Below are positions 1 through 64,000 of a stretch of DNA of 64,000 bases, in pieces. The stretch lies in assembly GCF_900103215.1 (NCBI RefSeq), contig NZ_FNGV01000007.1, forward strand, positions 186,001 through 250,000, given 5' to 3'. Position 1 is the first letter of the stretch. Every line of letters begins with the position of its first letter. A model generated the notes under the pieces. The model was given only the letters and a program-made list of their open reading frames with translations, did no database searches and was not told where the DNA came from. The position numbers and the translations under genes were made by a program. The DNA is from Kriegella aquimaris. Its GTDB lineage: Bacteria > Bacteroidota > Bacteroidia > Flavobacteriales > Flavobacteriaceae.

Positions 1-1
1 G

Positions 2-1012
2 GCATATCCATTGGCCTTGGATTCGGAAAGGAACTTTGATGAATTCCATCAACGATTATTGACCAGATATTACGTTGCCTCCGGTGCAGGGGGTATTGCC
101 GTAGCAGTACATACCACACAGTTCGCTATCAGAGATCCAAAGATAAATCTGTTCGAAAAAGTATTGTCCGTAGCCGCCGACGAGGTTTTTAAAATAGGAC
201 CGAAGCGGCCATTTATAAAAGTAGCAGGGGTCAGTGGTCCATCCGAACAGGCAGTAAAGGAAGCGCTGATTGCAAAAAAATTGGGTTATGATTTGGTATT
301 GGTAAGCATAAATAGACTGGGCGATTGGTCTGAAAGCGCTTTACTAGACCGTGCCCGTGAAATCGGGAAACACATGCCCTTGTTTGGGTTTTACCTACAG
401 CCTTCGGTCGGTGGAAAAGTACTTAGCGAAAAATTTTGGAAAGATTTTTCTGAGATTCCGAGCGTGCAGGCCATTAAAATAGCTCCGTTCAATCGCTATC
501 AATCCCTCGAAGTGGTTAGGGCGGTTTGTAAGTCTTCACGATGCAATGATATTGCTATCTACACCGGCAACGATGATAATATCGTTAACGACCTTTTGAC
601 CACCTATCAAATAATGACGGATAAGGGAATAGTGAATAAAGAGATTGTGGGCGGACTGCTTGGTCATTGGGCGGTTTGGACCCAAAAGGCGGTCGAATTG
701 TTGAAAACGGTAAAGGAGATTAAAAAAGGGGGGAACCAAATGAGCAGGGCAATGCTTACCGAGAATATCAAGGTAACCGACGCCAATGCCGCATTTTTCG
801 ACGCCAAGAACAATTTTAGGGGATGTATCGCGGGAATCCATGAAGTGCTCCGTAGACAAGGACTTTTAGAAGGCACATGGTGTCTTGACGAGAACGAAGA
901 GATGTCTCCCGGGCAAAAAGAGGAAATAGACAGGGTATATCAAGAATATCCAGAATTGAACGATGATGCTTTTGTTATGGAAAATATTGAAAGTTGGAAG
1001 AACAACTTATAA
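2..1012 (+). CDS. Dihydrodipicolinate synthase (DapA/NanA) family aldolase, 5' partial
   Basis: This is a class I (Schiff-base) aldolase-type TIM barrel of the DHDPS/N-acetylneuraminate lyase superfamily, acting in the cytoplasm on an unknown 2-keto acid. The reading frame is open to the window edge and the residues before the TTG at 11 (AYPLAL) fit the family N-terminus, so the true start is upstream. The glycine-rich stretch GAGGIAVAVHTTQF comes early, a Tyr-containing FYLQPSVGG segment matches the active-site Tyr region, and IKIAPFN carries the probable Schiff-base lysine. The gene heads a same-strand series with a lipoprotein, an M20 amidohydrolase, a GNAT and a sialidase-like protein, which suggests catabolism of an N-acylated or sugar-acid compound. 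True lysine-pathway DapA is unlikely because the subfamily is divergent and the context is catabolic. Confidence 0.85.
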   Translation, partial: AYPLALDSERNFDEFHQRLLTRYYVASGAGGIAVAVHTTQFAIRDPKINLFEKVLSVAADEVFKIGPKRPFIKVAGVSGPSEQAVKEALIAKKLGYDLVLVSINRLGDWSESALLDRAREIGKHMPLFGFYLQPSVGGKVLSEKFWKDFSEIPSVQAIKIAPFNRYQSLEVVRAVCKSSRCNDIAIYTGNDDNIVNDLLTTYQIMTDKGIVNKEIVGGLLGHWAVWTQKAVELLKTVKEIKKGGNQMSRAMLTENIKVTDANAAFFDAKNNFRGCIAGIHEVLRRQGLLEGTWCLDENEEMSPGQKEEIDRVYQEYPELNDDAFVMENIESWKNNL

Positions 1013-1073
1013 GACGATTCTTTTGAAGAGGACAAAATATATGGTAAATCTTAATATCGGCAGCAAATAAAAA

Positions 1074-2288
1074 ATGAGCTTGGCAATTCTTAAATATGGC
1101 AATCCTATAATCGTCTTTTTGTTGCTTATAGCATCCGGTTGTACGAAACCAACGACATTAGTTACTATTTCTGTTGCGGAACAAAATGGATTAGAACGAA
1201 ATTTAGAATATGTACAGGCAGACATTTCCCTACGGCATATTTTGAAACCTACAGAGAGCTTGGTTGCAGTCGGTCTCGATGGTGTTGTTGTTCCCGTTCA
1301 AACAACGGATACAATTAGAAACGAGAACGGGACTGGGGTACGAATTGTCTTTCCTGTTGCTATGAATCCCCATGAAGTAAAGAAATTCAGTATTGAGAAG
1401 CATGATAAAGCAAAAGATACTTTAAGAAGTGATTTATATTATTCCGAAAAAGCCGTATTTGTTGAAAATGAACATTATACCGCCCACTTTGGAACAAATA
1501 AAGATAAAAGAGGAGGACAAGTACTGAATTTAGAATTAAAAGGATTCAACAATCAATTACTGCATCGAAATCATAGGACTCCCATTCATTGGGCACCCAA
1601 TTTTTCAAAAAGCGATTCAGACCGTTACTATACGATGGAAAGTTTGTCTCCATCATCAAAGAATAGTGTTAAGGGCAACGGACCTTATACAGTAACAAAA
1701 ATCCGCACGGGTGAGACCGATAGTGTTCCGGAAATTAATGTAAGGGGAAAATATAAATTTTACGCCGGCCTTCCTTATTTTGAATTTTCTTCCACCATGA
1801 CAGTAACCCAGGATGTGGAGTTAAGCCTTTTGAGGAATGATGAAATGACTATGGATAGCCTTTTTACCCATATCATTTTTGCCAAACCCGATAATTCGAT
1901 TATAAATTTAGGCCTGTACGATGAGGAACTTGATGTTTTAGAGAAAGAACACATTACGGATGACACTCCTTGGTTGGCATTCTATAATAAAGACAAAGGC
2001 TATGGTTTTGGTTCCATTAGGCTTGAATATGACAATACGAACCTTGATGGCAATACATCACCACTACATAAGCCGTATACTAAAATCAGTAAGTCGGTGG
2101 GTAATGGCCGTTATTGGAACCGGATTCTTGTCGCCGATACCATTTTGGCTATTCCCAAAGGTAGTAGATACCATGAAAAAAATGCTTATTTTATATTCAA
2201 TGCCGACTCGGAGAAACCTGAGGATGAGGTGCTCTATTATTCAGAGCGCTTGAACCATCCGCTTGTTGTGACCGTGGAAAAAAACTAG
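1074..2288 (+). CDS. Secreted lipoprotein of unknown function, beta-rich
   Basis: The product has 404 residues. A short N-terminal hydrophobic stretch ends in a lipobox (LLIASGC, Cys about residue 23), so it is probably an outer-membrane or periplasmic lipoprotein. The rest is beta-rich and polar, with aromatic motifs such as WLAFYNKDKGYGFGSI and GRYWNRILV. These are reminiscent of the supersandwich folds of carbohydrate-active enzymes, but I could not place it in a named family and no catalytic motif is evident. It starts 61 bp after the aldolase gene and ends 6 bp before the M20 peptidase start, so it is probably co-transcribed. A role in handling a sugar or aminosugar substrate is inferred from neighbours only. 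Confidence 0.75.
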   Translation: MSLAILKYGNPIIVFLLLIASGCTKPTTLVTISVAEQNGLERNLEYVQADISLRHILKPTESLVAVGLDGVVVPVQTTDTIRNENGTGVRIVFPVAMNPHEVKKFSIEKHDKAKDTLRSDLYYSEKAVFVENEHYTAHFGTNKDKRGGQVLNLELKGFNNQLLHRNHRTPIHWAPNFSKSDSDRYYTMESLSPSSKNSVKGNGPYTVTKIRTGETDSVPEINVRGKYKFYAGLPYFEFSSTMTVTQDVELSLLRNDEMTMDSLFTHIIFAKPDNSIINLGLYDEELDVLEKEHITDDTPWLAFYNKDKGYGFGSIRLEYDNTNLDGNTSPLHKPYTKISKSVGNGRYWNRILVADTILAIPKGSRYHEKNAYFIFNADSEKPEDEVLYYSERLNHPLVVTVEKN

Positions 2289-2294
2289 ATACAT

Positions 2295-3485
2295 GTGAAT
2301 TTACAAGAAAATATAAAGACATTGGCCCAAAAGTATGCTCCCGATTTTGTGGAAGTACGAAGGTATTTACACCAAAATCCGGAACTTTCTTTTCAAGAGT
2401 TCAAAACTTCGGCACATATAAAAAAACAACTGCAAGATATTGGTATTACCGACTTTGTTTCGGTAGCAGAGACCGGAATTTTAGCCACTGTACACGGTCA
2501 TGCCCAAGGTGAAACGCTACTGTTGCGCGCCGATATGGATGCATTGCCGATCCAAGAGGCCAATTCGATATCCTATGCTTCAAAAAACACGGGGGTAATG
2601 CATGCCTGTGGACACGATGTACATAGCGCTTCCCTTTTGCTTTGTGCCAAAATTCTGTTTGAATTGCGGGACCGGTTCAAAGGAACGGTAAAACTACTAT
2701 TCCAACCAGGGGAAGAGGTTATGCCGGGCGGGGCAAGCCTGGTTATGAAAGAGACCGAATATCAAGAATTAGGCATAGTACCGCATATTGGCCAGCACGT
2801 GCAGCCAAATATCCCGGTGGGAAAGGTGGGCTTTTGTTCTGGAAAGTTTATGGCCAGTATGGACGAGCTATTTATAAAAGTAACCGGAAAAGGAGGGCAT
2901 GCGGCAATGCCCGAACATTTCATCGACCCTGTTTTAATAGCGTCGCACCTTATCGTAGCGGCCCAACAATTGGTCAGTCGAATGGGATCACCAAAAGTAC
3001 CCTCTGTACTGTCTTTTGGTAAAGTGTGTGCCAATGGCGCCATTAATATAATTCCCGATGAAGTCACCATAGAAGGAACGTTCAGAACTATGGATAGGGA
3101 ATGGCGTAAAGTAGCATTGAAGAAACTGGAACACATGTTAACATCGATAGCCGAAGGTATGGGCGGCAAATGTGAACTACGCATCAATCACGGATATCCG
3201 TATCTTGAGAATGACAAGGCCTTGACCGAAGAAATGAAGTCGAGTGCAGTTTCCTATGTGGGGCAAGACAATGTGGTGTCTTTGGATCAATGGATGGCCG
3301 CTGAAGACTTTGCCTATTATGCTGAAAAACAACCCGCTTGCTTTTATCTTTTGGGTGTGGGCAATGAAGCGGAAAATATTACTTCCGGATTACATACCGC
3401 AACTTTTAATATAGATGAAACTGCATTGGAACTTGGCGGCGGCTTGATGGCCTGGTTGGCTTTAAATCATTTAGGGCAGCACTAA
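2295..3485 (+). CDS. M20 family amidohydrolase (hippurate/N-acyl-amino acid hydrolase type)
   Basis: The 396-residue cytoplasmic metallo-amidohydrolase is expected to remove an acyl group from an N-acyl amino acid or similar amide. The family signature is clear: LLRADMDALP at about 77-85, HACGHDVH at about 103-110 (metal ligands) and QPGEEV at about 137-142 (catalytic Glu and metal-binding Glu), followed by an inserted dimerisation domain containing GKGGHAAMPE. Length is normal for the M20D group. The GTG start at 2295 lies 6 bp after the upstream stop and gives the expected N-terminus; an overlapping out-of-frame ATG sits just before it. Position behind a DHDPS-family aldolase suggests deacylation of an N-acyl substrate in one short catabolic pathway. 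Confidence 0.92.
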   Translation: MNLQENIKTLAQKYAPDFVEVRRYLHQNPELSFQEFKTSAHIKKQLQDIGITDFVSVAETGILATVHGHAQGETLLLRADMDALPIQEANSISYASKNTGVMHACGHDVHSASLLLCAKILFELRDRFKGTVKLLFQPGEEVMPGGASLVMKETEYQELGIVPHIGQHVQPNIPVGKVGFCSGKFMASMDELFIKVTGKGGHAAMPEHFIDPVLIASHLIVAAQQLVSRMGSPKVPSVLSFGKVCANGAINIIPDEVTIEGTFRTMDREWRKVALKKLEHMLTSIAEGMGGKCELRINHGYPYLENDKALTEEMKSSAVSYVGQDNVVSLDQWMAAEDFAYYAEKQPACFYLLGVGNEAENITSGLHTATFNIDETALELGGGLMAWLALNHLGQH

Positions 3486-3538
3486 AATCGGTCTCGTTAT
3501 GTGGATGCAAAGATTGGTATGTAAGTAATTGTAATGAC

Positions 3539-4408
3539 ATGGGTAAAGAGAGCGATACTTTCAGGTTAAGGCGCTTGGGTCTGCACGATGTTAGTAAAGC
3601 TATCCTCTTATCGGACAATGAAAGCTGGAATCAAACGGAACATGACTGGGCTTTTTTGATTGAAAACCTGGAGAATTTGTGTCTCGGCGTGTTTGATAAC
3701 GATAGGCTCATCGGTACCGCAACAGCTTTAAATTATGACTACGTTACTTGGATAGGCATGGTATTGGTCGATAAAAACTACAGGGGTAGGGGCATTAGCA
3801 AAACGTTGTTATCAAATATAATTAAAGGGATAAAACCAAGTCAATCAATCAAGCTCGATGCAACCCCGGCCGGTCAAAAAGTGTATGCAAAATTTGGTTT
3901 TCAAGAGGAATATGAAATTCTGCGCATGACAGCAACCTGCGCTTCTTCGAAAACATTAAATTCCCCTGATAACGAAAACATTCGACTTATTACATATAAA
4001 GACATAGCCAATATATCTGCGTATGATAAAACCGCCTTTGGTGCCAATCGAAAGGAGCTCATAGCGTTTCTTTTCTCGAATAATCGAAAAAAATCTTTTG
4101 TAGTTGAGAAGAATGGTAAAATTGAAGGTTTTATTTTGGGTAGGAGCGGTTCCAAATATTATCACATGGGGCCTCTAATGGCATCTTCCCCCGAGATTGG
4201 TGAGGTTTTAATTCTGAAAGCACTAAATGAACTAGAATCTCAACCAGTACTTCTTGACATTGTTGCCGATAAAAAAGATCAAATTAGTTTTTTGAAAGGT
4301 ATCGGATTTAGCAAAAAAAGACATTTCATTCGGATGTATCAAAAGGAGAACCCAGCTTCTGGACTATTAGGAACCCAGTATTTAATTGCTGGGCCTGAAT
4401 ATGGATAA
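3539..4408 (+). CDS. Tandem GNAT-family N-acetyltransferase
   Basis: The product has 289 residues. The N-terminal GNAT domain has the acetyl-CoA-binding motif RGRGISKTLL at about 84-93, followed by a KVYAKFGF motif typical of the end of a GNAT fold. The C-terminal half (about 140-280) resembles a second GNAT-like domain of the Acetyltransf_18 type, as in YitH-like proteins, and keeps a SFLKGIGF segment. It is cytoplasmic and the acceptor is unknown. It starts 53 bp after the M20 amidohydrolase gene, and pairing an acetyltransferase with a deacylase hints that the pathway handles acylated intermediates. The ATG is the first in frame and the N-terminus begins directly with the GNAT beta-strand. 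Confidence 0.85.
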   Translation: MGKESDTFRLRRLGLHDVSKAILLSDNESWNQTEHDWAFLIENLENLCLGVFDNDRLIGTATALNYDYVTWIGMVLVDKNYRGRGISKTLLSNIIKGIKPSQSIKLDATPAGQKVYAKFGFQEEYEILRMTATCASSKTLNSPDNENIRLITYKDIANISAYDKTAFGANRKELIAFLFSNNRKKSFVVEKNGKIEGFILGRSGSKYYHMGPLMASSPEIGEVLILKALNELESQPVLLDIVADKKDQISFLKGIGFSKKRHFIRMYQKENPASGLLGTQYLIAGPEYG

Positions 4409-4540
4409 CGTATAAACGTAGAAATTTGAATAAGATAGTTGAAGTTCGCCTTACTATACCAAAATATGCTACTTCGCTTTGATTAGATCAATTGAATTAG
4501 GTTCACACGCAATAAAAATGAAAACTGTAAATTCCGGAAT

Positions 4541-5827
4541 ATGAATAATTGGGAGCAAATGAATACAGAGTTAAGTAGAATACCTGTTTTTAGTATCATG
4601 TTTTTTACATCGCTATTTTTGATTATTGGGTGCCAAGAGGTGAAAACGGAAAATTATCCAAATGCGGCTAATAACCCAGAATCTCCGCTGATGCTTCAAG
4701 GGGATTGGTTTGATAAACCACATGATATCAATTTTGACCTGCTGCCAAAAATTCCGTATGAACATGTGGTTGTCAGTAATGTTCAAGACGCCGGGGATAG
4801 TTTAGAATATACCTTTTCAGGCCATACTTTAAAAGGGGGAGTCAATCAGCACAACTATTTGACCTTCCATGCAAATAAATTTTGGCTCATGTGGAGTGAT
4901 GGTCCCGGTGTCGAGGATCGAGTGGGGCAATTGGTAAAATACGCCACAAGTCTTGATGGAATCAAATGGACCATGCCTAAGATGATGACCCCATATCCAC
5001 CAAATTCAGGCCCATCCTCAGAATTTTACAATACAAGAAACCCTAAAGGAATGCGCTGGATTTCGAGGGGCTTTTGGCACTATAACGGTGAACTTCTGGC
5101 ATTGGCATCTTTAGATGAGGCAGCAGGTTTTTTTGGCCCCAGTCTAGAGCTAAGGGCATTTAAATGGGATGAGACCGGTGAAACTTGGAAAGATGATGGT
5201 CTAATAATGGATAATGCGATCAATAATTTTCCGCCTAAGAAGATACCATCGGGAGAACTAATGATGTCGCGAAGGTCTTATGATTATACGGATAAAGGTG
5301 TAGATTTTATGGTGGGCGGTATCGAAGGGAAGGATAAATGGGAGGTTTTCCCTGTTTTAGGAACCAACAGCGAATTGTCGGCAGAAGAGCCTTATTGGTG
5401 GGTGCTACCCGATGGAAAAAGTCTTATGGCAATGTTCCGTGATAACCGACAAAGTGGTTATCTGTATCGTTCGTTCTCTATTGATAATGGCCGTAGTTGG
5501 TCTAAACCGGTACAAACTGATTTTCCGGATGCCCGATCAAAATTTCATGGTTTAAGATTAAGTAATGGAAAATATATTTTGGTGTCCAATCCGCACCCTA
5601 AGAAAAGAGACCCCATTGCATTGTCGATCAGTGATGATGGAATGGTATTTAATAAAATGGGGTATCTGATGGGTGGACGACAAATCGATTACCCGAATGT
5701 CATTGAGCACGAAGGCTATATATTGATCGCTTTTGCCGGATCGACCAAACAGAAAATAGAAGTCCTGAAAATTAAAATCTCCGATTTGGATAAATTGGAT
5801 ATGTCTGATTATGTGAAACATCTGTGA
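4541..5827 (+). CDS. Sialidase/BNR-repeat-like lipoprotein
   Basis: The 428-residue protein has a lipoprotein signal (FFTSLFLIIGC, Cys about residue 32), so it is exported and lipid-anchored. The body shows beta-propeller repeats of the sialidase/neuraminidase superfamily, with Asp-box-like SxDxGxxW segments such as SIDNGRSWSKP and SISDDGMVF, plus SLDGIKW earlier. FRDNRQSGYLYRSF recalls the Arg-containing substrate strand of exo-sialidases, but the full arginine triad cannot be confirmed by eye. It probably binds or cleaves a glycan; sialidase activity is not proven. An internal ATG at 4559 would give a more compact signal peptide and may be the true start. The last 250 bp are duplicated in degenerate form just after sdhB at 10008-10245. 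Confidence 0.8.
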   Translation: MNNWEQMNTELSRIPVFSIMFFTSLFLIIGCQEVKTENYPNAANNPESPLMLQGDWFDKPHDINFDLLPKIPYEHVVVSNVQDAGDSLEYTFSGHTLKGGVNQHNYLTFHANKFWLMWSDGPGVEDRVGQLVKYATSLDGIKWTMPKMMTPYPPNSGPSSEFYNTRNPKGMRWISRGFWHYNGELLALASLDEAAGFFGPSLELRAFKWDETGETWKDDGLIMDNAINNFPPKKIPSGELMMSRRSYDYTDKGVDFMVGGIEGKDKWEVFPVLGTNSELSAEEPYWWVLPDGKSLMAMFRDNRQSGYLYRSFSIDNGRSWSKPVQTDFPDARSKFHGLRLSNGKYILVSNPHPKKRDPIALSISDDGMVFNKMGYLMGGRQIDYPNVIEHEGYILIAFAGSTKQKIEVLKIKISDLDKLDMSDYVKHL

Positions 5828-6330
5828 GTTAAAATGAGATGAGGTCGACTTTTAGTTGTTAAGCTTGAATTTTAAAAATAAGTCTCCTTATTAATTTTAT
5901 TCCTTTTTTAAAACAAGGACTATCTCGACAACTAAAATATTCCACATTACTAATGATGATAAAATCAATAGGACAAACGTCAAAATAGTTTAGGCCGGCA
6001 TTCTATATTGTATTTACGTAAATTTATAAAAATCTAGACCTTCAATCTGAGTGGTCTTGAATGGATATTCTTTTCTGAAATAGTTCTGTCCTTCGGTTAA
6101 GACAACGGTATTGGGCTAGTTAACGTCCTGTTGGAATCATCTTTGCGATGGGAATATTAGATTAAAAAAATTAGTGAAGCCAAACACTATTTTTCATCCA
6201 CTCCAAATATTTTTTATCAACGTATGGAATTCCATCACTACCCGCACTAGGAAGATACAATAGCTATTTGTCTATTAGCCAAACACTTCCATAATTTGAA
6301 ATCACTATTTAAGTATATAAAAACATGAAT

Positions 6331-6344
6331 ATGACATATATCAT
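6331..6344. promoter_or_regulatory. Fnr-like palindrome TGAC-N4-ATCA
   Basis: The 14-bp element ATGACATATATCAT is a near-perfect palindrome matching the Fnr/Crp core TGAY-N4-RTCA. The 15-base string beginning TGACATATATCA recurs at 43075, directly at the promoter of the HMA gene. Here it lies about 300 bp upstream of sdhC. The binding protein is inferred, not known. Confidence 0.4.
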
Positions 6345-6486
6345 ATTTAACGATATGTTCATTAATGAATTTTGCCATGTTTTCAGTTGATGAGGCTGTA
6401 GGCTTAAGACCTACCATGCAGGCCTTGTTTATGGGTTTCTGTGGTGTTATATTTAGAACTTTCAACCAATACGGCCTCCATTCTGC

Positions 6487-6508
6487 ACCAATTCTTTTTA
6501 GAATTGGT
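6487..6508. repeat. Perfect 9-bp inverted repeat, hairpin
   Basis: ACCAATTCT-TTTT-AGAATTGGT forms a perfect 9-bp stem with a 4-base loop. It is not followed by a T-tract on either strand, so it is not a clear intrinsic terminator. It sits between the Fnr-like site and sdhC and could be an operator or an RNA hairpin in the sdh leader. Confidence 0.4.
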
Positions 6509-6641
6509 CATTTAGGACTCGTTAGTTGGACAGAAAATGGGTTTTATGAAGTGTAATAGCGCTGATTATTTTTTGCCTTGCCCCGTTATGGTGTAAAGGA
6601 CTGGAAATAGGGAAATAACAATCGTAAACAAAAAATAAAGT

Positions 6642-7307
6642 ATGTTGTACGTTAAAAACGCATTGACCCGAAAGAATTTAATGGCACTCACAGGTCTTTT
6701 CCTTTCGTTTTTTCTTATCATTCATTTATTCGGGAATCTTCAACTCTTATTGCCGGAAGAAGAAGCCAAGTTACAGTATAATTGGTATAGCCATTTATTG
6801 GCAGGCAATATCGTAGTAAAAGTAATAGCCATTGTCCTTTATATATGCATTCTATTGCACACCATAGATGCAATCTACCTTAGCCTAAAAAGCAAAAAGG
6901 CTAACGGGCCGCGCTATGCCATTGATAAAAGAGGAAGGGCAAGTAAATGGTATTCCCGAAATATGATGTTTCTAGGAAGTATAATTTTCCTCTTCTTGAT
7001 TATTCATTTCAAAGATTTTTGGTACCACTTTAAATTTGGACAACTTCCTGTGGATAAAAACGGAAATAAGGATTTATACACATTGGTCATTGCGGCATTT
7101 GACCAATTGTGGTACGTTATCTTGTATGTCATCGCCATCATTGCCCTAGGATATCATCTGCTGCACGGCGTCTTCAGTGCGCATAGAACACTGGGTCTAT
7201 ATCATCCTTTATATTCCAAAATAGTAAAATTCTTAGGAATGGCATACGCCATTATTATGACCATGGGTTACATCGCAATACCAATATTTATTTATCTAAA
7301 CCGCTAA
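6642..7307 (+). CDS. sdhC: Succinate dehydrogenase cytochrome b subunit (type B)
   Basis: The 221-residue membrane anchor of succinate:quinone oxidoreductase has five hydrophobic helices, as expected for the single-subunit, di-heme type B anchor. Histidines that can serve as heme ligands lie in the helices at H28, H73, H122 and H172/H175. It binds quinone and passes electrons from the SdhAB arm to menaquinone. The order C-A-B is the type B arrangement and sdhA follows 10 bp downstream. The ATG at 6642 gives an N-terminus that runs straight into [15 protein letters not shown], a conserved start for this family. Confidence 0.95.
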
Positions 7308-7317
7308 GGCTGACGCA

Positions 7318-9240
7318 ATGGAAAATCATCTGAATGCAAAAATACCGGAAGGGCCACTTAGTGAAAAGTGGAGCAATTATAAAAAGGAGGCCAAATTGGT
7401 AAGCCCCAATAACCGAAAAAAACTGGAAGTTATTGTGGTGGGGACGGGATTGGCAGGAGCTTCAGCGGCTGCTTCACTTGCCGAGATGGGCTATAATGTA
7501 AAGAGTTTTTGCTTTCAAGATTCACCGAGAAGGGCGCATTCTGTAGCTGCACAGGGTGGAGTAAATGCAGCGAAGAACTATAAAAATGATGGGGATAGTG
7601 TGTACAGGATGTTTTATGATACCCTAAAAGGGGGCGATTTTCGCTCTCGGGAAGCAAATACCTACCGCCTTGCTGAATGTTCGGCCAATTTAATAGACCA
7701 GGCAACTGCCCAAGGAGTCCCGTTTGCAAGAGAATATAGTGGCTACCTCAGAAACCGCTCGTTTGGCGGTGTACAGGTATCCCGAACCTTTTACGCAAGG
7801 GGCCAAACGGGACAACAATTGTTATTAGGTTCTTATCAGGCTTTAATGCGACAAGTCAATACCGGTAAGGTAAACTTATATGCAAGACACGAAATGTTAG
7901 ATCTTGTGCTCATTGAAGGCAAGGCCAAAGGTATCATTGCCAGAAATTTGGATACAGGAAAGATGGAGCGCCACGGAGCGCATGCCGTAGTGCTGGCTAG
8001 CGGAGGTTTTGGAAAAATCTATTACCTGTCGACCTTGGCAATGGGCTGCAATGCTTCTGCAATTTGGCGGGCCCATAGAAAGGGAGCGTTTATGGCCAAC
8101 CCGAGTTGGACACAAATTCACCCGACCTGTTTGCCACAAAGTGGTGAATACCAATCGAAACTTACTTTGATGTCTGAGTCACTCAGAAACGATGGTAGAA
8201 TTTGGGTTCCAAGAGATAAAAATGATACCCGAAAAGCCAACGATATTCCCGAAGAAGAACGCGATTATTATTTGGAACGCAAATACCCCGCTTTTGGAAA
8301 CCTTGCCCCACGGGATATCGCATCTCGATCGGCCAAAGAACAAATTGACGAAGGAAAAGGCGTTGGTGTATTGAAAAATGCAGTTTACCTCGATTTTTCA
8401 AGGGCCCTAAAAGAATATGGAAAGGATATTATCGAAGAACGCTATGGCAACTTATTTACGATGTACAAGAAAATTACCGGTATAGATGCCTACTTGGAGC
8501 CGATGAAAATTTCTCCCGCTGCCCACTTCTCTATGGGAGGCCTTTGGGTAGATTATGAACTTATGACCACTATTCATGGGCTTTTTGCCATTGGGGAGGC
8601 TAATTTTTCGGATCACGGAGCAAACAGACTAGGGGCTAACTCCCTATTGCAAGCTTGCGTTGACGGCTATTTCGTTTTGCCGTATACCCTGCAAAATTTC
8701 TTGGCAGACGAAATTAAGAATCCAAAAACAGATATCCATCATCCTGAATTTGACAAGGCAGAAGAAGCGGTTAAAAATCAGCTAGAAGAATTTCTCGCTA
8801 CAAAGGGCAACAAAACAGCCGAAGAATTCCATAAGTTACTGGGAAGCGAACTTTATGATAAATGTGGTTTGTCCCGTTCTAGAGAAGGTCTTGAAAAAGC
8901 TATTGAAAACATCCGAGAATTACGAAAAGAATTTAAGGAAAACCTTATTGTACCCGGCGATGCTTCAGAAGTGAACAGTGAACTTGAGAAAGCCGGTAGG
9001 GTAGCGGATTATATGGAAATTGCAGAACTTATGTGTATTGATGCCCTACAAAGGGAAGAATCTTGTGGAGCCCATTTCAGAACAGAATATCAAACAGAGG
9101 AAGGTGAGGCCAAACGTGACGATGCCCGTTTTTCCTATTCATCCGCCTGGGAATGGAACAAGAATCCCGCCACACCGATATTGAATAAGGAAACCTTAAT
9201 TTTTGAATCCGTAACACCTTCCGTGCGAAGCTATAAATAA
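7318..9240 (+). CDS. sdhA: Succinate dehydrogenase flavoprotein subunit
   Basis: The 640-residue flavoprotein oxidises succinate to fumarate in the TCA cycle, or may run as fumarate reductase, at the inner face of the membrane. The FAD-binding GTGLAG is at about 42-47, and [11 protein letters not shown] at about 71-81 carries the histidine (about 74) that binds FAD covalently. Later motifs are [13 protein letters not shown], an Arg-containing [14 protein letters not shown] with the active-site His region, and [20 protein letters not shown]. All catalytic regions look intact. It is tightly spaced between sdhC and sdhB (10 and 3 bp), forming one operon. Confidence 0.96.
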
Positions 9241-9243
9241 AAG

Positions 9244-9996
9244 ATGATGAAAATACACTTAAAAATATGGCGGCAAAAAAATAGCCAAAGCAAGGGAGGA
9301 TTTAAAGAATATACTTTGGATGATGTTCATCAAGAAATGTCTTTTCTGGAGATGTTAGACATGCTAAATATAAAACTGGTTAAGAAAGCGGAACGCCCCG
9401 TAGAGTTCGACCACGATTGCAGAGAAGGTATTTGTGGCCAATGTGGGGTCATGATAAACGGCATAGCCCATGGTCCCTTAAAAAACACCACTACCTGTCA
9501 GCTTCATATGCGTTCTTTCAACGATGGGGATACCATATATGTGGAACCTTTTAAGGCATCCGCTTTCCCCTTAGTAAGAGACCTGAAAATCAATCGATCT
9601 TCCTTGGATAATATTATTAGCTCGGGAGGGTATGTATCTGTAGATACGGGTCAAGCTCCGGAGGCCAATACCATACCAATTGCCAACGAAATTGCAGAAG
9701 CTGCTTTTGACTCTGCTGCATGTATAGGATGCGGCGCCTGTGTGGCAAGCTGTAAAAATTCGAGTGCAGCATTGTTTACAAGTGCTAAGATTACCCAATT
9801 GGAACTTTTGCCACAAGGTCAAAAAGAAACAAGAAAAAGGGTAGTGGCTATGGTCAATCAGATGGAGGAAGAAGGTTTTGGGCATTGCACCAATACGGAA
9901 GCTTGCGAGGTAGAATGTCCTGAAGATATATCGGTGCTTAATATCGCCCGGATGAATTATGAGTACAACAAATCGAAAATCCTAAGGAACAAATAA
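9244..9996 (+). CDS. sdhB: Succinate dehydrogenase iron-sulfur subunit
   Basis: The 250-residue iron-sulfur subunit links FAD to the heme/quinone anchor. Cysteines for all three clusters are visible: [2Fe-2S] at C59, C64, C67 and C85 (CREGICGQCG), [4Fe-4S] at C159, C162 and C165 (CIGCGAC), and [3Fe-4S] using C169, C214, C220 and C224 shared in the usual interleaved way. It ends the sdhCAB operon. Only about 11 bp after its stop begins a degenerate copy of the end of the sialidase-like gene, so the downstream edge of this operon is a rearrangement junction. Confidence 0.95.
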   Translation: MMKIHLKIWRQKNSQSKGGFKEYTLDDVHQEMSFLEMLDMLNIKLVKKAERPVEFDHDCREGICGQCGVMINGIAHGPLKNTTTCQLHMRSFNDGDTIYVEPFKASAFPLVRDLKINRSSLDNIISSGGYVSVDTGQAPEANTIPIANEIAEAAFDSAACIGCGACVASCKNSSAALFTSAKITQLELLPQGQKETRKRVVAMVNQMEEEGFGHCTNTEACEVECPEDISVLNIARMNYEYNKSKILRNK

Positions 9997-10007
9997 GCTG
10001 TTTAATA

Positions 10008-10245
10008 ATTTTCCTGATGCTCGATCAAAATTTTAGGGTTTAAGATTAAGCAATGGAAAGTATATTTTGGTGTCCCATCCGTACCCTAAGAAAAGAGACC
10101 CCATTGCATTGTCAATCAGCGATGATGGAACGGTATTTAATGGGCTGGCGACCAATCGAATACCAGAATGTCATTGCGCACGAAGGATATATTTTTGATT
10201 GCTTTTGCCGGATCGAACAAAGAGAAAAAAGAAGTCCTGAAAATT
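10008..10245 (+). pseudogene. Degenerate duplicate of the 3' end of the sialidase-like gene
   Basis: These 238 bp align closely to 5520-5773 inside the sialidase/BNR-like lipoprotein gene on the same strand, for example the shared stretch CCCTAAGAAAAGAGACCCCA. The copy has an internal deletion of about 16 bp near 10140, several indels and loss of frame; no start or signal peptide remains. It is therefore a dead fragment, not a gene. Together with the parent it brackets sdhCAB as direct repeats, so it records a tandem duplication or insertion event. Confidence 0.85.
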
Positions 10246-10318
10246 GGACAGTATAAAAATTAAACGCTCCACAGTATACTTTAAGATTTTTCTTTTGCTT
10301 TAAAAAAGGTAATTTCTT

Positions 10319-11350
10319 TCATTTTTTTAACCATTTTATGGCTGCAGAAATTGTGGGGTCATCCAGCAGCTTATCATAATCATCATTACTTTTGACATAG
10401 ACATCAGGCTTCACGGACAACTCTTCGTAGACATATTTTTTTCCGTCCGCAATTTTATTTACACTGAGTAAAAGGTAGCCTTGATTTTTCATAAATAAAA
10501 AACCTTCAGTCGCACTGCAAAAACCAGGTGTTGATTCGCCAAAGACCTTAACATTTGGTTGTTGTTTGAGATAGACTGCTAGTATCTCTCCTGAACTAAT
10601 GGTAGATTTCCCGATCAGTACGGCCATAGGAATATGAACCTTATTGGAACAACTTTCTTGTATATTCGCCAGTTTGTTACCATTTTCATCAATGGCTACT
10701 CCTTTTCTAATTTTAGAAGGTGCTAGAAACTTTCCGTCCCTGTCCACCCCATAACCTAAGATTGTATCAGTGAGCAAGGGTTCTATCCCAGTAATCATGG
10801 GGGCTGAATTCCCTCCCGTATTCATTCGGAGGTCAATAATCAAGGATTTAGGCCGCTTTTCAAGAAGACTGCACAATGAATCTCTTAACATTTTTGCCCT
10901 TTGGTCAATATCTTCTTGATTGGTAATGTTCATTGAAGGAATTCTAAGATACCCTATATCATTTGCAAGATATTCGGTCACAATTCTTGGACCTTTTAAA
11001 AACTCCTTTTTTATAGCTTCACCAAGTACCTCATCAAAATTTATGGGAGGCGGGTATCTGTAAGAAGAAGTTTCATTCATTGCCATACCATGATAGTCTT
11101 TCAATTGTTGAAATCCGTATACTATCGCCGGAAAGGCTTCGCTATAAGTCTTGGCATCTTTTGCCTTTACGTATGCCGAATCTCTTATCTGATGCCAATT
11201 TAAGTTCTTTCCAAATAAAGATTTGGATTGCATTATATGAAGAGCGCTATCAATGTAAACCTTGACCGAAACTGGCATTTGCCCTTGTATCTCGCCTCTG
11301 GAGCAAAGAAATAGGCAAAGAAATAAACTAAGTTTAATAAATTCTTTCAT
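10319..11350 (-). CDS. Secreted S41 family peptidase
   Basis: The 343-residue protein has an N-terminal signal peptide (hydrophobic LSLFLCLFLC, then GQ) and a peptidase S41 (C-terminal processing protease/tricorn-like) domain. The signature LIIDLRMNTGG lies at about 170-180 and the catalytic serine is in TISSGE at about 251-256, with GESTPGF following. No PDZ domain is evident, so it is a compact form. It probably acts in the periplasm or outside the cell on peptides. It is the last of a minus-strand series with two more S41 enzymes and a beta-lactamase-like hydrolase; 156 bp separate it from the upstream gene, so it may have its own promoter. Confidence 0.88.
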   Translation of the reverse strand: MKEFIKLSLFLCLFLCSRGEIQGQMPVSVKVYIDSALHIMQSKSLFGKNLNWHQIRDSAYVKAKDAKTYSEAFPAIVYGFQQLKDYHGMAMNETSSYRYPPPINFDEVLGEAIKKEFLKGPRIVTEYLANDIGYLRIPSMNITNQEDIDQRAKMLRDSLCSLLEKRPKSLIIDLRMNTGGNSAPMITGIEPLLTDTILGYGVDRDGKFLAPSKIRKGVAIDENGNKLANIQESCSNKVHIPMAVLIGKSTISSGEILAVYLKQQPNVKVFGESTPGFCSATEGFLFMKNQGYLLLSVNKIADGKKYVYEELSVKPDVYVKSNDDYDKLLDDPTISAAIKWLKK

Positions 11351-11506
11351 AATAATTTCTATTTAGATTTTGACAATGTGAGAATCACCGATAAAAATTC
11401 AAACGTTATGCAATATTCTTATGACATTTATTGTACTTCGCCATTAGGCTTTGTAAAAATTCATGAAAAACTAGACTTCGCAATCTTGAATCTAGCAGTG
11501 GCCGTT

Positions 11507-12829
11507 TTATATGGATACATTTGGTCTTCTTACCAACAATTCCTTGATTTTGTTAGAAAGAAAATGCCCAAATGGAGGCTCGGTGTTTGACAGTACGATG
11601 GCAATATGATTTGTGTTCGGGTAAAGGTTCAGTTCCACACAAACGTTGATGAATCCGCCGCTATGGCCTACGATATGTTCATGACCAATGAGGTGGTGCT
11701 CCGTTCCGTAACCATAGTGGCCATCTACCGTTTCATCGAACAGACATTTTTGGGTGCTGGGGCCTAATAATTGGCCGTTGTTCAAACCTCTTAGGAACAG
11801 ATGTATGTCGCCTACTGTTGATGTGCCGCCACCCGCACCCGTTCCGGCAGCGGTATACTTCATTTTTAATGGCTCAAAAATGTTCTCCTCCACATATTCT
11901 TGAAAAGTTAGCCCGCTAATTTTTTCTATAATTATTCCTAATAGACCAAATCCTGTATTACTATAGCGTAAATCAGTTCCTGGAGCAAAATGAAGTTTGT
12001 CGGCTTCTATAAACGGCATAAAGCTTTTCGAGGATACCAAGTCGTCCTTTAATTTTTCGTATAACGGACTCTCGAAAAAATCGCCCATTCCCGAGGTATG
12101 AGTAAGCAATTGGGCCAAGGTAATAGCATGTAGTTTATTGTTCTTTAGATCGGGTAAAAATGTGACGACGGTATTATCCAGATCCAATTTTTTCTGGTCT
12201 TGTAGCTGTAAGATTGCTATTGCGGTAAACATCTTGCCCGCCGAAGCGAGGCTAAATTGGGTGTTCAGGGTATTGGGCTTCCCTTTGGTATCTTTTCCGA
12301 ATGATTTGTTATATAATGTTTTATCACTTTTTGAGATGAATACATTTCCCGAAAAGCCTTTGTCTAGCTTATGGGTGATGTAGTCGTCAAGCGCGGCCTG
12401 TAGTTCCTTTTTTTTCAATTTACCAGACTTCAGACCAATTTCAGGTAACGGCAAGGGAATTATCTTTCGCTCCAAAAACTTTTGGTTTTCGTCCGTGGAT
12501 ATCATAAACCTCCACCACGTATCGTATTTGCCTTCTTTTACTATCAGATCCATTTTGGAGGTAGAAACATACACCCAATCTTTCACTTCTACTTTCCCTA
12601 ACAGGTTATACGTGTTTTTATGGCCTTGTAGCGTGCGTTTGACAGTTTCCCCGTCGCTGGAAATCGTGCTTAAAAATCTGTGATATTGCAACGTGTCCCC
12701 TGTATTGTAAATCGTTATAAACCGTTCGGCCTCGGCTTTTAATCGGTCTTTCTCAATTGGATTTTGTGAAATTCCCATAATGGATATTAGCATGCCTAAA
12801 GTGAATACTAGTTTGATTTTTTGTTTCAT
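11507..12829 (-). CDS. Secreted serine hydrolase, class C beta-lactamase family
   Basis: The 440-residue protein has a signal peptide, an N-terminal domain of about 140 residues and a beta-lactamase/DD-peptidase-like domain. The serine nucleophile motif SAGK is at about 196-199, YSN at about 289-291 and the KTG-equivalent HSGG at about 389-392. Such proteins are usually esterases, peptidases or carboxypeptidases, not antibiotic-resistance enzymes. It starts 14 bp after the stop of an S41 peptidase gene, so the two are probably in one transcript and export together. The N-terminal region is unassigned. Confidence 0.88.
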   Translation of the reverse strand: MKQKIKLVFTLGMLISIMGISQNPIEKDRLKAEAERFITIYNTGDTLQYHRFLSTISSDGETVKRTLQGHKNTYNLLGKVEVKDWVYVSTSKMDLIVKEGKYDTWWRFMISTDENQKFLERKIIPLPLPEIGLKSGKLKKKELQAALDDYITHKLDKGFSGNVFISKSDKTLYNKSFGKDTKGKPNTLNTQFSLASAGKMFTAIAILQLQDQKKLDLDNTVVTFLPDLKNNKLHAITLAQLLTHTSGMGDFFESPLYEKLKDDLVSSKSFMPFIEADKLHFAPGTDLRYSNTGFGLLGIIIEKISGLTFQEYVEENIFEPLKMKYTAAGTGAGGGTSTVGDIHLFLRGLNNGQLLGPSTQKCLFDETVDGHYGYGTEHHLIGHEHIVGHSGGFINVCVELNLYPNTNHIAIVLSNTEPPFGHFLSNKIKELLVRRPNVSI

Positions 12830-12843
12830 TTGCCTTTTTTTAA

Positions 12844-14307
12844 TTATAAATCCGTCTTGAAAACCAACTGACGTGATTCGGTATTTTCTTTAAGTATTTC
12901 CATGGCCCGTTCCATAACCTCATCTTTTTTGAATAACTTCCCTTCAATAGTTGGTCTTACCTCGTAATCTGGAATGACACCCTGGTCTTTGAACGCATAG
13001 TCCCCAACCGCGGTATAATAAGCCAACAGTGGTATGCCGAGATCAATCTTGGAATTGGGTAGCTTGACAATGGCAAAGGCACCGCTATTATTGCCATGGT
13101 AGCCACCTCCTGTCTCCTCCCCGATGAACACAGCACGTTTCAGGTGGTGCGCCACGGCCGCAAACTCCGAGGTTACAGAAAAGCTGCCGCCATTGATTAA
13201 TACAATGACCTTTCCTAGAAAAGGATTGTTTTGTGGTTTTTGAATTTTGAGGTTCTTGTTTTTCTTCCATAGGTACTTGCCGTTATCGTTCTTGGATAAC
13301 ATTCCACGCATCAACCCATAAAATTTGGGCAGGCGGGCATGTTCGTGAAAGGAAAATTTTTTATCGGTGACGGCCTCCAACCGATCGTAGTATGAAAACG
13401 ATTTATCTACCAAATACGATAATAACAAGGCACCATAGGCATCCTTGCCTCCTTCATTATTCCTCAGATCAAGGATTAAATTCTCGACTTCGTTGGCACG
13501 GATCTCTGTAAAAGAGGATTTAAGAAAATTCTTGAAATTTGATTTGTCATCGGGCCAAAAGGAAATTATGGTCATAACGGCCGTTTTGTGGTCCTCGGTA
13601 ATTTCCAATTGAAAAGGAGTCTCTGGATTTTCGTTTTGCTGTTTCGCCTTGATTTCTTCCAAAGTAACCGGATTAAGCGTAACCGTTTTTTCAATTTCAT
13701 CTTCGAGATAGTCCACGATAAAGCGATTTGGCGGATTTTCTACGTTGGTAATTATGTTACCATACAGACCGTTGAAAAATTTGTTTATTTCATAATATTT
13801 GAACGTGGTATTCCGGCCATCTGAGAATAGTGTTTTTTTTAGTTTTTCGACAATCTTTTTCATACCCTCCCCGTTAATGGCCAAAATTTGGGTATTTGGC
13901 TTAAAGGGCATTTCCTTCCCGTATGAGGATACTGCATAAGCCGTATCACCTTCGAAAAATAGTTGAAGCGGGAATAAAGTCTGTGTATTATAATAATAGT
14001 TGTAAGTATCAATTTTAGGTGGGAGCAATTTGGTATGCCCGCATCCTATTTCCGAAATCAACGGTAGTAATTTCTTGTAGAATTCCTGCTCCGACAGCGG
14101 TGTTTTTAGACTATTTTGAATAGACTTAAAATGTGTATCCATTTGTGCTTTTGAAGTATATCGATAAAGACCAGGGTGTGCCTCTTCAAGAGCAGTCCTA
14201 AAAAAATGGAAATCGTTCTGTAATTCATTCGGATTTAGTATGGGTAGTTTTTGAGCACCTAGTGCCGCACTCAAAAGAAACGTTCCTAAATAAAGTATCT
14301 TTTTCAT
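12844..14307 (-). CDS. Secreted S41 family peptidase
   Basis: The 487-residue protein has a signal peptide (YLGTFLLSAALGAQ) and a helical N-terminal domain rich in charged residues. The S41 domain contains LILDLRNNEGG, the catalytic-serine motif GGSFSVTSEF, and GEETGGGYHGNNSG, which matches the conserved GExTxG strand. It is predicted to be periplasmic or secreted. Its ATG is 28 bp downstream of the small secreted protein gene, and the serine hydrolase gene starts 14 bp after its stop, so these form the core of an operon. Confidence 0.9.
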   Translation of the reverse strand: MKKILYLGTFLLSAALGAQKLPILNPNELQNDFHFFRTALEEAHPGLYRYTSKAQMDTHFKSIQNSLKTPLSEQEFYKKLLPLISEIGCGHTKLLPPKIDTYNYYYNTQTLFPLQLFFEGDTAYAVSSYGKEMPFKPNTQILAINGEGMKKIVEKLKKTLFSDGRNTTFKYYEINKFFNGLYGNIITNVENPPNRFIVDYLEDEIEKTVTLNPVTLEEIKAKQQNENPETPFQLEITEDHKTAVMTIISFWPDDKSNFKNFLKSSFTEIRANEVENLILDLRNNEGGKDAYGALLLSYLVDKSFSYYDRLEAVTDKKFSFHEHARLPKFYGLMRGMLSKNDNGKYLWKKNKNLKIQKPQNNPFLGKVIVLINGGSFSVTSEFAAVAHHLKRAVFIGEETGGGYHGNNSGAFAIVKLPNSKIDLGIPLLAYYTAVGDYAFKDQGVIPDYEVRPTIEGKLFKKDEVMERAMEILKENTESRQLVFKTDL

Positions 14308-14335
14308 GGTTTAATTTTTTAAAATTTTAAAAATG

Positions 14336-14818
14336 TTAATTCGTTTTGACCCGGATTTCGCTACTGGATACTGGACGCTTGAAAATATACCGTGTTATGA
14401 AAATGCCATTCGGATCTTCGTCCCCATTCGAACTTTCAACACCGCTGTTTACGAAGGCTAATTCCCAGCCCTGATCGGCCAGATTGTTCAGCTTTGAGGT
14501 GATCACAGCATCATTGGCCGCAATATTTTGAAAACGGATACCGCCAAGATTGAAAAAGTTCAACAGCTTGGTCTCCTCAAAATTTTTGATCCTGATTTCG
14601 CCCCTATCTGATTTATTCCTTTCGTCATCCTCTGCGCTGCGAGTAGCGGTAAACTCCTTGTAATCCCTACTTTCTAAGGGATCTATCATTCTAGATCTGC
14701 CCAAACCGTTTGGTACGATGGATTCTACTGTTGTAATAGTCTTGTAGTCAAAACTTTGGCCCCAAGTACTAATGCCGATCGAGTACATAAAAACGAAGAT
14801 TATGTGTTTGATTTTCAT
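14336..14818 (-). CDS. Small secreted protein, DUF4177-like motif
   Basis: The product has 160 residues with a clear signal peptide (IIFVFMYSIGISTWGQ). The mature part is charged. A C-terminal segment LNNLADQGWELAFV resembles the core of DUF4177-type proteins (LxxLGxxGWELV), but the match is short and tentative. Function is unknown. It lies between two S41 peptidase genes in the same orientation, so it may be a substrate, inhibitor or partner of those peptidases; that is inference from position only. Confidence 0.7.
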   Translation of the reverse strand: MKIKHIIFVFMYSIGISTWGQSFDYKTITTVESIVPNGLGRSRMIDPLESRDYKEFTATRSAEDDERNKSDRGEIRIKNFEETKLLNFFNLGGIRFQNIAANDAVITSKLNNLADQGWELAFVNSGVESSNGDEDPNGIFITRYIFKRPVSSSEIRVKTN

Positions 14819-14883
14819 TGATTCAAGTTTTAATTGTTGATGATTTTTGAATAGTTACTTTTTGATTGCCTGTATTTTTAGGG

Positions 14884-16188
14884 TTAGTTAACTTCCAAAA
14901 GGGAATTGACATATCCGTTCTGGAAATGGGTATTTGGATTGGCGGGATCGGTAATCCATCGCCCATCAACTATAAATTTATAGCTTATCGTTCCAGGTTT
15001 GACCTCTGCTTCCGCTACCCATTTATCGTTTCTTTTGGTCATTTTTAGGTCTGTTTCCCAAAAATTGAACGAACCCGAAAGAACCACTTCTTTTGCATTG
15101 GTGTATCCCTCTAGAATAAATTGCACTTTTCGAAATTCAGGTCGAGCTGTTTGGACCTTTTGGATCTGGTCGGCCAGAATTATCTTTTGAGCCGTATCGG
15201 TCGTAAATTTCAGAATAGTCTTCAATGCCCAAAGATGACCGGTATACAATGCCATATTGGATTTCACGATACTATCGGGTACTACCCCTATACCTTCCCA
15301 ATTGGTTTTGCTGATAGGGTTGATAGCTTGCATATAGGGCACCGCGATTGCATAGTGCTTGTTTATAGGTACCTGTTGGTTCGGGTTTGCTCCTCCCTTG
15401 GTAGTTTCTCCGATTAATTTGGCCCGTTTCTGTTGTTTTAAGTCATAGGCCAATTCTTCGCCCCCCGAAAAGGTCCGTCGGCTGGTTAGAACATAAATCG
15501 GTTTGTCTACATATTTTTTGTAGGGCAGCCAAGCATACGTCCAAAATTGTTTGGTGGAATTGTTCCGGCGTGTGTAAAAATCAAATAAATGAACTGGTTC
15601 CTTGAAAAAAAAGCTGCATAGAAAGGGTATGGTATTTTCGTCCAAACTTCCCCTGCAATTTCGCAGATCTAGGATAAGCGCTTTTGTATTCTCGATTTTT
15701 CGTATGGCGGCTACCAAGGTATCGGCACATTGCGCTAACGGGCCGAAGATGGGTAATTCCATGTAGCCGATGTTACCTTCGAGAACTTCTACATTGGTAA
15801 CGCCATATCGGTTCTCTTTTAGAATAGTGTCCATCCATTCTAGCTGTTCCTTTAGTTCCAGTTCCGTTGGTATGCTGTCGGTGGAAATTTCATTCTGGCT
15901 GTAAGAAACGCTCAGGTGAAGATCTTTGGAAATTTCCCTTAAATCATTTGTCAGCTGAAAAGCGAACTCCCTATCATCGGAAATGGCGTCGTATTTACCC
16001 GATACAAAATGTTCCATTATCCCGATTTTCATGGTTTCTGCCATTTTCGGAAATACATAGCTATCCTCTAATATCCTGCCTATATTGGAAAGAATTTCCT
16101 TTTTTTCGTTAACGGACAGTTGTGCAAAGTTGGTGGTGGAAATGAAAAACACCATAAATGCTACCGCTAGTTTAATTGTTTTGTTCAT
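14884..16188 (-). CDS. S41 peptidase with C-terminal glycogen-binding (CBM48-like) domain
   Basis: The 434-residue secreted protein begins with a signal peptide (AFMVFFISTTNFAQ). An N-terminal helical region is followed by a peptidase S41 domain with LILDLRNCRGS, catalytic-serine motif TFSGGEE and GETTKGGANP. The last 85 or so residues are a distinct immunoglobulin-like domain with VVLSGSFNFW, YKFIVDGRW and DPANPN, which match the AMPK-beta/CBM48 glycogen-binding fold. A peptidase fused to a glycan-binding module suggests it is targeted to glycan-linked protein or to an alpha-glucan surface. It heads the hydrolase operon, separated from the PKD lipoprotein gene by a hairpin. Confidence 0.88.
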   Translation of the reverse strand: MNKTIKLAVAFMVFFISTTNFAQLSVNEKKEILSNIGRILEDSYVFPKMAETMKIGIMEHFVSGKYDAISDDREFAFQLTNDLREISKDLHLSVSYSQNEISTDSIPTELELKEQLEWMDTILKENRYGVTNVEVLEGNIGYMELPIFGPLAQCADTLVAAIRKIENTKALILDLRNCRGSLDENTIPFLCSFFFKEPVHLFDFYTRRNNSTKQFWTYAWLPYKKYVDKPIYVLTSRRTFSGGEELAYDLKQQKRAKLIGETTKGGANPNQQVPINKHYAIAVPYMQAINPISKTNWEGIGVVPDSIVKSNMALYTGHLWALKTILKFTTDTAQKIILADQIQKVQTARPEFRKVQFILEGYTNAKEVVLSGSFNFWETDLKMTKRNDKWVAEAEVKPGTISYKFIVDGRWITDPANPNTHFQNGYVNSLLEVN

Positions 16189-16213
16189 TTTTTTATGATT
16201 CTTTGTTTTTCTA

Positions 16214-16241
16214 ACCGATAGTGTTTTACTACGCTATCGGT
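16214..16241 (-). terminator. Hairpin between PKD lipoprotein and S41 genes
   Basis: ACCGATAGTG and CGCTATCGGT pair to a 10-bp stem (one G-T pair) around an 8-base loop. On the minus strand it follows the PKD lipoprotein gene and is trailed by GTTAGAAAAAC, so the T-run is poor. It may attenuate read-through into the peptidase operon rather than stop it fully. Confidence 0.45.
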
Positions 16242-16276
16242 ATTATGAATTTTTTAAAGTTCAAAGCCGAACTGTC

Positions 16277-18364
16277 TTATCTGTGAACATTTCCCAATGA
16301 CAGATCTTCAAATTGATTGGTGGTTTCGACGTTACTATTGATTATCGCTCTATCATCTTCCAGAACAATACCATAACCCAGACCGTGCGTTATTTTTGAA
16401 TTGGTAATGGTCAGATTAGCAAGATAATTTCCATCAAGGCCTATGGCTGTAATTTGAGAAATACCCGGCATATCTGTTTTGCCCGCATAACTTACTTCGG
16501 TAAAATCCATTACATTTTTGGGACTTTTGGACTGAAAGCGGATTCCGTTCCAAAAGCCCTTTGTTTCTTTCATCCCTGTAAATACTATCTTTTGTACATC
16601 GGTGCCCTTTGCTTCCAAATAGCCATTGGGAAAAATTCCGATCATTTTATCTTCGGCAAGTTTGAAAACGGCACCTGGAAGTATTTTAAGCCCAGATTGT
16701 ATAGACAGATTACCACTTATCAAGTAGGTTGCGCCAAAGTTCAGGGCAGGCCATACAGATTCGGTCTGATTCAGGAGAATGGAGCCGAAAATTTCGACAC
16801 CATCATGTCCGTTTCCAGTAAATTGTAATGCAGGAGCCTGTCCCAGTTTCGCTATTTCGTTGGCCGGTAAGGTGACTGCGGGACCTTTGTTGTCTATAAA
16901 TTTGATGAAACCAAAACTGTCAATTTTGGCGCCATTTTCCACCAACAATCCGTTGCCTCCGCTTCCAGAAATTATGGAATTCGATATTTTTAATCGGGCG
17001 TTAGCCTTTCCATACAAACCAATAGCGGTTTTGGTAGCAAAACCATCGATTATGGCATTGCCTGCATCAAATATTTCTACATGTTTCAGTACATTGTTTT
17101 CTTTGTTCGATTTAATGGATATTCCATTCCAGAACCCATCGACCATTGTCTGCGTTCCATGAAACTTAATCGGGTTTTGTGGTGAACCGATTGCTGTCAT
17201 AAAACCTGTCGGGGTCACCAGTACTTCCGCGTTATGTTCGAAAAGGAATTCAACTCCTTCGTAGATATGGACGCCGGAGGCAATTTCAATATTGCCTTCT
17301 ACTACATAAGAAATGGTATTTTCAACTTGGGCATTACCAGACCGAAGGGGAATCCAATGCGAAATTTCGGACATATTTACCCTGTCCCCAATTACATGAA
17401 TTGTGTTGTTCACATTATCCATAAACTCCATCAGTCCATTGAGCGATCCCAATTGTGATGCGGGAAGCACCATTATTTTCTCGTTGTTGTTAAAAGTATT
17501 TCCTAAGGGAAGATTCAAATTACCTCCGCCATCAACGACTAGGCCATAACCAGCACTATATTGAATTGTTGAATTAGCCAATGTCAAGTTGGATGAATTG
17601 GAATTGCCAACAACTAGGGCACTTGCAAAATCAATTCCATCGGCAGCCGAACTACCTCCATATTCAATCGTTGTCCTTTCCAGAATATTAGAAGTCGTAT
17701 TAGATTTAATTATAAGGCCTTTCCAATATCCTGGGGTTTTGACCTTACCTGTGAAAACGATTTGGGCTTCGGGGGATCCTATTCCCTGAATCGATCCCGG
17801 TGAATCGATAAACATGCCTTTGTCGGTTTCAAATGCTACGGTGACCGATGGGTCTATGGTAAGAGCTGCTTTCACATGAATATCCCCGGTAACTAGATAA
17901 TCGATTTTAGTATTATCCTCAAATATGTTGACCAGGTGGGTGTCTACGTTAATATCTTCATCTAGAATTATTGTTTCGTCTAAATGATGGTCATCAATCT
18001 CCTTTACGGAAAGTGAAATTTCGTCGGTATCAAAAAAAGATTGGTTGTAAATCTTAAGTTCTACGACATAATTGCCTGCTTTATCGGGAGTGAATTTGGG
18101 GGTTGCGGTAGTTTGATTTTCCCACTCGCAAGCGCTCGTGGCTGGTTTGTTCTTAAAGCTCCACAAATATTGAAACGGTTTGCCCGCTTTATCCTTTGAC
18201 TGGGAACCGTTTAATGTTAATAGCTGACCTATGAATAGTTGTACATCGTTCAAACTTCCGGCATCCGCTTCAAGGGTGTTCATAGAATAGTCGATAGTAT
18301 CGTCTTTTTCGCATGCGAAAAGCATTGCCAAATAAATTGCCAGAAAAATTAAGTTTGTTCTCAT
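16277..18364 (-). CDS. PKD-domain lipoprotein with three beta-helix-like repeats
   Basis: The 695-residue protein has a lipobox (LAMLFAC, Cys 18), so it is exported and anchored. A PKD-like domain spans about 33-122 (FQYLWSF, AGNYVVELKI). Then come three homologous units of about 130 residues, near 160-290, 350-480 and 550-680. Each contains a GIGSP or equivalent turn, an IVFTG strand, a GxWxGI motif and an ITNSxI-xxGxGxGL strand, which is typical of right-handed parallel beta-helix proteins. It probably binds surface or extracellular polymer; no catalytic residues are evident. A copy of the 21-bp dyad motif lies 126 bp upstream of its start, linking it to the adjacent two-component system. 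Confidence 0.8.
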   Translation of the reverse strand: MRTNLIFLAIYLAMLFACEKDDTIDYSMNTLEADAGSLNDVQLFIGQLLTLNGSQSKDKAGKPFQYLWSFKNKPATSACEWENQTTATPKFTPDKAGNYVVELKIYNQSFFDTDEISLSVKEIDDHHLDETIILDEDINVDTHLVNIFEDNTKIDYLVTGDIHVKAALTIDPSVTVAFETDKGMFIDSPGSIQGIGSPEAQIVFTGKVKTPGYWKGLIIKSNTTSNILERTTIEYGGSSAADGIDFASALVVGNSNSSNLTLANSTIQYSAGYGLVVDGGGNLNLPLGNTFNNNEKIMVLPASQLGSLNGLMEFMDNVNNTIHVIGDRVNMSEISHWIPLRSGNAQVENTISYVVEGNIEIASGVHIYEGVEFLFEHNAEVLVTPTGFMTAIGSPQNPIKFHGTQTMVDGFWNGISIKSNKENNVLKHVEIFDAGNAIIDGFATKTAIGLYGKANARLKISNSIISGSGGNGLLVENGAKIDSFGFIKFIDNKGPAVTLPANEIAKLGQAPALQFTGNGHDGVEIFGSILLNQTESVWPALNFGATYLISGNLSIQSGLKILPGAVFKLAEDKMIGIFPNGYLEAKGTDVQKIVFTGMKETKGFWNGIRFQSKSPKNVMDFTEVSYAGKTDMPGISQITAIGLDGNYLANLTITNSKITHGLGYGIVLEDDRAIINSNVETTNQFEDLSLGNVHR

Positions 18365-18809
18365 ATTGATTGTTCTGAATTTTGATTCTTAAAAACGTTT
18401 GCTTTCATTTTAAAAAGTTGTGTTATTGTATCACTCATCTGAAATGCATGAAATATTTACGATACAAAGGAAGTACAGCGTTTCAATGTCTACAATCGCA
18501 TAAATATGTGAAAATGAAGATGCTCAAAACAATTTAAAAAGTGGTTAAAAGAACGAAGGGCTAAGCTTTCTGCTTTGGAAAGAGAGCGAATAAATTCGAT
18601 TGAGGAAAAAGGGCGAGATTGCCCCTTAAAACCAATCAGGTAACCCTAGTCTTGAAACCGTCAAAATTTTGTAGAAAAGGAATAGAAAAAAGTACGCGAG
18701 CAAGTTTATGTTACAAATCTTCCGTCAGCAACCTGACACCTATGCAATTCCCATGTTCTTACCCCCTCGTCCGTATCAAGGTTCTAAGGGTGTGTAAGAA
18801 TACTTTAAA
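18365..18809. other. Intergenic region upstream of PKD lipoprotein gene
   Basis: These 445 bp separate the PKD gene from the 3' end of the response-regulator gene on the same strand. Apart from one copy of the 21-bp regulatory motif (18490-18510) I see no gene or repeat. The promoter of the PKD gene must lie here. Confidence 0.5.
18490..18510 (-). promoter_or_regulatory. 21-bp dyad motif, copy A
   Basis: Read on the minus strand this is CACAT-ATTT-ATGCG-ATTGTAG, differing from copy B (19480-19500) at only 2 of 21 positions. It lies 126 bp upstream of the PKD lipoprotein start. It is a candidate operator for the NarL-type response regulator encoded next door. Confidence 0.6.
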
Positions 18810-19445
18810 TCAGAGAAGTCTATCCTTAAAGGCTTTGGCCACAGCTTCGCTCTTACTGTTGACGTGAAGTTTTTCGTATATTTTTTTAATATGTGAACGT
18901 ACGGTATCGATGGCAATGAATAGGTCATTGGCAATCATTTTATAGCTATACCCTTCGACCAGCAGATGCAATACCTGTCTTTCACGTTCGCTCAAATCAT
19001 ATTCGTGATGCTTGGTCTGCGCGGTGGCCTTAAACATTTTGAGTACCTGCGCCGCAATGGAGGAGGTCATAGGTGCGCCACCCTCGGTCGCATCTTGTAT
19101 GTATTCCAATAATTTCGCAGGTGGTGTCTTCTTGAGCAGATACCCGTCGGCCCCGTTCCTCAAAGCCTCGAAAACATTTTTGTTGTCGTCGAAAACGGTC
19201 AGCATCAGTACCTTGGTCTCCGTGTTGATTTCCCGTATTTGTCTCAGCCCCTCTAATCCATCTGTACCGGGCATATTGATGTCCATCAAGATAACATTTG
19301 GCTTCCATTTTTGGACCTCTTCCTTTATGTTGTCACAATTCTTATAAGCTGCCAAAACGGAAAAACCGATACTACCATCGATAAACATGGTAAGTCCCTC
19401 GCGGAACTGTGCATTATCTTCGTATATCAACACACGTATCATCAT
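18810..19445 (-). CDS. NarL/LuxR-type response regulator
   Basis: The 211-residue cytoplasmic regulator has an N-terminal receiver domain: acidic pocket E9/D10, phospho-acceptor D55 in VILMDINMPG, the switch Thr in LMLTVFDD and the conserved Lys in YLLKKT. The C-terminal LuxR helix-turn-helix (about 147-205) contains LSERERQVLHLLVEGYSYK and TVRSHIKKIYEKLHVNSK. It is transcribed behind the histidine kinase, with 40 bp between them, and is its likely partner. A copy of the 21-bp motif lies 35 bp upstream of its start, overlapping the kinase 3' end, which suggests feedback on its own promoter. Confidence 0.94.
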   Translation of the reverse strand: MMIRVLIYEDNAQFREGLTMFIDGSIGFSVLAAYKNCDNIKEEVQKWKPNVILMDINMPGTDGLEGLRQIREINTETKVLMLTVFDDNKNVFEALRNGADGYLLKKTPPAKLLEYIQDATEGGAPMTSSIAAQVLKMFKATAQTKHHEYDLSERERQVLHLLVEGYSYKMIANDLFIAIDTVRSHIKKIYEKLHVNSKSEAVAKAFKDRLL

Positions 19446-19479
19446 TTTTTTTGATAAAATTAGGAATAGAAAAGATTCA

Positions 19480-19500
19480 CTACAATCACATAAACATGTG
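19480..19500 (-). promoter_or_regulatory. 21-bp dyad motif, copy B
   Basis: On the minus strand this reads CACAT-GTTT-ATGTG-ATTGTAG, containing a perfect 5+5 inverted repeat with a 4-base spacer. It overlaps the last codons of the histidine kinase gene and lies 35 bp before the response-regulator start. The preservation of a dyad within and just beyond coding sequence argues for a functional binding site. Confidence 0.6.
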
Positions 19501-22500
19501 TATATTGGTTTTATCCATAGGCATATCCAATAGTATTTCTGTTCCGTTTTGAGGTAAACTCTTTATATAGAGTCGCCCCCTCAACGAATGGGCCCGTTTT
19601 CGCATATTGTCAAGACCGTTACCGGTATCGGCCTCACTTATATTGAATCCTTTTCCGTTATCCTTGATGCCCATGTGAAGTCGCTTTCCTTGACAATACA
19701 TATGCACGACTACCTTATCACTATAAGAGTACTTTGCCGCGTTGTTGATGGCTTCCTTAAAAATCAGGAAGAGGTCTCGCCTTGATTCCATATCGAGTCT
19801 AAGGGCATTGATTCGGTCGTCGATTTGAAAATCGAACCTGATGTCTTTTGCCTCGAGTAAACCTGTGGCATATTCACGCATTCGTGCCAAGACCCTTTGC
19901 ATACTATCATTATCGGGCTTGATACTCCAAACGATATCATCCATGGCCTCCATCATCCGTTGGCTGTTATCAGTTATCTTTGTCAGGTAGTTGCTACTGG
20001 TCACGGTATCTTCGACCATTTTACTCTTGGCCATCGAACTTAAAATATTGATGGTGCTCAGGGTAGCCCCCATATCGTCATGAAGGTCCCTGGCCACTTT
20101 ATTGCGCAGTTTTTCAAGAGCCAATAAACGGTTCATTTTTAGTCGATAGATAAGGTAGGCTAGACTCAATACAAGTACGGATGAAAGTATAATAAACCAC
20201 CACGTACCATAGAACGGAGGCAGTATTTTGAAGTCGACCCTAGTGACCCTTTCGGATTCTTCGCCATGTAGATTTCTTGATTTTACCTCGAACGTGTAGT
20301 TACCAGGGGGCATCGTCGTATAATTTGCTGCCAAATCCCTTTCTGCCTTTACCCAATCTTTATTTATGCCCGATATTTTATAAAAATACTGGAGTTTGTG
20401 CTGTTCGTTAAAATTTAAGGCCGAAAAATAAAAGGTAAAGGAATTCTGGTAATGTTCGAAGGTAATCTGTCTTTGAGCCAAAATCGAATCCAATGGTATG
20501 AACCGATTGAACAGCTTAAAATCGGTCAGAATTACGCTCGGTGGTTTTTGTTTATGTTGCAACGCCTTAGGATCGAACCCGAAAACCACATCTTCACCTC
20601 CGAACCATATTTCACCATTTTGCATCTTCCATTTTGTAGCATTCGCTTTGTCTCCATAAATAATACCGTGTAAGTTGTTATAGGAACTTATCATATCCTT
20701 TTCATAGTTATAGCTGCTCAAGCCATTGTTGGTAATCATCCAAAGGATACCGTCATCGTCTATCATAAGTTGTGATAACTTAGAGCCGTAGAGGCCATCA
20801 TAGGCCGATATTCTCTTTACCTCACCCGACCTTATATTTAGGATATTGAGTACTTCGGAACCTAAGAAAAAAATACTATCATTGTATTGTTGGATATCGG
20901 AAATAGTGTTGCCCACAACCGAAAATTGGTCTCCAAATTCTCTATCGAAATAAAATAGGATATTGCCATTGTCGGGGTCAATTACATATACCCCTTGTTT
21001 ATGGGTGCCTATCCATAACCGTCCCTGATTATCAAAATAAAGTCGGTAAATAATGGTATTGAAATTGTGGATTTTTTGAAATGACATATCGGAAATCGCA
21101 TCATTTTTATCCCATTTTACTAAATAGCCGCTCTGGGTACCGAACCAGAGATTGCCATTCTTGTCTTCGCGTATTTGGCGGACTGTGGATTTGTTGAAAA
21201 CGGGAGGCCGCAACCAAGAGAACGCTCTTTTGGTTTGTGGATCGAAAACTGTCAGGGTTCCTTCTTGTGAAGCTGACCAGATATTACCGGTAGCACCATG
21301 TTGGCACAAATCCCAAATTTTACCATACGATTCAAAACCCGCATTTCCTATTTGCGTATAGGGATTTCCTTCGATTTTTTGGAACTTATTATCGTAGAAC
21401 AAGAGTCCATTGCCCCAAGTACCAATCCAATTTTCATGGTTTTGTGTCTCCAATAGGGCATTTACGGCGGACTCATGTTTCAAACCTTCGATAATCACCA
21501 GATTATAAACGTCTCGCAGATTCGGGTTCACCATGTAAAGGCCATTGGCGGTGCTCAACCAAACATTGCCCTCCGAATCTTCAATTATATGTCTAATATC
21601 GTCCGATTTTATGTCGAATTCCAACGGCGTGGCCTTGAGCTGCTGACTGAAACGGTTCCGGTCATTATCATAAACGAAGAGTGCATTTGCACCTGCAACC
21701 CAAAACTGTCCGTTACTTGTTTCCAATAAATGTTCAAGAAAAGCATAGTGATCAGGGGAATGGCCCCCCAAAGTATCGGACAACATCTTTTTTTGATCGG
21801 GATCGTAGTGCAATAGAACGGATCTTTGCTTGGAACTATCGAAATCCCAATAGGCCGCCCACCAGGTTTTTTTGCTGTCTTTTAAAAAAGCGTTTACGTT
21901 TGGAAGCTTTTTTTGATCAAAAAAGGAAATTTGGGCAGGGTTATTTTCATTATAAAAAAGCTCGTTGGTCGAACTGTTGAAAAGAGCCAGTCCTTGGTCG
22001 CTAGCAATAAAATATTCTCCTGTTTCGGCATCTTCGAACAAACCGTTTACGCCCCATCCTTTTGGCACATGAATAGGTATGTCGGTATCTACGAAGGCCC
22101 CCGTTTTTGGGTCGAACCACAATAACCCGTATTTGGAAGCGCATAAAAAGACTCTTCCCTTACTATCCTTAAAAAGTTTGAACTGATTTCTGGGTGGTAC
22201 ATGGCCCGTAGTCTTTATCCGTGTATCGCTGTAGTTGAAAGTAAAGGCATCGAACTGGCCTAGCTGTGAACCCTGCAAAAGCCAAAGTTTGCCATCTTCG
22301 GCACCTATAATTTGATCAACGCCGAGACTTGGCGGCAAACGGTCATTTTCATCGCCCCGGAAGGAAACGAATTTTCTTCCGTCAAAACGTTGGATACCAA
22401 CCTCGGTACCTATCCAAAGAAACCCTTTTTCGTCTTGCCAAACACAGTTGATTTTATTCGTATTTAGGCCGTCAGAAGTCGAGTATCGGTTAAACACATA

Positions 22501-22563
22501 GGTATACTGTCCAAAAACACAGCTTTGGACAAAGAGCATCCAACAAATCATCGTTAAACGCAT
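19486..22563 (-). CDS. Two-component sensor histidine kinase with Reg_prop beta-propellers and Y_Y_Y domain
   Basis: The 1025-residue sensor has a signal sequence, then about 700 residues of Reg_prop propeller repeats (recurring WIGTxxG, NLWFGTQSG and LWIGTHKQG motifs) predicted to lie in the periplasm. A Y_Y_Y domain follows (NYTTMPPGNYTFEVKSRN), then one transmembrane helix (WWFIILSSVLVLSLAYLIY). The cytoplasmic part has a HisKA_3 segment with the phospho-His in ARDLHDDMGATLS (about residue 830) and an HATPase domain (EAINNAAKYS, DNGKGF, GNGLDNM). In Bacteroidota such sensors usually detect glycans or their fragments. It partners the NarL-type regulator immediately downstream. Two copies of the 21-bp motif lie upstream. 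Confidence 0.93.
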   Translation of the reverse strand: MRLTMICWMLFVQSCVFGQYTYVFNRYSTSDGLNTNKINCVWQDEKGFLWIGTEVGIQRFDGRKFVSFRGDENDRLPPSLGVDQIIGAEDGKLWLLQGSQLGQFDAFTFNYSDTRIKTTGHVPPRNQFKLFKDSKGRVFLCASKYGLLWFDPKTGAFVDTDIPIHVPKGWGVNGLFEDAETGEYFIASDQGLALFNSSTNELFYNENNPAQISFFDQKKLPNVNAFLKDSKKTWWAAYWDFDSSKQRSVLLHYDPDQKKMLSDTLGGHSPDHYAFLEHLLETSNGQFWVAGANALFVYDNDRNRFSQQLKATPLEFDIKSDDIRHIIEDSEGNVWLSTANGLYMVNPNLRDVYNLVIIEGLKHESAVNALLETQNHENWIGTWGNGLLFYDNKFQKIEGNPYTQIGNAGFESYGKIWDLCQHGATGNIWSASQEGTLTVFDPQTKRAFSWLRPPVFNKSTVRQIREDKNGNLWFGTQSGYLVKWDKNDAISDMSFQKIHNFNTIIYRLYFDNQGRLWIGTHKQGVYVIDPDNGNILFYFDREFGDQFSVVGNTISDIQQYNDSIFFLGSEVLNILNIRSGEVKRISAYDGLYGSKLSQLMIDDDGILWMITNNGLSSYNYEKDMISSYNNLHGIIYGDKANATKWKMQNGEIWFGGEDVVFGFDPKALQHKQKPPSVILTDFKLFNRFIPLDSILAQRQITFEHYQNSFTFYFSALNFNEQHKLQYFYKISGINKDWVKAERDLAANYTTMPPGNYTFEVKSRNLHGEESERVTRVDFKILPPFYGTWWFIILSSVLVLSLAYLIYRLKMNRLLALEKLRNKVARDLHDDMGATLSTINILSSMAKSKMVEDTVTSSNYLTKITDNSQRMMEAMDDIVWSIKPDNDSMQRVLARMREYATGLLEAKDIRFDFQIDDRINALRLDMESRRDLFLIFKEAINNAAKYSYSDKVVVHMYCQGKRLHMGIKDNGKGFNISEADTGNGLDNMRKRAHSLRGRLYIKSLPQNGTEILLDMPMDKTNIHMFM

Positions 22564-22655
22564 TTGACCCTATTTTACAACTCAAAATTATATAAAGATT
22601 TGATATGTTATTATTAAAATGAGGTAAATTAATTCAAGCGTTAAAACACGCCGAC

Positions 22656-22676
22656 CACATGAAAATGTGATAGGAA
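22656..22676 (+). promoter_or_regulatory. 21-bp dyad motif, copy D (diverged)
   Basis: CACAT-GAAA-ATGTG-ATAGG keeps the perfect 5+5 dyad and matches copy B at 15 of 21 positions. It is 93 bp upstream of the histidine kinase start, oriented opposite to copies A and B, and its left edge is 66 bp from that of copy C, about six helical turns. Confidence 0.5.
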
Positions 22677-22721
22677 ATAAGAGGGAGCCATACCATTTTT
22701 TAATGCATTTTCACATGATTG

Positions 22722-22742
22722 TGCGATTGTGGAAAATAGAAT
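22722..22742 (+). promoter_or_regulatory. 21-bp dyad motif, copy C
   Basis: CACAT-GATT-GTGCG-ATTGTGG matches copy A at 17 of 21 positions. It lies 159 bp upstream of the histidine kinase start, in the same orientation as copy D. Its flank TGCATTTT resembles the flank of copy A. Confidence 0.55.
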
Positions 22743-22970
22743 TACGGGCGATTTTTGTTCCTGTGATTTTAACCTGGAAAAATATAAAGTCGCGTGAACA
22801 TTCGCTAATTATATAAAGACATTGACAGAAACAAAAAACCATTATCTCTTTATCAATTTTAAAAACAGTAAAAGATAGGTTTGATCGGATTACGGAAGGT
22901 TCCGACTTTGATTTCCGAACTGGATAGGGTTTATTCCCACTCCTCATAAATAACTTTAAATAGTGCTAAG

Positions 22971-23093
22971 ATGAAAAAACTACAATTAGATTTAAATCGA
23001 ATTATTGAACAGATTGGGTACTCAGTGTACCTCCACTATCTGTTGTGGCGTTTGAAAAAATATAAATATTACCTTAATGGTAGAAGAAAATAA
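22971..23093 (+). CDS. Possible 40-residue basic small protein
   Basis: An ATG-initiated ORF of 40 codons encodes a product rich in Leu, Tyr, Arg and Lys (MKKLQLDLNRIIEQIG at the start, ending GRRK). It has the A-rich leader typical of local starts, but no family is recognised. The next 100 bp in a shifted frame encode a hydrophobic segment, so this may be the front of a frameshifted membrane-protein gene rather than a complete small protein. Confidence 0.3.
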   Translation: MKKLQLDLNRIIEQIGYSVYLHYLLWRLKKYKYYLNGRRK

Positions 23094-23197
23094 AAATAAT
23101 ATCAGGAATTTTCTTCGTAATCGGCCTAGGTGTTGATTTATATCTGCTATTCTTTTTCGGGCCTTACTTCGTTGACATATCCTCCATAAGGGAATGA
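23084..23197 (+). pseudogene. Membrane-protein fragment, no start codon
   Basis: An open frame of 37 codons directly after an in-frame TAG encodes a typical transmembrane segment (IISGIFFVIGLGVDLYLLFF) followed by GPYFVDISSI. There is no start codon, and the preceding 40-codon ORF ends in another frame within the overlap. The composition looks genuinely coding, so I read it as a decayed small membrane-protein gene. Confidence 0.35.
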
Positions 23198-23528
23198 TAG
23201 TTTTAAGCGGATTTACCCTTTTTAGTCGTTACCTATATCATATCCAACATGTACATTATCCGAACTTCCCAATCCTCTTTCTCCGCAACCCTGCCTAATT
23301 TTTATGGTCTGCCGTTTTATTGTGAATGGTGTATTGGCTTAAATAGATGGGTAGGTATATTCAGTAGTTTTTCCAATTTAAGATAGAATAGGGTTATTAC
23401 TCTTGTTGGTTTTTGAACGATGGTCTTTTTCTTGGTGGCGCTCCCATATCATATCATCGCCAACTTGCACCGTAAACTGTTCCGATTTTAGGGTGTCTAG
23501 ACAGGTAGGTATGAGGTAAAATAAATTC

Positions 23529-23583
23529 CTAACATAGGTCAAGTCCAATTTTTTGTTTGAGTCTTTGGCCACCTGTACTTTTG
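23529..23583 (+). promoter_or_regulatory. 55-bp Fnr-like promoter module, copy 1
   Basis: The module begins CTAACATAGGTCAAG, a half-conserved dyad (TTGAC-N4-GTTAG on the other strand), and ends in the flavobacterial -7 element TACTTTTG at 23576-23583, with TTTG at 23556-23559 as a -33 candidate. It shares 48 of 55 bases with copy 2. The acyltransferase start is 53 bp downstream. Confidence 0.7.
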
Positions 23584-23636
23584 CTCAATAAAATGGATTC
23601 AACAAACAGTTCACACGAATTAGATAAGAGATTAAA

Positions 23637-24800
23637 ATGAATCATCAAACTAAATTTATTCCTTCTTTAACGCCTCTCAGAGGTATAGCGGCCACCTTAG
23701 TAGTTTTTTTTCACTATCACATATTTATTGGCCCACTAACAACGCCTGAGAATTTTATGATTTCCAAATTGTATTTGATGGTAGATTTATTTTTTGTTTT
23801 AAGTGGATTTATAATGGTTCATGTTTATGGAGAATGGTTTAAACTAAAAATAGAGAAGGGAAGTTTTTTGAAATTTATTAAAGCTAGATTTGCAAGGTTA
23901 TACCCTCTTCATATCATCACGTTTTTCTATTTGTGTATGTGGATAATCTACATGAAGTCACAAATAGTTTTTGGGCAAACACCTGCCATAATTCAAAATA
24001 TTTTTGATAATACTGCAATTTTTGGAGTACTAACGTTAACCCAAGCTTGGGGGACACATATGGAAGCTACATGGAACACAGCATCTTGGTCTATAAGTGT
24101 TGAGTTCTTTCTTTATCTTTTGTTTCCATTTATTGCGTGGGTAATGAATAGACGAAAACACTTTATAAAAATATCATTAGGAATAGGTGCGCTAATATCC
24201 CTTTTTTATTTGAGTTATGTGATTGAACCTGAATGGATAAAGGAAATTACTCAACAACGACATTTTACCGCAGAACAAATGAGGTATCGCCCATCTAACA
24301 CAATTGATGTAATAACTGGTTTTGCTTTATTAAGAGGCCTTTGTAGTTTCATTTTTGGCATGATAACCTATGAATTATACAAAAAGGGAACAGGGAAACA
24401 AGTACTGAAACATGGACATTGGTTTTTAGTAATTTGGGGCGGTCTTTTCCTTTTTTGGTTTAACGACCTACTTCCTGACCCTTTGGCGATACCTATTTTT
24501 TCATTTCTTATTCTACAAGTAGCTTACGCTGAAGGATACTTAAGAAAAGTTTTGAATGGTAAGATATTCACATACCTTGGTAACATATCTTATTCAATTT
24601 ATATGATTCATATACCGATTATTCTTACTGTATTTATTGTTTCATTAATCAAAGGAGAGATGCCATCATCGCCCGATAAAATAGATTTTTTACAAAATTG
24701 GGTTGGTGCTTTTATCCTATATGTAGTAGTAATTTTTACTGCTTCGGTTACATACAGATTTATAGAAAAACCAGCTCGAAATAAACTGAGGCGAATTTAA
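23637..24800 (+). CDS. Acyltransferase 3 family membrane protein
   Basis: The 387-residue integral membrane protein has about ten hydrophobic helices. It shows the family hallmarks: an N-terminal LRGIAATLVVFFHY with the catalytic-type His, DLFFVLSGF, a basic loop KARFARLYPLH, and SWSISVEFFLYLLFP. Such enzymes O-acylate exopolysaccharide, lipopolysaccharide or peptidoglycan sugars using acyl-CoA at the inner membrane. It is monocistronic: a module-1 promoter lies upstream and a strong terminator 55 bp downstream. Its codon use is more AT-rich than that of its neighbours, which may mean recent acquisition. Confidence 0.92.
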   Translation: MNHQTKFIPSLTPLRGIAATLVVFFHYHIFIGPLTTPENFMISKLYLMVDLFFVLSGFIMVHVYGEWFKLKIEKGSFLKFIKARFARLYPLHIITFFYLCMWIIYMKSQIVFGQTPAIIQNIFDNTAIFGVLTLTQAWGTHMEATWNTASWSISVEFFLYLLFPFIAWVMNRRKHFIKISLGIGALISLFYLSYVIEPEWIKEITQQRHFTAEQMRYRPSNTIDVITGFALLRGLCSFIFGMITYELYKKGTGKQVLKHGHWFLVIWGGLFLFWFNDLLPDPLAIPIFSFLILQVAYAEGYLRKVLNGKIFTYLGNISYSIYMIHIPIILTVFIVSLIKGEMPSSPDKIDFLQNWVGAFILYVVVIFTASVTYRFIEKPARNKLRRI

Positions 24801-24854
24801 AAAATGATAAATTTTAATTTAGTGTGATTAATTATAACGATTGAGACGAATTCT

Positions 24855-24886
24855 AGCCATCATTTTAATGATGGCTTTTTATTTTT
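24855..24886 (+). terminator. Intrinsic terminator after the acyltransferase gene
   Basis: AGCCATCAT-TTTA-ATGATGGCT forms a perfect 9-bp stem with a 4-base loop, followed by TTTTATTTTT. This is the clearest rho-independent terminator in the window. It isolates the acyltransferase transcript from the next module. Confidence 0.85.
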
Positions 24887-24905
24887 AATCTAGGACATAA
24901 AAATT

Positions 24906-24960
24906 CTAACATAGGTCAAGTCAAATTTTTAGTTTGAGTCTTTCATCACATATACTTTTG
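24906..24960 (+). promoter_or_regulatory. 55-bp Fnr-like promoter module, copy 2
   Basis: The same CTAACATAGGTCAAG start and the same 47-bp distance to TACTTTTG (24953-24960) as copy 1, with TTTG at 24933-24936. The homocysteine methyltransferase start follows 20 bp after the -7 element, so the leader is very short. Confidence 0.72.
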
Positions 24961-24979
24961 TATCTCAATAGCATAGGAA

Positions 24980-25903
24980 ATGCAAAACATATTTAAATCA
25001 GATAAATATTATTTAACAGATGGAGGGCTAGAAACTTCTTTGGTATATAATCAAGGAGTTTCTTTAAATGAATTTGCTGCCTTTGAACTGCTCCTAACTT
25101 TATCCGGAAAAAATGCGCTTAAGAAGTACTATTCCCCTTATTTAAAATTTGCGGCAACTAAGAAAATAGCATTCATCCTTGAAACCCCAACATGGCGAGC
25201 TAATTCTGACTGGGGTCGTAAACTAGGTTATTCCAACGATGAATTAATCGCTGTTAATATAAATGCGGTGGGCTTTATGTGCGAGATAGTCAAAGAACAA
25301 ACCCAGAAAAGTGAGATACTAATAAGTGGCAGCATTGGACCGCGAGGGGATGGCTATGTGGTTGAAAACAACATGACCGTAAAGGAAGCATATAACTATC
25401 ACCATAATCAAATAAAAGCCTTTGAAATGGTGGATGCCGATTTAATAACTGCTTTGACACTAAATTATGTTGAAGAAGCTATTGGAATTGTACTTGGTGC
25501 TAAAAAGAACAACCTACCGGTGGTCATTTCATTTACAGTTGAACTAGACGGAAAATTACCTAGTGGGCAGTGTTTGAAAGATGCCCTAATTGAAGTGGAT
25601 ACAAAAACCAACAACTACCCTTGCCACTATATGATCAATTGTGCTCATCCAAATCATTTCATGGATGTTTTATCACCTCATGATGATTGGATAAATCGAA
25701 TTAAAGGGATTAGAGCCAATTCAAGTACTAAAAGCCATCAAGAACTTGATAGGGCTACAGAACTTGATCCAGGAAATAAATATGATTTAGCTTTAAAGTA
25801 TAAAGAATTGCATCAAATCTTGCCAAACCTTAATGTGCTTGGCGGTTGTTGTGGTACTGACATAGGTCATATTAAAGCAATATGCGATATATTGATAAAA
25901 TAA
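24980..25903 (+). CDS. Homocysteine S-methyltransferase family protein
   Basis: The 307-residue cytoplasmic TIM-barrel enzyme is of the zinc- or betaine-type homocysteine methyltransferase family. Zinc-ligand cysteines are visible in INCAHPNH (about 213-220) and the GGCCGTD motif near the C-terminus (about 292-298), and the N-terminus has LTDGGLETSLVYNQG, where the family usually has DGGxxT. It transfers a methyl group from an S-methyl donor to homocysteine or a related thiol. It follows promoter module 2 directly and is probably co-transcribed with the TPR and SCO1 genes (27 and 9 bp gaps), an unusual partnership. Confidence 0.92.
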   Translation: MQNIFKSDKYYLTDGGLETSLVYNQGVSLNEFAAFELLLTLSGKNALKKYYSPYLKFAATKKIAFILETPTWRANSDWGRKLGYSNDELIAVNINAVGFMCEIVKEQTQKSEILISGSIGPRGDGYVVENNMTVKEAYNYHHNQIKAFEMVDADLITALTLNYVEEAIGIVLGAKKNNLPVVISFTVELDGKLPSGQCLKDALIEVDTKTNNYPCHYMINCAHPNHFMDVLSPHDDWINRIKGIRANSSTKSHQELDRATELDPGNKYDLALKYKELHQILPNLNVLGGCCGTDIGHIKAICDILIK

Positions 25904-25930
25904 GAATACGATTTAACCCATAGTATAAAA

Positions 25931-27676
25931 ATGAAAATCATGAAAAAAATAACCTCTGTAACAGCAATTATGTTCCTTGTTGCCATTGCTGTTTTAATTT
26001 ATGCAGTAGTTGCAACAAAAACCCCCAATATAAAACCCGATAAAACACTATTGGCTTATAATTTTGTAAAATGTACTCCCGCCAAATTTCTACTGACGGA
26101 TGTAGATACTACAAAACAAATTTCTCCGCTTTTCAACAATTTGGGGAATCTTAATTTCACGATTAGCACCAAAAATGAAAGGGCTCAAGCCTTTTTTAAT
26201 CAAGGTTTGAAACTTAGTTATGCTTTTAATCATGCAGAGGCACATCGGTCATTTATGGAAGCATCACGGTTGGACCCCAATCATGCCATGACCTATTGGG
26301 GACAGGCCTTTACTTTAGGGCCAAATATAAATGACCCCCAGCCAGACGACGATCGCAAACAAAAATATAATGAGGCCATGGCCATGGCAAACAAATTGGC
26401 ATTTTCGGCAACGCCAAAAGAGCGAGCCCTGATTAAGGCGTTATCTGCACGATATAGTGAAGATTTAAGTAAAGATGTAGCCGAGTTAAATATGTCATAT
26501 ATGGAGGAAATGACCAAAGTGGCAAAAAAATATCCTGAGGACGCCAACATCCAAATTTTATATGCAGCAGCCGTAATGAATACCGTGCCATGGAATTATT
26601 GGGATAAAGATGGAAAACCATCTCCAAATATAAAAGAGGCCAAAGCAGCTTTGGAAAAAGCAATGGAGCTAGAACCAGAAAACCCGGGAGGTCATCATTA
26701 TTTTATTCATATGGTTGAATTGCCTTACCCTGATCTTGGAGTTCCTAGTGCCGACAAACTGTCCTCATTAATGCCTGGAGCTGGTCATATAGTGCACATG
26801 CCTTCGCATATTTATATTCGTGTAGGCAGGTATAAAGATGCCGTTACGGTAAACCAAGCTGCAATTTTGGCCGATGAAGATTATATTTCCCAATGTTTTG
26901 CCCAAGGCTTATATCCGTTGGCCTATTATCCGCATAACATACACTTTCTATGGTCCTCTGCGAGTCTTTTGGGCAGTAGCCAAGTTGCTATTGACGCCGC
27001 AAATAAAACAGCGGAAAAAGTGCCCGCGGCAGAATTGGTACAAATACCATTTTTACAAGATTTTGCGTCAACACCATTACTGGCCTATACCAGGTTTGGA
27101 AAATGGGACGAGATTTTATCCATACCCGCTCCAAGTGAAGAAATTAAACATGTAAATCTCATTAGGCATTATGCTAGAGGTATGGCCTTTATTAGAAAAG
27201 GCAATATTAATGAGGCAGAGGAAGAATTGAATGCCATCAAAGCATTAAAAAATGATCCCGAGCTAGAAGATTTGGTAGCGACTGCCAACAATAGTTCCGC
27301 CAGTATTGCACGAATAGCCCATGATATCATCGCAGGTGAGTTGGCAGCGTTAAAAGGTGATTTGCCAAGTGCTATTGAACACCTGGAAAATGCGGTCATC
27401 AATGAGGATAAACTGGTTTATACCGAACCTGCAGCATGGCATATTCCCACGAGGCAGAATTTGGGAGCTGTTTTAATGAAAGCTGAAAAATATGAAGAGG
27501 CAGAAAAAATATACAAGGAAGATTTATCCGTATTAAGGCAAAACGGATGGTCGTTAATGGGTCTTTATAACTCCTATATCGCCCAAGGAAAAACCAGTGA
27601 AGCCGAAAAAATAAAAAAAGAATTCAACAAGGCTTGGGAAGAAGCAGATATTACAATATACGACCCAGTTTTATAA
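25931..27676 (+). CDS. Membrane-anchored TPR protein, histidine-rich
   Basis: The 581-residue protein has one N-terminal transmembrane segment (VTAIMFLVAIAVLIYAVVA), so the bulk is probably periplasmic. TPR units are clear (QAFFNQGLKLSYAFNHAEAH, DPNHAMTYWGQA, and the C-terminal KYEEAEKIYKEDL). Conserved histidine clusters HHYFIHMVE, HIVHMPSHIYIR and YYPHNIHFL would suit metal binding. It starts 27 bp after the methyltransferase and ends 9 bp before the SCO1 gene. A role in copper delivery or assembly of a respiratory enzyme is inferred from SCO1 and the histidines. A second in-frame ATG at 25940 could be the start. Confidence 0.85.
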   Translation: MKIMKKITSVTAIMFLVAIAVLIYAVVATKTPNIKPDKTLLAYNFVKCTPAKFLLTDVDTTKQISPLFNNLGNLNFTISTKNERAQAFFNQGLKLSYAFNHAEAHRSFMEASRLDPNHAMTYWGQAFTLGPNINDPQPDDDRKQKYNEAMAMANKLAFSATPKERALIKALSARYSEDLSKDVAELNMSYMEEMTKVAKKYPEDANIQILYAAAVMNTVPWNYWDKDGKPSPNIKEAKAALEKAMELEPENPGGHHYFIHMVELPYPDLGVPSADKLSSLMPGAGHIVHMPSHIYIRVGRYKDAVTVNQAAILADEDYISQCFAQGLYPLAYYPHNIHFLWSSASLLGSSQVAIDAANKTAEKVPAAELVQIPFLQDFASTPLLAYTRFGKWDEILSIPAPSEEIKHVNLIRHYARGMAFIRKGNINEAEEELNAIKALKNDPELEDLVATANNSSASIARIAHDIIAGELAALKGDLPSAIEHLENAVINEDKLVYTEPAAWHIPTRQNLGAVLMKAEKYEEAEKIYKEDLSVLRQNGWSLMGLYNSYIAQGKTSEAEKIKKEFNKAWEEADITIYDPVL

Positions 27677-27685
27677 TACGTCAAA

Positions 27686-28339
27686 ATGAAAAAGTTTAAA
27701 GCGAAACACTTTATTCCAGCATTTTTAGCAATCGGTCTCATAGTGATGGTATTTTCATCATACGAATCAAATGACGAAGAATTGGTTGTACATAATCCAA
27801 CGGATATAAATCTTGAATTAGTTGATGCTAGCTTACATCAAATAAGCAAAAATCATAAGGTGCTGGATTTTGAACTACTAAATCAAAACGGCGAAGTAAT
27901 TACCCATGAAAATTATAAAAACAAAATCTATGTGGTAGATTTCTTCTTTACAAGTTGCCCGACCATTTGCCCTCTTATGACCAATAACATGGCCAAAATT
28001 CAAAAGGAATTTTTGGAGGATGATGACATAATGTTGCTGTCGTTATCTGTAACACCCGAGTTTGACAGTATTCCAAAATTAAAGGAATACGCAAACAAAA
28101 ACGGCGTCATAGATTCTAAATGGAATGTGACAACCGGTGACAAAACACACATATATGATCTAGCGCGCAAAAGTTATTTTGCAACCACGGATACCGGGGA
28201 CGGAGGACTTCAAGATTTTATTCATACCTCCAACTTTGTACTCGTTGATAAAAAAAGACAAATAAGAGGGGTATATAATGGTATTGACAATGATGAAATA
28301 CTGCGTTTAATCGAAGACATCAAGGTATTGACGAACTAA
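27686..28339 (+). CDS. SCO1/SenC family copper chaperone or thiol reductase
   Basis: The 217-residue protein has an N-terminal membrane anchor and a thioredoxin-like SCO domain. The copper-binding CPTIC (C91, C95) and the distal His (H180, in FIHTSNFVLVD) are all present, so it should bind Cu and help build the CuA centre of cytochrome oxidase or act as a periplasmic thiol reductase. It is nine bases after the TPR gene, in the module-2 transcript. It makes sense in an oxygen- or redox-responsive operon together with an Fnr-like promoter. Confidence 0.93.
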   Translation: MKKFKAKHFIPAFLAIGLIVMVFSSYESNDEELVVHNPTDINLELVDASLHQISKNHKVLDFELLNQNGEVITHENYKNKIYVVDFFFTSCPTICPLMTNNMAKIQKEFLEDDDIMLLSLSVTPEFDSIPKLKEYANKNGVIDSKWNVTTGDKTHIYDLARKSYFATTDTGDGGLQDFIHTSNFVLVDKKRQIRGVYNGIDNDEILRLIEDIKVLTN

Positions 28340-28586
28340 TCAGTAGCGAAAGAACCAAAATTCAGATTGCAAAAGACTAAATGCCCAAAAATATAATAGT
28401 AAGAATGCTGACTGCTTAAGCATTTACAGCAGAATTCATTAATCTTTAATTACGCCCATGTTATAGCCACCATTAGTTTTAATGGGTAGGGAAGAACCCT
28501 TATGGCCAAAAAAGTAAAGGCCGTAGACGATACAATCACTGGTCGAGGCCGAACATAATCAGTTAACATATTAAATTTTTAATATC

Positions 28587-29144
28587 ATGAAAATCATCAA
28601 GAACATTTTTTTAATAGCAATTTCGGTATGCATTTTTGCATGCAATAATGATGATTATACGGGAGATGCTCCAAATACAAAGCAACTCCTACTTAAGGTA
28701 AACGCACGTGGAACTGTGTTGGGTCAACCGAAAACCATTGTCCATCCTAAAACAGGTGAAACTTTGGAGCCCACCTGTTTTTTAATGGATCTTGTAGACC
28801 CCGATACAGGAAAACTAATCGGAACACTTCAAGATTGCGTCGTCAGTATGGAAACCCCTAGTGACGGAACAATAACTTCTAAGGTAATTACTTCTATACA
28901 TATTGACGGACGCGGAACTATACTGGCAGAAAACATAGTATTTCAAGAACTAAGACCTCCAGCTCAGGAACTTAACTTTAATACGTCATTTACCCCAACT
29001 AAGAATAATGTTATTTATACAACCTTCGAATTTGAGGGAATGGAAGGTACAGTTTCTTTAGATGGTGAAGTAAACCTTTCAAAATTAGGAGAAGGCATCG
29101 TTACCTTCAATTGTGATTTCACTATCAATCTGCAATCCAACTAA
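28587..29144 (+). CDS. Lipoprotein of unknown function
   Basis: The product has 185 residues with a lipobox (AISVCIFAC, Cys about 19) followed by NNDD, an export signal common on Bacteroidota lipoproteins. The mature domain is beta-rich, with repeated GTI, GEV and GEG turns. It loosely recalls dirigent/allene-oxide-cyclase-like barrels, but I could not confirm a family. It precedes a TonB-dependent receptor gene by about 115 bp and may be the lipoprotein partner of that receptor. There is no SusD similarity visible. Confidence 0.75.
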   Translation: MKIIKNIFLIAISVCIFACNNDDYTGDAPNTKQLLLKVNARGTVLGQPKTIVHPKTGETLEPTCFLMDLVDPDTGKLIGTLQDCVVSMETPSDGTITSKVITSIHIDGRGTILAENIVFQELRPPAQELNFNTSFTPTKNNVIYTTFEFEGMEGTVSLDGEVNLSKLGEGIVTFNCDFTINLQSN

Positions 29145-29259
29145 GCACAGAATCAAACTATATCTTTCTGGTTTAAGGTCATTTCCCAATGCTTCTTTAG
29201 AAGTTCATGGACACCTCCTTCTACGCTTGATTTTATACAAGAAAAAGTCTTTTAATATT

Positions 29260-31641
29260 ATGAAGAAAAGAGCATTTATAATATTCATGCACTGCTTATA
29301 CCTATTTGGAATGGCACAAGAAAATATGTTGTCTGGGCAAGTCAACGATAGTCTGGGAAACCCTATTGCCTTGGCACATGTCATGGTTTTTAACTCAAAT
29401 ACTTTTGTCGTAGGAACGGTAACTGATACGGATGGAGGTTTTACGATCGCTAGTCTGGAACAAGGTTCATATGTATTAAAAATCATTGCTATTGGTTATG
29501 AAGATTTTGTACAGGAGTTTGCCCATGAAGAAAATCTTATAGATTTCGGTTCCATTTCTTTAAAGACTACCGCGATTGAATTGAATGGGGTAGCGCTAAT
29601 TGCCAGAAAAAAACTTTACGAAAAACATGGGAATAGTTTAATAATCAATGTGGAACAGAACGTCGCGAGCGCTGGGGGCTCCGTACTTGAACTTTTGAGC
29701 AATACTGCCGGGGTTTCGGTAAATCAACAGAATGGAGCACTATCTCTTAACAATCAAGGTAAGATTGCTATTATGATTAATGGAAAACCCAGTAGAGTTG
29801 ATGGTCAAGCTTTGATCAGCCTTTTAAAGAGCATGCCCGCTTCAAACATTAAGAACCTAGAGGTATTCAACAACCCTCCTTCCAAATATGAAGCCAATGG
29901 ATCTGGTGGAATGATAAATATCGTTACCAAATCCAAAAGCAATGATGGTCAAGGCGGATCCATTTCCCTAAATAGTGGATATGGCAAGGGCGAGAAAACC
30001 GGAATATCTGTGAATATTCACTCCAATCAAGGAAAAATAGATTGGTACGGAAGCTATGCTTTTAATCGAAATCGAACACCCGAAGAATGGAAGTTGCAAA
30101 GTGAGTTTAATAGTCCATTAAGCCAGAAAAAAGTAGTTGCCAATAGCCTTCGTAAACCAATAATCAATGCACATAATTATTTGGTGGGCACGGAGTTTTC
30201 CTTATTCAAAAACACAAATGTTGGTATCAATCTTAGTGGCTACAACTCTAAATGGGACATGATAGCGTTTGACAAAGTGATAAGGAATGGAGGTACTGAT
30301 AATACAGAAACAATTAATATAGATACCAAGGAAGCCAATGAATGGGGTCATATAGGTGTAAACATGCTACTAGAACAATCTTTGGGAGACCAGCATGCCT
30401 TGACCTTTGAGTACGCTCATTTGTATTATAATTTTAATAACCCCAGTACCTATGATACTCAAGAACAAATGGATTTTTTTGAAATCCTTAAAATAACCCC
30501 TATTACTTTCAATGTGTTCAATCTGGACTATAAGGTAGGGTTATCAGAAAAAGTGAAAGTCGAGTTTGGGGCCAAAACTACTTCTTCCAATTTCACGAAC
30601 ACAATTGAAGCAAGTTCTAATGATGGTAATGTGTCAAATATCGATGATGAGCTTTCAAGTACCACACGAATGGATGAGCAAATACAAGGAATTTATGCCT
30701 CATTCGAGTTTCAATTGGGAGAAAAAACACGCTTTACTTCAGGTCTTCGCTTCGAACATACGAGCAGCAAACTTGACATCAATGATACAGATACTATACT
30801 TAACAGAACATATGACAACTTTTTTCCCAGCCTAACGCTTGACCATCAATTAAATGATGTGCATCGTTTTCAGTTTAATTACGGTCGGAGGATCAATCGT
30901 CCCACTTTTGATAATCTAGCACCATACATTCTTTTTTTAGGACCGGAAGCTTTGTACGCTGGCAATACCAATCTTCAACCTTCATTAGTGCACAAAATAG
31001 GAGCTGAATGGAGATGGGCCGGAAAATATATTTCCCTAGAGTATTTGATCGAAAAAGATGCAATAGTCGAATTTCAACCAAGACTCTCCACAAACGGAGA
31101 GCAATATATTTTCAAAGCTGAAAATATGGATAAGAGAAATATGTTGAGTATTTCTATGGGTGTCCCGTTTTCGATTACACCATGGTGGCAGACCGAAACT
31201 AGCTTCATCTACCAATATGAAACTTTACAATTTAACTTTCAAGAGGTGGAATTCAATAGGTCTAAAGGAAGCTTAAGAGCCAACAGTTCTCAACAGTTCT
31301 CCATAAGCGCAAAAACAAAGTTGGAACTAAGTGGATATTACCAATCCTCAACGCTTTTTGGAATTAGTACGTTCGGAGCTAGAGGTTCATTGAACGTAGG
31401 TGTACAGCAACAACTTAAAAAAAACCATGGGAATGTGAAATTATCCCTTAGCAATGTTTTTGCCTCAGATAACTGGAAGATTAATACAATTAATGAACAG
31501 CCTTTTATCAATACGTTAGAGACTTATTTTCCTGAATCAAGGATTTTGACATTCACCTATACCAAAAATTTTGGTGGAAGTACAAAAACGCCAAAATATA
31601 TAGGAAATAGTGCTGATGACGAAAAACAGCGAGTCCAATAA
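29260..31641 (+). CDS. TonB-dependent receptor, OMP_b-brl_3 type
   Basis: From the ATG at 29260 the product is 793 residues, with a signal peptide (IIFMHCLYLFGMAQ). The frame is open further upstream to 29113, but that extension overlaps the previous gene and lacks a signal sequence, so I prefer 29260. A CarboxypepD_reg-like domain (SGQVNDSLGNPIALAHVMVF, TDTDGGF) is followed by a plug (AGVSVNQQNGALSLN, ANGSGGMINIVTKS) and a long outer-membrane barrel with RINRPTFDNLAPY and TGLRFEH-like strands. The OMP_b-brl_3 group imports peptides, siderophores or other ligands; the substrate here is unknown. Confidence 0.9.
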   Translation: MKKRAFIIFMHCLYLFGMAQENMLSGQVNDSLGNPIALAHVMVFNSNTFVVGTVTDTDGGFTIASLEQGSYVLKIIAIGYEDFVQEFAHEENLIDFGSISLKTTAIELNGVALIARKKLYEKHGNSLIINVEQNVASAGGSVLELLSNTAGVSVNQQNGALSLNNQGKIAIMINGKPSRVDGQALISLLKSMPASNIKNLEVFNNPPSKYEANGSGGMINIVTKSKSNDGQGGSISLNSGYGKGEKTGISVNIHSNQGKIDWYGSYAFNRNRTPEEWKLQSEFNSPLSQKKVVANSLRKPIINAHNYLVGTEFSLFKNTNVGINLSGYNSKWDMIAFDKVIRNGGTDNTETINIDTKEANEWGHIGVNMLLEQSLGDQHALTFEYAHLYYNFNNPSTYDTQEQMDFFEILKITPITFNVFNLDYKVGLSEKVKVEFGAKTTSSNFTNTIEASSNDGNVSNIDDELSSTTRMDEQIQGIYASFEFQLGEKTRFTSGLRFEHTSSKLDINDTDTILNRTYDNFFPSLTLDHQLNDVHRFQFNYGRRINRPTFDNLAPYILFLGPEALYAGNTNLQPSLVHKIGAEWRWAGKYISLEYLIEKDAIVEFQPRLSTNGEQYIFKAENMDKRNMLSISMGVPFSITPWWQTETSFIYQYETLQFNFQEVEFNRSKGSLRANSSQQFSISAKTKLELSGYYQSSTLFGISTFGARGSLNVGVQQQLKKNHGNVKLSLSNVFASDNWKINTINEQPFINTLETYFPESRILTFTYTKNFGGSTKTPKYIGNSADDEKQRVQ

Positions 31642-31701
31642 AGGAATGAAGCTTAAGTAGGCATTGGGCCGATATACTTTAAATAATTAAAACAAATAGA
31701 T

Positions 31702-32340
31702 ATGAGCAATACATTTAAAGACAACCCTATTCTAGGGCCTCTTAATTCATGGTTCTTTTATACAATTTCCGGCTACATGAATGTGCTTTGGGGGAAATCT
31801 AAAAAAGAACTGTTTCAAAATCATCCTGACACCGTTGTTGAAATAGGTTCAGGGGCAGGGGCCAATATGCGATACCTAAAAAGGGGAACCAAACTGATTG
31901 CAATTGAGCCGAATATTCATATGCACAATAACCTAAGGAAGACCGCCAAAAAGTACGGTATAAATCTGGATATAAAATCCATAACAGGGGAAGCCATCGA
32001 TTTACCGGATAATTCAGTGGATTTTGTAATGAGTACGCTCGTTCTATGCACGGTTGAGAATCCTTTAGAATGTTTAAATCAGATAAGGCGCATCTTAAAA
32101 ACTTCTGGCCAATTTGTGTTCATTGAGCACGTAAGGGCAAGAGAAAATTCTCTACTCGGTTTCATTCAAAATCTGATACATAAACCGTGGCATTGGTTTT
32201 TTGAAGGTTGTCATACGAATAGGGATACCCGGTCTTTATTGGAATCAATTGAATTCTCATCGCTAGATATCGAATGTTACAATTCATATTCTCCGTTCAT
32301 TCCTATTATCCCACAAATTCGAGGTAAAGCCATAAAATAA
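31702..32340 (+). CDS. Class I SAM-dependent methyltransferase (METTL7/UbiE-like)
   Basis: The 212-residue cytoplasmic protein has the SAM-binding motif VVEIGSGAGANMRYL at about 45-59, IAIEPN as the acidic loop and LPDNSVDFVMSTLVLCTV as motif II/III. The fold and the FIEHVRARE segment resemble small thiol or lipid methyltransferases. The substrate is unknown. It starts 60 bp after the TonB receptor gene and is followed by a barrel protein and a serine hydrolase on the same strand, so it may lie in a three-gene unit. Confidence 0.87.
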   Translation: MSNTFKDNPILGPLNSWFFYTISGYMNVLWGKSKKELFQNHPDTVVEIGSGAGANMRYLKRGTKLIAIEPNIHMHNNLRKTAKKYGINLDIKSITGEAIDLPDNSVDFVMSTLVLCTVENPLECLNQIRRILKTSGQFVFIEHVRARENSLLGFIQNLIHKPWHWFFEGCHTNRDTRSLLESIEFSSLDIECYNSYSPFIPIIPQIRGKAIK

Positions 32341-32374
32341 CGAAATCAAATAATCAAAAAAACAGTACAATCTC

Positions 32375-32986
32375 ATGAAAAAAACATCAAGGCATTGGAT
32401 TTCCGTAGTAGCGTTTTGCATCATTGTTATAAACCATCTTTGGGCACAACAACCGGTGACCCTTTCATTATTCAATGAATCGACCACAATACCCTATACG
32501 ACTTTTCTTAACGACCCAATGCACCCTGGCGTTCAGATTGGGACGGAATTCGACTGGAAGGAAAACAGATTTTTTCGTTTATATCCATCTGTCTCATTTG
32601 GATATATGTACCATAAAAAACTGTTTCAAGGTCTGTATAGCAACTTAGAACTGGGGTGTGATTATAAAACCTTTTTCGGCCTAAATTTTAAAATAAAAAT
32701 AGGTTTAGGTTATTTGCACACCTTTAGTACCCAACAGGAGTTTCAATTCGATGAGGGGTCTTACAAGAGTAAAAGAGATTTAGGGAATTCAAGATTGATG
32801 CCTTCTATTACCACAGGCCTTGGGTTTCGGTTATATCCCAAAAAAATAAGCTCGCCGGAAATTTATGTGCTATATCAATCTTGGGTTGAATTTCCATATT
32901 CCCCTGGTTTCATACCCTTGATGTCTCACACCAATCTACATATAGGTATTAAGTTTTTTCCATTCAACAAAAAAAAGAAACCATGA
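32375..32986 (+). CDS. Secreted beta-barrel-like protein
   Basis: The 203-residue protein has a signal peptide (VVAFCIIVINHLWAQQ) and alternating aromatic beta-strands (FRLYPSVSFGYMY, LNFKIKIGLGYLH, TGLGFRLYPK), as expected of a small outer-membrane barrel. No family name can be given. Its stop overlaps the ATG of the next gene (ATGA), which indicates translational coupling with the serine hydrolase. Confidence 0.8.
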   Translation: MKKTSRHWISVVAFCIIVINHLWAQQPVTLSLFNESTTIPYTTFLNDPMHPGVQIGTEFDWKENRFFRLYPSVSFGYMYHKKLFQGLYSNLELGCDYKTFFGLNFKIKIGLGYLHTFSTQQEFQFDEGSYKSKRDLGNSRLMPSITTGLGFRLYPKKISSPEIYVLYQSWVEFPYSPGFIPLMSHTNLHIGIKFFPFNKKKKP

Positions 32987-34164
32987 AAAAAGTATTAATA
33001 ATTTTAGCAGTTTTTCATTTCGCTTGCACGGAACAAGATGAAGTCTTTCAAGAGGATTTCTTCCAATGTGAAAACACATTGTCGCCGAATAATATCGAAC
33101 ATGAAAAAGTTGAACCAGTTTCTGAAATAATGAAAGATATGGTCTCAAAGGGTGTCCCGGGAATTATGATGAGTGTTCATACCGAAGGGGATGGCTATTA
33201 CTCAACTTCTTACGGAAAAAGTGACTTGGCCAATCAAATTGATATGCAGGCCTGCAACCTGACCCGAGTTGGTAGTACAGTAAAAACTTTTACAGCAGTT
33301 ACAATCCTGAAATTACAGGAAGAAGGTAAACTTAGGTTAGACGATTTACTGACCCAATATCTCCCCGATTACCTATTGGATAATATTGAAAACGCAGAAG
33401 AAACCTCTTTACGACAATTGCTAAACCATTCGAGTGGCATTTACAACTATATTCAAGATCTTAAATTTCAAACGGCTTCCTTGAATGATTTAATAAAAGT
33501 TTGGAGGCCGGAAGAACTGTTGGATTATGCTAGAAATCGTGGTGCCTACTTTAAGCCAGGAACGGATTCACGCTATTCCAATACAAATTATATTCTTTTG
33601 GGAATGGTTATCGAAAGTCTTGAAGGTAAACCTTTTTATGAAGTTTTTAAGGATAAGATTTTTATACCACTTCAGTTGGAAATGACACAGTTTGCAGCTT
33701 CAGACCCAGTGCCTGATGACATCATAAGGGGCTATATTGATCTTTACAGTAAATTAGAGTTGACAAATGCTACCTATTATAGCGGGTGGGATTATTTTTC
33801 GGCCGATGGCGGTTTGATTTCTAACGCTCACGACTTGAACATTTTTTTGACGAATCTTTTTCAGGGTAACCTTCTTTCCGATGCATCGCTAAAGGAAATG
33901 ATGGATTGGCAATCACCGAATGAACAGGATAGTGAAGAGTTTGTAACACATTACGGGTTGGGTATTTTTTTAATCGAAACGGATTCTGGCCCTGCATATT
34001 TACATAGTGGAGACGCCATAGGCTACTTTGCGAGTATGGTATATTTTCCGAATCAAAAAACAACGATTACATGGGCGGTAAACGCCAATTATGGCAAGAT
34101 TGACGATATCACGCAAAAAAAAGGTGCCATGGAGAAAATTTTTAAATCTGTGTTGGGAAACTAA
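32983..34164 (+). CDS. Secreted serine hydrolase, beta-lactamase family lipoprotein
   Basis: The 393-residue lipoprotein (lipobox AVFHFAC, Cys about 15) has a class C beta-lactamase/DD-peptidase fold. The nucleophile motif STVK is at 98-101, YSN at 198-200 and HSGD near the C-terminus replaces the KTG triad. DD-carboxypeptidase or esterase activity is more likely than drug resistance. It is coupled to the barrel protein by a 4-bp overlap. Confidence 0.9.
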   Translation: MKKVLIILAVFHFACTEQDEVFQEDFFQCENTLSPNNIEHEKVEPVSEIMKDMVSKGVPGIMMSVHTEGDGYYSTSYGKSDLANQIDMQACNLTRVGSTVKTFTAVTILKLQEEGKLRLDDLLTQYLPDYLLDNIENAEETSLRQLLNHSSGIYNYIQDLKFQTASLNDLIKVWRPEELLDYARNRGAYFKPGTDSRYSNTNYILLGMVIESLEGKPFYEVFKDKIFIPLQLEMTQFAASDPVPDDIIRGYIDLYSKLELTNATYYSGWDYFSADGGLISNAHDLNIFLTNLFQGNLLSDASLKEMMDWQSPNEQDSEEFVTHYGLGIFLIETDSGPAYLHSGDAIGYFASMVYFPNQKTTITWAVNANYGKIDDITQKKGAMEKIFKSVLGN

Positions 34165-34732
34165 AATCTGATGACTTCAATCACGAAAAAGCAATCCGGT
34201 TAGGATAAACCGATGATATTCTACAATGGGTTCAACAGCTAATGAACCCGGTAAAAGATGTTCAAATCAATAGTATTAAGCCTTTGTCCCTATTCAGTCT
34301 AATTAGCTGTTCTATTCTTAAAAAAAATATTGACCAGAAATAGAACTAAGCACAAAACCACAAAAACGTTTTACTAACTTAGATGAAAAATAAGATACCT
34401 CTCCCTTCTTTCAGCCAACTTCCTTTAATGTTATTACAAGATTAAAGCTATCGCCAATCATATTTTTTATAGATAAATTGTTTCATTTAGCTATGCGTGG
34501 CGGTAACCTTGCGTACTGTTTAAGGGCATTTTTATACTGGTTGAAATCAAACGATCGGACTATAAACTATCCTAAATCTGATTTTTTTCGGAGAGAAATT
34601 GATAGTCCCATTAGATTTAAGTTTTACGGTAATCCAAAGATTTACAAAATGAATCTAGGAAAACTGCAAATTCATCGAACACCAATAAATAAAAAGTTGT
34701 AATTTAAACTTGGTTTTTAATAATCGAGTAAT
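34165..34732. other. Intergenic region upstream of a Crp/Fnr gene
   Basis: The 568 bp are AT-rich and free of recognisable genes, hairpins with T-tracts or repeats. The one short ORF (34478-34702) has no coding character that I can defend. The promoter of the regulator gene must be near the right end. Confidence 0.45.
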
Positions 34733-35296
34733 TTGTTATTTATAGACTTCTACAACGCGGTTTTAAATACGTCGTTTACCTATGACGACTTACCCTTCCC
34801 TATTACATCTATACACGTCAAGAAAGGAACCAGTTTAACCGTATATGGCCAAGTAGAGGATTCACTTTACTTTATGAACAAGGGTATAGTCGAGATGACA
34901 ATTAAAAGTTACATGACGGAGAAGATAATCGACTTTTTTTTTGAAGCAGAACTGTTTTGCGGTTATACTTCTTTTTTAGACCAACTTCCAACAGATGTTC
35001 AAATAACGACCTTGATGGATTCTGAAATCGAGGTGATAAAACGAAAGGATTTACTTCCGGTCTATCAATATTCCCTTGAAGCCAACCAGTTTGGCAGAAT
35101 TTGTACAGAACATGGGTATATGAGGAAATCAAATAGGGAAAAAAATCTTTTGACAAAAACTGCTGAGGAAAGATATAGTGAATTGTTCCAATCACGTTCC
35201 AAGTACATTGCAAATATACCTGTAAATAAAATTGCAAAATACCTAGGGATTCATCCTGAAAGCCTTAGTAGAATCAGAAAGAAAATGAATTCCTAA
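34733..35296 (+). CDS. Crp/Fnr family transcriptional regulator
   Basis: The 187-residue protein has an N-terminal cyclic-nucleotide-binding-type beta-barrel (VEDSLYFMNKGIVEM, FFFEAELFCGYTSF) and a C-terminal helix-turn-helix (IPVNKIAKYLGIHPESLSRIRKKM). It lacks an Fnr-type cysteine cluster, so it does not carry the classic iron-sulfur oxygen sensor. An in-frame stop lies at 34721 and the only start before the barrel is TTG at 34733. Its stop codon lies inside the third 55-bp promoter module, so its own 3' end carries the operator of the GMC gene; it is the best local candidate regulator of that module. Confidence 0.85.
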   Translation: MLFIDFYNAVLNTSFTYDDLPFPITSIHVKKGTSLTVYGQVEDSLYFMNKGIVEMTIKSYMTEKIIDFFFEAELFCGYTSFLDQLPTDVQITTLMDSEIEVIKRKDLLPVYQYSLEANQFGRICTEHGYMRKSNREKNLLTKTAEERYSELFQSRSKYIANIPVNKIAKYLGIHPESLSRIRKKMNS

Positions 35297-35347
35297 CATA
35301 GGTCAAGCCCATTTTTTAGTATTAGTTTTTGATTGCACATATTTTTG
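35293..35347 (+). promoter_or_regulatory. 55-bp Fnr-like promoter module, copy 3
   Basis: CTAACATAGGTCAAG is identical to the other copies and is again exactly 47 bp before a -7 element, here TATTTTTG (35340-35347); 44 of 55 bases match copy 2. It overlaps the TAA of the Crp/Fnr gene. The GMC dehydrogenase start is 159 bp further on, so this transcript has a long leader containing a 14-codon ORF (35374-35418) of unknown meaning. Confidence 0.68.
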
Positions 35348-35506
35348 TGTTCTAGTATTTAGAACAAAAGATTATGGAAACCTTTTTATCACAATCACCC
35401 CTCAAAACTATTAATTAACCGGTTGTTTTGATAGTAACGGTTCATTGCTTCCCAAGCACATATTAAACCGAAGTGTTATCCATAAAATTTAAAAAAACAT
35501 TAAAAA

Positions 35507-37114
35507 ATGGAACAAGAATTAAAAACCGACTACTGCATTGTGGGTGGCGGAATTGCAGGAATTTTACTGGCCAGTAGATTGGTGGCTACCGGTAAAAAAA
35601 TTCTAATTTTAGACCAAGGGCCTCGATTTACGGAAGAAGATCGTGCCAATATGTTGCGTAAAAGTAGGGAAGACTTGAATGATTTTGCCGATTATAATGA
35701 CAATGTCGACCCAAATGTGGTTACTCCGTTAAGTTCTGCAAAATCTGGAGATTTAGTTGTGGAGTGGACCAATTATAGGTTGTTCGGAATCGGTGGAACG
35801 GCCCTTCATTTTGAAGGCTTGATGATGCGGCCTACAGAAGAGGATATGCAGGTTAAAACACGCTATGGATATAGTCGTGATTGGCCGATACCCTATCCAG
35901 AATTAGAACCTTGGCTTCTTGAAGCTGAATATGAAATTGGAGTTTCCGGAAATGATGATAATCCATATACTTCATCAAGATCCGGTTCTTATCCTATGCC
36001 GGGTCATTCATTCTCCTATTTTGACAGCGAAATTTTTGCTCCTGCCTTAAATAAAACAGGGATTACCGGTCACTCTTGTCCGAGGGCAGTTAACTCTGTT
36101 CGTTACCGAGGCCGTTCAGCTTGTTTGGCATGTCGCGCTTGCAAATTTTGTCCAACGGGGGCAAGATATTCTCCAGATCGAGTACATGTTCCAATTTTAG
36201 AAAAGTATGATAATGTAAAGATTCTAGAAAACATCAGCGTTCGTAAACTGGAGACGAATTCTAAAGGAGATAAAATAGTTGCGGCCCATGCCGTACGTCT
36301 TCAGGATAAATCGGAAGTTGTTGTTCTTGCCAAGAATTTTATTGTGGCTATGGGAGGGGTAGAAACCCCCCGAATGTTATTACTATCAGCTGATAAGGGA
36401 ATTCATAAAAATGGTCTTGGAAATATGGGAGGGCAGCTCGGAGCTGGCTTCAACGACCATGACAATCTATATGTAACTTTCGATGCCGGCCGGCCCGTTG
36501 GAAGACGGTTAGGTTATGAAACAATGGTTTCTGATCATTTTCGCAAGCATACCAATAGGGTAGAACAACCTACATTTACAATGTATGCATCCCCGGCTAT
36601 GGATTGGTTTCCTATTGGCAATGAGGCCACTATCTGGTCAAGACACGGGAATATCGTATCCCTCGAAAACCTCAGAGAAAGTTTGCCGAATATGGCTACG
36701 CTATCGATAATGACGGAATCGGAAGGAAAGGGAATTTTAGAGTTGGATAAGGAAAAGCTGGATGCCTTTGGGGACCCACTTGCAAAAGTTACCATGAAAC
36801 TGACAGAGTGGGACCGTAAATCTTATACGAAGTTCGTAGAATTGGCGCCTCAATTGGCAGAGGCAATGTCGGCAAACAAAGTTTCCGATGTAACCCCTCC
36901 AGGTTTTGGTCTGGGCTATCATCCGTCAGGAGCTACCGCCATGGCAAAAAAACCCGATGAAGGAGTTTGCGATGAAAACCTTAAGGTTTTTGGTCTAAAC
37001 AACCTGCATCTTGTAAGCAATTCTGTTTTTCCCCATATGGGTTCTAATCCGCCCACACTTACTATAGCTGCCTTGGCATTGAGGTTGGCAGCACATTTAC
37101 AGCAAAAAAAATAA
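35507..37114 (+). CDS. GMC-family FAD-dependent dehydrogenase with a four-cysteine motif
   Basis: The 535-residue FAD protein has the Rossmann motif CIVGGGIAGILLASRL at about 10-25. Its C-terminus has a catalytic His in LGYHPSGATAM and Asn in MGSNPPTLT, as in GMC alcohol/sugar dehydrogenases. At about 206-215 it carries CLACRACKFC followed by PTGA, a CxxCxxCxxC run plus C191 nearby; related FAD glucose and gluconate dehydrogenases carry an iron-sulfur cluster in this region. The next gene is a Tat small subunit 7 bp downstream, so the pair is probably a periplasmic dehydrogenase that passes electrons to the respiratory chain. The substrate is unknown; a sugar or sugar acid is likely. Confidence 0.9.
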   Translation: MEQELKTDYCIVGGGIAGILLASRLVATGKKILILDQGPRFTEEDRANMLRKSREDLNDFADYNDNVDPNVVTPLSSAKSGDLVVEWTNYRLFGIGGTALHFEGLMMRPTEEDMQVKTRYGYSRDWPIPYPELEPWLLEAEYEIGVSGNDDNPYTSSRSGSYPMPGHSFSYFDSEIFAPALNKTGITGHSCPRAVNSVRYRGRSACLACRACKFCPTGARYSPDRVHVPILEKYDNVKILENISVRKLETNSKGDKIVAAHAVRLQDKSEVVVLAKNFIVAMGGVETPRMLLLSADKGIHKNGLGNMGGQLGAGFNDHDNLYVTFDAGRPVGRRLGYETMVSDHFRKHTNRVEQPTFTMYASPAMDWFPIGNEATIWSRHGNIVSLENLRESLPNMATLSIMTESEGKGILELDKEKLDAFGDPLAKVTMKLTEWDRKSYTKFVELAPQLAEAMSANKVSDVTPPGFGLGYHPSGATAMAKKPDEGVCDENLKVFGLNNLHLVSNSVFPHMGSNPPTLTIAALALRLAAHLQQKK

Positions 37115-37121
37115 TATAATT

Positions 37122-37580
37122 ATGGAAAATATAACACGTCGTAGTTTTGTTGTTCAAAGTTCGAGATTGCTTGCATTTTTACCTATTTCCGGGGTTGTAG
37201 GCTGTCTTTCGAAGACCGAATTAGTACTAAGTAACGAAGATGCTTTAAAAAGGTTGATCTATATTGTTGGACCATGGTCTCTAGAAGACAAACGAACAGC
37301 AGAAAACTTTGCTAAAAGGTTCCTTCAAGCAGGTCATTCAGATCCATATTTAAGAAAATCGGTTATGTTGGTCCAAAGCCTTACGAAGAAATTATCAGAG
37401 GAGGCAATGGCAGTTAATGAGATTGTACTGGATAATATTCCCGAAGATGCACAAGAAATACTATTAAATCTGACAAAACAACTCTATAGTTTTGTAGAAG
37501 TTCGGTTTTATGTTTTAAACGAGCCTACTTGGGGGCAATGCCAGGAGAATTCCAATTGGCATACAGAAATTACTAAGTAG
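37122..37580 (+). CDS. Tat-exported small subunit of the GMC dehydrogenase (gluconate 2-dehydrogenase subunit 3/sorbitol dehydrogenase small subunit type)
   Basis: The 152-residue protein starts with a twin-arginine signal (TRRSFVVQSSRLLAF), with a Cys after VVG that could be a lipidation site. The mature part is short and mostly helical, like the small subunits that carry the large FAD subunit across the membrane by hitch-hiking. It begins 7 bp after the GMC gene. No cytochrome c subunit is seen nearby, so the electron acceptor is not encoded locally. Confidence 0.8.
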   Translation: MENITRRSFVVQSSRLLAFLPISGVVGCLSKTELVLSNEDALKRLIYIVGPWSLEDKRTAENFAKRFLQAGHSDPYLRKSVMLVQSLTKKLSEEAMAVNEIVLDNIPEDAQEILLNLTKQLYSFVEVRFYVLNEPTWGQCQENSNWHTEITK

Positions 37581-37606
37581 TTAATATCAATACTTATTAA
37601 TCTGGT

Positions 37607-38254
37607 ATGAAGGAATCAACGTATCAAGAAACATTCAAAACTTGGGATAAGATCGCTAAATTATATGAGAACACCTTCATGGATTTTGATTTGTACAACG
37701 ACACCTACGATATTTTCTGTGAATTCATAGGTCGTCGGTCCAACGAATCTATATTGGAAATTGGATGCGGTCCTGGTAACATTACCAGATATATTGCAAC
37801 TCGCAATTCATCATTTAAAATACATGCGGTCGATGTTTCTGAGAATATGATTGCATTGGCAAAGAAGAATATACCCAGTGTCGACTTTCAAGTTATGGAT
37901 TGTAGGAATATAGCTGACATTAAAAGTCGATTTGGTGGAATTATATGCGGTTTTACTATCCCCTATTTATCGCGACCAGACTGTTCAAGGTTACTGAAAA
38001 GCTGTAATAATCTATTAAGGGAAGATGGTATCTTCTATTTAAGTTTCGTAGCCGGCGATTATAAAAATTCAGGATATATCCTCGGGAGTACCGGAGATAA
38101 AACGTATTTCTATTACCATAACCTTGAAAAAATAAAAAATGAACTTGAAGTGAATTCTTTCATCATTGTAAATCTCATGGAGAAAGAATTTCAAAAATCA
38201 GATGGAAGCATACAAATTCACACGATTATTATAGGAAAAAAAGTTAAAATATAA
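37607..38254 (+). CDS. Class I SAM-dependent methyltransferase
   Basis: The 215-residue cytoplasmic protein has SAM motif ILEIGCGPGNITRYIA at about 46-61, VDVSENMIALAKK as motif I-post and FQVMDCRNI as motif II. It starts 26 bp after the Tat subunit gene, so it may share the module-3 transcript. The substrate is unknown. Confidence 0.87.
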   Translation: MKESTYQETFKTWDKIAKLYENTFMDFDLYNDTYDIFCEFIGRRSNESILEIGCGPGNITRYIATRNSSFKIHAVDVSENMIALAKKNIPSVDFQVMDCRNIADIKSRFGGIICGFTIPYLSRPDCSRLLKSCNNLLREDGIFYLSFVAGDYKNSGYILGSTGDKTYFYYHNLEKIKNELEVNSFIIVNLMEKEFQKSDGSIQIHTIIIGKKVKI

Positions 38255-38365
38255 AGTACGGGATTAAATAATTGCATGGCTTTGGACTTAAAATGATAAA
38301 TATCCTGAAGGATCTTTCCGGTATGATTTTAATCATTTTCATTCTTGTCTCTAGAGCTTATATTT

Positions 38366-38602
38366 ATGATTGAAGACAACAGAAGGAGCTCTATTTCAGA
38401 TAACTAGCAAATAATCCTAGATAGCATAACTAGCTTTATCGAAACCAATTATTCAGAGCTATTTACCTCATTGGATGAAAGCCCGGTAACTATACCGTTG
38501 GAAGGAAATCCGAATTTCGACAAAGATACTTTAGAATGAAATCTGGAGCATTCAAAGCAATTCTTTAGACATCACCAATTAACCTTTAAAGCTGTGATAT
38601 GA
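38366..38602 (+). pseudogene. Decayed 78-codon gene with two in-frame stops
   Basis: A single frame from ATG 38366 to TGA 38600-38602 reads as coherent protein (SITSFIETNYSELFTSLDE, then VTIPLEGNPNFDKDTLE) but is interrupted by TAG after about 13 codons and TGA after about 58. Its final TGA overlaps the ATG of the next gene as ATGA, the hallmark of a once-coupled operon gene. No family is recognised. Sequencing error would have to hit two independent positions, so true decay is more likely, though stop-codon correction cannot be excluded from one sequence. Confidence 0.6.
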
Positions 38603-39117
38603 ACATACGCTACAAAAAACTTCTTTTTACTGTACTGGGAATGGTATTATGCTTTTTTCTGTTTTTACTTTGGTACCAATACAGGTACGCTATGCATGTT
38701 GCGCAGCACATTACTGTCAACACCATCAACCAAGAAACAAAGCTTTTAATCGCAACGCAAGGGAGTGAGTTTAAAAATAAGGTTACCGAGGGAATCATAC
38801 AGTATTTCAAAACCGACTCAATTTACATTGAAGTTATAGATATTACTTATCTTCAAGAAATAGATCCGAGAACTTTTGATGCTATAGTACTTATACATAC
38901 TTGGGAGAACTGGAAACCTCCTGTTGAAATAAAATCATTTGTAGAACGAACAACAGCATATAAGCACAAGATTGTAGTAATGACTACTTCTGGGGAGGGA
39001 ACCTATAAAATGAATGAGGTTGATGCCATAGTAGGGGAGTCCATCTTGGAAAACGTACCACTGGTTACTAACAAAATCATTGCCAAAATAAAGTTAATTT
39101 TAGAATCAAAAGAGTAG
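38599..39117 (+). CDS. Membrane-anchored flavodoxin-like protein
   Basis: The 172-residue protein has one N-terminal transmembrane helix (LLFTVLGMVLCFFLFLLWY) and a domain patterned like flavodoxin: first strand KLLIATQGSEFKNK, a second strand AIVLIHTW, and a strand-loop KIVVMTTSGEG that resembles an FMN phosphate or ring-binding loop. FMN binding is plausible but unproven. Its ATG overlaps the stop of the upstream pseudogene, and its stop is directly before the phosphatidyltransferase start. The pairing with a lipid enzyme is unexplained. Confidence 0.72.
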   Translation: MNIRYKKLLFTVLGMVLCFFLFLLWYQYRYAMHVAQHITVNTINQETKLLIATQGSEFKNKVTEGIIQYFKTDSIYIEVIDITYLQEIDPRTFDAIVLIHTWENWKPPVEIKSFVERTTAYKHKIVVMTTSGEGTYKMNEVDAIVGESILENVPLVTNKIIAKIKLILESKE

Positions 39118-39118
39118 T

Positions 39119-39727
39119 ATGTTCTCGTTCAGAAATTTCAATATTGCAGACTGGTTTTCCCTTTATCGTATAATGGCGGTACCGCTACTTGTGGCTTTCA
39201 TATGGTTTGGGGAACGTCAATTATTCACTTGGTTCTTGCTAATAAGCTACAGTACCGATGCTATTGATGGTTATTTGGCTAGAAAACTGAAAATAACCAG
39301 TGCCAGGGGATCACAATTAGATTCTATCGGAGATCAAATTACATTGGTAATGGGACTTATTGGTCTTTGGTTCTTTGAAAACGAATTTGTTTTGGCAAAT
39401 TATCAATTGATTTTACTTGCTTTTCTGCCCTACGTTCTGCAGATGATCATCGCTTTTAGAAAATATGGTAAAGCTACGGCATTTCACACCTATTTGGCCA
39501 AATCTTCAGCGGTCTTACAAGGTGTTTTTATCTTGTGGCTGTTATTTTTCGGACCGGTTTACTGGTTGTTTTATTTTATGGTAATTGTTGGGGTTTTAGA
39601 GACTATCGAAGAGATTACCCTAATATTTATGTATAAGGAATGGGTAGAAGATGTAAAGGGAATTTATTGGGCGTTAAAAGATAAAAGAAGACTTAAAAAA
39701 AAGAGTGTAAAAAATCCAACAAGTTAA
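39119..39727 (+). CDS. CDP-alcohol phosphatidyltransferase family protein
   Basis: The 202-residue integral membrane enzyme has the full family signature DG-x2-AR-x8-G-x3-D-x3-D: D50, G51, A54, R55, G64, D68 and D72, within STDAIDGYLARKL and RGSQLDSIGDQ. These aspartates bind the metals and CDP of CDP-diacylglycerol. Four to six hydrophobic helices follow. It makes a phospholipid head-group linkage (phosphatidylglycerol-phosphate, phosphatidylserine or an inositol-like lipid); length and divergence leave the alcohol unclear. It is coupled to the flavodoxin-like gene by one base between stop and start. Confidence 0.9.
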   Translation: MFSFRNFNIADWFSLYRIMAVPLLVAFIWFGERQLFTWFLLISYSTDAIDGYLARKLKITSARGSQLDSIGDQITLVMGLIGLWFFENEFVLANYQLILLAFLPYVLQMIIAFRKYGKATAFHTYLAKSSAVLQGVFILWLLFFGPVYWLFYFMVIVGVLETIEEITLIFMYKEWVEDVKGIYWALKDKRRLKKKSVKNPTS

Positions 39728-40421
39728 TTATTAAATACCTACAAGAAAATGATGCATTAGCATGAAATCTTGAATTGGCTTTTGAAAAACGAGCCAGCTG
39801 TTCAGTTATAAGTTCATCTTGATTTGGTGCTATGGAACGTAAAGCGCTTCAAAATAAAATTGTTCCAAAAGGTAGGGGTGCGTAATTTATGAAGAAATCA
39901 AATCCTACCAGTTCTTGGGGCAACGCTTTTTATTAACCCAAACGAACTTCTTCCCCCTTTATACTATTTGACTGGTACAAACTATGTATTGCCCTTAGTA
40001 ATCCATTTAACAGAGAATCTATTGACCTAATTTTGAGAAATAGAAAGTTGGTGATGGAGGGCATTTGTCTATTAGTAAAACTCATTTGACAGCCTTAAGT
40101 ATTTATGGAATGTTCTTAAACTATGATTCATACTTAAAACAAATGAAAACGACCTAGAATCTGTTATTGTCTAAAGGGAAGTTCCAAGAATCAAAAGCTA
40201 TACAAATTTTATTATGTTTCAAGAAACAATTCTAATACCATGGCTTTCGGTTCAGTTGTTTTTTATACTGACTTTTATGCCTATCAATTTGCATATTCCA
40301 GGTCATGTAAGCTATGCGTTATTAACTCTTTTAGGAGCTATGGCCAACTCAAAGCGTGAAAAAGCATAAGTTCTACAATATTGTGCTCATGATTCTACTA
40401 TTAGAAAGTGGTCAATAAAAA
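39728..40421. other. Convergent gap with fragments of coding-like sequence
   Basis: About 690 bp separate the phosphatidyltransferase from the convergent Mla-like operon. A short frame near 39905-40030 encodes a plausible protein piece (NPNELLPPLYYLTGTNYVLP) without a start, and a 51-codon membrane ORF lies at 40214-40369. No family match is evident; the region looks partly decayed. Confidence 0.4.
40214..40369 (+). CDS. Possible 51-residue membrane protein
   Basis: An ATG ORF of 51 codons encodes one or two hydrophobic segments (WLSVQLFFILTFMPI and VSYALLTLLGAMA) and a basic tail (NSKREKA), a reasonable membrane topology. It has no assigned family and no clear ribosome-binding site. It could be a true small protein or a remnant. 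Confidence 0.35.
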   Translation: MFQETILIPWLSVQLFFILTFMPINLHIPGHVSYALLTLLGAMANSKREKA

Positions 40422-41411
40422 TTAATCAGGTAACTCTTTAGCTTCCTTTTTTTGTTTTTTTTCTTGTTTCTTAAAATATCCACGAGTTAAGAAATTGTGT
40501 TTTAAGGCTTCCATATTCATATTGAAGCTTTCTGTGCCTTGTTCAATATTCAGCATTGTTCTCTTTAAGTGGCCAACCAAAGCTGTATCCTTGGAGAGAT
40601 AGTTTATTGCTCCGTCCTCCTTTTTGATTCCTTCTATAATTATGTTTAGATTTTGAGTCATACTTTTTATTTCGCGGCTCGATGCATCTAGATTCGAAAT
40701 AACGTCCCGCATTTTCACAGCGGAGGCGGTGTCACTTAGTAAAACGCCCGCCGTACTTTCCTCAAAATTTATGCTCCGAACCATTTTATTTAATTCGGCC
40801 ATGGTACTATTTGCATGATTGCTCGTGTATTTCAGGTTTGTAATCGTTTGTTGTAAGTCGTTCGCCATGCTACTGTCATGGAGTAATTTGCCCAGCGTGC
40901 CTTCACCTTGCGTTAGGGCATGTGATACTTTTAAAAGGTCAGCCGTCAGTAATGCGGCATTTTCATTGGTAGTATTCAAAGTATTCATCATGTCTTGAGT
41001 TGCTACCTTGCTAAAAGATTGTAGCTCATCACCAGGTTCAATCAATTTTGTATTACCAGCCCCCGGAACGATGTTAATCAACATGCTACCCACCAATCCG
41101 TCGGAGCCGATTGTTGCAATGGCGTCTTTTTTAATATGCTTTTGCATTTTTTCTTCAATGATCATATACACGCTGATTGTCGTATCATTGAGCATCTCGA
41201 TTTTCTTGACCGTGCCAACATTGATACCGGAAAAGCGGACATTATTTCCATTTTGGAGTCCGCTTGCATCTTTGAACGTAGCGGTTATTTCAAAAGTTGT
41301 TCCGAACATATTTTGCCTATTACCAATAAGGTAGGCAGCCAGAAGCAATAGTATAGTTCCTATAACTACAAAAATTCCCAATTTTAAATTTTCCAAAGTC
41401 GTCTTTCCCAT
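40422..41411 (-). CDS. MlaD-like MCE-domain substrate-binding protein
   Basis: The 329-residue protein has one N-terminal transmembrane helix (LGIFVVIGTILLLLAAYLIG) and an MCE domain (FKDASGLQNGNNVRFSGINV, SDGLVGSMLINI) predicted in the periplasm, followed by a long helical C-terminus rich in heptads. Such proteins carry phospholipids between membranes with an MlaE/MlaF complex. It lies 4 bp downstream of the ATPase gene in an E-F-D operon. Gene order and domains support a lipid-asymmetry or lipid-uptake transporter; the direction of transport is unknown. Confidence 0.92.
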   Translation of the reverse strand: MGKTTLENLKLGIFVVIGTILLLLAAYLIGNRQNMFGTTFEITATFKDASGLQNGNNVRFSGINVGTVKKIEMLNDTTISVYMIIEEKMQKHIKKDAIATIGSDGLVGSMLINIVPGAGNTKLIEPGDELQSFSKVATQDMMNTLNTTNENAALLTADLLKVSHALTQGEGTLGKLLHDSSMANDLQQTITNLKYTSNHANSTMAELNKMVRSINFEESTAGVLLSDTASAVKMRDVISNLDASSREIKSMTQNLNIIIEGIKKEDGAINYLSKDTALVGHLKRTMLNIEQGTESFNMNMEALKHNFLTRGYFKKQEKKQKKEAKELPD

Positions 41412-41415
41412 ACTT

Positions 41416-42216
41416 TTATTTTTTAAAAAATGCTTCTACTTTTGGATCCTTGGATGCTGATAATTCGGCGTACGAGCCTTCAGCATAATTGATACCATCT
41501 ACCAAAAGAATCATGCGCTCTGAAATGACTCTTGCACAATCCACATCATGGGTAATAATCAAAGAAGATGTTCCGTATTTTTTTTGAATGCTTCGCATCA
41601 ATTCGATAATTTCTTTAGAGGTAATAGGGTCTAATCCACTTGTAGGTTCATCGTACAGAATAATTTTGGGTTTCAATATGAGCGTTCTTGCCAATGCAAT
41701 CCGTCTTTTCATACCCCCTGAAAGTTCCGCAGGCATTAAATCCATTGTATGGGCGAGTCCTACATTTTCGAGAGCTTCCAACACAAGGGGAGTAGTATCT
41801 TGAACTACACCCAATTTCTCTTTGTGCCTTCGCATGGGAAATTCAAGGTTCTGGCGTACGGTCATGGAATCATACAAGGCACTACCCTGAAATAGGAAGC
41901 CGATATCGGAACGTAATTCATCTAAAGTTTGGCGGTCTAAATTTGCTATTTCCTTTCCCATGACTTCAATATATCCCCTATCGGGTGACATTAGGCCCAC
42001 CAGGCATTTTATCATCACAGATTTACCAGAACCTGATTTACCCATGACCACAAGATTTTCCCCTTCATGTAACTTCATATGAAATCCGTTCAACACATGG
42101 TTGTCGCCAAAACTTTTGTATACATCACGAATAAGGATAACCGTTTTCCTTTTATCCGTATCCTCAGATTGGTAGGGATAATTTTCGTTTTTATATGTAA
42201 TCTGTTCGTTTGTCAT
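41416..42216 (-). CDS. MlaF-like ABC transporter ATP-binding protein
   Basis: The 266-residue ATPase has Walker A GKSGSGKSVMIK at about 58-69, the ABC signature LSGGMKRRIALARTL, Walker B IILYDEPTSGLDP and the switch His in LIITHDVD. All catalytic residues are intact. It powers the MlaE/MlaD-like lipid transporter and its start overlaps the stop of the permease gene by 4 bp, indicating coupling. The N-terminal 25 residues are a polar extension. Confidence 0.94.
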   Translation of the reverse strand: MTNEQITYKNENYPYQSEDTDKRKTVILIRDVYKSFGDNHVLNGFHMKLHEGENLVVMGKSGSGKSVMIKCLVGLMSPDRGYIEVMGKEIANLDRQTLDELRSDIGFLFQGSALYDSMTVRQNLEFPMRRHKEKLGVVQDTTPLVLEALENVGLAHTMDLMPAELSGGMKRRIALARTLILKPKIILYDEPTSGLDPITSKEIIELMRSIQKKYGTSSLIITHDVDCARVISERMILLVDGINYAEGSYAELSASKDPKVEAFFKK

Positions 42217-43031
42217 AATTCGTAAAAAATATCGGAAACAAAAACAGCTATGAAATCTACAACGAAGACCAATAGCGATGCCATTACTACAGCTGTATTT
42301 GCCGCTAACCCAACCCCAGCAGTCCCTTTTTTGCTGTAATAGCCCTTATAGCAGCCCACCAAACCGATTACAAATCCGAAAAAAAAAGATTTTATAGTGG
42401 CAGGTACCACATCCCCAAAACTCAAGGCATCAAAAACCGTGTTAAAATATAATTGAAATGACACATCCCCTTTTAAATTCTCTACTAACGCAGAACCGTA
42501 CAAGGCAATCAAATCGCCAAAAACGACCAATAACGGAAGCATCAATGTCGTCGCCAGAATACGGGTCACAACCAAATATTTAAAGGGATTGGTACCAGAT
42601 ACCTCCATGGCATCAATTTGTTCCGTCACACGCATAGAACCCAATTCGGCACCTATTCCCGAGGCAATTCGTCCCGCGCAAATAAGCGCTGTTATTACGG
42701 GGCCAATTTCCCTCACTATGGAAATACCCGTCATATTAGGCATCCAAGAAACCGCACCGAATTGAATTAGTGTGGGGCGTGATTGCAAGGTCATTACTAA
42801 ACCAATGATAAACCCTGTAACACCAACCAAAACCAATGAACGGTTACCCATTTGATAACATTGTCGCAATAGTTCTTTAAACTCGAAAGGCGGAGTAAAA
42901 ACCTCTTTAAAAAAGCGGCCTGCGAAAAAAGAGAGTTCCCCAATCTGCACAAAAAAATGTTTGATAGGCTCCACCAATTTCGATTTTACAAATTTTGTAA
43001 CAGACAAATCCAACATATTCAAATATAGCAA
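42213..43031 (-). CDS. MlaE-like lipid ABC transporter permease
   Basis: The 272-residue integral membrane protein has five or six hydrophobic helices and the MlaE-family core: VREIGPVITALICAGRIASG, the GSMRVTEQIDAMEV coupling helix and TRILATTLMLP. It heads the operon. It diverges from the HMA gene, with about 100 bp between starts, so both promoters lie in one short intergenic region. Confidence 0.94.
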   Translation of the reverse strand: MLYLNMLDLSVTKFVKSKLVEPIKHFFVQIGELSFFAGRFFKEVFTPPFEFKELLRQCYQMGNRSLVLVGVTGFIIGLVMTLQSRPTLIQFGAVSWMPNMTGISIVREIGPVITALICAGRIASGIGAELGSMRVTEQIDAMEVSGTNPFKYLVVTRILATTLMLPLLVVFGDLIALYGSALVENLKGDVSFQLYFNTVFDALSFGDVVPATIKSFFFGFVIGLVGCYKGYYSKKGTAGVGLAANTAVVMASLLVFVVDFIAVFVSDIFYEL

Positions 43032-43074
43032 GCGAAAAAAGGTGTTGGAATGATAAATGTCATGAGAGTTTGAG

Positions 43075-43094
43075 TGACATATATCATATGTTTG
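43075..43094 (+). promoter_or_regulatory. Fnr-like palindrome overlapping a -7 element
   Basis: TGACATATATCAT (43075-43087) repeats the 6331 site and meets the flavobacterial -7 element TATGTTTG (43087-43094). It sits 39 bp before the preferred start of the HMA gene. The overlap with the promoter would suit direct control by an Fnr-like protein, most simply as repression. Confidence 0.45.
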
Positions 43095-43132
43095 CTAGTA
43101 GTAATAAAATAGATTTGAATCAAATTGAGATT

Positions 43133-43402
43133 ATGGAGCAGACTATTGAAATACAGAACTTAAAATGTGGTGGTTGCAAAAAAACCATAAAGAACAAGCT
43201 TAAATTGCTAGAGGGTGTGAGTAACGTTACGGTCAATATTGAAAACGGTACCGTGTCGTTCACTCAAGAATCAGACGAAGTTTTTTTAAATTTTAAGAAA
43301 ACGCTTACCAAACTTGGCTATCCTTTGGTTGCGGATAAGAACAGCTTGGGCAAGATAGCGAAGTCATATATCAGCTGTGCTCAAGGACGAATGGAAAACT
43401 GA
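43133..43402 (+). CDS. HMA-domain metal-binding protein
   Basis: From ATG 43133 the product has 89 residues with a ferredoxin-like heavy-metal-associated domain: IQNLKCGGCKKTIKNKL carries the CxxC metal site (GGC in place of the usual MxCxxC). A longer frame begins at 43070, but that start lies upstream of the -7 element at 43087, so 43133 is preferred. It probably binds Cu(I) or a similar ion in the cytoplasm and delivers it to another protein. An L,D-transpeptidase gene starts directly after it. Confidence 0.85.
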   Translation: MEQTIEIQNLKCGGCKKTIKNKLKLLEGVSNVTVNIENGTVSFTQESDEVFLNFKKTLTKLGYPLVADKNSLGKIAKSYISCAQGRMEN

Positions 43403-43403
43403 T

Positions 43404-44354
43404 ATGAGACACTTCAACCTTCAAAGTCTTACTTTAATAAGCAGCTTTTTTTTGATTGTACTTCTTGGTTCTTGTACTGGTAAAAATCGACAAATTTCAG
43501 AGAAAAAATCTGCTATAGTGCTACTTTCATCGGAGCAAGCAAGCAAATCGTTATTGCCACAGCCCATAAAGCTTAATAGAAATGTTACTATCGGCGAATA
43601 CTTTGGCTATATTGATTCATTAGTACAACACTATGATTCGTTAGTACCTTATCCCTTATCTGAGCATATCTTGGTCAAGCATAATTCTTGGATTATTGAT
43701 ACTTTGGCCAATACCGATTATTATAGAATGAAAGCCCGTGATTCTTTCATTTATGACCAAAAAAAGCAAATTGCACTTCCGAAAGGAAACCTATTGCAAA
43801 TTCCTGATTCACTTAGAGCATGTCAACTGTATGAAGATTTTAGTAATACGGAAATTGACATCAATATTCCAGAATACAAACTGCGAATATTTCAAGATTC
43901 CCTATTGCTTTATGAATTTTTGGTTAGGGTAGGGCAAAATCGAACGCGTTATTTGAAAATGGGCGATCGGGAAACCGATTTGAGAACCAAGCAAGGAAAG
44001 GGGATTATCGTCAATCATGTAAAAGACCCCGACTTTTATAATCCTGTTGATGGGAAACAATTTTATCTGACCAAAAGGGATGATAATAGAACGACTCTGA
44101 TGCCACAAATACCTTGGATAGAAACAGAGATAAATGGGGTAAGAAACGGTCAAATGATTCACCCTACTACCAATCCTAAGTCTTTAGGGAAGGCTTATTC
44201 CAATGGATGCATAGGCACTAGAGAAGCGGATGCTTGGGTTATTTATTACCATGCTCCCATAGGCACCAAGATAAAAATTCGCTACGATTTAGAAACCTAC
44301 GAAGAAGGTATGGTCATTTCCGTCTTTAAGGATATTTATGATTACCAAAATTAA
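43404..44354 (+). CDS. L,D-transpeptidase (YkuD family) lipoprotein
   Basis: From ATG 43404 the protein has 316 residues with a lipobox (FFLIVLLGSC), so it faces the periplasm. The YkuD catalytic motif is intact: His in MIHPTTNPKSLG and the nucleophile Cys in YSNGCIGTREAD. It cross-links peptidoglycan or attaches proteins to it. The frame is open further upstream to 43377, but the lipoprotein signal fits the ATG at 43404. It begins just after the HMA gene stop. Confidence 0.9.
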   Translation: MRHFNLQSLTLISSFFLIVLLGSCTGKNRQISEKKSAIVLLSSEQASKSLLPQPIKLNRNVTIGEYFGYIDSLVQHYDSLVPYPLSEHILVKHNSWIIDTLANTDYYRMKARDSFIYDQKKQIALPKGNLLQIPDSLRACQLYEDFSNTEIDINIPEYKLRIFQDSLLLYEFLVRVGQNRTRYLKMGDRETDLRTKQGKGIIVNHVKDPDFYNPVDGKQFYLTKRDDNRTTLMPQIPWIETEINGVRNGQMIHPTTNPKSLGKAYSNGCIGTREADAWVIYYHAPIGTKIKIRYDLETYEEGMVISVFKDIYDYQN

Positions 44355-44634
44355 GTTATTGACTATCGTTTCAACCTTCTTTATAGGATAGTGTGTTTTG
44401 CCCATTTAGAGTAATTCGAACGTATACCGTGGATGGATTATTTTTATCGACACCCTTTTTTGAATCCAAAAAAAAAATTGATAATGTTGTAGAAGTACGG
44501 ATACTTTTCTCTTAATTTTTAAACAATAATTTGAGACAAAAGTTAAATCAACTTCGCAAGGAATAGTCCATTCTAAGTCAAGTTATAATGAAGTAGATGG
44601 TTCGTAGGCGTATCAAATCAATTTTTATTACTTG

Positions 44635-44680
44635 CTAAAAAATAAAAAACCTTGCTAATCATAATCTTAGCAAGATTTTT
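44635..44680. terminator. Bidirectional intrinsic terminator
   Basis: CTTGCTAA-TCATAATC-TTAGCAAG is a perfect 8-bp stem (44651-44674). On the minus strand it is followed by a T6-A-T6 run, and on the plus strand by ATTTTTAT. The stronger side faces the tRNA-like remnant on the minus strand; on the plus side it could also end the L,D-transpeptidase transcript. Confidence 0.7.
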
Positions 44681-44700
44681 ATCTTGAACGGTGTTCCGAT

Positions 44701-44740
44701 TGGTGCCTTGGCTGGGGCTCGAACAACCAGCAGTTGCTTC
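44701..44740 (-). pseudogene. tRNA 3'-end-like remnant
   Basis: On the minus strand the sequence GTTCGAGCCCCAGCC followed by AAGGCACCA looks like a T-arm, acceptor strand and CCA end. The T-stem is imperfect and no matching 5' acceptor strand (GCCTTGG) lies within 80 bp, so it is not a working tRNA. A terminator follows it by about 25 bp on the minus strand. It may be the scar of an integration at a tRNA gene, or a decayed tRNA. Confidence 0.4.
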
Positions 44741-45097
44741 TAAACCCACTATTTGTCAAATCTGCAATTCAGAGGGTAATCGAAGTGTATGCCTATTGTT
44801 ATTTTAAATAATGATTAGCTTTCTTTTTTAAGCTTACGAAGCCATCTAATAAAGTAAGGGTGGTCATTGTTGTTAGGCTGTTCGTACCATTCCGAGCATA
44901 TTACGAGCATATTAAATATCATTCTCCCTTAATTAAGGTTTTTTCCAAATCTTTCAATCTTATCGGATTGGTGAAATTCACCTTTTTTAAAAACGGAAAC
45001 TGAATATCGACCGCGACTTTTAACTTACTTTATGTATGTAGCTCAGTTTAAGTAGTTCACTAACTTTCTGAATGTTTGTACCCTAATCCTTCCTTCT

Positions 45098-45940
45098 CTA
45101 CCCATGCAGTGCCAAAACCGGCACATTTTCATGGTACCCCAATTTGCTTAAGACGGGTTTGCTAAATCCGAATTTCTCCCAAAAGGATGGTTTTTTTGCA
45201 ATATAGCTGATCATATCACTATGCTCGATACCAGCGAAACTGCTTAATGAGTCTGCCGTCTTTAAATTAGGTCGTACACTGAAGCTATGATTAATATCTT
45301 TTAAGAATTTTTGCAGATAGACCTTGTTCTTTTTTTGTTGGGGTGTCAAGTAGTCATTTGCCAAGCTCAGAACTTGTATTTTGGCATTGGTCATTTTTGC
45401 TATTTCGGCTAAATATTTTATTTCTGCGACCTTGAAATCGCTGCTAAAATTAGTTGCTAGAACAATTTCTTCCGGCTGGTTAAAGGTTACTTGCCTTGGA
45501 ACTATCAGAACGGGGCATTTTCTGACGTTTTCGATAACGGCCAAAGTATTCTTACCATATTTGCCTTGTGGTTCATTTGCCATACCCTTGGCACCCATAA
45601 CAATCATATCGATCTGCAAACTCTTGACAACCTCTTGAACTGCATCCAAAAACAAATTAGATCTCGACAGTGTATAAAATCGATGGTTCGGGTTATCATT
45701 CTCAAAAGTTAGCCTGACCATGATATCGCCCAAACCCTGCATTGATCGTTTCTCTGAAAGTTTGTTGAATCCTTCATCGGGATCTAAAAGAGTGTATTTA
45801 TTACGACCATGAGTATCTTTGGTAAAGGTATTCAGAATGTAAAAATCGCAATTTTGATTTTCATAGAGCTTTATCGCATATTGAATAGCATTCCATGAAT
45901 TTTTAGAAAAATCGGTAGTCAATAAAATCTTTTTTTTCAT
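45098..45940 (-). CDS. Universal stress protein with two UspA domains
   Basis: The 280-residue cytoplasmic protein has an N-terminal UspA domain beginning KKKILLTTDFSKNSWNAI, with the ATP-binding GAKG-x9-GK(N/S) type motif in VMGAKGMANEPQGKYGKNT. A second, more degenerate UspA half (EIVLATNFSSDFK onward) follows. In flavobacteria such proteins respond to low oxygen or starvation. It is a single gene with a start at the expected position; upstream there is no other coding sequence for over 800 bp. Confidence 0.92.
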   Translation of the reverse strand: MKKKILLTTDFSKNSWNAIQYAIKLYENQNCDFYILNTFTKDTHGRNKYTLLDPDEGFNKLSEKRSMQGLGDIMVRLTFENDNPNHRFYTLSRSNLFLDAVQEVVKSLQIDMIVMGAKGMANEPQGKYGKNTLAVIENVRKCPVLIVPRQVTFNQPEEIVLATNFSSDFKVAEIKYLAEIAKMTNAKIQVLSLANDYLTPQQKKNKVYLQKFLKDINHSFSVRPNLKTADSLSSFAGIEHSDMISYIAKKPSFWEKFGFSKPVLSKLGYHENVPVLALHG

Positions 45941-46783
45941 GATCGTTTGTTTTTAAGTACCCGCCCGATAGACAAAGAAAACAGGGATCTTAGATTTATT
46001 TTGGCTGTGCGTCTTATGTCATTGCGCGTTTGGCCTATCTAACTTCACTTTTAAGCTCGCACTACCTAAGGCAAATGGCGTGCCTATAAAGTGAATTAAC
46101 CAGATGATTTTATATAACTAACTGATAATTAGTGGTTAATCATTTTTTGGTTTAAAAATGAAAGTGTTTAGAGTGGGGAGAAATTCCCCGGATGGGGAAT
46201 TTTCGACCAGTAGGTTATTTTATCTTGCCCCGTTTTCGGGTCGATTCGAAGTATTTCAGTGACCTTTAGCTTTTTGCCCGCTTTATGGATGAATTCACCT
46301 TCTCTAGATGCCCTTAAATTGGAGCGTGGCGAGATTATGGGAAAATAAAAAAGTTGAGAAAGAAAATCAAGAAATTGTATGACGAGGATCCACACAAACA
46401 GAACGCTCAGCTCATAGTGGCCGGTATGCTAAAAGAAGGTTGCCAGACGGGGTTCAGCTACCTAATGTTCCAACAAATCATCATCAAGTGGCAAAGAAGA
46501 TTATCAAGGAGCTACAAAGGGGAATCGGGAAGGCTCTTAGGTCAGGGGAAATCGGTATTTGATTTTAATATTTTTTGAAAAGGCATTAATTTCTGACTAT
46601 TGAAGAGAAAAAGTGTCCCGTAAATGGGCAATTAACTAAAACATTTAAAAAGACCATAGATGGTACCCTTAAGAAAGAGCTTTACTCGTGGTCAAAAATA
46701 GTCCTTTAAAATGGCCGTTTTTTGGAACCGTAAAAAACAGATTTTGAGGAAGGATGCATCATAATTACAAATGCAGATTCTCT
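45941..46783. other. Long gap with possible decayed gene
   Basis: Between the stress protein and the ABC permease lie 843 bp. On the plus strand around 46354-46560 a first frame reads RKKIKKLYDEDPHKQNAQL and, after a frame change, KIIKELQRGIGKALRSGEIG. This suggests a frameshifted gene without a recognisable family. On the minus strand a 75-codon frame covers 46168-46395. Neither is called as a gene. Confidence 0.4.
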
Positions 46784-49234
46784 TTATTCGTTTTTAAGTG
46801 TGACAGCCGGATTCACTCTTGAGATCTTTTCTGAATAAATAACAATCACACAAATAAGAACAGATACAACCATTAAAAAAGGTAAAAGGAAAAATAGTGG
46901 CCCTATTGATATTCTTGAAGCATATCCTTCCAACCATAAATTGATGATATAGCTTGAAACTGGCAGAGCAACTAAAATTGCTATTCCTAAAAGTATGAAC
47001 AATGACTTGTACAATGACAGCCAAATACTCATAATAGAGGCTCCGAAGACTTTTCGAATCGAGATTTCTTTTATACTTCTGTTAGTGGCAAAAGCCAGAA
47101 GACCGAACAATCCAATGCATGCAATTAATAACAGCAGGCCTGCCGAAACAGAGAAAACAACGAAAAAGTGATACTCACCTTTATACTGCTCGTTGTAATT
47201 ATCTTCTAAAAAAAAGTAATTTATCGGGTTGTTAGGAAATACTTCTCCCCATACTTTACTCATATGTGCAAGTGCCGCTTTTTTACTTTCATTAGAAACC
47301 CTCAGTGAATAGTAACCCTGAGCGTCATATAAAAACAAGACATACGGAGCTGGTTCTTTTTTTAATGATTCCTGCTTATAGTCGGAAACTACACCGATGA
47401 TTTTACGTTTATCCCCTCCAAACATTAAAATATTTTCGCCAATCGCATCTTCAGCGCTATCAAACTGTAATCTTTCGATTGCTGACTGATTTAAAATTAC
47501 TACACCGTTTGAATCACTCCCAGCATTTTTGGAAAAGTCTCTACCCGCAATAATATCCAGTCCGTAGTTCTTTACAAAATCATAGTCTACACCATTGAAC
47601 TGCACTGGAAGATCGGTAGCAAGCTCATGGTTGAGCCTTTTAATATCACCTCCCCAATTATGGGGTTTTCCCGGTATCAAGGAAGAAGCGGTCATAGAAG
47701 TGATATGAGGACTATTCAATAATTCGTTTTTAAGAGTTTCAGTGCTCTCCGAATAACTTTGGTTTTCCTGCAATACTCTTGGAGCTTGTATAATCACCAT
47801 GTCTTCCATATGAAAACCAAGATCGGAAGAACGCATATGGTTGATCTGTGCAAAGACCGAAAATAAGAATGCACACAAGATAAATGTTATAGAGAACTGC
47901 GCCGTAACCAGTGTATTTCGAAATGAGCTTTCCTTGATCGACCCAACCCTGCCTTGGATAGCGTTAATCAATTTAATGGAAGAAAGAAAAAATGCGGGGT
48001 AAATACCGGATGATATCACATTGAAAACAAAAATTCCTACAATGGATAACTTATAGAGCAAACCAAAACTTGTTGAAAAATCGAATAAGTAAGAAGGTAA
48101 TGTCTCATCCAATAAATTATTCGATATCATTCCTAGGCTAACTTCAGCAATTATCACGGATATAATTAAAGCCAGTAAATTTAATATTGCCGATTCCCCT
48201 ATGTATTGATAAATCAACTGTTTCTTGTCAGACCCTAGTACTTTTAGGATACCTATCCCACGTACTCTCTCGGCTGACAATGCAGTTGACAGACTAACAT
48301 AGTTGACCCAGGACATAACCAAAATCAAAAAAGCACTGATAAGTAAATATTTTACATTGTTTCCATCGGAGTTTGTCGTAAGTTCCTGAATCCTATCTGA
48401 ATACAGATGAATGTCTTCGATTGGCAATAAACCAAATCTTATTTGAACATCATTTGCATTCTGTTGATGATTTTTGAATTTTGAAACCAGTGAAGGGATT
48501 TTGGATTCTATTGTATTGGGATCAGTGTTGCCGGCAAGCTGTATATAAGTAGTAAAATCCGTAAAATCCCAACTGGTGGTACACCATTCGTCTGCACACA
48601 ATGTGGGGTACGAAATTATCACATCGAACTGAATATGGGAATTTATTGGTGGGTTCTCGGCTACTCCGGTTATCAGGAGATCTTTTGATCCACCTCTGTC
48701 GTAGACCCGGAGATTTTTATTGATTGGATTCTCGCCTTTAAAAAATTTTTCAGCAATACGTTCAGATATTACCGCAGAATTTGGTTCATCAAGTACAAGA
48801 TCTGGATTTCCATATTTTAATTTGAAATCAAATATTTCGAAAAATGTATCATCGGCATAATATGTCCGTTGCTCAATTGACTTTACCACATCTCCATCTG
48901 GCTCCGTGTAGGTGAAAACAACAGGCCCATAAGTAGCCTCGGTATACATCCTGACCTGACTTACTACTTCAGGAAATTCGTCCAGCATGGTCGGACCAAC
49001 AGCAGGATAGGTTATCGCGTATTCATTCAAAACCTCATTGGAATTGAATTCATCCATATTCACTCTATATATATCTTTGCTAGCTGTATGGAATGTGTCG
49101 TAGCTATTCTCATAAAAAGTATAGTTCAAAATTATCAATAGCATTGCAGATCCAATTGTCAATCCGAAAATATTAATAAAGAAGAACATCTTGTTTTTCC
49201 TGTAACTCCTTAGCGCTAGTCTTGTAACCATCAT
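46784..49234 (-). CDS. MacB/FtsX-type ABC transporter permease
   Basis: From the start at 49234 the protein has 816 residues with two MacB_PCD/FtsX units: TM1 (FFFINIFGLTIGSAMLLII), a periplasmic core, a cluster of three helices, then a central TM, a second periplasmic core and three C-terminal helices ending in AVTLKNE. An upstream ATG at 49285 adds 17 polar residues that do not fit the family start. It lacks an adjacent ATPase gene, so it must use one encoded elsewhere. It probably exports lipoproteins, peptides or toxic compounds in a MacAB-like way; the substrate is unknown. Confidence 0.88.
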   Translation of the reverse strand: MMVTRLALRSYRKNKMFFFINIFGLTIGSAMLLIILNYTFYENSYDTFHTASKDIYRVNMDEFNSNEVLNEYAITYPAVGPTMLDEFPEVVSQVRMYTEATYGPVVFTYTEPDGDVVKSIEQRTYYADDTFFEIFDFKLKYGNPDLVLDEPNSAVISERIAEKFFKGENPINKNLRVYDRGGSKDLLITGVAENPPINSHIQFDVIISYPTLCADEWCTTSWDFTDFTTYIQLAGNTDPNTIESKIPSLVSKFKNHQQNANDVQIRFGLLPIEDIHLYSDRIQELTTNSDGNNVKYLLISAFLILVMSWVNYVSLSTALSAERVRGIGILKVLGSDKKQLIYQYIGESAILNLLALIISVIIAEVSLGMISNNLLDETLPSYLFDFSTSFGLLYKLSIVGIFVFNVISSGIYPAFFLSSIKLINAIQGRVGSIKESSFRNTLVTAQFSITFILCAFLFSVFAQINHMRSSDLGFHMEDMVIIQAPRVLQENQSYSESTETLKNELLNSPHITSMTASSLIPGKPHNWGGDIKRLNHELATDLPVQFNGVDYDFVKNYGLDIIAGRDFSKNAGSDSNGVVILNQSAIERLQFDSAEDAIGENILMFGGDKRKIIGVVSDYKQESLKKEPAPYVLFLYDAQGYYSLRVSNESKKAALAHMSKVWGEVFPNNPINYFFLEDNYNEQYKGEYHFFVVFSVSAGLLLLIACIGLFGLLAFATNRSIKEISIRKVFGASIMSIWLSLYKSLFILLGIAILVALPVSSYIINLWLEGYASRISIGPLFFLLPFLMVVSVLICVIVIYSEKISRVNPAVTLKNE

Positions 49235-49636
49235 AATTTTGAGTGTCTTCGAATTGGTTGATTTTGTGATATCAATGGAATGCACTTCAGTTTCATTGCC
49301 GAATACAGTTAAAAAAAGTATCGATTTTTATGCCAGCAATTTTAAATCACTGTTAATCAATAAGATAAAATTACACTTCTATTTATGTCCTATGCTTAAT
49401 GTAAAAAAATTTTACATTTAATGTCAATTAATTGTACAGTGGCAATGAAATTTGAAAATGTATATCTTGAGATGGTGTTATAAAGTTTAAAGTCTCCAAT
49501 AAACAACAATTGAATGGTCACTTCGATTGTTCTGCGCCTGTTTTAAGAATCGGCCGTTTTATGGGCCTTCTACTAGTTTTACTTCCTATTCTTTTAATCT
49601 GCCGTTTAACAATTCACCTGATTAAAAAAAAGTGAA
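49235..49636. other. Intergenic region
   Basis: About 400 bp between the permease start and the 3' end of the cyclase gene. It is AT-rich and holds the permease promoter. I see no gene, terminator or repeat. Confidence 0.4.
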
Positions 49637-50761
49637 TTAAGAAACCAAAGATTGATTTTTTTGAACCCCAAATAACGTCAGTTTTTCGTCTTTTCCTTTT
49701 AAGAAAGCATCTACGTATACTTGACTTCGATATTGTTCATTGCTTTTGATTTCATTCCATATCGTTTCAGAAACCAACAGTTCCTGTTGGTATTTGTTGC
49801 AAAGTGATTGAATTCTTGATGAAGTATTGATCACATCTCCATGGTACGCCAGCTCTTTTTTTATTGTTCCGATTTCGGTAAATACGATAGTTCCACCGTG
49901 GACACTAGCCTTAAATTCGGGATAAAACCCATACTTGTTCTGGTAATAGTCTTTCTTACTTTTTAATTGTTCTTTGAACTTGAAAAAAACTTCCACACAA
50001 TTATTAAACTGTAATCCGCCTTTATAGGTCCATACAAGTACTGCTTCGTCACCTACATATTGGTATATGGTAGCATCGTGTTCTGATACAACTTCGTTTA
50101 GCTCAACGAATGTCTCTTGAATAAACTGGCTGTATCTGTAATCACCTAATTTTTCAGCAATAGCAGTCGATGATTTTAGGTCTAAAAACATAAATATACG
50201 GGCTAGTTTTTGCGGTTTTTTGTAGACACCCAAGAGCATTTTAGCAAAAATACCTTTGCCGAAATTATCTTTTGCCATCTGTAAAAATGAAAACACAAAG
50301 AGTGCGACTAGAAAGTATACTAAAGAAGTTCTGAAGAATTTATTTTGGATCCACCACCATCGTTCACTGGAAAAAGATTCATTACCATCATCTAAAATAA
50401 GCGTTCTGGCCGCGGTGAGTAGCGCAACAAGGATAACAAAATATGCCGAGGACTTGATCAGGAGCTGTAACCAAAGCACCATCTTTTTTAGGAATGTTTT
50501 TTGAAAAACAAATTCAATTAAAGTAAAAAAGACACCTAGCAAAGCACCTGTATAGACTGCGGGCAAAAGAAGGTCTTTAAAGATAATATGTTGGGTTGGG
50601 CGCAACCCAAGGTTGTCGATACCATAGAATTTCAGAAATACATAAAACAGAAAAGCCAGTGTCCAATAAAGTACGGATTCAAGTATAAAGGGCACGTGTT
50701 TCATTGGAAACATCATCTTGAGTTTTCTTGGGATTTTTTTCATGAAAAATTTAATCGGCAT
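49637..50761 (-). CDS. Membrane-bound class III adenylate/guanylate cyclase
   Basis: The 374-residue protein has four hydrophobic helices in the first 165 residues and a class III nucleotidyl cyclase domain at about 185-370. Metal-binding aspartates appear as D194 in IFMFLDLKSSTAIAEKLG and D238 in YQYVGDEAVLVW, both intact. It makes a cyclic nucleotide from ATP (or GTP) at the membrane, possibly sensing a membrane signal through its helical part. A 52-codon gene lies 3 bp upstream and is likely co-transcribed. Two Crp-fold proteins are encoded in the window, but nothing shows that they bind its product. Confidence 0.9.
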   Translation of the reverse strand: MPIKFFMKKIPRKLKMMFPMKHVPFILESVLYWTLAFLFYVFLKFYGIDNLGLRPTQHIIFKDLLLPAVYTGALLGVFFTLIEFVFQKTFLKKMVLWLQLLIKSSAYFVILVALLTAARTLILDDGNESFSSERWWWIQNKFFRTSLVYFLVALFVFSFLQMAKDNFGKGIFAKMLLGVYKKPQKLARIFMFLDLKSSTAIAEKLGDYRYSQFIQETFVELNEVVSEHDATIYQYVGDEAVLVWTYKGGLQFNNCVEVFFKFKEQLKSKKDYYQNKYGFYPEFKASVHGGTIVFTEIGTIKKELAYHGDVINTSSRIQSLCNKYQQELLVSETIWNEIKSNEQYRSQVYVDAFLKGKDEKLTLFGVQKNQSLVS

Positions 50762-50764
50762 CTC

Positions 50765-50923
50765 CTAAATTAAATTTTCATGCATATCATTCAAAGCTTC
50801 AATTATCGTACTACCATACCCTTTTGTTATTTCAAATTCTTCATTGTCTACTAAAGAAACACTGTATGATTCACTAGATCGGTAAATTTTTAAAAATTTC
50901 AATTGATTTGTATTTAATTCCAT
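50765..50923 (-). CDS. Conserved-looking 52-residue small protein upstream of the cyclase
   Basis: An ORF of 52 codons runs from ATG (complement 50921-50923) to TAG (complement 50765-50767), ending 3 bp before the cyclase start. The product is acidic and soluble (YSVSLVDNEEFEITKGYG, then IIEALNDMHENLI), with a regular alternation of charged and hydrophobic residues that looks translated. The tight spacing suggests co-translation with the cyclase and a possible regulatory role. No family is recognised. Confidence 0.6.
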   Translation of the reverse strand: MELNTNQLKFLKIYRSSESYSVSLVDNEEFEITKGYGSTIIEALNDMHENLI

Positions 50924-51008
50924 TGTTTGTACAATTTAAATTGTTGAATGTTTTCGATTATATGTAGCTGTTGTCTAATTAATGAAGATGTATCCTAAAT
51001 CAAAGCTC

Positions 51009-52049
51009 CTAGCCTTTAAAGCTAATTGTAAGCTCTTCTACCTTACCACCTCTCAATACTTTTAGCACGAATTCTTTCATTTTGTAGAAATCCGATCTAT
51101 TAGCCATTGCATTATCCACTTTTTCAAAAGCTTCTTTGGTCAATGGAAATCCGTTTACCGATAGTATAATATCCCCTCCTAAAATCAAATGCTCATCTTC
51201 AATGGTAATAGTTTCAAATCCGCCTTTGATTCCGGCGAAATATGCAGGTGAAAACCGAACTACGGATTCAACCAGCAAGCCGCCATTAATGGGGACATTT
51301 AACATCAATGCCAATTCTTTATCCAGAATAAAACCATTAATACCGTTCCATCTTCTATTGCCGTTCACAACCAATTTCTTGGCTAAATTGGAAGTAGCTG
51401 CAAAACCCAACCCCTGAAAACCTCCAGATTCTGAAATGATGTAGCTTGAAATTCCGATGACCTCTCCTTGCAAGTTAAACATTGGACCACCGGAATTTCC
51501 CTGATTTATCGATGCATCCGTTTGAAAGTACTCATTGATTACAAAGCCAGAGGTCCTGGTTTTTTGCTTTTGTCTGCCACTAATGTAGCCGGAAGAAAGT
51601 GAATGTTCCAAACCATACGGAGCTCCTAAAATAATAATCTGCTCTCCTACCGAGACCTTATCCGAATCTCCCATTTTTGCCACTTTATATACCTTGGGCA
51701 TCCACGATAATTTCAATAACCCTATGTCCGCAACTGGGGCCGACCTAATCACTTTAGCGGGAATTTCTTCCCCATTTAAAAATTTGACGACGACTTTTTC
51801 AGCATCATTGACGACATGGGCGGCCGTTAAGATTTCTCCATCCTCTGAAATAAGAACACCTGAACCGATACCTTCATCGACAATCATTTGATGGCTTTCT
51901 TCAAATAATCTTGATTCGGTCAGAATAGTAACAACGGATGTATTTACTTGTTTGTAAAGGGATGCTATATCTTGGGCATTGGCGATGCCTAATGTAAAAG
52001 AGAATACCACAAGAAAGATGGGCATTTTAATTGTAATCATTGACTTCAT
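51009..52049 (-). CDS. Secreted HtrA-like S1C serine protease with PDZ domain
   Basis: The 346-residue protein has a signal peptide (IFLVVFSFTLGIANAQ), a trypsin-like protease domain with triad H78 (LTAAHVV), D108 (VADIGLL) and S186 (GNSGGP), and a C-terminal PDZ domain (NGGLLVESVVRFSPAYFAGI, LGGDIILSVNG). It probably degrades or refolds misfolded envelope proteins. It starts 12 bp after the stop of a barrel-protein gene, so both are probably in one transcript. Confidence 0.92.
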   Translation of the reverse strand: MKSMITIKMPIFLVVFSFTLGIANAQDIASLYKQVNTSVVTILTESRLFEESHQMIVDEGIGSGVLISEDGEILTAAHVVNDAEKVVVKFLNGEEIPAKVIRSAPVADIGLLKLSWMPKVYKVAKMGDSDKVSVGEQIIILGAPYGLEHSLSSGYISGRQKQKTRTSGFVINEYFQTDASINQGNSGGPMFNLQGEVIGISSYIISESGGFQGLGFAATSNLAKKLVVNGNRRWNGINGFILDKELALMLNVPINGGLLVESVVRFSPAYFAGIKGGFETITIEDEHLILGGDIILSVNGFPLTKEAFEKVDNAMANRSDFYKMKEFVLKVLRGGKVEELTISFKG

Positions 52050-52061
52050 TTTATTGTTAGT

Positions 52062-52760
52062 TTAAAATTTATAGGCTAGTGAAAGTCCTAAATTGAATGT
52101 GATGATTTTGGGCTTGTAATTTGAAGTGATGCGCCCATTGTCAATTGTTGTGTCAACACCGGAAATTGTTACAAAACCACCGCTGAAAGTAAAAGTGGGC
52201 ATTAGACAAAAGTAGTTTCCTAAGTCACGTTTAAGCCCAATACCAAATTCGTAGCCTAAACCCAAACCGGTCTCACTAGAGCGATTTACTTCAGTATTGG
52301 TGTTTTCATTCGTAGCCGTTATTGACATCTGTGGGTTAGAAACAAGCATAGGGCCCAATCCGATACGGGGATAGAGACTGAATTTTCTGCCCAAATTTAT
52401 TTTGTATTCAATTCCTGTAAGAAGGGAATAGGTTTTCCAAACATCGGAACTACTAACAAAATTTGCTGCTTTATTTATTGTTTCCAATTCTTTTACCAAT
52501 GTGGTGACATCGGTATCAAATTTCTGATAACGAAAAGTTAATGTTAAATTCAGCTTTTCGCTTAAAGCACTTCCTGCATATAAATCCAACTTGTTTCCGC
52601 TTTCTGCGAAACCTGCATTGGAATTGTTGATAGCGTCATCCTTAAAATCTACTAATGGAAAACTTTTTCCATAAGAAATTCCAAAATAATAGTTGCTTTC
52701 TTGAGCAAAAACAACGGTTGTGGTTATGTGAAAAACGATTATAAAAATATATTTTTTCAT
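52062..52760 (-). CDS. Outer-membrane beta-barrel protein
   Basis: The 232-residue protein has a signal peptide (IFIIVFHITTTVVFAQ) and alternating beta-strands (YYFGISYGKSFPLVD, RKFSLYPRIGLGPM, GYEFGIGLKRDLG) ending with LSLAYKF, an aromatic C-terminus typical of outer-membrane barrels. The function is unknown. It lies between a DUF2147-like gene and an HtrA-like protease gene in the same orientation; the protease could police this barrel. Confidence 0.82.
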   Translation of the reverse strand: MKKYIFIIVFHITTTVVFAQESNYYFGISYGKSFPLVDFKDDAINNSNAGFAESGNKLDLYAGSALSEKLNLTLTFRYQKFDTDVTTLVKELETINKAANFVSSSDVWKTYSLLTGIEYKINLGRKFSLYPRIGLGPMLVSNPQMSITATNENTNTEVNRSSETGLGLGYEFGIGLKRDLGNYFCLMPTFTFSGGFVTISGVDTTIDNGRITSNYKPKIITFNLGLSLAYKF

Positions 52761-52816
52761 TTTAAATTAGTTTTGAAAACTTGATAAAGAAAAACTCAGA
52801 TCTGGAACAAGCTTTA

Positions 52817-53185
52817 TTATCTCGCTCGGCTCCACTGTAGATCAGCGGATATGAAGCGTGCAGTTACCTTAAGGTTAAGTTTATCCCCTTCCATCTGACA
52901 TTCTACATCCAATAGCCTTTCTCTCTTTTTGGAGTATATCTTGCCTACCCATTTACCTTCTTGATACTTCAAATTGAGTACTTCGATGTCTGTGTTTCGC
53001 TCTCCCTCTGCGTTTATAGGGTTTCCAAGGTATATATTACCTTCTTTATAGATTTCTACTTTTGTTTCATCTGCTGTAGTCCAAACAGCAACTATCTCAT
53101 TTTGTTCATCTTGCTTATCTTGTGCAAAGAAGTTAATCGATAGGACAAAAAAGGAAATTGTGATTAAGTGATTCATATTTCTCAT
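52817..53185 (-). CDS. Secreted DUF2147-like small protein
   Basis: The 122-residue protein has a signal peptide (ITISFFVLSINFFAQ). The mature part shows the DUF2147 pattern: an initial W-T-x-D strand (VAVWTTADETKVEIYKEG), then GKWVGKIY, and an ending that reaches LQWSR. The function of DUF2147 is unknown. It leads a three-gene minus-strand set with the barrel and the protease, divergent from the LytS/LytTR pair. Confidence 0.75.
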   Translation of the reverse strand: MRNMNHLITISFFVLSINFFAQDKQDEQNEIVAVWTTADETKVEIYKEGNIYLGNPINAEGERNTDIEVLNLKYQEGKWVGKIYSKKRERLLDVECQMEGDKLNLKVTARFISADLQWSRAR

Positions 53186-53328
53186 GATTATATTTTTTGA
53201 TTACGGGGCGAAACTATTTTGATAGAGGGCCAGTGGCAAAAAAAATTTACGAAATTGCTGTATAAATGAACCAAATGGATGTTGAGGGCAACTAAGCCTT
53301 TTAATTATCAAAACGAACAATTCGTACC

Positions 53329-54435
53329 ATGAAATCATCATTTCATTCATTTGATTATGAAAAATTAGAAGATGACGCTAATATTGTTCCTATGAGCAGC
53401 GCATTGTCTAGAACGGAGCGATTTTTTAAAGTCGGCCCCTACATCCTATGGTTTGGGATACATATCTCCATCAGTTTGGTACTTGCATATCAAAGAAGTC
53501 TCGCAGATACTATTTACTATTTGGTAACCTATATATTTTTAGGTTCCTTGATTATTTGGCTTTTTGGATATAAACTCTTTCCCGAATACTTGGCAAGGGA
53601 AGGGAACATCAATCGAAGATTGGGACTGTTGATTACCACGAATATCATTCTTTTTGTTATCGGAATCTATGCGCATACCATTATGGCGGAAATATTGGGG
53701 TTAAACCAGATCAGTGACCAATACGCCCCTAAATCGGTTCGTATCGCCTTGTGGCTTTTAATGGTTTTATTAGGAATAATTTTTGTGGCCAGTATTCGAG
53801 TAGCACATGTTTATTACCTTAATGCAGTTCAAAAAGTTGAACATAAAGTGGAAAGAGCCGAGGCCGAACTGAGATTGTTAAAAAGTCAAATAAGCCCTCA
53901 TTTTCTGTTCAATACGTTGAATAACATCTACGGGCTTGCCTACTTGAGAGATGAAAGAGCTGCTGAAATGATTTCAAAACTATCCAAGCTGTTGCGTTAT
54001 TTACTGTATGACTGCGATCGGCCCAAGGTACCTTTGGCCAAAGAAAAGGAACTGATAGAACACTATTTGAGTATACAGTTGCTTAAGCATGAAGATTCCC
54101 GCAATGTTGATTTCTATCATGCAGGAATTACGGATAACAATAAAATTGCGCCTATGATCCTTATCAATTTTATTGAAAACTGTTTTAAACACTCCGATTT
54201 GGAAACCAATCCCCGAGGTTGGATCAAGATTGGTTTGGAAGTGGAAAAAAACGAACTTAGTTTTAAGACAGAAAATACCTTCAAGGATGAAGTTAAGGAA
54301 GTTGAAAGGGATCAAATGGGAATAGGGCTTAGAAATTCATTAAAACTTTTAGAGGCCAATTACCCAGAGAAGCACGAAGTTGATATCACCAAGGAAAATA
54401 ACGTCTATCAACTAGACCTAAAGATTACGTTATGA
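53329..54435 (+). CDS. LytS-type sensor histidine kinase
   Basis: The 368-residue membrane kinase has four hydrophobic helices in residues 36-160, a short coiled coil and a His_kinase domain with the phospho-His at H191 in SQISPHFLFNTLNN, followed by an HATPase half (NFIENCFKHS, GIGLRNSLKLLE). The sensed signal is unknown. Its stop overlaps the ATG of the LytTR response regulator by 4 bp, so the two are translationally coupled and form a pair. Confidence 0.94.
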   Translation: MKSSFHSFDYEKLEDDANIVPMSSALSRTERFFKVGPYILWFGIHISISLVLAYQRSLADTIYYLVTYIFLGSLIIWLFGYKLFPEYLAREGNINRRLGLLITTNIILFVIGIYAHTIMAEILGLNQISDQYAPKSVRIALWLLMVLLGIIFVASIRVAHVYYLNAVQKVEHKVERAEAELRLLKSQISPHFLFNTLNNIYGLAYLRDERAAEMISKLSKLLRYLLYDCDRPKVPLAKEKELIEHYLSIQLLKHEDSRNVDFYHAGITDNNKIAPMILINFIENCFKHSDLETNPRGWIKIGLEVEKNELSFKTENTFKDEVKEVERDQMGIGLRNSLKLLEANYPEKHEVDITKENNVYQLDLKITL

Positions 54436-55157
54436 AAATGAAATGTCTAATTGTCGATGATGAACATATTGCCCGAAAGATTCTTTCGGATTATGTTGGC
54501 AAAGTCCCTGAGTTGGAACTGGTGGCTTCCTGCAGTTCTGCACTGCAAGCGCTCAACCATATTAAAAATGATCGTATAGATGTTTTGTTTCTCGATATAC
54601 AAATGCCCGATCTTACGGGGCTTGACTTTCTGAAAATCTTACCGAACAGGCCAGCTACCATACTTACCACGGCCTATTCCGAGTTTGCAGTTCAGAGTTA
54701 TGAACTCGATGTTGTAGACTATTTGTTAAAACCGATAGATTTCGACCGATTTTATAAAGCGGTCACCAAAGTCATTTCCTTAAAAGATTCGAAAGTCGAT
54801 TATCCCTTAACTTCATCACCAACCTTGTCTACGGACAAACTATTTATTAAAGCTGACGGTAAAATTATCAGTGTTGCATTTCAGGACATCATTGTCATTA
54901 ATGGTCAAGGTCCCTATGTACAGTTAATTACCGTTTATAATCGTAAAATTATGACGTTGCAATCCATGAGTAAATTAGAAGAACTTCTTCCGGCCAATTT
55001 CCACAGGATACATCGTTCTCACATTGTCAATATTAATCATATAGACAGCATTGATGGTTACATGGTCAGATTAAAAGACCATACTGCTATAGTGAGTAAA
55101 AACAAAAGAGACGAATTCCTTAAATTAATTGATCAGCTTAATTTATTAGGGGATTGA
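54432..55157 (+). CDS. LytTR family response regulator
   Basis: The 241-residue protein has a receiver domain (acidic pair D9/D10, phospho-acceptor D55 in VLFLDIQMPD, Lys in DYLLKPIDF) and a C-terminal LytTR DNA-binding domain (about 135-240; FHRIHRSHIVNINHID). The partner is the LytS kinase encoded directly before. LytTR proteins bind direct repeats; the nearest divergent genes (DUF2147-like, barrel, HtrA-like) are plausible targets but I see no defined site. Confidence 0.95.
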   Translation: MKMKCLIVDDEHIARKILSDYVGKVPELELVASCSSALQALNHIKNDRIDVLFLDIQMPDLTGLDFLKILPNRPATILTTAYSEFAVQSYELDVVDYLLKPIDFDRFYKAVTKVISLKDSKVDYPLTSSPTLSTDKLFIKADGKIISVAFQDIIVINGQGPYVQLITVYNRKIMTLQSMSKLEELLPANFHRIHRSHIVNINHIDSIDGYMVRLKDHTAIVSKNKRDEFLKLIDQLNLLGD

Positions 55158-55963
55158 TTGTAGGATTACTTTTAAGGATAGGTATCGCATTAAACCAAGG
55201 TTTTACGGCACCATAGTTTGATTTGGAAGATATTACATTGTATTGATTTTCTATGTAATTTTATATAGTAAATAACACGTTATCAATATGTTCTATAGTT
55301 ACTTGTAAGTTAAGCGTCAACAAAGGGATTCGACTTAGATAAGTACAATCAGAATGCTGAAAATCAATTATTTGTAAAGATACGTGGCATACTGCTCCCG
55401 ACCAAGTAAACATAGGCCTTTCAAGAGATTGAAATGCCTTTTTTAGGTACAACATAGAATTCCCATTCAATTATTACAAAGAAGCTGCCTTTGCAGAAAG
55501 CTTCTAATGTTTCACAGAACTTGAGTTATTATAGTTTTAGATTCAACATAATCTCATGTGTTCCATTATCAAAAGGAAGCTGCATTTATTATGGGCAAGG
55601 AGGCGGGAATGGGCACATTACGAATCTATTTTAATGACCATCCAATAATCTAAAAGGATTTCGTAAGGTGCGCCAGAAAATAGATAGCGTTTCAAATCAA
55701 GAGTAGGGTTACGTCCTATCCGGTTTTTGCTTGACGCTTATCTACCGGAACGCTTAAAAAACCGGACAGGATCAGGGCACAAAGTTTTGGGGTATAGTTC
55801 TTTGTACCTTGCATACGTTTAATTTACGGATTTTTGTACTTTGGTAAAAGCAAAAATTGATGTTTATCGGAGTTCTGCCGCAGCCACTACCGTTTTATTG
55901 CACTATTGAACTCCACAAAAATATTCAAGATTAAAGCATTCGCCGAAATCCCTCCAATCTTTA
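55158..55963. other. Long intergenic region with an inverted repeat
   Basis: About 800 bp before the second Crp/Fnr gene. No intact gene is evident. A long imperfect inverted repeat (55715-55770) and a small stem ACAAAG/CTTTGT lie in the right half. The left half is AT-rich with many stops in all frames. Confidence 0.45.
55715..55770. repeat. 14-bp imperfect inverted repeat
   Basis: CCTATCCGGTTTTT (55715-55728) and AAAAACCGGACAGG (55757-55770) are inverted copies with one mismatch around a 28-bp centre that contains CGCTTA twice. The GC-rich ends are unlike the surrounding DNA. It could be the ends of a small miniature element, or an RNA hairpin. Confidence 0.4.
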
Positions 55964-56059
55964 TTGTTTGTAAGTAGTTTGATGACTTTTGTAAAAGGTA
56001 TTAGTGTAATTGAAAAAAACAGTCGATTTTTATTAACTTGTTTCTCTATTTTTTTTGTT

Positions 56060-56638
56060 TTGAAGGTAAAAGAAAAACTCATAAAGCATTTAACGCAAAC
56101 AATTACTCTTACAAATGAAGAAGCAGTAATTGTTGGTAATAGCTTTAAGGAGAGGCATCTCGAAAAAAAAGAGGTTCTATTATTTGCAGGAGAAATCTCC
56201 TCGCATATGCAATTCATTGCGGAAGGCTGTCTAAGAGCCTATTATATGGATGAAGAAGCCAAAGAGCACATTGTTCAATTTGGAATAGAAGGATGGTGGG
56301 TGAATGATTTATATAGCTATCTTACCAAAACTCCTGCCAAGCAATTTGTCCAAGCCTTGGAAAAAAGCACAGTATTGCAAATAAATCACGACACCTTAAA
56401 TATCCTGTATAAAGAGGTTCCTGCTATTGAACGTTTCTTTAGACTGAAATTTGAAAAAGCCTATGTCGCCTTTCAAGAACGTACATTAGATGTTATGTCT
56501 AAAACCGCTGAAGAACGTTATTTGGAATTCCGCACAAAATACAGGGATATTGAACAACGGGTTCCCCAGTATATGGTTGCCTCTTATTTAGGTATAACCC
56601 CTGAATTTTTAAGTGCCCTTCGAAAAAAAATGAGATAA
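56060..56638 (+). CDS. Crp/Fnr family transcriptional regulator
   Basis: From a TTG at 56060 the product is 192 residues, the usual length for this type. The frame is open back to ATG 55964, which would add 32 atypical hydrophobic residues; the true start is uncertain. A cNMP-binding-type barrel (FAGEISSHMQFIAEGCLRAYY) is followed by a dimerisation helix and a helix-turn-helix (VPQYMVASYLGITPEFLSALRKKM). There is no Fnr-type cysteine cluster. The next gene is an FMN reductase with its own -7 element, so it may be controlled by this protein. Confidence 0.85.
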   Translation: MKVKEKLIKHLTQTITLTNEEAVIVGNSFKERHLEKKEVLLFAGEISSHMQFIAEGCLRAYYMDEEAKEHIVQFGIEGWWVNDLYSYLTKTPAKQFVQALEKSTVLQINHDTLNILYKEVPAIERFFRLKFEKAYVAFQERTLDVMSKTAEERYLEFRTKYRDIEQRVPQYMVASYLGITPEFLSALRKKMR

Positions 56639-56684
56639 AACTTCTTTCTTAATCCACCTTAAGATTATTACCTTTTGTTACTAA

Positions 56685-56692
56685 TAAGTTTG
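56685..56692 (+). promoter_or_regulatory. -7 promoter element of the FMN reductase gene
   Basis: TAAGTTTG fits the flavobacterial -7 consensus TAnnTTTG and lies 27 bp before the ATG at 56720. No -33 TTTG stands at the expected distance, so the promoter may need an activator. Confidence 0.5.
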
Positions 56693-56719
56693 TACTGAAA
56701 TCATTAAACTCAGTACAGT

Positions 56720-57484
56720 ATGAAAAGAATAATCGCATTTACAGGAAGCAACAATCCGGTTTCTATAAACGAAAAATTGATAAAATACATTATTAAAGAA
56801 TTCCCGAAAAGCGGAATTGAGTTTACAGACATTAAAAAATACACACTACCCATTTACAGTCAAGAAATAGAACAAAAAGGTATTCCAAATCAGGCCAAAG
56901 AACTTTTCCAACTATTAACCACCGCAGAAGGATTTATTCTAGCCTCTCCTGAGCACAATGGTCTTCCATCAGCTTTTTTGAAAAATACTATCGACTGGCT
57001 TTCAAGAATAGACCAACGTTTCTTGGGCGACAAACCCATTCTTCTTTTAAGCACATCACCAGGAGCGACTGGCGGCAACACACATTTGGAAATCTTAGCC
57101 AACTTGGTACAGCGATGGGGAGGTCAACTCGTAGGTCGATTTTCTTTAGGTAGCTTTCAACAGAATTTTAATGATGACATAAATAGTCTGAATAATTCTA
57201 AAGACGAAGAATCACTTAAAAAATTGGTCATAGACCTTTTAAGCAAGCAATCTGTCGATAAAAATGAGAACAAGGATGAAGTCAAGGACGGCTCTACTTC
57301 TTCTTCTGGGTATGGCAAAATAAAAACTACTTTAAACACGCCCCATGCCGAGTACTCTACAATCAATGAAAAAGAAAAAGAGCACAGGAAAGAACAGCTA
57401 CATGGAACTTTGCGCCGCGAAGCTCGGACAGAAACTTTAATGAATGAAATAGTCAGTCGATATAAAAATAAAGGCTTTTTGTAA
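56720..57484 (+). CDS. NADPH-dependent FMN reductase family protein with C-terminal extension
   Basis: The 254-residue protein has a flavodoxin-like FMN reductase domain in the first 155 residues: IIAFTGSNNPVSINEKL as the phosphate loop, ASPEHNGLPSAFLKNTIDWL and LLSTSPGATGG. It reduces FMN or a quinone/chromate with NAD(P)H in the cytoplasm. The last 80 or so residues are charged, Ser/Lys/Glu-rich and probably disordered, ending in a helical, strongly charged segment (EKEKEHRKEQLHGTLR). That extension is unusual for the family. Confidence 0.9.
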   Translation: MKRIIAFTGSNNPVSINEKLIKYIIKEFPKSGIEFTDIKKYTLPIYSQEIEQKGIPNQAKELFQLLTTAEGFILASPEHNGLPSAFLKNTIDWLSRIDQRFLGDKPILLLSTSPGATGGNTHLEILANLVQRWGGQLVGRFSLGSFQQNFNDDINSLNNSKDEESLKKLVIDLLSKQSVDKNENKDEVKDGSTSSSGYGKIKTTLNTPHAEYSTINEKEKEHRKEQLHGTLRREARTETLMNEIVSRYKNKGFL

Positions 57485-57615
57485 AGAATAATCGCTTGGT
57501 AAATTCAACCTTGAAAATGCCAAAAGGAGGTAATTCAGGAACACTCTTTTTTTGAATATATTACTACAGTCTATTAAATTATTGGCAATCGATATAACCA
57601 GTAATACGAAAGAAC

Positions 57616-58344
57616 ATGAACAAGGAAATTATTGAACATTTATTCGAATTTTGGAAACAGATAGGAGATAAGGGTGGTTTTCTTAAAAAAGAAAAGGGTT
57701 TCAACAGTACCAATCCACCTGAAAACTCATGGCCCAGTAAGGTTTTCAACGTTGACATTGAAAATCTTGACCTAAAAGAACTAGAACAAAAAATACATTC
57801 AAAAAAGCTACCCAATTCAGTCGCAGTGTATGAACAGGAGTCCACTGGAAAAATACTAACATCCAATGGGTACAGTTTGACTTCTACGTTAAAGGCCATG
57901 GCATTGATAACTAATGGAATTATATATAACAATATCAATGAGTCTGATTTTCTAGAGGTTTGTTCGAAGTATGACGCAGGGCTATTTGCACAAGTAGCAT
58001 CCGACTCCTTTGGATATCCCGTTAAAACATCAACAATAATTCCGCTATATAATGACTCCGCCTTTAAACTCTTTCTGGGGAAACACCAGGGCTCATTTCC
58101 TAGTTGTGGCATAATTTATTTGGATAAAAAGGGTAATTCTGGTATCCACATGATTGGCACAAAGGCTGAATACAGAGGAATGGGACTTGGAAAAAAGATG
58201 ACACAACTTTTAGTCAACGAAGCCTTAAAGAACCAAAGCAAGAAAGTATACTTGGTCGCTTCACAAGCTGGAGAAAGAATATATTCGAAAATGGGGTTTG
58301 AAACTTATGGGGTTTTGGAAAGTTACTCCTTGCCCATGAATTGA
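57616..58344 (+). CDS. GNAT family N-acetyltransferase
   Basis: The 242-residue cytoplasmic protein has a GNAT domain in its C-terminal half: IHMIGTKAEYRGMGLGKKM carries the acetyl-CoA motif (YRGMGLGKK), followed by VYLVASQAGERIYSKMGF. The N-terminal half (about 1-130) is poorly conserved and may bind the acceptor. The substrate is unknown. A long minus-strand ORF over the same bases is a shadow. Confidence 0.87.
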   Translation: MNKEIIEHLFEFWKQIGDKGGFLKKEKGFNSTNPPENSWPSKVFNVDIENLDLKELEQKIHSKKLPNSVAVYEQESTGKILTSNGYSLTSTLKAMALITNGIIYNNINESDFLEVCSKYDAGLFAQVASDSFGYPVKTSTIIPLYNDSAFKLFLGKHQGSFPSCGIIYLDKKGNSGIHMIGTKAEYRGMGLGKKMTQLLVNEALKNQSKKVYLVASQAGERIYSKMGFETYGVLESYSLPMN

Positions 58345-58503
58345 ACACGAGATGTAAATTTAATATGAAAGGGTAATTGTTTGTTTCAATAAATGGAAAA
58401 CAGCTGCCCTTTTTTTATGCAATCATCCGAATCGACCCGATAGTTTTCTTTCGGTCCACTTGATTTCTTAAGCTACCTTAATCAACCCCCAATTGCTTGA
58501 CTA

Positions 58504-58511
58504 TAAATTTG
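58504..58511 (+). promoter_or_regulatory. -7 promoter element of the secreted-protein gene
   Basis: TAAATTTG matches the TAnnTTTG consensus and lies 22 bp before the ATG at 58534. It follows a stretch without coding features, so it probably drives the small secreted-protein gene. Confidence 0.5.
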
Positions 58512-58533
58512 TTGTGAATCAAAAATAGCAGCA

Positions 58534-59094
58534 ATGTCTAGAAAAATATCTTTACTCATTTTGATTTATTTGACCGTTTTAAGCGTTGCGGGTCAAGAAT
58601 TGAACTTCTCACCAGATTTAGTATTAGGCAACCGTTCTGTAACCTATAAACATCTAATTAAATATTCGATCAATCCAAGACTATCTGTTGATAATTTGAC
58701 ACTATTTGATACCGAATATGAAGAGGATGCCAACAATATCTACTTTGTCAGGAATAATTTCTCTTATCATTTCAATAAAAAAATTAAGCTCAACGCAGCA
58801 ATAGGGATTAAGAATCCTGGGGCATTCTGCACAGTGTCTTTAGGTTTTTCCTCGAGAACGGCCAATTTTTCCTTTGCCTATACTGCTGGCAGTACATATC
58901 AAAATGGGTTTTCATTTGAGCAATCTATGGTATTAAGTTATACCCCGGATATAGGTCATAACTATAAAGGCTATATAAATCTTCTTGCGACGGCAAACAT
59001 AAATGCCAACGGATATATAAGAGGATTGCAACAGTTTAAAATCGGAATGCTAAAAAAACAGTTGATAACTGGGTTGGCATTAAACCTGGATTAG
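58534..59094 (+). CDS. Small secreted protein of unknown function
   Basis: The 186-residue protein has a signal peptide (LLILIYLTVLSVAGQ). The mature part consists of short beta-strands with aromatic residues (NNFSYHFNKKIKLNAAIGI, ANFSFAYTAGS), like a small barrel or porin-like protein, but no family is assigned. It precedes a DoxX protein gene by 78 bp. Confidence 0.75.
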   Translation: MSRKISLLILIYLTVLSVAGQELNFSPDLVLGNRSVTYKHLIKYSINPRLSVDNLTLFDTEYEEDANNIYFVRNNFSYHFNKKIKLNAAIGIKNPGAFCTVSLGFSSRTANFSFAYTAGSTYQNGFSFEQSMVLSYTPDIGHNYKGYINLLATANINANGYIRGLQQFKIGMLKKQLITGLALNLD

Positions 59095-59172
59095 TTCAAC
59101 AACGCTCGAAAAAAGTTACAGAACATGGGCATATTTCTAAAGTATAATTTTTAACCTTAAATATTTAATGCA

Positions 59173-59574
59173 ATGAAAAGAAACAAGAACCTAGGAATTT
59201 TAATTCTAAGATTGGCGATACCCTTTACCATGTTGATTTATGGTATCAACAAAGTAATCGAAGGCACGGGATTTATTGGAAACCTTTTAGAACAATATGG
59301 TTTGCCAAAGTTTATAGCAAATGGCATTTTTATTGGCGAGATAGCAGCCCCTTTAATGCTGATGATGGGATTTAGAACCAGATTGGCCGGATTGATTTTC
59401 TCCTTTAATTGCCTAGTGGCTATTGTAATGGCGCAAACCCAAAATATATTTAAATTGAACCAATTTGGAGGATGGTCTTTGGATTTATTGTTTATTTATC
59501 TAATGGCAGGAATCGTATTTTACGTGAGTGGTGCTGGCAAATACGCCTTGTCAACTTCCAATCATTGGGATTGA
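59173..59574 (+). CDS. DoxX family membrane protein
   Basis: The 133-residue protein has four hydrophobic helices and the DoxX pattern: LRLAIPFTMLIYGINKVIEG, NGIFIGEIAAPLMLMMGF and GGWSLDLLFIYLMAGIVF. Members sit in the inner membrane and are linked to thiol or redox metabolism, with no fixed reaction known. An ABM-domain protein gene follows 41 bp downstream, so they may be co-transcribed. Confidence 0.88.
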   Translation: MKRNKNLGILILRLAIPFTMLIYGINKVIEGTGFIGNLLEQYGLPKFIANGIFIGEIAAPLMLMMGFRTRLAGLIFSFNCLVAIVMAQTQNIFKLNQFGGWSLDLLFIYLMAGIVFYVSGAGKYALSTSNHWD

Positions 59575-59615
59575 CCCTTTTTTTTATCATCTATGTTAAC
59601 TATTAAAATAAAACA

Positions 59616-60050
59616 ATGCATGTTGTAATCTATAAGTTCAATGTTATCAATGGTTTTGAAAATGACTTTGAAATTGTATGGGAAAAATTGACAGAAGCAT
59701 TTATGAACTATTCAGGTGGTCTAGGCTCTCGTCTTCATAAAGATGAAGAAGGTAATTATATGGCTTACGCCCAATGGCCTAATAAGAAAACATGGGAGCA
59801 GGCAGGAAGCAAGCTTCCCGAAACCACTAATGAACTGATTCAAGCAAGGAAGAGAAGTTGTGAAAGTACAGATGTGCTTTTCCATTTGGATATTACAAAT
59901 GATTTGCTGCAACCTTTACAATTGACTTCACGTGAGGAGCTCCTATATAGATTTATAGTAATCATCAGGGTCCGAGCTACTTCAACACATACCAAAAAAG
60001 AACAATTCGCTAATTACCTAGGTGTTGAACCTGAATTTTCGAACCTTTAA
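59616..60050 (+). CDS. ABM-domain protein with a Crp-HTH-like C-terminal tail
   Basis: The 144-residue protein has an N-terminal antibiotic-biosynthesis-monooxygenase (dimeric ferredoxin-like) domain of about 100 residues (VVIYKFNVINGFENDFEIVW, YMAYAQWPNKKTWE). The last 40 residues are foreign to ABM proteins: TSREELLYRF followed by KEQFANYLGVEPEFSNL resembles the AEERYxxF and VASYLGITPEFLS segments at the end of short Crp/Fnr proteins. This points to a fusion of the ABM gene with a decayed regulator fragment. The ABM part may still be active. Confidence 0.72.
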   Translation: MHVVIYKFNVINGFENDFEIVWEKLTEAFMNYSGGLGSRLHKDEEGNYMAYAQWPNKKTWEQAGSKLPETTNELIQARKRSCESTDVLFHLDITNDLLQPLQLTSREELLYRFIVIIRVRATSTHTKKEQFANYLGVEPEFSNL

Positions 60051-60215
60051 CAATAAAAGAAGTCTTCGGATTTATTTAGACTAGCATGGATGTTTAAGAC
60101 ACGTATTTAAAAAAATAACTAGACCCCTTCTTTCAAAAGAGATGTGTAGGCCTAATGAATGCTTTCCATACATATACATTTTCTTATCAATCTGTTTTAC
60201 CTCCGTTATTTATTT

Positions 60216-63200
60216 TTAAATTCGGTTAAATAGTTTGTCTATTTCGTTTTTAATCTGCTGATTGGGCGCAACTTTATAAAATTCCTCAAGTAAATCTAAC
60301 GATGTTGGTTTTTTAGGGTATTGATTATTTAAAAGGAAATTTTTAAGTGCCAAATTTACTTTATGCTCTCCCAATACTTCAGATAGCTCTACCATGACAA
60401 TTGCTCCTTTAGAATAAGCAATATGAGAGTTTCCGTTAGTCACTTTATAGAGTGGTTGGTTTTCATATAATCCTTTTTCACTATCATAGATTTGTTGATG
60501 AATTTGTAAACGTTCCATCATTTTTTCTTTGCCATACATCTTTTTATACAGCATCATTTCAGTGTACATAGCCAATGTTTCGGTGAGCATTGAAGCACCT
60601 TCTCTATCGTCTGGGTTTATTTGGCTATTTCCCCACCAAAGATGGGAAAGCTCGTGTCCGGCCAACTCATTGATGACATCTTGTTTTTTATCGCTTTGAA
60701 GATTCGTATGAAAAATCATATCCTCGGTCATAAAGATGGCTGAAGGATACGCGGTCGCTGCAAATCCTTTGGTCAAAGAAGAAACTTCAACAAAATTGAT
60801 GCTCTTAAAAGGATATATTCCAAAATGAGCTATGCAATAATCCAATGTTAGCTTAGCATTATCAAGTAAATGGGCTACATTTTCAAAATGGTTTTTGGTG
60901 TAAAACACATTGACATCTATGTTTCTATGCTGAATCGTTTTATGCTCATATACTGCGGATGACACCGCAAATCGAAATGGAATATTTTCAGCTTTATAGT
61001 TAAAATGATTTCTATTAGTATCAGACCATTGTTTTACTAAATCGCCTGTTCCTACGGCAGTTTGTGAAGCTTCTGTAGAAACGGTCATATTTAAATTGAT
61101 AAAATCGTTCTTGAAAACTTCTGGCGCTTCCAACTTCTTTACTTCTAAAGCTTTCCCTAATTGAAATTCTTTGCGCGTTTGTTCGTCTTCAATTGCGCGA
61201 TCCTTCTGATAACCAATAGAAGGAAAATAATTGCTAATTCGCGTAAACGATCCATTTTCTACAATGGCATTAAAAGATTGATGGCCATTTACAGCAAACC
61301 ATTTGTATGTTAAAGTGAAGTTTAAACTTGATTTTTCATTAGATTGTAATGGGTATTTCAATTTTACTTCAGTTACCTGCCCATCTATTTTCAAACGCTC
61401 ATTCGTGCCTCTAAACAAAGCGGATTCAATTTGTAAATCGGGATGAAAATTGACCAATATTTTATCAATAGGTTTTTCGGTTTGATTCTCTAGAATATAT
61501 TCCCCTTGAATTTGATATGCATTCTCGGAGGGATATAGTTGAACTTCAGTATTCACATCGGTAATGGTGGGTTGTGGCATCATTTCGTAGCCGCGTAAAT
61601 CTTTTTCATAATTCACAGCATTTACAATTAACTTTTCGTCATCTTTAGGCACATACCCTTTCATGAATTGAATTCCGTTAACAACACCCAAAACCACTAA
61701 AACAGAGACGAAAATAGACTTTCTAATATGCCACATTTTTGTCCTTACAAAATCATTAAGTAACCATAATAAAGAGATGAAGCCGAGCCCGAATAAAAGC
61801 CGTTGAGAGAAAGCGGAACTATAAACTCCATAACCGTTAAAATCGCTGAAATTACCTTTAAAGCCTGAAAATATTTGTAATAATGGATAAGGAAGAATTG
61901 TTTTGGATAATGGAGTTGCTAACGCAAAAACCGCTACCGTTGAAACGCCTAAAGCAACGTATCGATTACTGATAGAATCGTTTATCAACAACAAAAAGGC
62001 CGTAAAAAGAATTAAAGGTGCTGTATTAAAGATAATTACCCCTAAATACGCATTCCAATCAATATGAAGGTAATTGTAGCTGAATTGAAATATCAATCCT
62101 TCGGAAATTAGCAGTACAGTAAAAAAGCACGCTAAAACGCTGACTGAAACTAAATGCCCCTTCATCTTACTTTTGGAAAAATAAGAGCTTTTTTCAATCA
62201 AATTGAAGCCAGAAGAATGACTTCTCCAATACACATCATTAATGAAATAGACCAAAATCAATAACCCGAATAAATGAAAGTTTTCAGATATCGAAGTAGC
62301 TAAAAGTCCGGAACTCGCATATTTTCCTGGTAATCGAATGCCTTTATCTATTTCGGCGTACATTTCCATTCCGATATAAAACACTAGAAGAATGGAGACG
62401 GCAACAATAGTGACACTTTTAAAGAGATAAATTAAATCTATTTTCGCAAAAGACAGCACCGATTTAAAACTTGCAAAATCTCCAAAATAAAGCTGCGGAA
62501 TTTTGACTTTTTCGGGTGTTGTTATGAAATTTGTTGCGTCTAATGCTATTTTCTTATGGACTCTTTTGCCCTTCTTTCCGGAAAAAGAAAATAATCGATA
62601 ACTCAGCCATAAAAAGAATCCTGATATAAGAGCGATTACAAATCTGTTAATTAATAGCAGTCCGAACAACGGAACAATAAATTCATTCTTTTGTTGTACT
62701 GAAAATGTTCTTGCTTCAAAAAAATAAGCAGACAAACCAAAGGGGTCCAATAAGGCAGAAATTTGTTGTGCTTCTATAGATTGGGGTAAACTACCGGACA
62801 TAAATGGGGAGTTTGAAAACACTAAAAGCACCATATAAAGGACATAAAGTAATAGGCCGCCTACAACTACCAATAGCTTCTTACGAGTTGCATAGGCTAT
62901 AAAAAATAAAAAGCTGCAAACTAAGAAACAATTGAGCAATCCGAATAAAAGTAGTGGATACAAATAGTGTAAAGCATCAAAGCCAGTTTGCATTTCACTT
63001 CCAATTCGTAAATTTTGACCTATCACAAATCCTAAAATGAGCAGTGCAAAACCTAAAAATGATTTTAGGAAGAGAAACCCGAATTTCCCATTTAAAAATG
63101 ACATCTTAGAGACTGGTAGCGCAAAAAAAACACTGTCGAATTTTGCATCCCATTCTTTAAAAAGGAGTTGGTTTGAAAATAAAATAGCAAAAAATATAAT

Positions 63201-63386
63201 CGACAGACTTAACATTCCCATCATAAAACCAATGGTGTACGGGGAATTGAGGTAAATTCCCTCTCCAGCAGTTAGATTAAACCTATTACCGGAAAAGAAA
63301 CCTAGAAACATTAGAATTAAAGCCGTAAGATAAGTAACCCAATGCCCTGAACCATGCTTTAATTCGAATTGAAATATAGAGTTCAT
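60216..63386 (-). CDS. ABC-2 permease fused to M1 family aminopeptidase
   Basis: The 1056-residue membrane protein has an N-terminal ABC-2 type permease part with about a dozen helices (to about residue 580) and a C-terminal M1 peptidase domain with zinc site HELSH plus a downstream Glu in MLTETLAMY. The link of an exporter-like membrane part and a periplasmic peptidase suggests a peptide-processing exporter. The ABC ATPase gene upstream (63386) overlaps it by one base (TAATG), so the two form one transporter. This fusion is known in Bacteroidota but its substrate is unknown. Confidence 0.9.
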   Translation of the reverse strand: MNSIFQFELKHGSGHWVTYLTALILMFLGFFSGNRFNLTAGEGIYLNSPYTIGFMMGMLSLSIIFFAILFSNQLLFKEWDAKFDSVFFALPVSKMSFLNGKFGFLFLKSFLGFALLILGFVIGQNLRIGSEMQTGFDALHYLYPLLLFGLLNCFLVCSFLFFIAYATRKKLLVVVGGLLLYVLYMVLLVFSNSPFMSGSLPQSIEAQQISALLDPFGLSAYFFEARTFSVQQKNEFIVPLFGLLLINRFVIALISGFFLWLSYRLFSFSGKKGKRVHKKIALDATNFITTPEKVKIPQLYFGDFASFKSVLSFAKIDLIYLFKSVTIVAVSILLVFYIGMEMYAEIDKGIRLPGKYASSGLLATSISENFHLFGLLILVYFINDVYWRSHSSGFNLIEKSSYFSKSKMKGHLVSVSVLACFFTVLLISEGLIFQFSYNYLHIDWNAYLGVIIFNTAPLILFTAFLLLINDSISNRYVALGVSTVAVFALATPLSKTILPYPLLQIFSGFKGNFSDFNGYGVYSSAFSQRLLFGLGFISLLWLLNDFVRTKMWHIRKSIFVSVLVVLGVVNGIQFMKGYVPKDDEKLIVNAVNYEKDLRGYEMMPQPTITDVNTEVQLYPSENAYQIQGEYILENQTEKPIDKILVNFHPDLQIESALFRGTNERLKIDGQVTEVKLKYPLQSNEKSSLNFTLTYKWFAVNGHQSFNAIVENGSFTRISNYFPSIGYQKDRAIEDEQTRKEFQLGKALEVKKLEAPEVFKNDFINLNMTVSTEASQTAVGTGDLVKQWSDTNRNHFNYKAENIPFRFAVSSAVYEHKTIQHRNIDVNVFYTKNHFENVAHLLDNAKLTLDYCIAHFGIYPFKSINFVEVSSLTKGFAATAYPSAIFMTEDMIFHTNLQSDKKQDVINELAGHELSHLWWGNSQINPDDREGASMLTETLAMYTEMMLYKKMYGKEKMMERLQIHQQIYDSEKGLYENQPLYKVTNGNSHIAYSKGAIVMVELSEVLGEHKVNLALKNFLLNNQYPKKPTSLDLLEEFYKVAPNQQIKNEIDKLFNRI

Positions 63387-64000
63387 TATTCGTTATTTTG
63401 AGAAAGTGCATAAAAATAAACGTGTTCCAACAAAGGTGTTGTAGCTTCAAAATTCTTTGGCCGTTCCATTGAAAATATGGTAACATGCAATTGTCTTTCT
63501 ATTAATTGCTGACTGATAACGTTGAAATTTGTCTGGTAAAATTTCAATTCTTCCTTTTTGATTGATTTTGACCAGATCTTGTTATCCAGTGTTGAAATCA
63601 ATTCTTTCGGTCTACCGGATTTTAAAATCTTCCCTTTATTCATAATGGTCATTTCCGAACATAAATTCTTTACATCTTCCACTAGGTGTGTGGAGAGAAT
63701 GACAATTACTTCGGTACTAATGTCATTTAACAAGGTATTGAAGCGATTACGTTCTTCCGGGTCCAGTCCTGCCGTTGGCTCATCTACAATAATGATTTTT
63801 GGCTTTCCCAGTAAGGCTTGTGCCACGCCGAAACGCTGTTTCATCCCGCCGGAAAACGTATGAACTTCCTTATCTTTAAAATCCCAAAGATTCACCTTCT
63901 GCAATAGATATTGAATTTGAGTTGAACGTTCATCATTATTTTTTATGCCCTTTAAAATGGCGATATGGTTTAAAAGGTCATTGGCACTTACTTTTGGATA
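63386..64000 (-). CDS. ABC transporter ATP-binding protein, 5' partial
   Basis: The frame is open to the right edge of the window, so the N-terminus with Walker A lies outside. The visible part contains the ABC signature FSGGMKQRFGVAQALLG, Walker B IIIVDEPTAGLDP and the switch His in LSTHLVEDV, followed by a C-terminal regulatory region. It powers the ABC-2/M1 peptidase protein, which starts at its stop codon. The TTG at 63904 is not the real start because the conserved ATPase sequence continues upstream of it. Confidence 0.92.
   Translation of the reverse strand, partial: YPKVSANDLLNHIAILKGIKNNDERSTQIQYLLQKVNLWDFKDKEVHTFSGGMKQRFGVAQALLGKPKIIIVDEPTAGLDPEERNRFNTLLNDISTEVIVILSTHLVEDVKNLCSEMTIMNKGKILKSGRPKELISTLDNKIWSKSIKKEELKFYQTNFNVISQQLIERQLHVTIFSMERPKNFEATTPLLEHVYFYALSQNNE

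Follow-up and report, generated by a model that had tools for sequence, protein, structure and literature searches.

A conserved dyad at fixed promoter spacing as the probable operator of a NarL/LuxR-type response regulator and its predicted local regulon in Kriegella aquimaris

Four copies of a CACAT-N4-ATGTG-like dyad in the window, the 64,000-nucleotide stretch of the Kriegella aquimaris genome analysed here, are very probably operators of the NarL/LuxR-type response regulator (RR) encoded beside them, and would form part of promoters under its control. The motif occurs beside RR orthologues phylum-wide, keeps a fixed distance to a promoter box and, in this genome, is restricted to the one locus. 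It also tracks the recognition helix of the RR, the dyad changing when the helix changes. An earlier, sequence-only reading took the four copies to mark a putative regulon of the neighbouring NarL-type regulator, an interpretation that is well supported by these comparisons. It is refined in two respects: the sites upstream of the kinase gene face both ways, and the predicted regulon appears local in this genome.

The kinase gene (19486..22563, − strand) encodes a sensor histidine kinase of 1025 aa with Reg_prop repeats, Y_Y_Y, HisKA_3 and HATPase_c, in which the phospho-acceptor His motif LHDD is intact. The adjacent RR gene (18810..19445, −) encodes 211 aa with Response_reg and GerE domains (PF00072, 2.6e-24; PF00196, 1.3e-17), an intact receiver aspartate motif (MDINMP) and the recognition helix IDTVRSHIKKIY. 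The kinase carries PF07730 and PF02518, as a HisKA_3-class partner does, and the best solved structure for the RR is NarL (1a04), matched over the full length (4.2e-29). The best NCBIfam models are NarL for the RR and UhpB for the kinase, with all scores far under the curated cut-offs; at 149 bits against a cut-off of 250, the RR is not a NarL equivalog. The pair resembles NarXL/NarQP and UhpBA-type systems in its receiver plus GerE/HTH_LuxR regulator and HisKA_3 kinase, but differs in having a CACAT-N4-ATGTG operator (that of NarL is the heptamer TACYYMT), a periplasmic Reg_prop/Y_Y_Y sensor and a Bacteroidota −7 promoter. The Reg_prop and Y_Y_Y periplasmic sensor is shared with the HTCS of Bacteroidota polysaccharide utilisation loci, in which kinase, receiver and AraC-type domain are fused in one protein and which adjoin susCD-type genes. 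Here, in contrast, the kinase ends in HATPase_c and the LuxR-type RR, which has GerE, is encoded by a gene of its own, and the genes behind site A encode a lipoprotein, S41 peptidases and a beta-lactamase-family hydrolase rather than susCD-type products.

The sequence-only reading had claimed four related copies of the motif, and all four are found on reading the sequence. Site A (CACATATTTATGCGATTG, 18493..18510) and site B (CACATGTTTATGTGATTG, 19483..19500, overlapping the stop codon of the kinase gene) lie on the − strand, and site C is a near-palindrome (22652..22673) that can be read on both strands, as CACATTTTCATGTGGTCG at 22652-22669 (−) and as CACATGAAAATGTGATAG at 22656-22673 (+). 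The coordinates and gene distances first given for these three stand; site D (CACATGATTGTGCGATTG, +), placed earlier at 22722-22742, is in fact ten bases away at 22712-22729, and it points away from the kinase gene, whose start is ~149 bp off. The best consensus is TTTCACAT-N4-RTGYGATTG. Perfect 5+5 arms, CACAT/ATGTG, had been assigned to B and D; they are present in B, but the second perfect pair is in C, and D reads CACAT/GTGCG. Between sites A and B there are three differences, not two, in the 21 positions first quoted.

A TAnnTTTG-like −7 box lies 20 nt from the motif in promoters A (TTCCTTTG, 18465..18472, −), B (TAATTTTA, 19455..19462, −) and D (GATTTTTG, 22750..22757, +, beginning with G). 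The boxes of site C are poor, that toward the kinase being TAATTTAC (22631-22624, −) and that on the + strand weak. The 20-nt spacing came to notice by eye at the four sites, and the test was made afterwards on relatives, with the window excluded: at their loci, TAnnTTTG with at most one mismatch follows the motif at exactly 20 nt in 148 of 207 copies, and when these copies are aligned on the motif there are 52 perfect boxes at 20 nt and no more than nine copies at any other offset. A sigma-A box TAnnTTTG held at a fixed distance from the operator is what a class-II activated promoter of Bacteroidota would show. Transcript mapping in Flavobacterium psychrophilum places the TAnnTTTG box at −12 to −5 (PMC9723704), which would put the dyad centre at about −43.5 at each site. 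Transcription is predicted to start at ~18460 from promoter A, with the lipoprotein ATG 96 nt further on, at ~19450 from B, with a very short leader to the RR gene, at ~22619 from the kinase side of C, with a leader of 56 nt to the kinase ATG, and at ~22762 from D, divergently from the kinase. The ATTG after the dyad coincides with the −33 region.

This geometry suggests a mechanism in which the periplasmic beta-propeller/Y_Y_Y sensor kinase would phosphorylate the RR, a dimer of which would bind the CACAT/ATGTG dyad, with the trailing ATTG as the −33 element or overlapping it, and the TAnnTTTG box 20 nt beyond the motif would be used by sigma-A RNA polymerase. Sites C and B would let the system regulate its own kinase and RR, site A would place a lipoprotein/S41-peptidase operon under it, and site D would govern divergent transcription across a small ORF. 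A dyad centred near −43.5 would occupy the position of a class-II activator. Class-II LuxR-family activated promoters, of which the lux box near −42.5 is an example, are alike in having a dyad over the −35/−33 region at a fixed distance from the −10/−7 box, but differ in operator sequence, sigma-A box type and phylum.

The same operator could instead serve repression, the RR occluding the −33 region and phosphorylation either releasing or tightening its hold. The motif does overlap this region, and since the ATTG doubles as a −33 element, the fixed spacing to the −7 box would suit a repressor as well as an activator, as expected of any operator built on −33; autorepression is, moreover, common among regulators. 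On the other side, a position near −43.5 is typical of class-II activators of the NarL/LuxR family, and the off-locus sites in other genomes precede single genes for secreted proteins, as is usual in a positive regulon. These two points do not settle the matter, but we consider repression unlikely and infer that the RR activates.

No kinase orthologue at 1e-100 was found in 119 sampled relatives, and the RR was therefore used as the query. It fetched 80 loci from named Bacteroidota genomes (Flavobacteriaceae, Chitinophagaceae, Cyclobacteriaceae, Prolixibacteraceae and others), with RRs 68-84% identical and gene boundaries drawn by a simple ORF caller. The window's genome is related to Arenibacter, its nearest RR being that of Arenibacter certesii (84% identical). 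The 80 loci contain 207 distinct motif copies with at most one mismatch. Of the 79 RR loci counted, 65 have a site upstream of the RR, and such sites are found in Flavobacteriia, Chitinophagia, Cytophagia and Bacteroidia; a strict RR-proximal site is missing from some loci of the clade, including the closest relative, A. certesii (L059), where it is degraded. Sites C and D each align with a counterpart in A. certesii, and Arenibacter loci also have sites before the kinase, the beta-helix lipoprotein and a DUF2807 gene, with a further one before an S41 peptidase divergent from the kinase. The sequence-only reading had expected an autoregulated two-component system to show a site before each transcription unit. 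The kinase, the RR and the target genes do have the promoter element in common, and relatives preserve it.

The composite element, consisting of the motif, 20 nt and TAnnTTTG, is enriched in genomes with this regulator. With at most two mismatches, it gives 130 matches in 37 genomes with the RR, against one for the reversed pattern. In 199 family genomes there are 23 composite matches outside the window's genome, against three for the control; 15 of them fall in genomes shown to have a same-helix RR, and the other eight are single matches elsewhere.

The dyad also follows the recognition helix across more distant regulators. Among RRs 41-46% identical to that of the window, the dyad is missing and the recognition helices differ, whereas remote RRs from six of the genomes with composite matches, only 32-38% identical, share the helix DTVR[ST]HIK and have the same dyad, AACCACAT-N4-ATGTGRTTG, both upstream of the RR and in an orientation facing away from the kinase. 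A protein-only search that ignored the motif recovered more same-helix RRs and confirmed this split. The element is upstream in 88 of 93 RRs with DTVR[STD]HI and in two of 36 others, both exceptions being entries in which the script failed to read the helix. RRs with NT[VI]KAH have a different dyad, ACCC-N4-GGGT, upstream in 11 of 12 cases, and this dyad accompanies none of the remaining RRs. The changed helix positions align with KV in STVKVHVK of NarL, positions that we take to include DNA-contacting residues; a literature search for a paper confirming this role of KV found none. In the tree, the two DTVRSHI groups form separate, well-supported clades whose mutual placement is not fixed, so that helix and operator may share ancestry and the counts are not independent; the association is partly phylogenetic. 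When RRs of every class were tested for a generic combination of dyad, ATTG and box, 12 of 52 had it, as did 4 of 251 control windows; this is only suggestive, and the architecture is therefore not claimed for all LuxR-type RRs.

These comparisons also bear on the idea that the motif is bound by another regulator, for example of the CRP/FNR family, which would control the two-component locus. TCACA/TGTGA half-sites do occur, with letters like those of CRP half-sites but oppositely oriented. Yet the motif is nearly absent from the 199 family genomes save those with a same-helix RR, and the dyad sequence shifts when the recognition helix of the RR shifts, making control by such a regulator very unlikely.

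Site B, with its overlap of the kinase stop codon, could be kinase coding sequence or an RNA element rather than an operator. This is highly improbable: relatives frequently have another gene upstream (an acyltransferase), with its stop at many different positions relative to the site, and the same site and box stand before other genes, outside coding sequence. The offset between site and stop varies widely among loci, and a conserved overlap of the two was accordingly rejected. A scan of Rfam gave no family match.

The bare motif alone is insufficient to establish significance. With at most three mismatches it has 11 matches in the window against 7.8 ± 2.8 expected, which is not significant, and with at most two mismatches 43 matches in the 6.06-Mb genome against 20 for a reversed control. 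The evidence is decisive once the −7 box or a matrix from relatives is added. A matrix trained on 204 sites, all from relatives' genomes, scores D at 41.6 bits, the highest value in the window, A at 39.6, B at 29.3 and C almost equally on either strand (21.6 and 20.7), with the next best at 5.0; in 2 Mb of first-order Markov sequence it peaks at 12.6, and the highest score in a set of 29 shorter sequences is 15.3. The sequence-only reading had named commonness at random genomic sites as grounds for abandoning the regulon. In the window's own genome, however, the composite element (at most three mismatches) is confined to the four locus copies, with 1, 1, 1 and 3 mismatches, and one further match with three mismatches, which is at chance level as the control also gives one. 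One perfect bare match elsewhere, C16:269421, is absent from the composite search and hence has no good −7 box at that spacing; it was set aside as chance. Chance palindromes or a dispersed functionless repeat, which the near-chance count of the bare motif in the window would allow, are refuted by the matrix scores, the promoter spacing and the conservation, and keep a negligible probability.

The predicted regulon in this genome comprises the kinase, the RR and the operon behind site A. The first gene behind this site (16277..18364, −) encodes a PKD/beta-helix lipoprotein, and the same family stands behind the equivalent Arenibacter site. The rest of the operon is likely 10319..16188 (−), as judged from the common orientation and gaps of 14-156 bp, and would encode an S41 peptidase with AMPK1_CBM (14884-16188, −), a 160-aa protein (14336-14818, −), a second S41 peptidase (12844-14307, −), a beta-lactamase-family hydrolase (11507-12829, −) and a third S41 peptidase (10319-11350, −). 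A candidate small ORF of 40 aa downstream of site D (22971..23093, +) probably also belongs to the local regulon. It has a 40-aa counterpart in the same place in A. certesii, with 18, 14 and 20 differences at the three codon positions, which is weak evidence for coding. None of the neighbourhood proteins is related to the acyltransferase encoded at 23637, which is consequently not a clear target of D.

Off-locus sites in other genomes lie mostly before genes for secreted proteins or lipoproteins, including the cytochrome c family (Cytochrom_C, in several genomes), a DUF2807-like protein, an OmpA-domain protein and a GldB-type lipoprotein among others; some matches inside or away from genes may be chance. 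In Cyclobacteriaceae an ECF sigma factor is found behind a site. Several first ORFs are small: Chitinophagaceae have families of 62-76 aa behind their sites, and in ten Arenibacter loci the first ORF is of 40-42 aa, with differences mainly at the third codon position (194, 130 and 444). A Pfam scan of representative small ORFs gave no match above cut-off. Cell-envelope proteins dominate the predicted targets, which may hint at the nature of the signal.

To our knowledge, few operators are known for LuxR-type regulators paired with beta-propeller sensors in Bacteroidota. The motif and regulon were not described in the literature searched, where absence counts for little as subscription papers were mostly outside coverage. 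An operator conserved across the phylum, with defined promoter geometry and a predicted target list, makes this unnamed regulon directly testable, and the natural pairs of helix and operator allow recognition to be tested by swapping. It also offers a handle on the outputs of beta-propeller sensors, predicted to include secreted and lipoprotein genes, the cytochrome c family, DUF2807 proteins, S41 peptidases and small proteins lacking annotation, as well as, in Cyclobacteriaceae, ECF sigma factors.

A bolder reading, which taken as a whole we regard as speculative and rather improbable, joins two proposals. Recognition helix and operator half-sites would constitute a readable code, pairing DTVRSHIK with CACAT/ATGTG and NT[VI]KAHIK with ACCC/GGGT, and small unnamed proteins of 40-75 aa, directly behind the promoters in several lineages, would be the core output of the regulon, some of them perhaps exported and feeding back on the beta-propeller sensor in a self-sensing or envelope-surveillance loop.

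The first open reading frame after the motif promoter (the CACAT-N4-ATGTG-ATTG-type dyad with its −7 box) in ten Arenibacter loci (L060-L069, at about 12.96-13.2 kb, and for L064 at about 14.4 kb) encodes a strongly conserved 40-42-aa protein of the pattern MKAFDNYRRIP...RRFT, whose codons show third-position bias across the ten loci and whose representatives gave no match in a Pfam scan. In Chitinophagaceae (L081, L089, L090, L098, L099 and L102), motif promoters at the divergent site upstream of the kinase gene are followed by a family of 62-63-aa proteins that start with MKGKYITTS and have DELK[LMF][AS] at the C-terminus.

Downstream of site D in the window is a candidate 40-aa small protein (22971-23093, + strand), and Arenibacter certesii has a counterpart at the equivalent position (L059:6342-6566); the protein is possibly conserved between the two. 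The intergenic stretch between the response-regulator gene and site A (18530-18780) carries no assigned open reading frame and may be decayed sequence. Unlike many Chitinophagaceae loci (L119, L122, L123, L126 and others), the window has no Acyl_transf_3 gene between the kinase and response-regulator genes.

Response regulators with the recognition helix NT[VI]KAH have an ACCC-N4-GGGT dyad upstream of their genes (L236-L244, L036, L043 and L046), followed by ATTG in several of these loci, and this pairing forms a second predicted operator specificity. An element of the GACACAAATGCGTC-ATTG type is found upstream of the regulator gene at L029 and L032 (also L052 and L056), paired with the helix [IV]QTVRNHIR, possibly a third predicted specificity, with two examples only.
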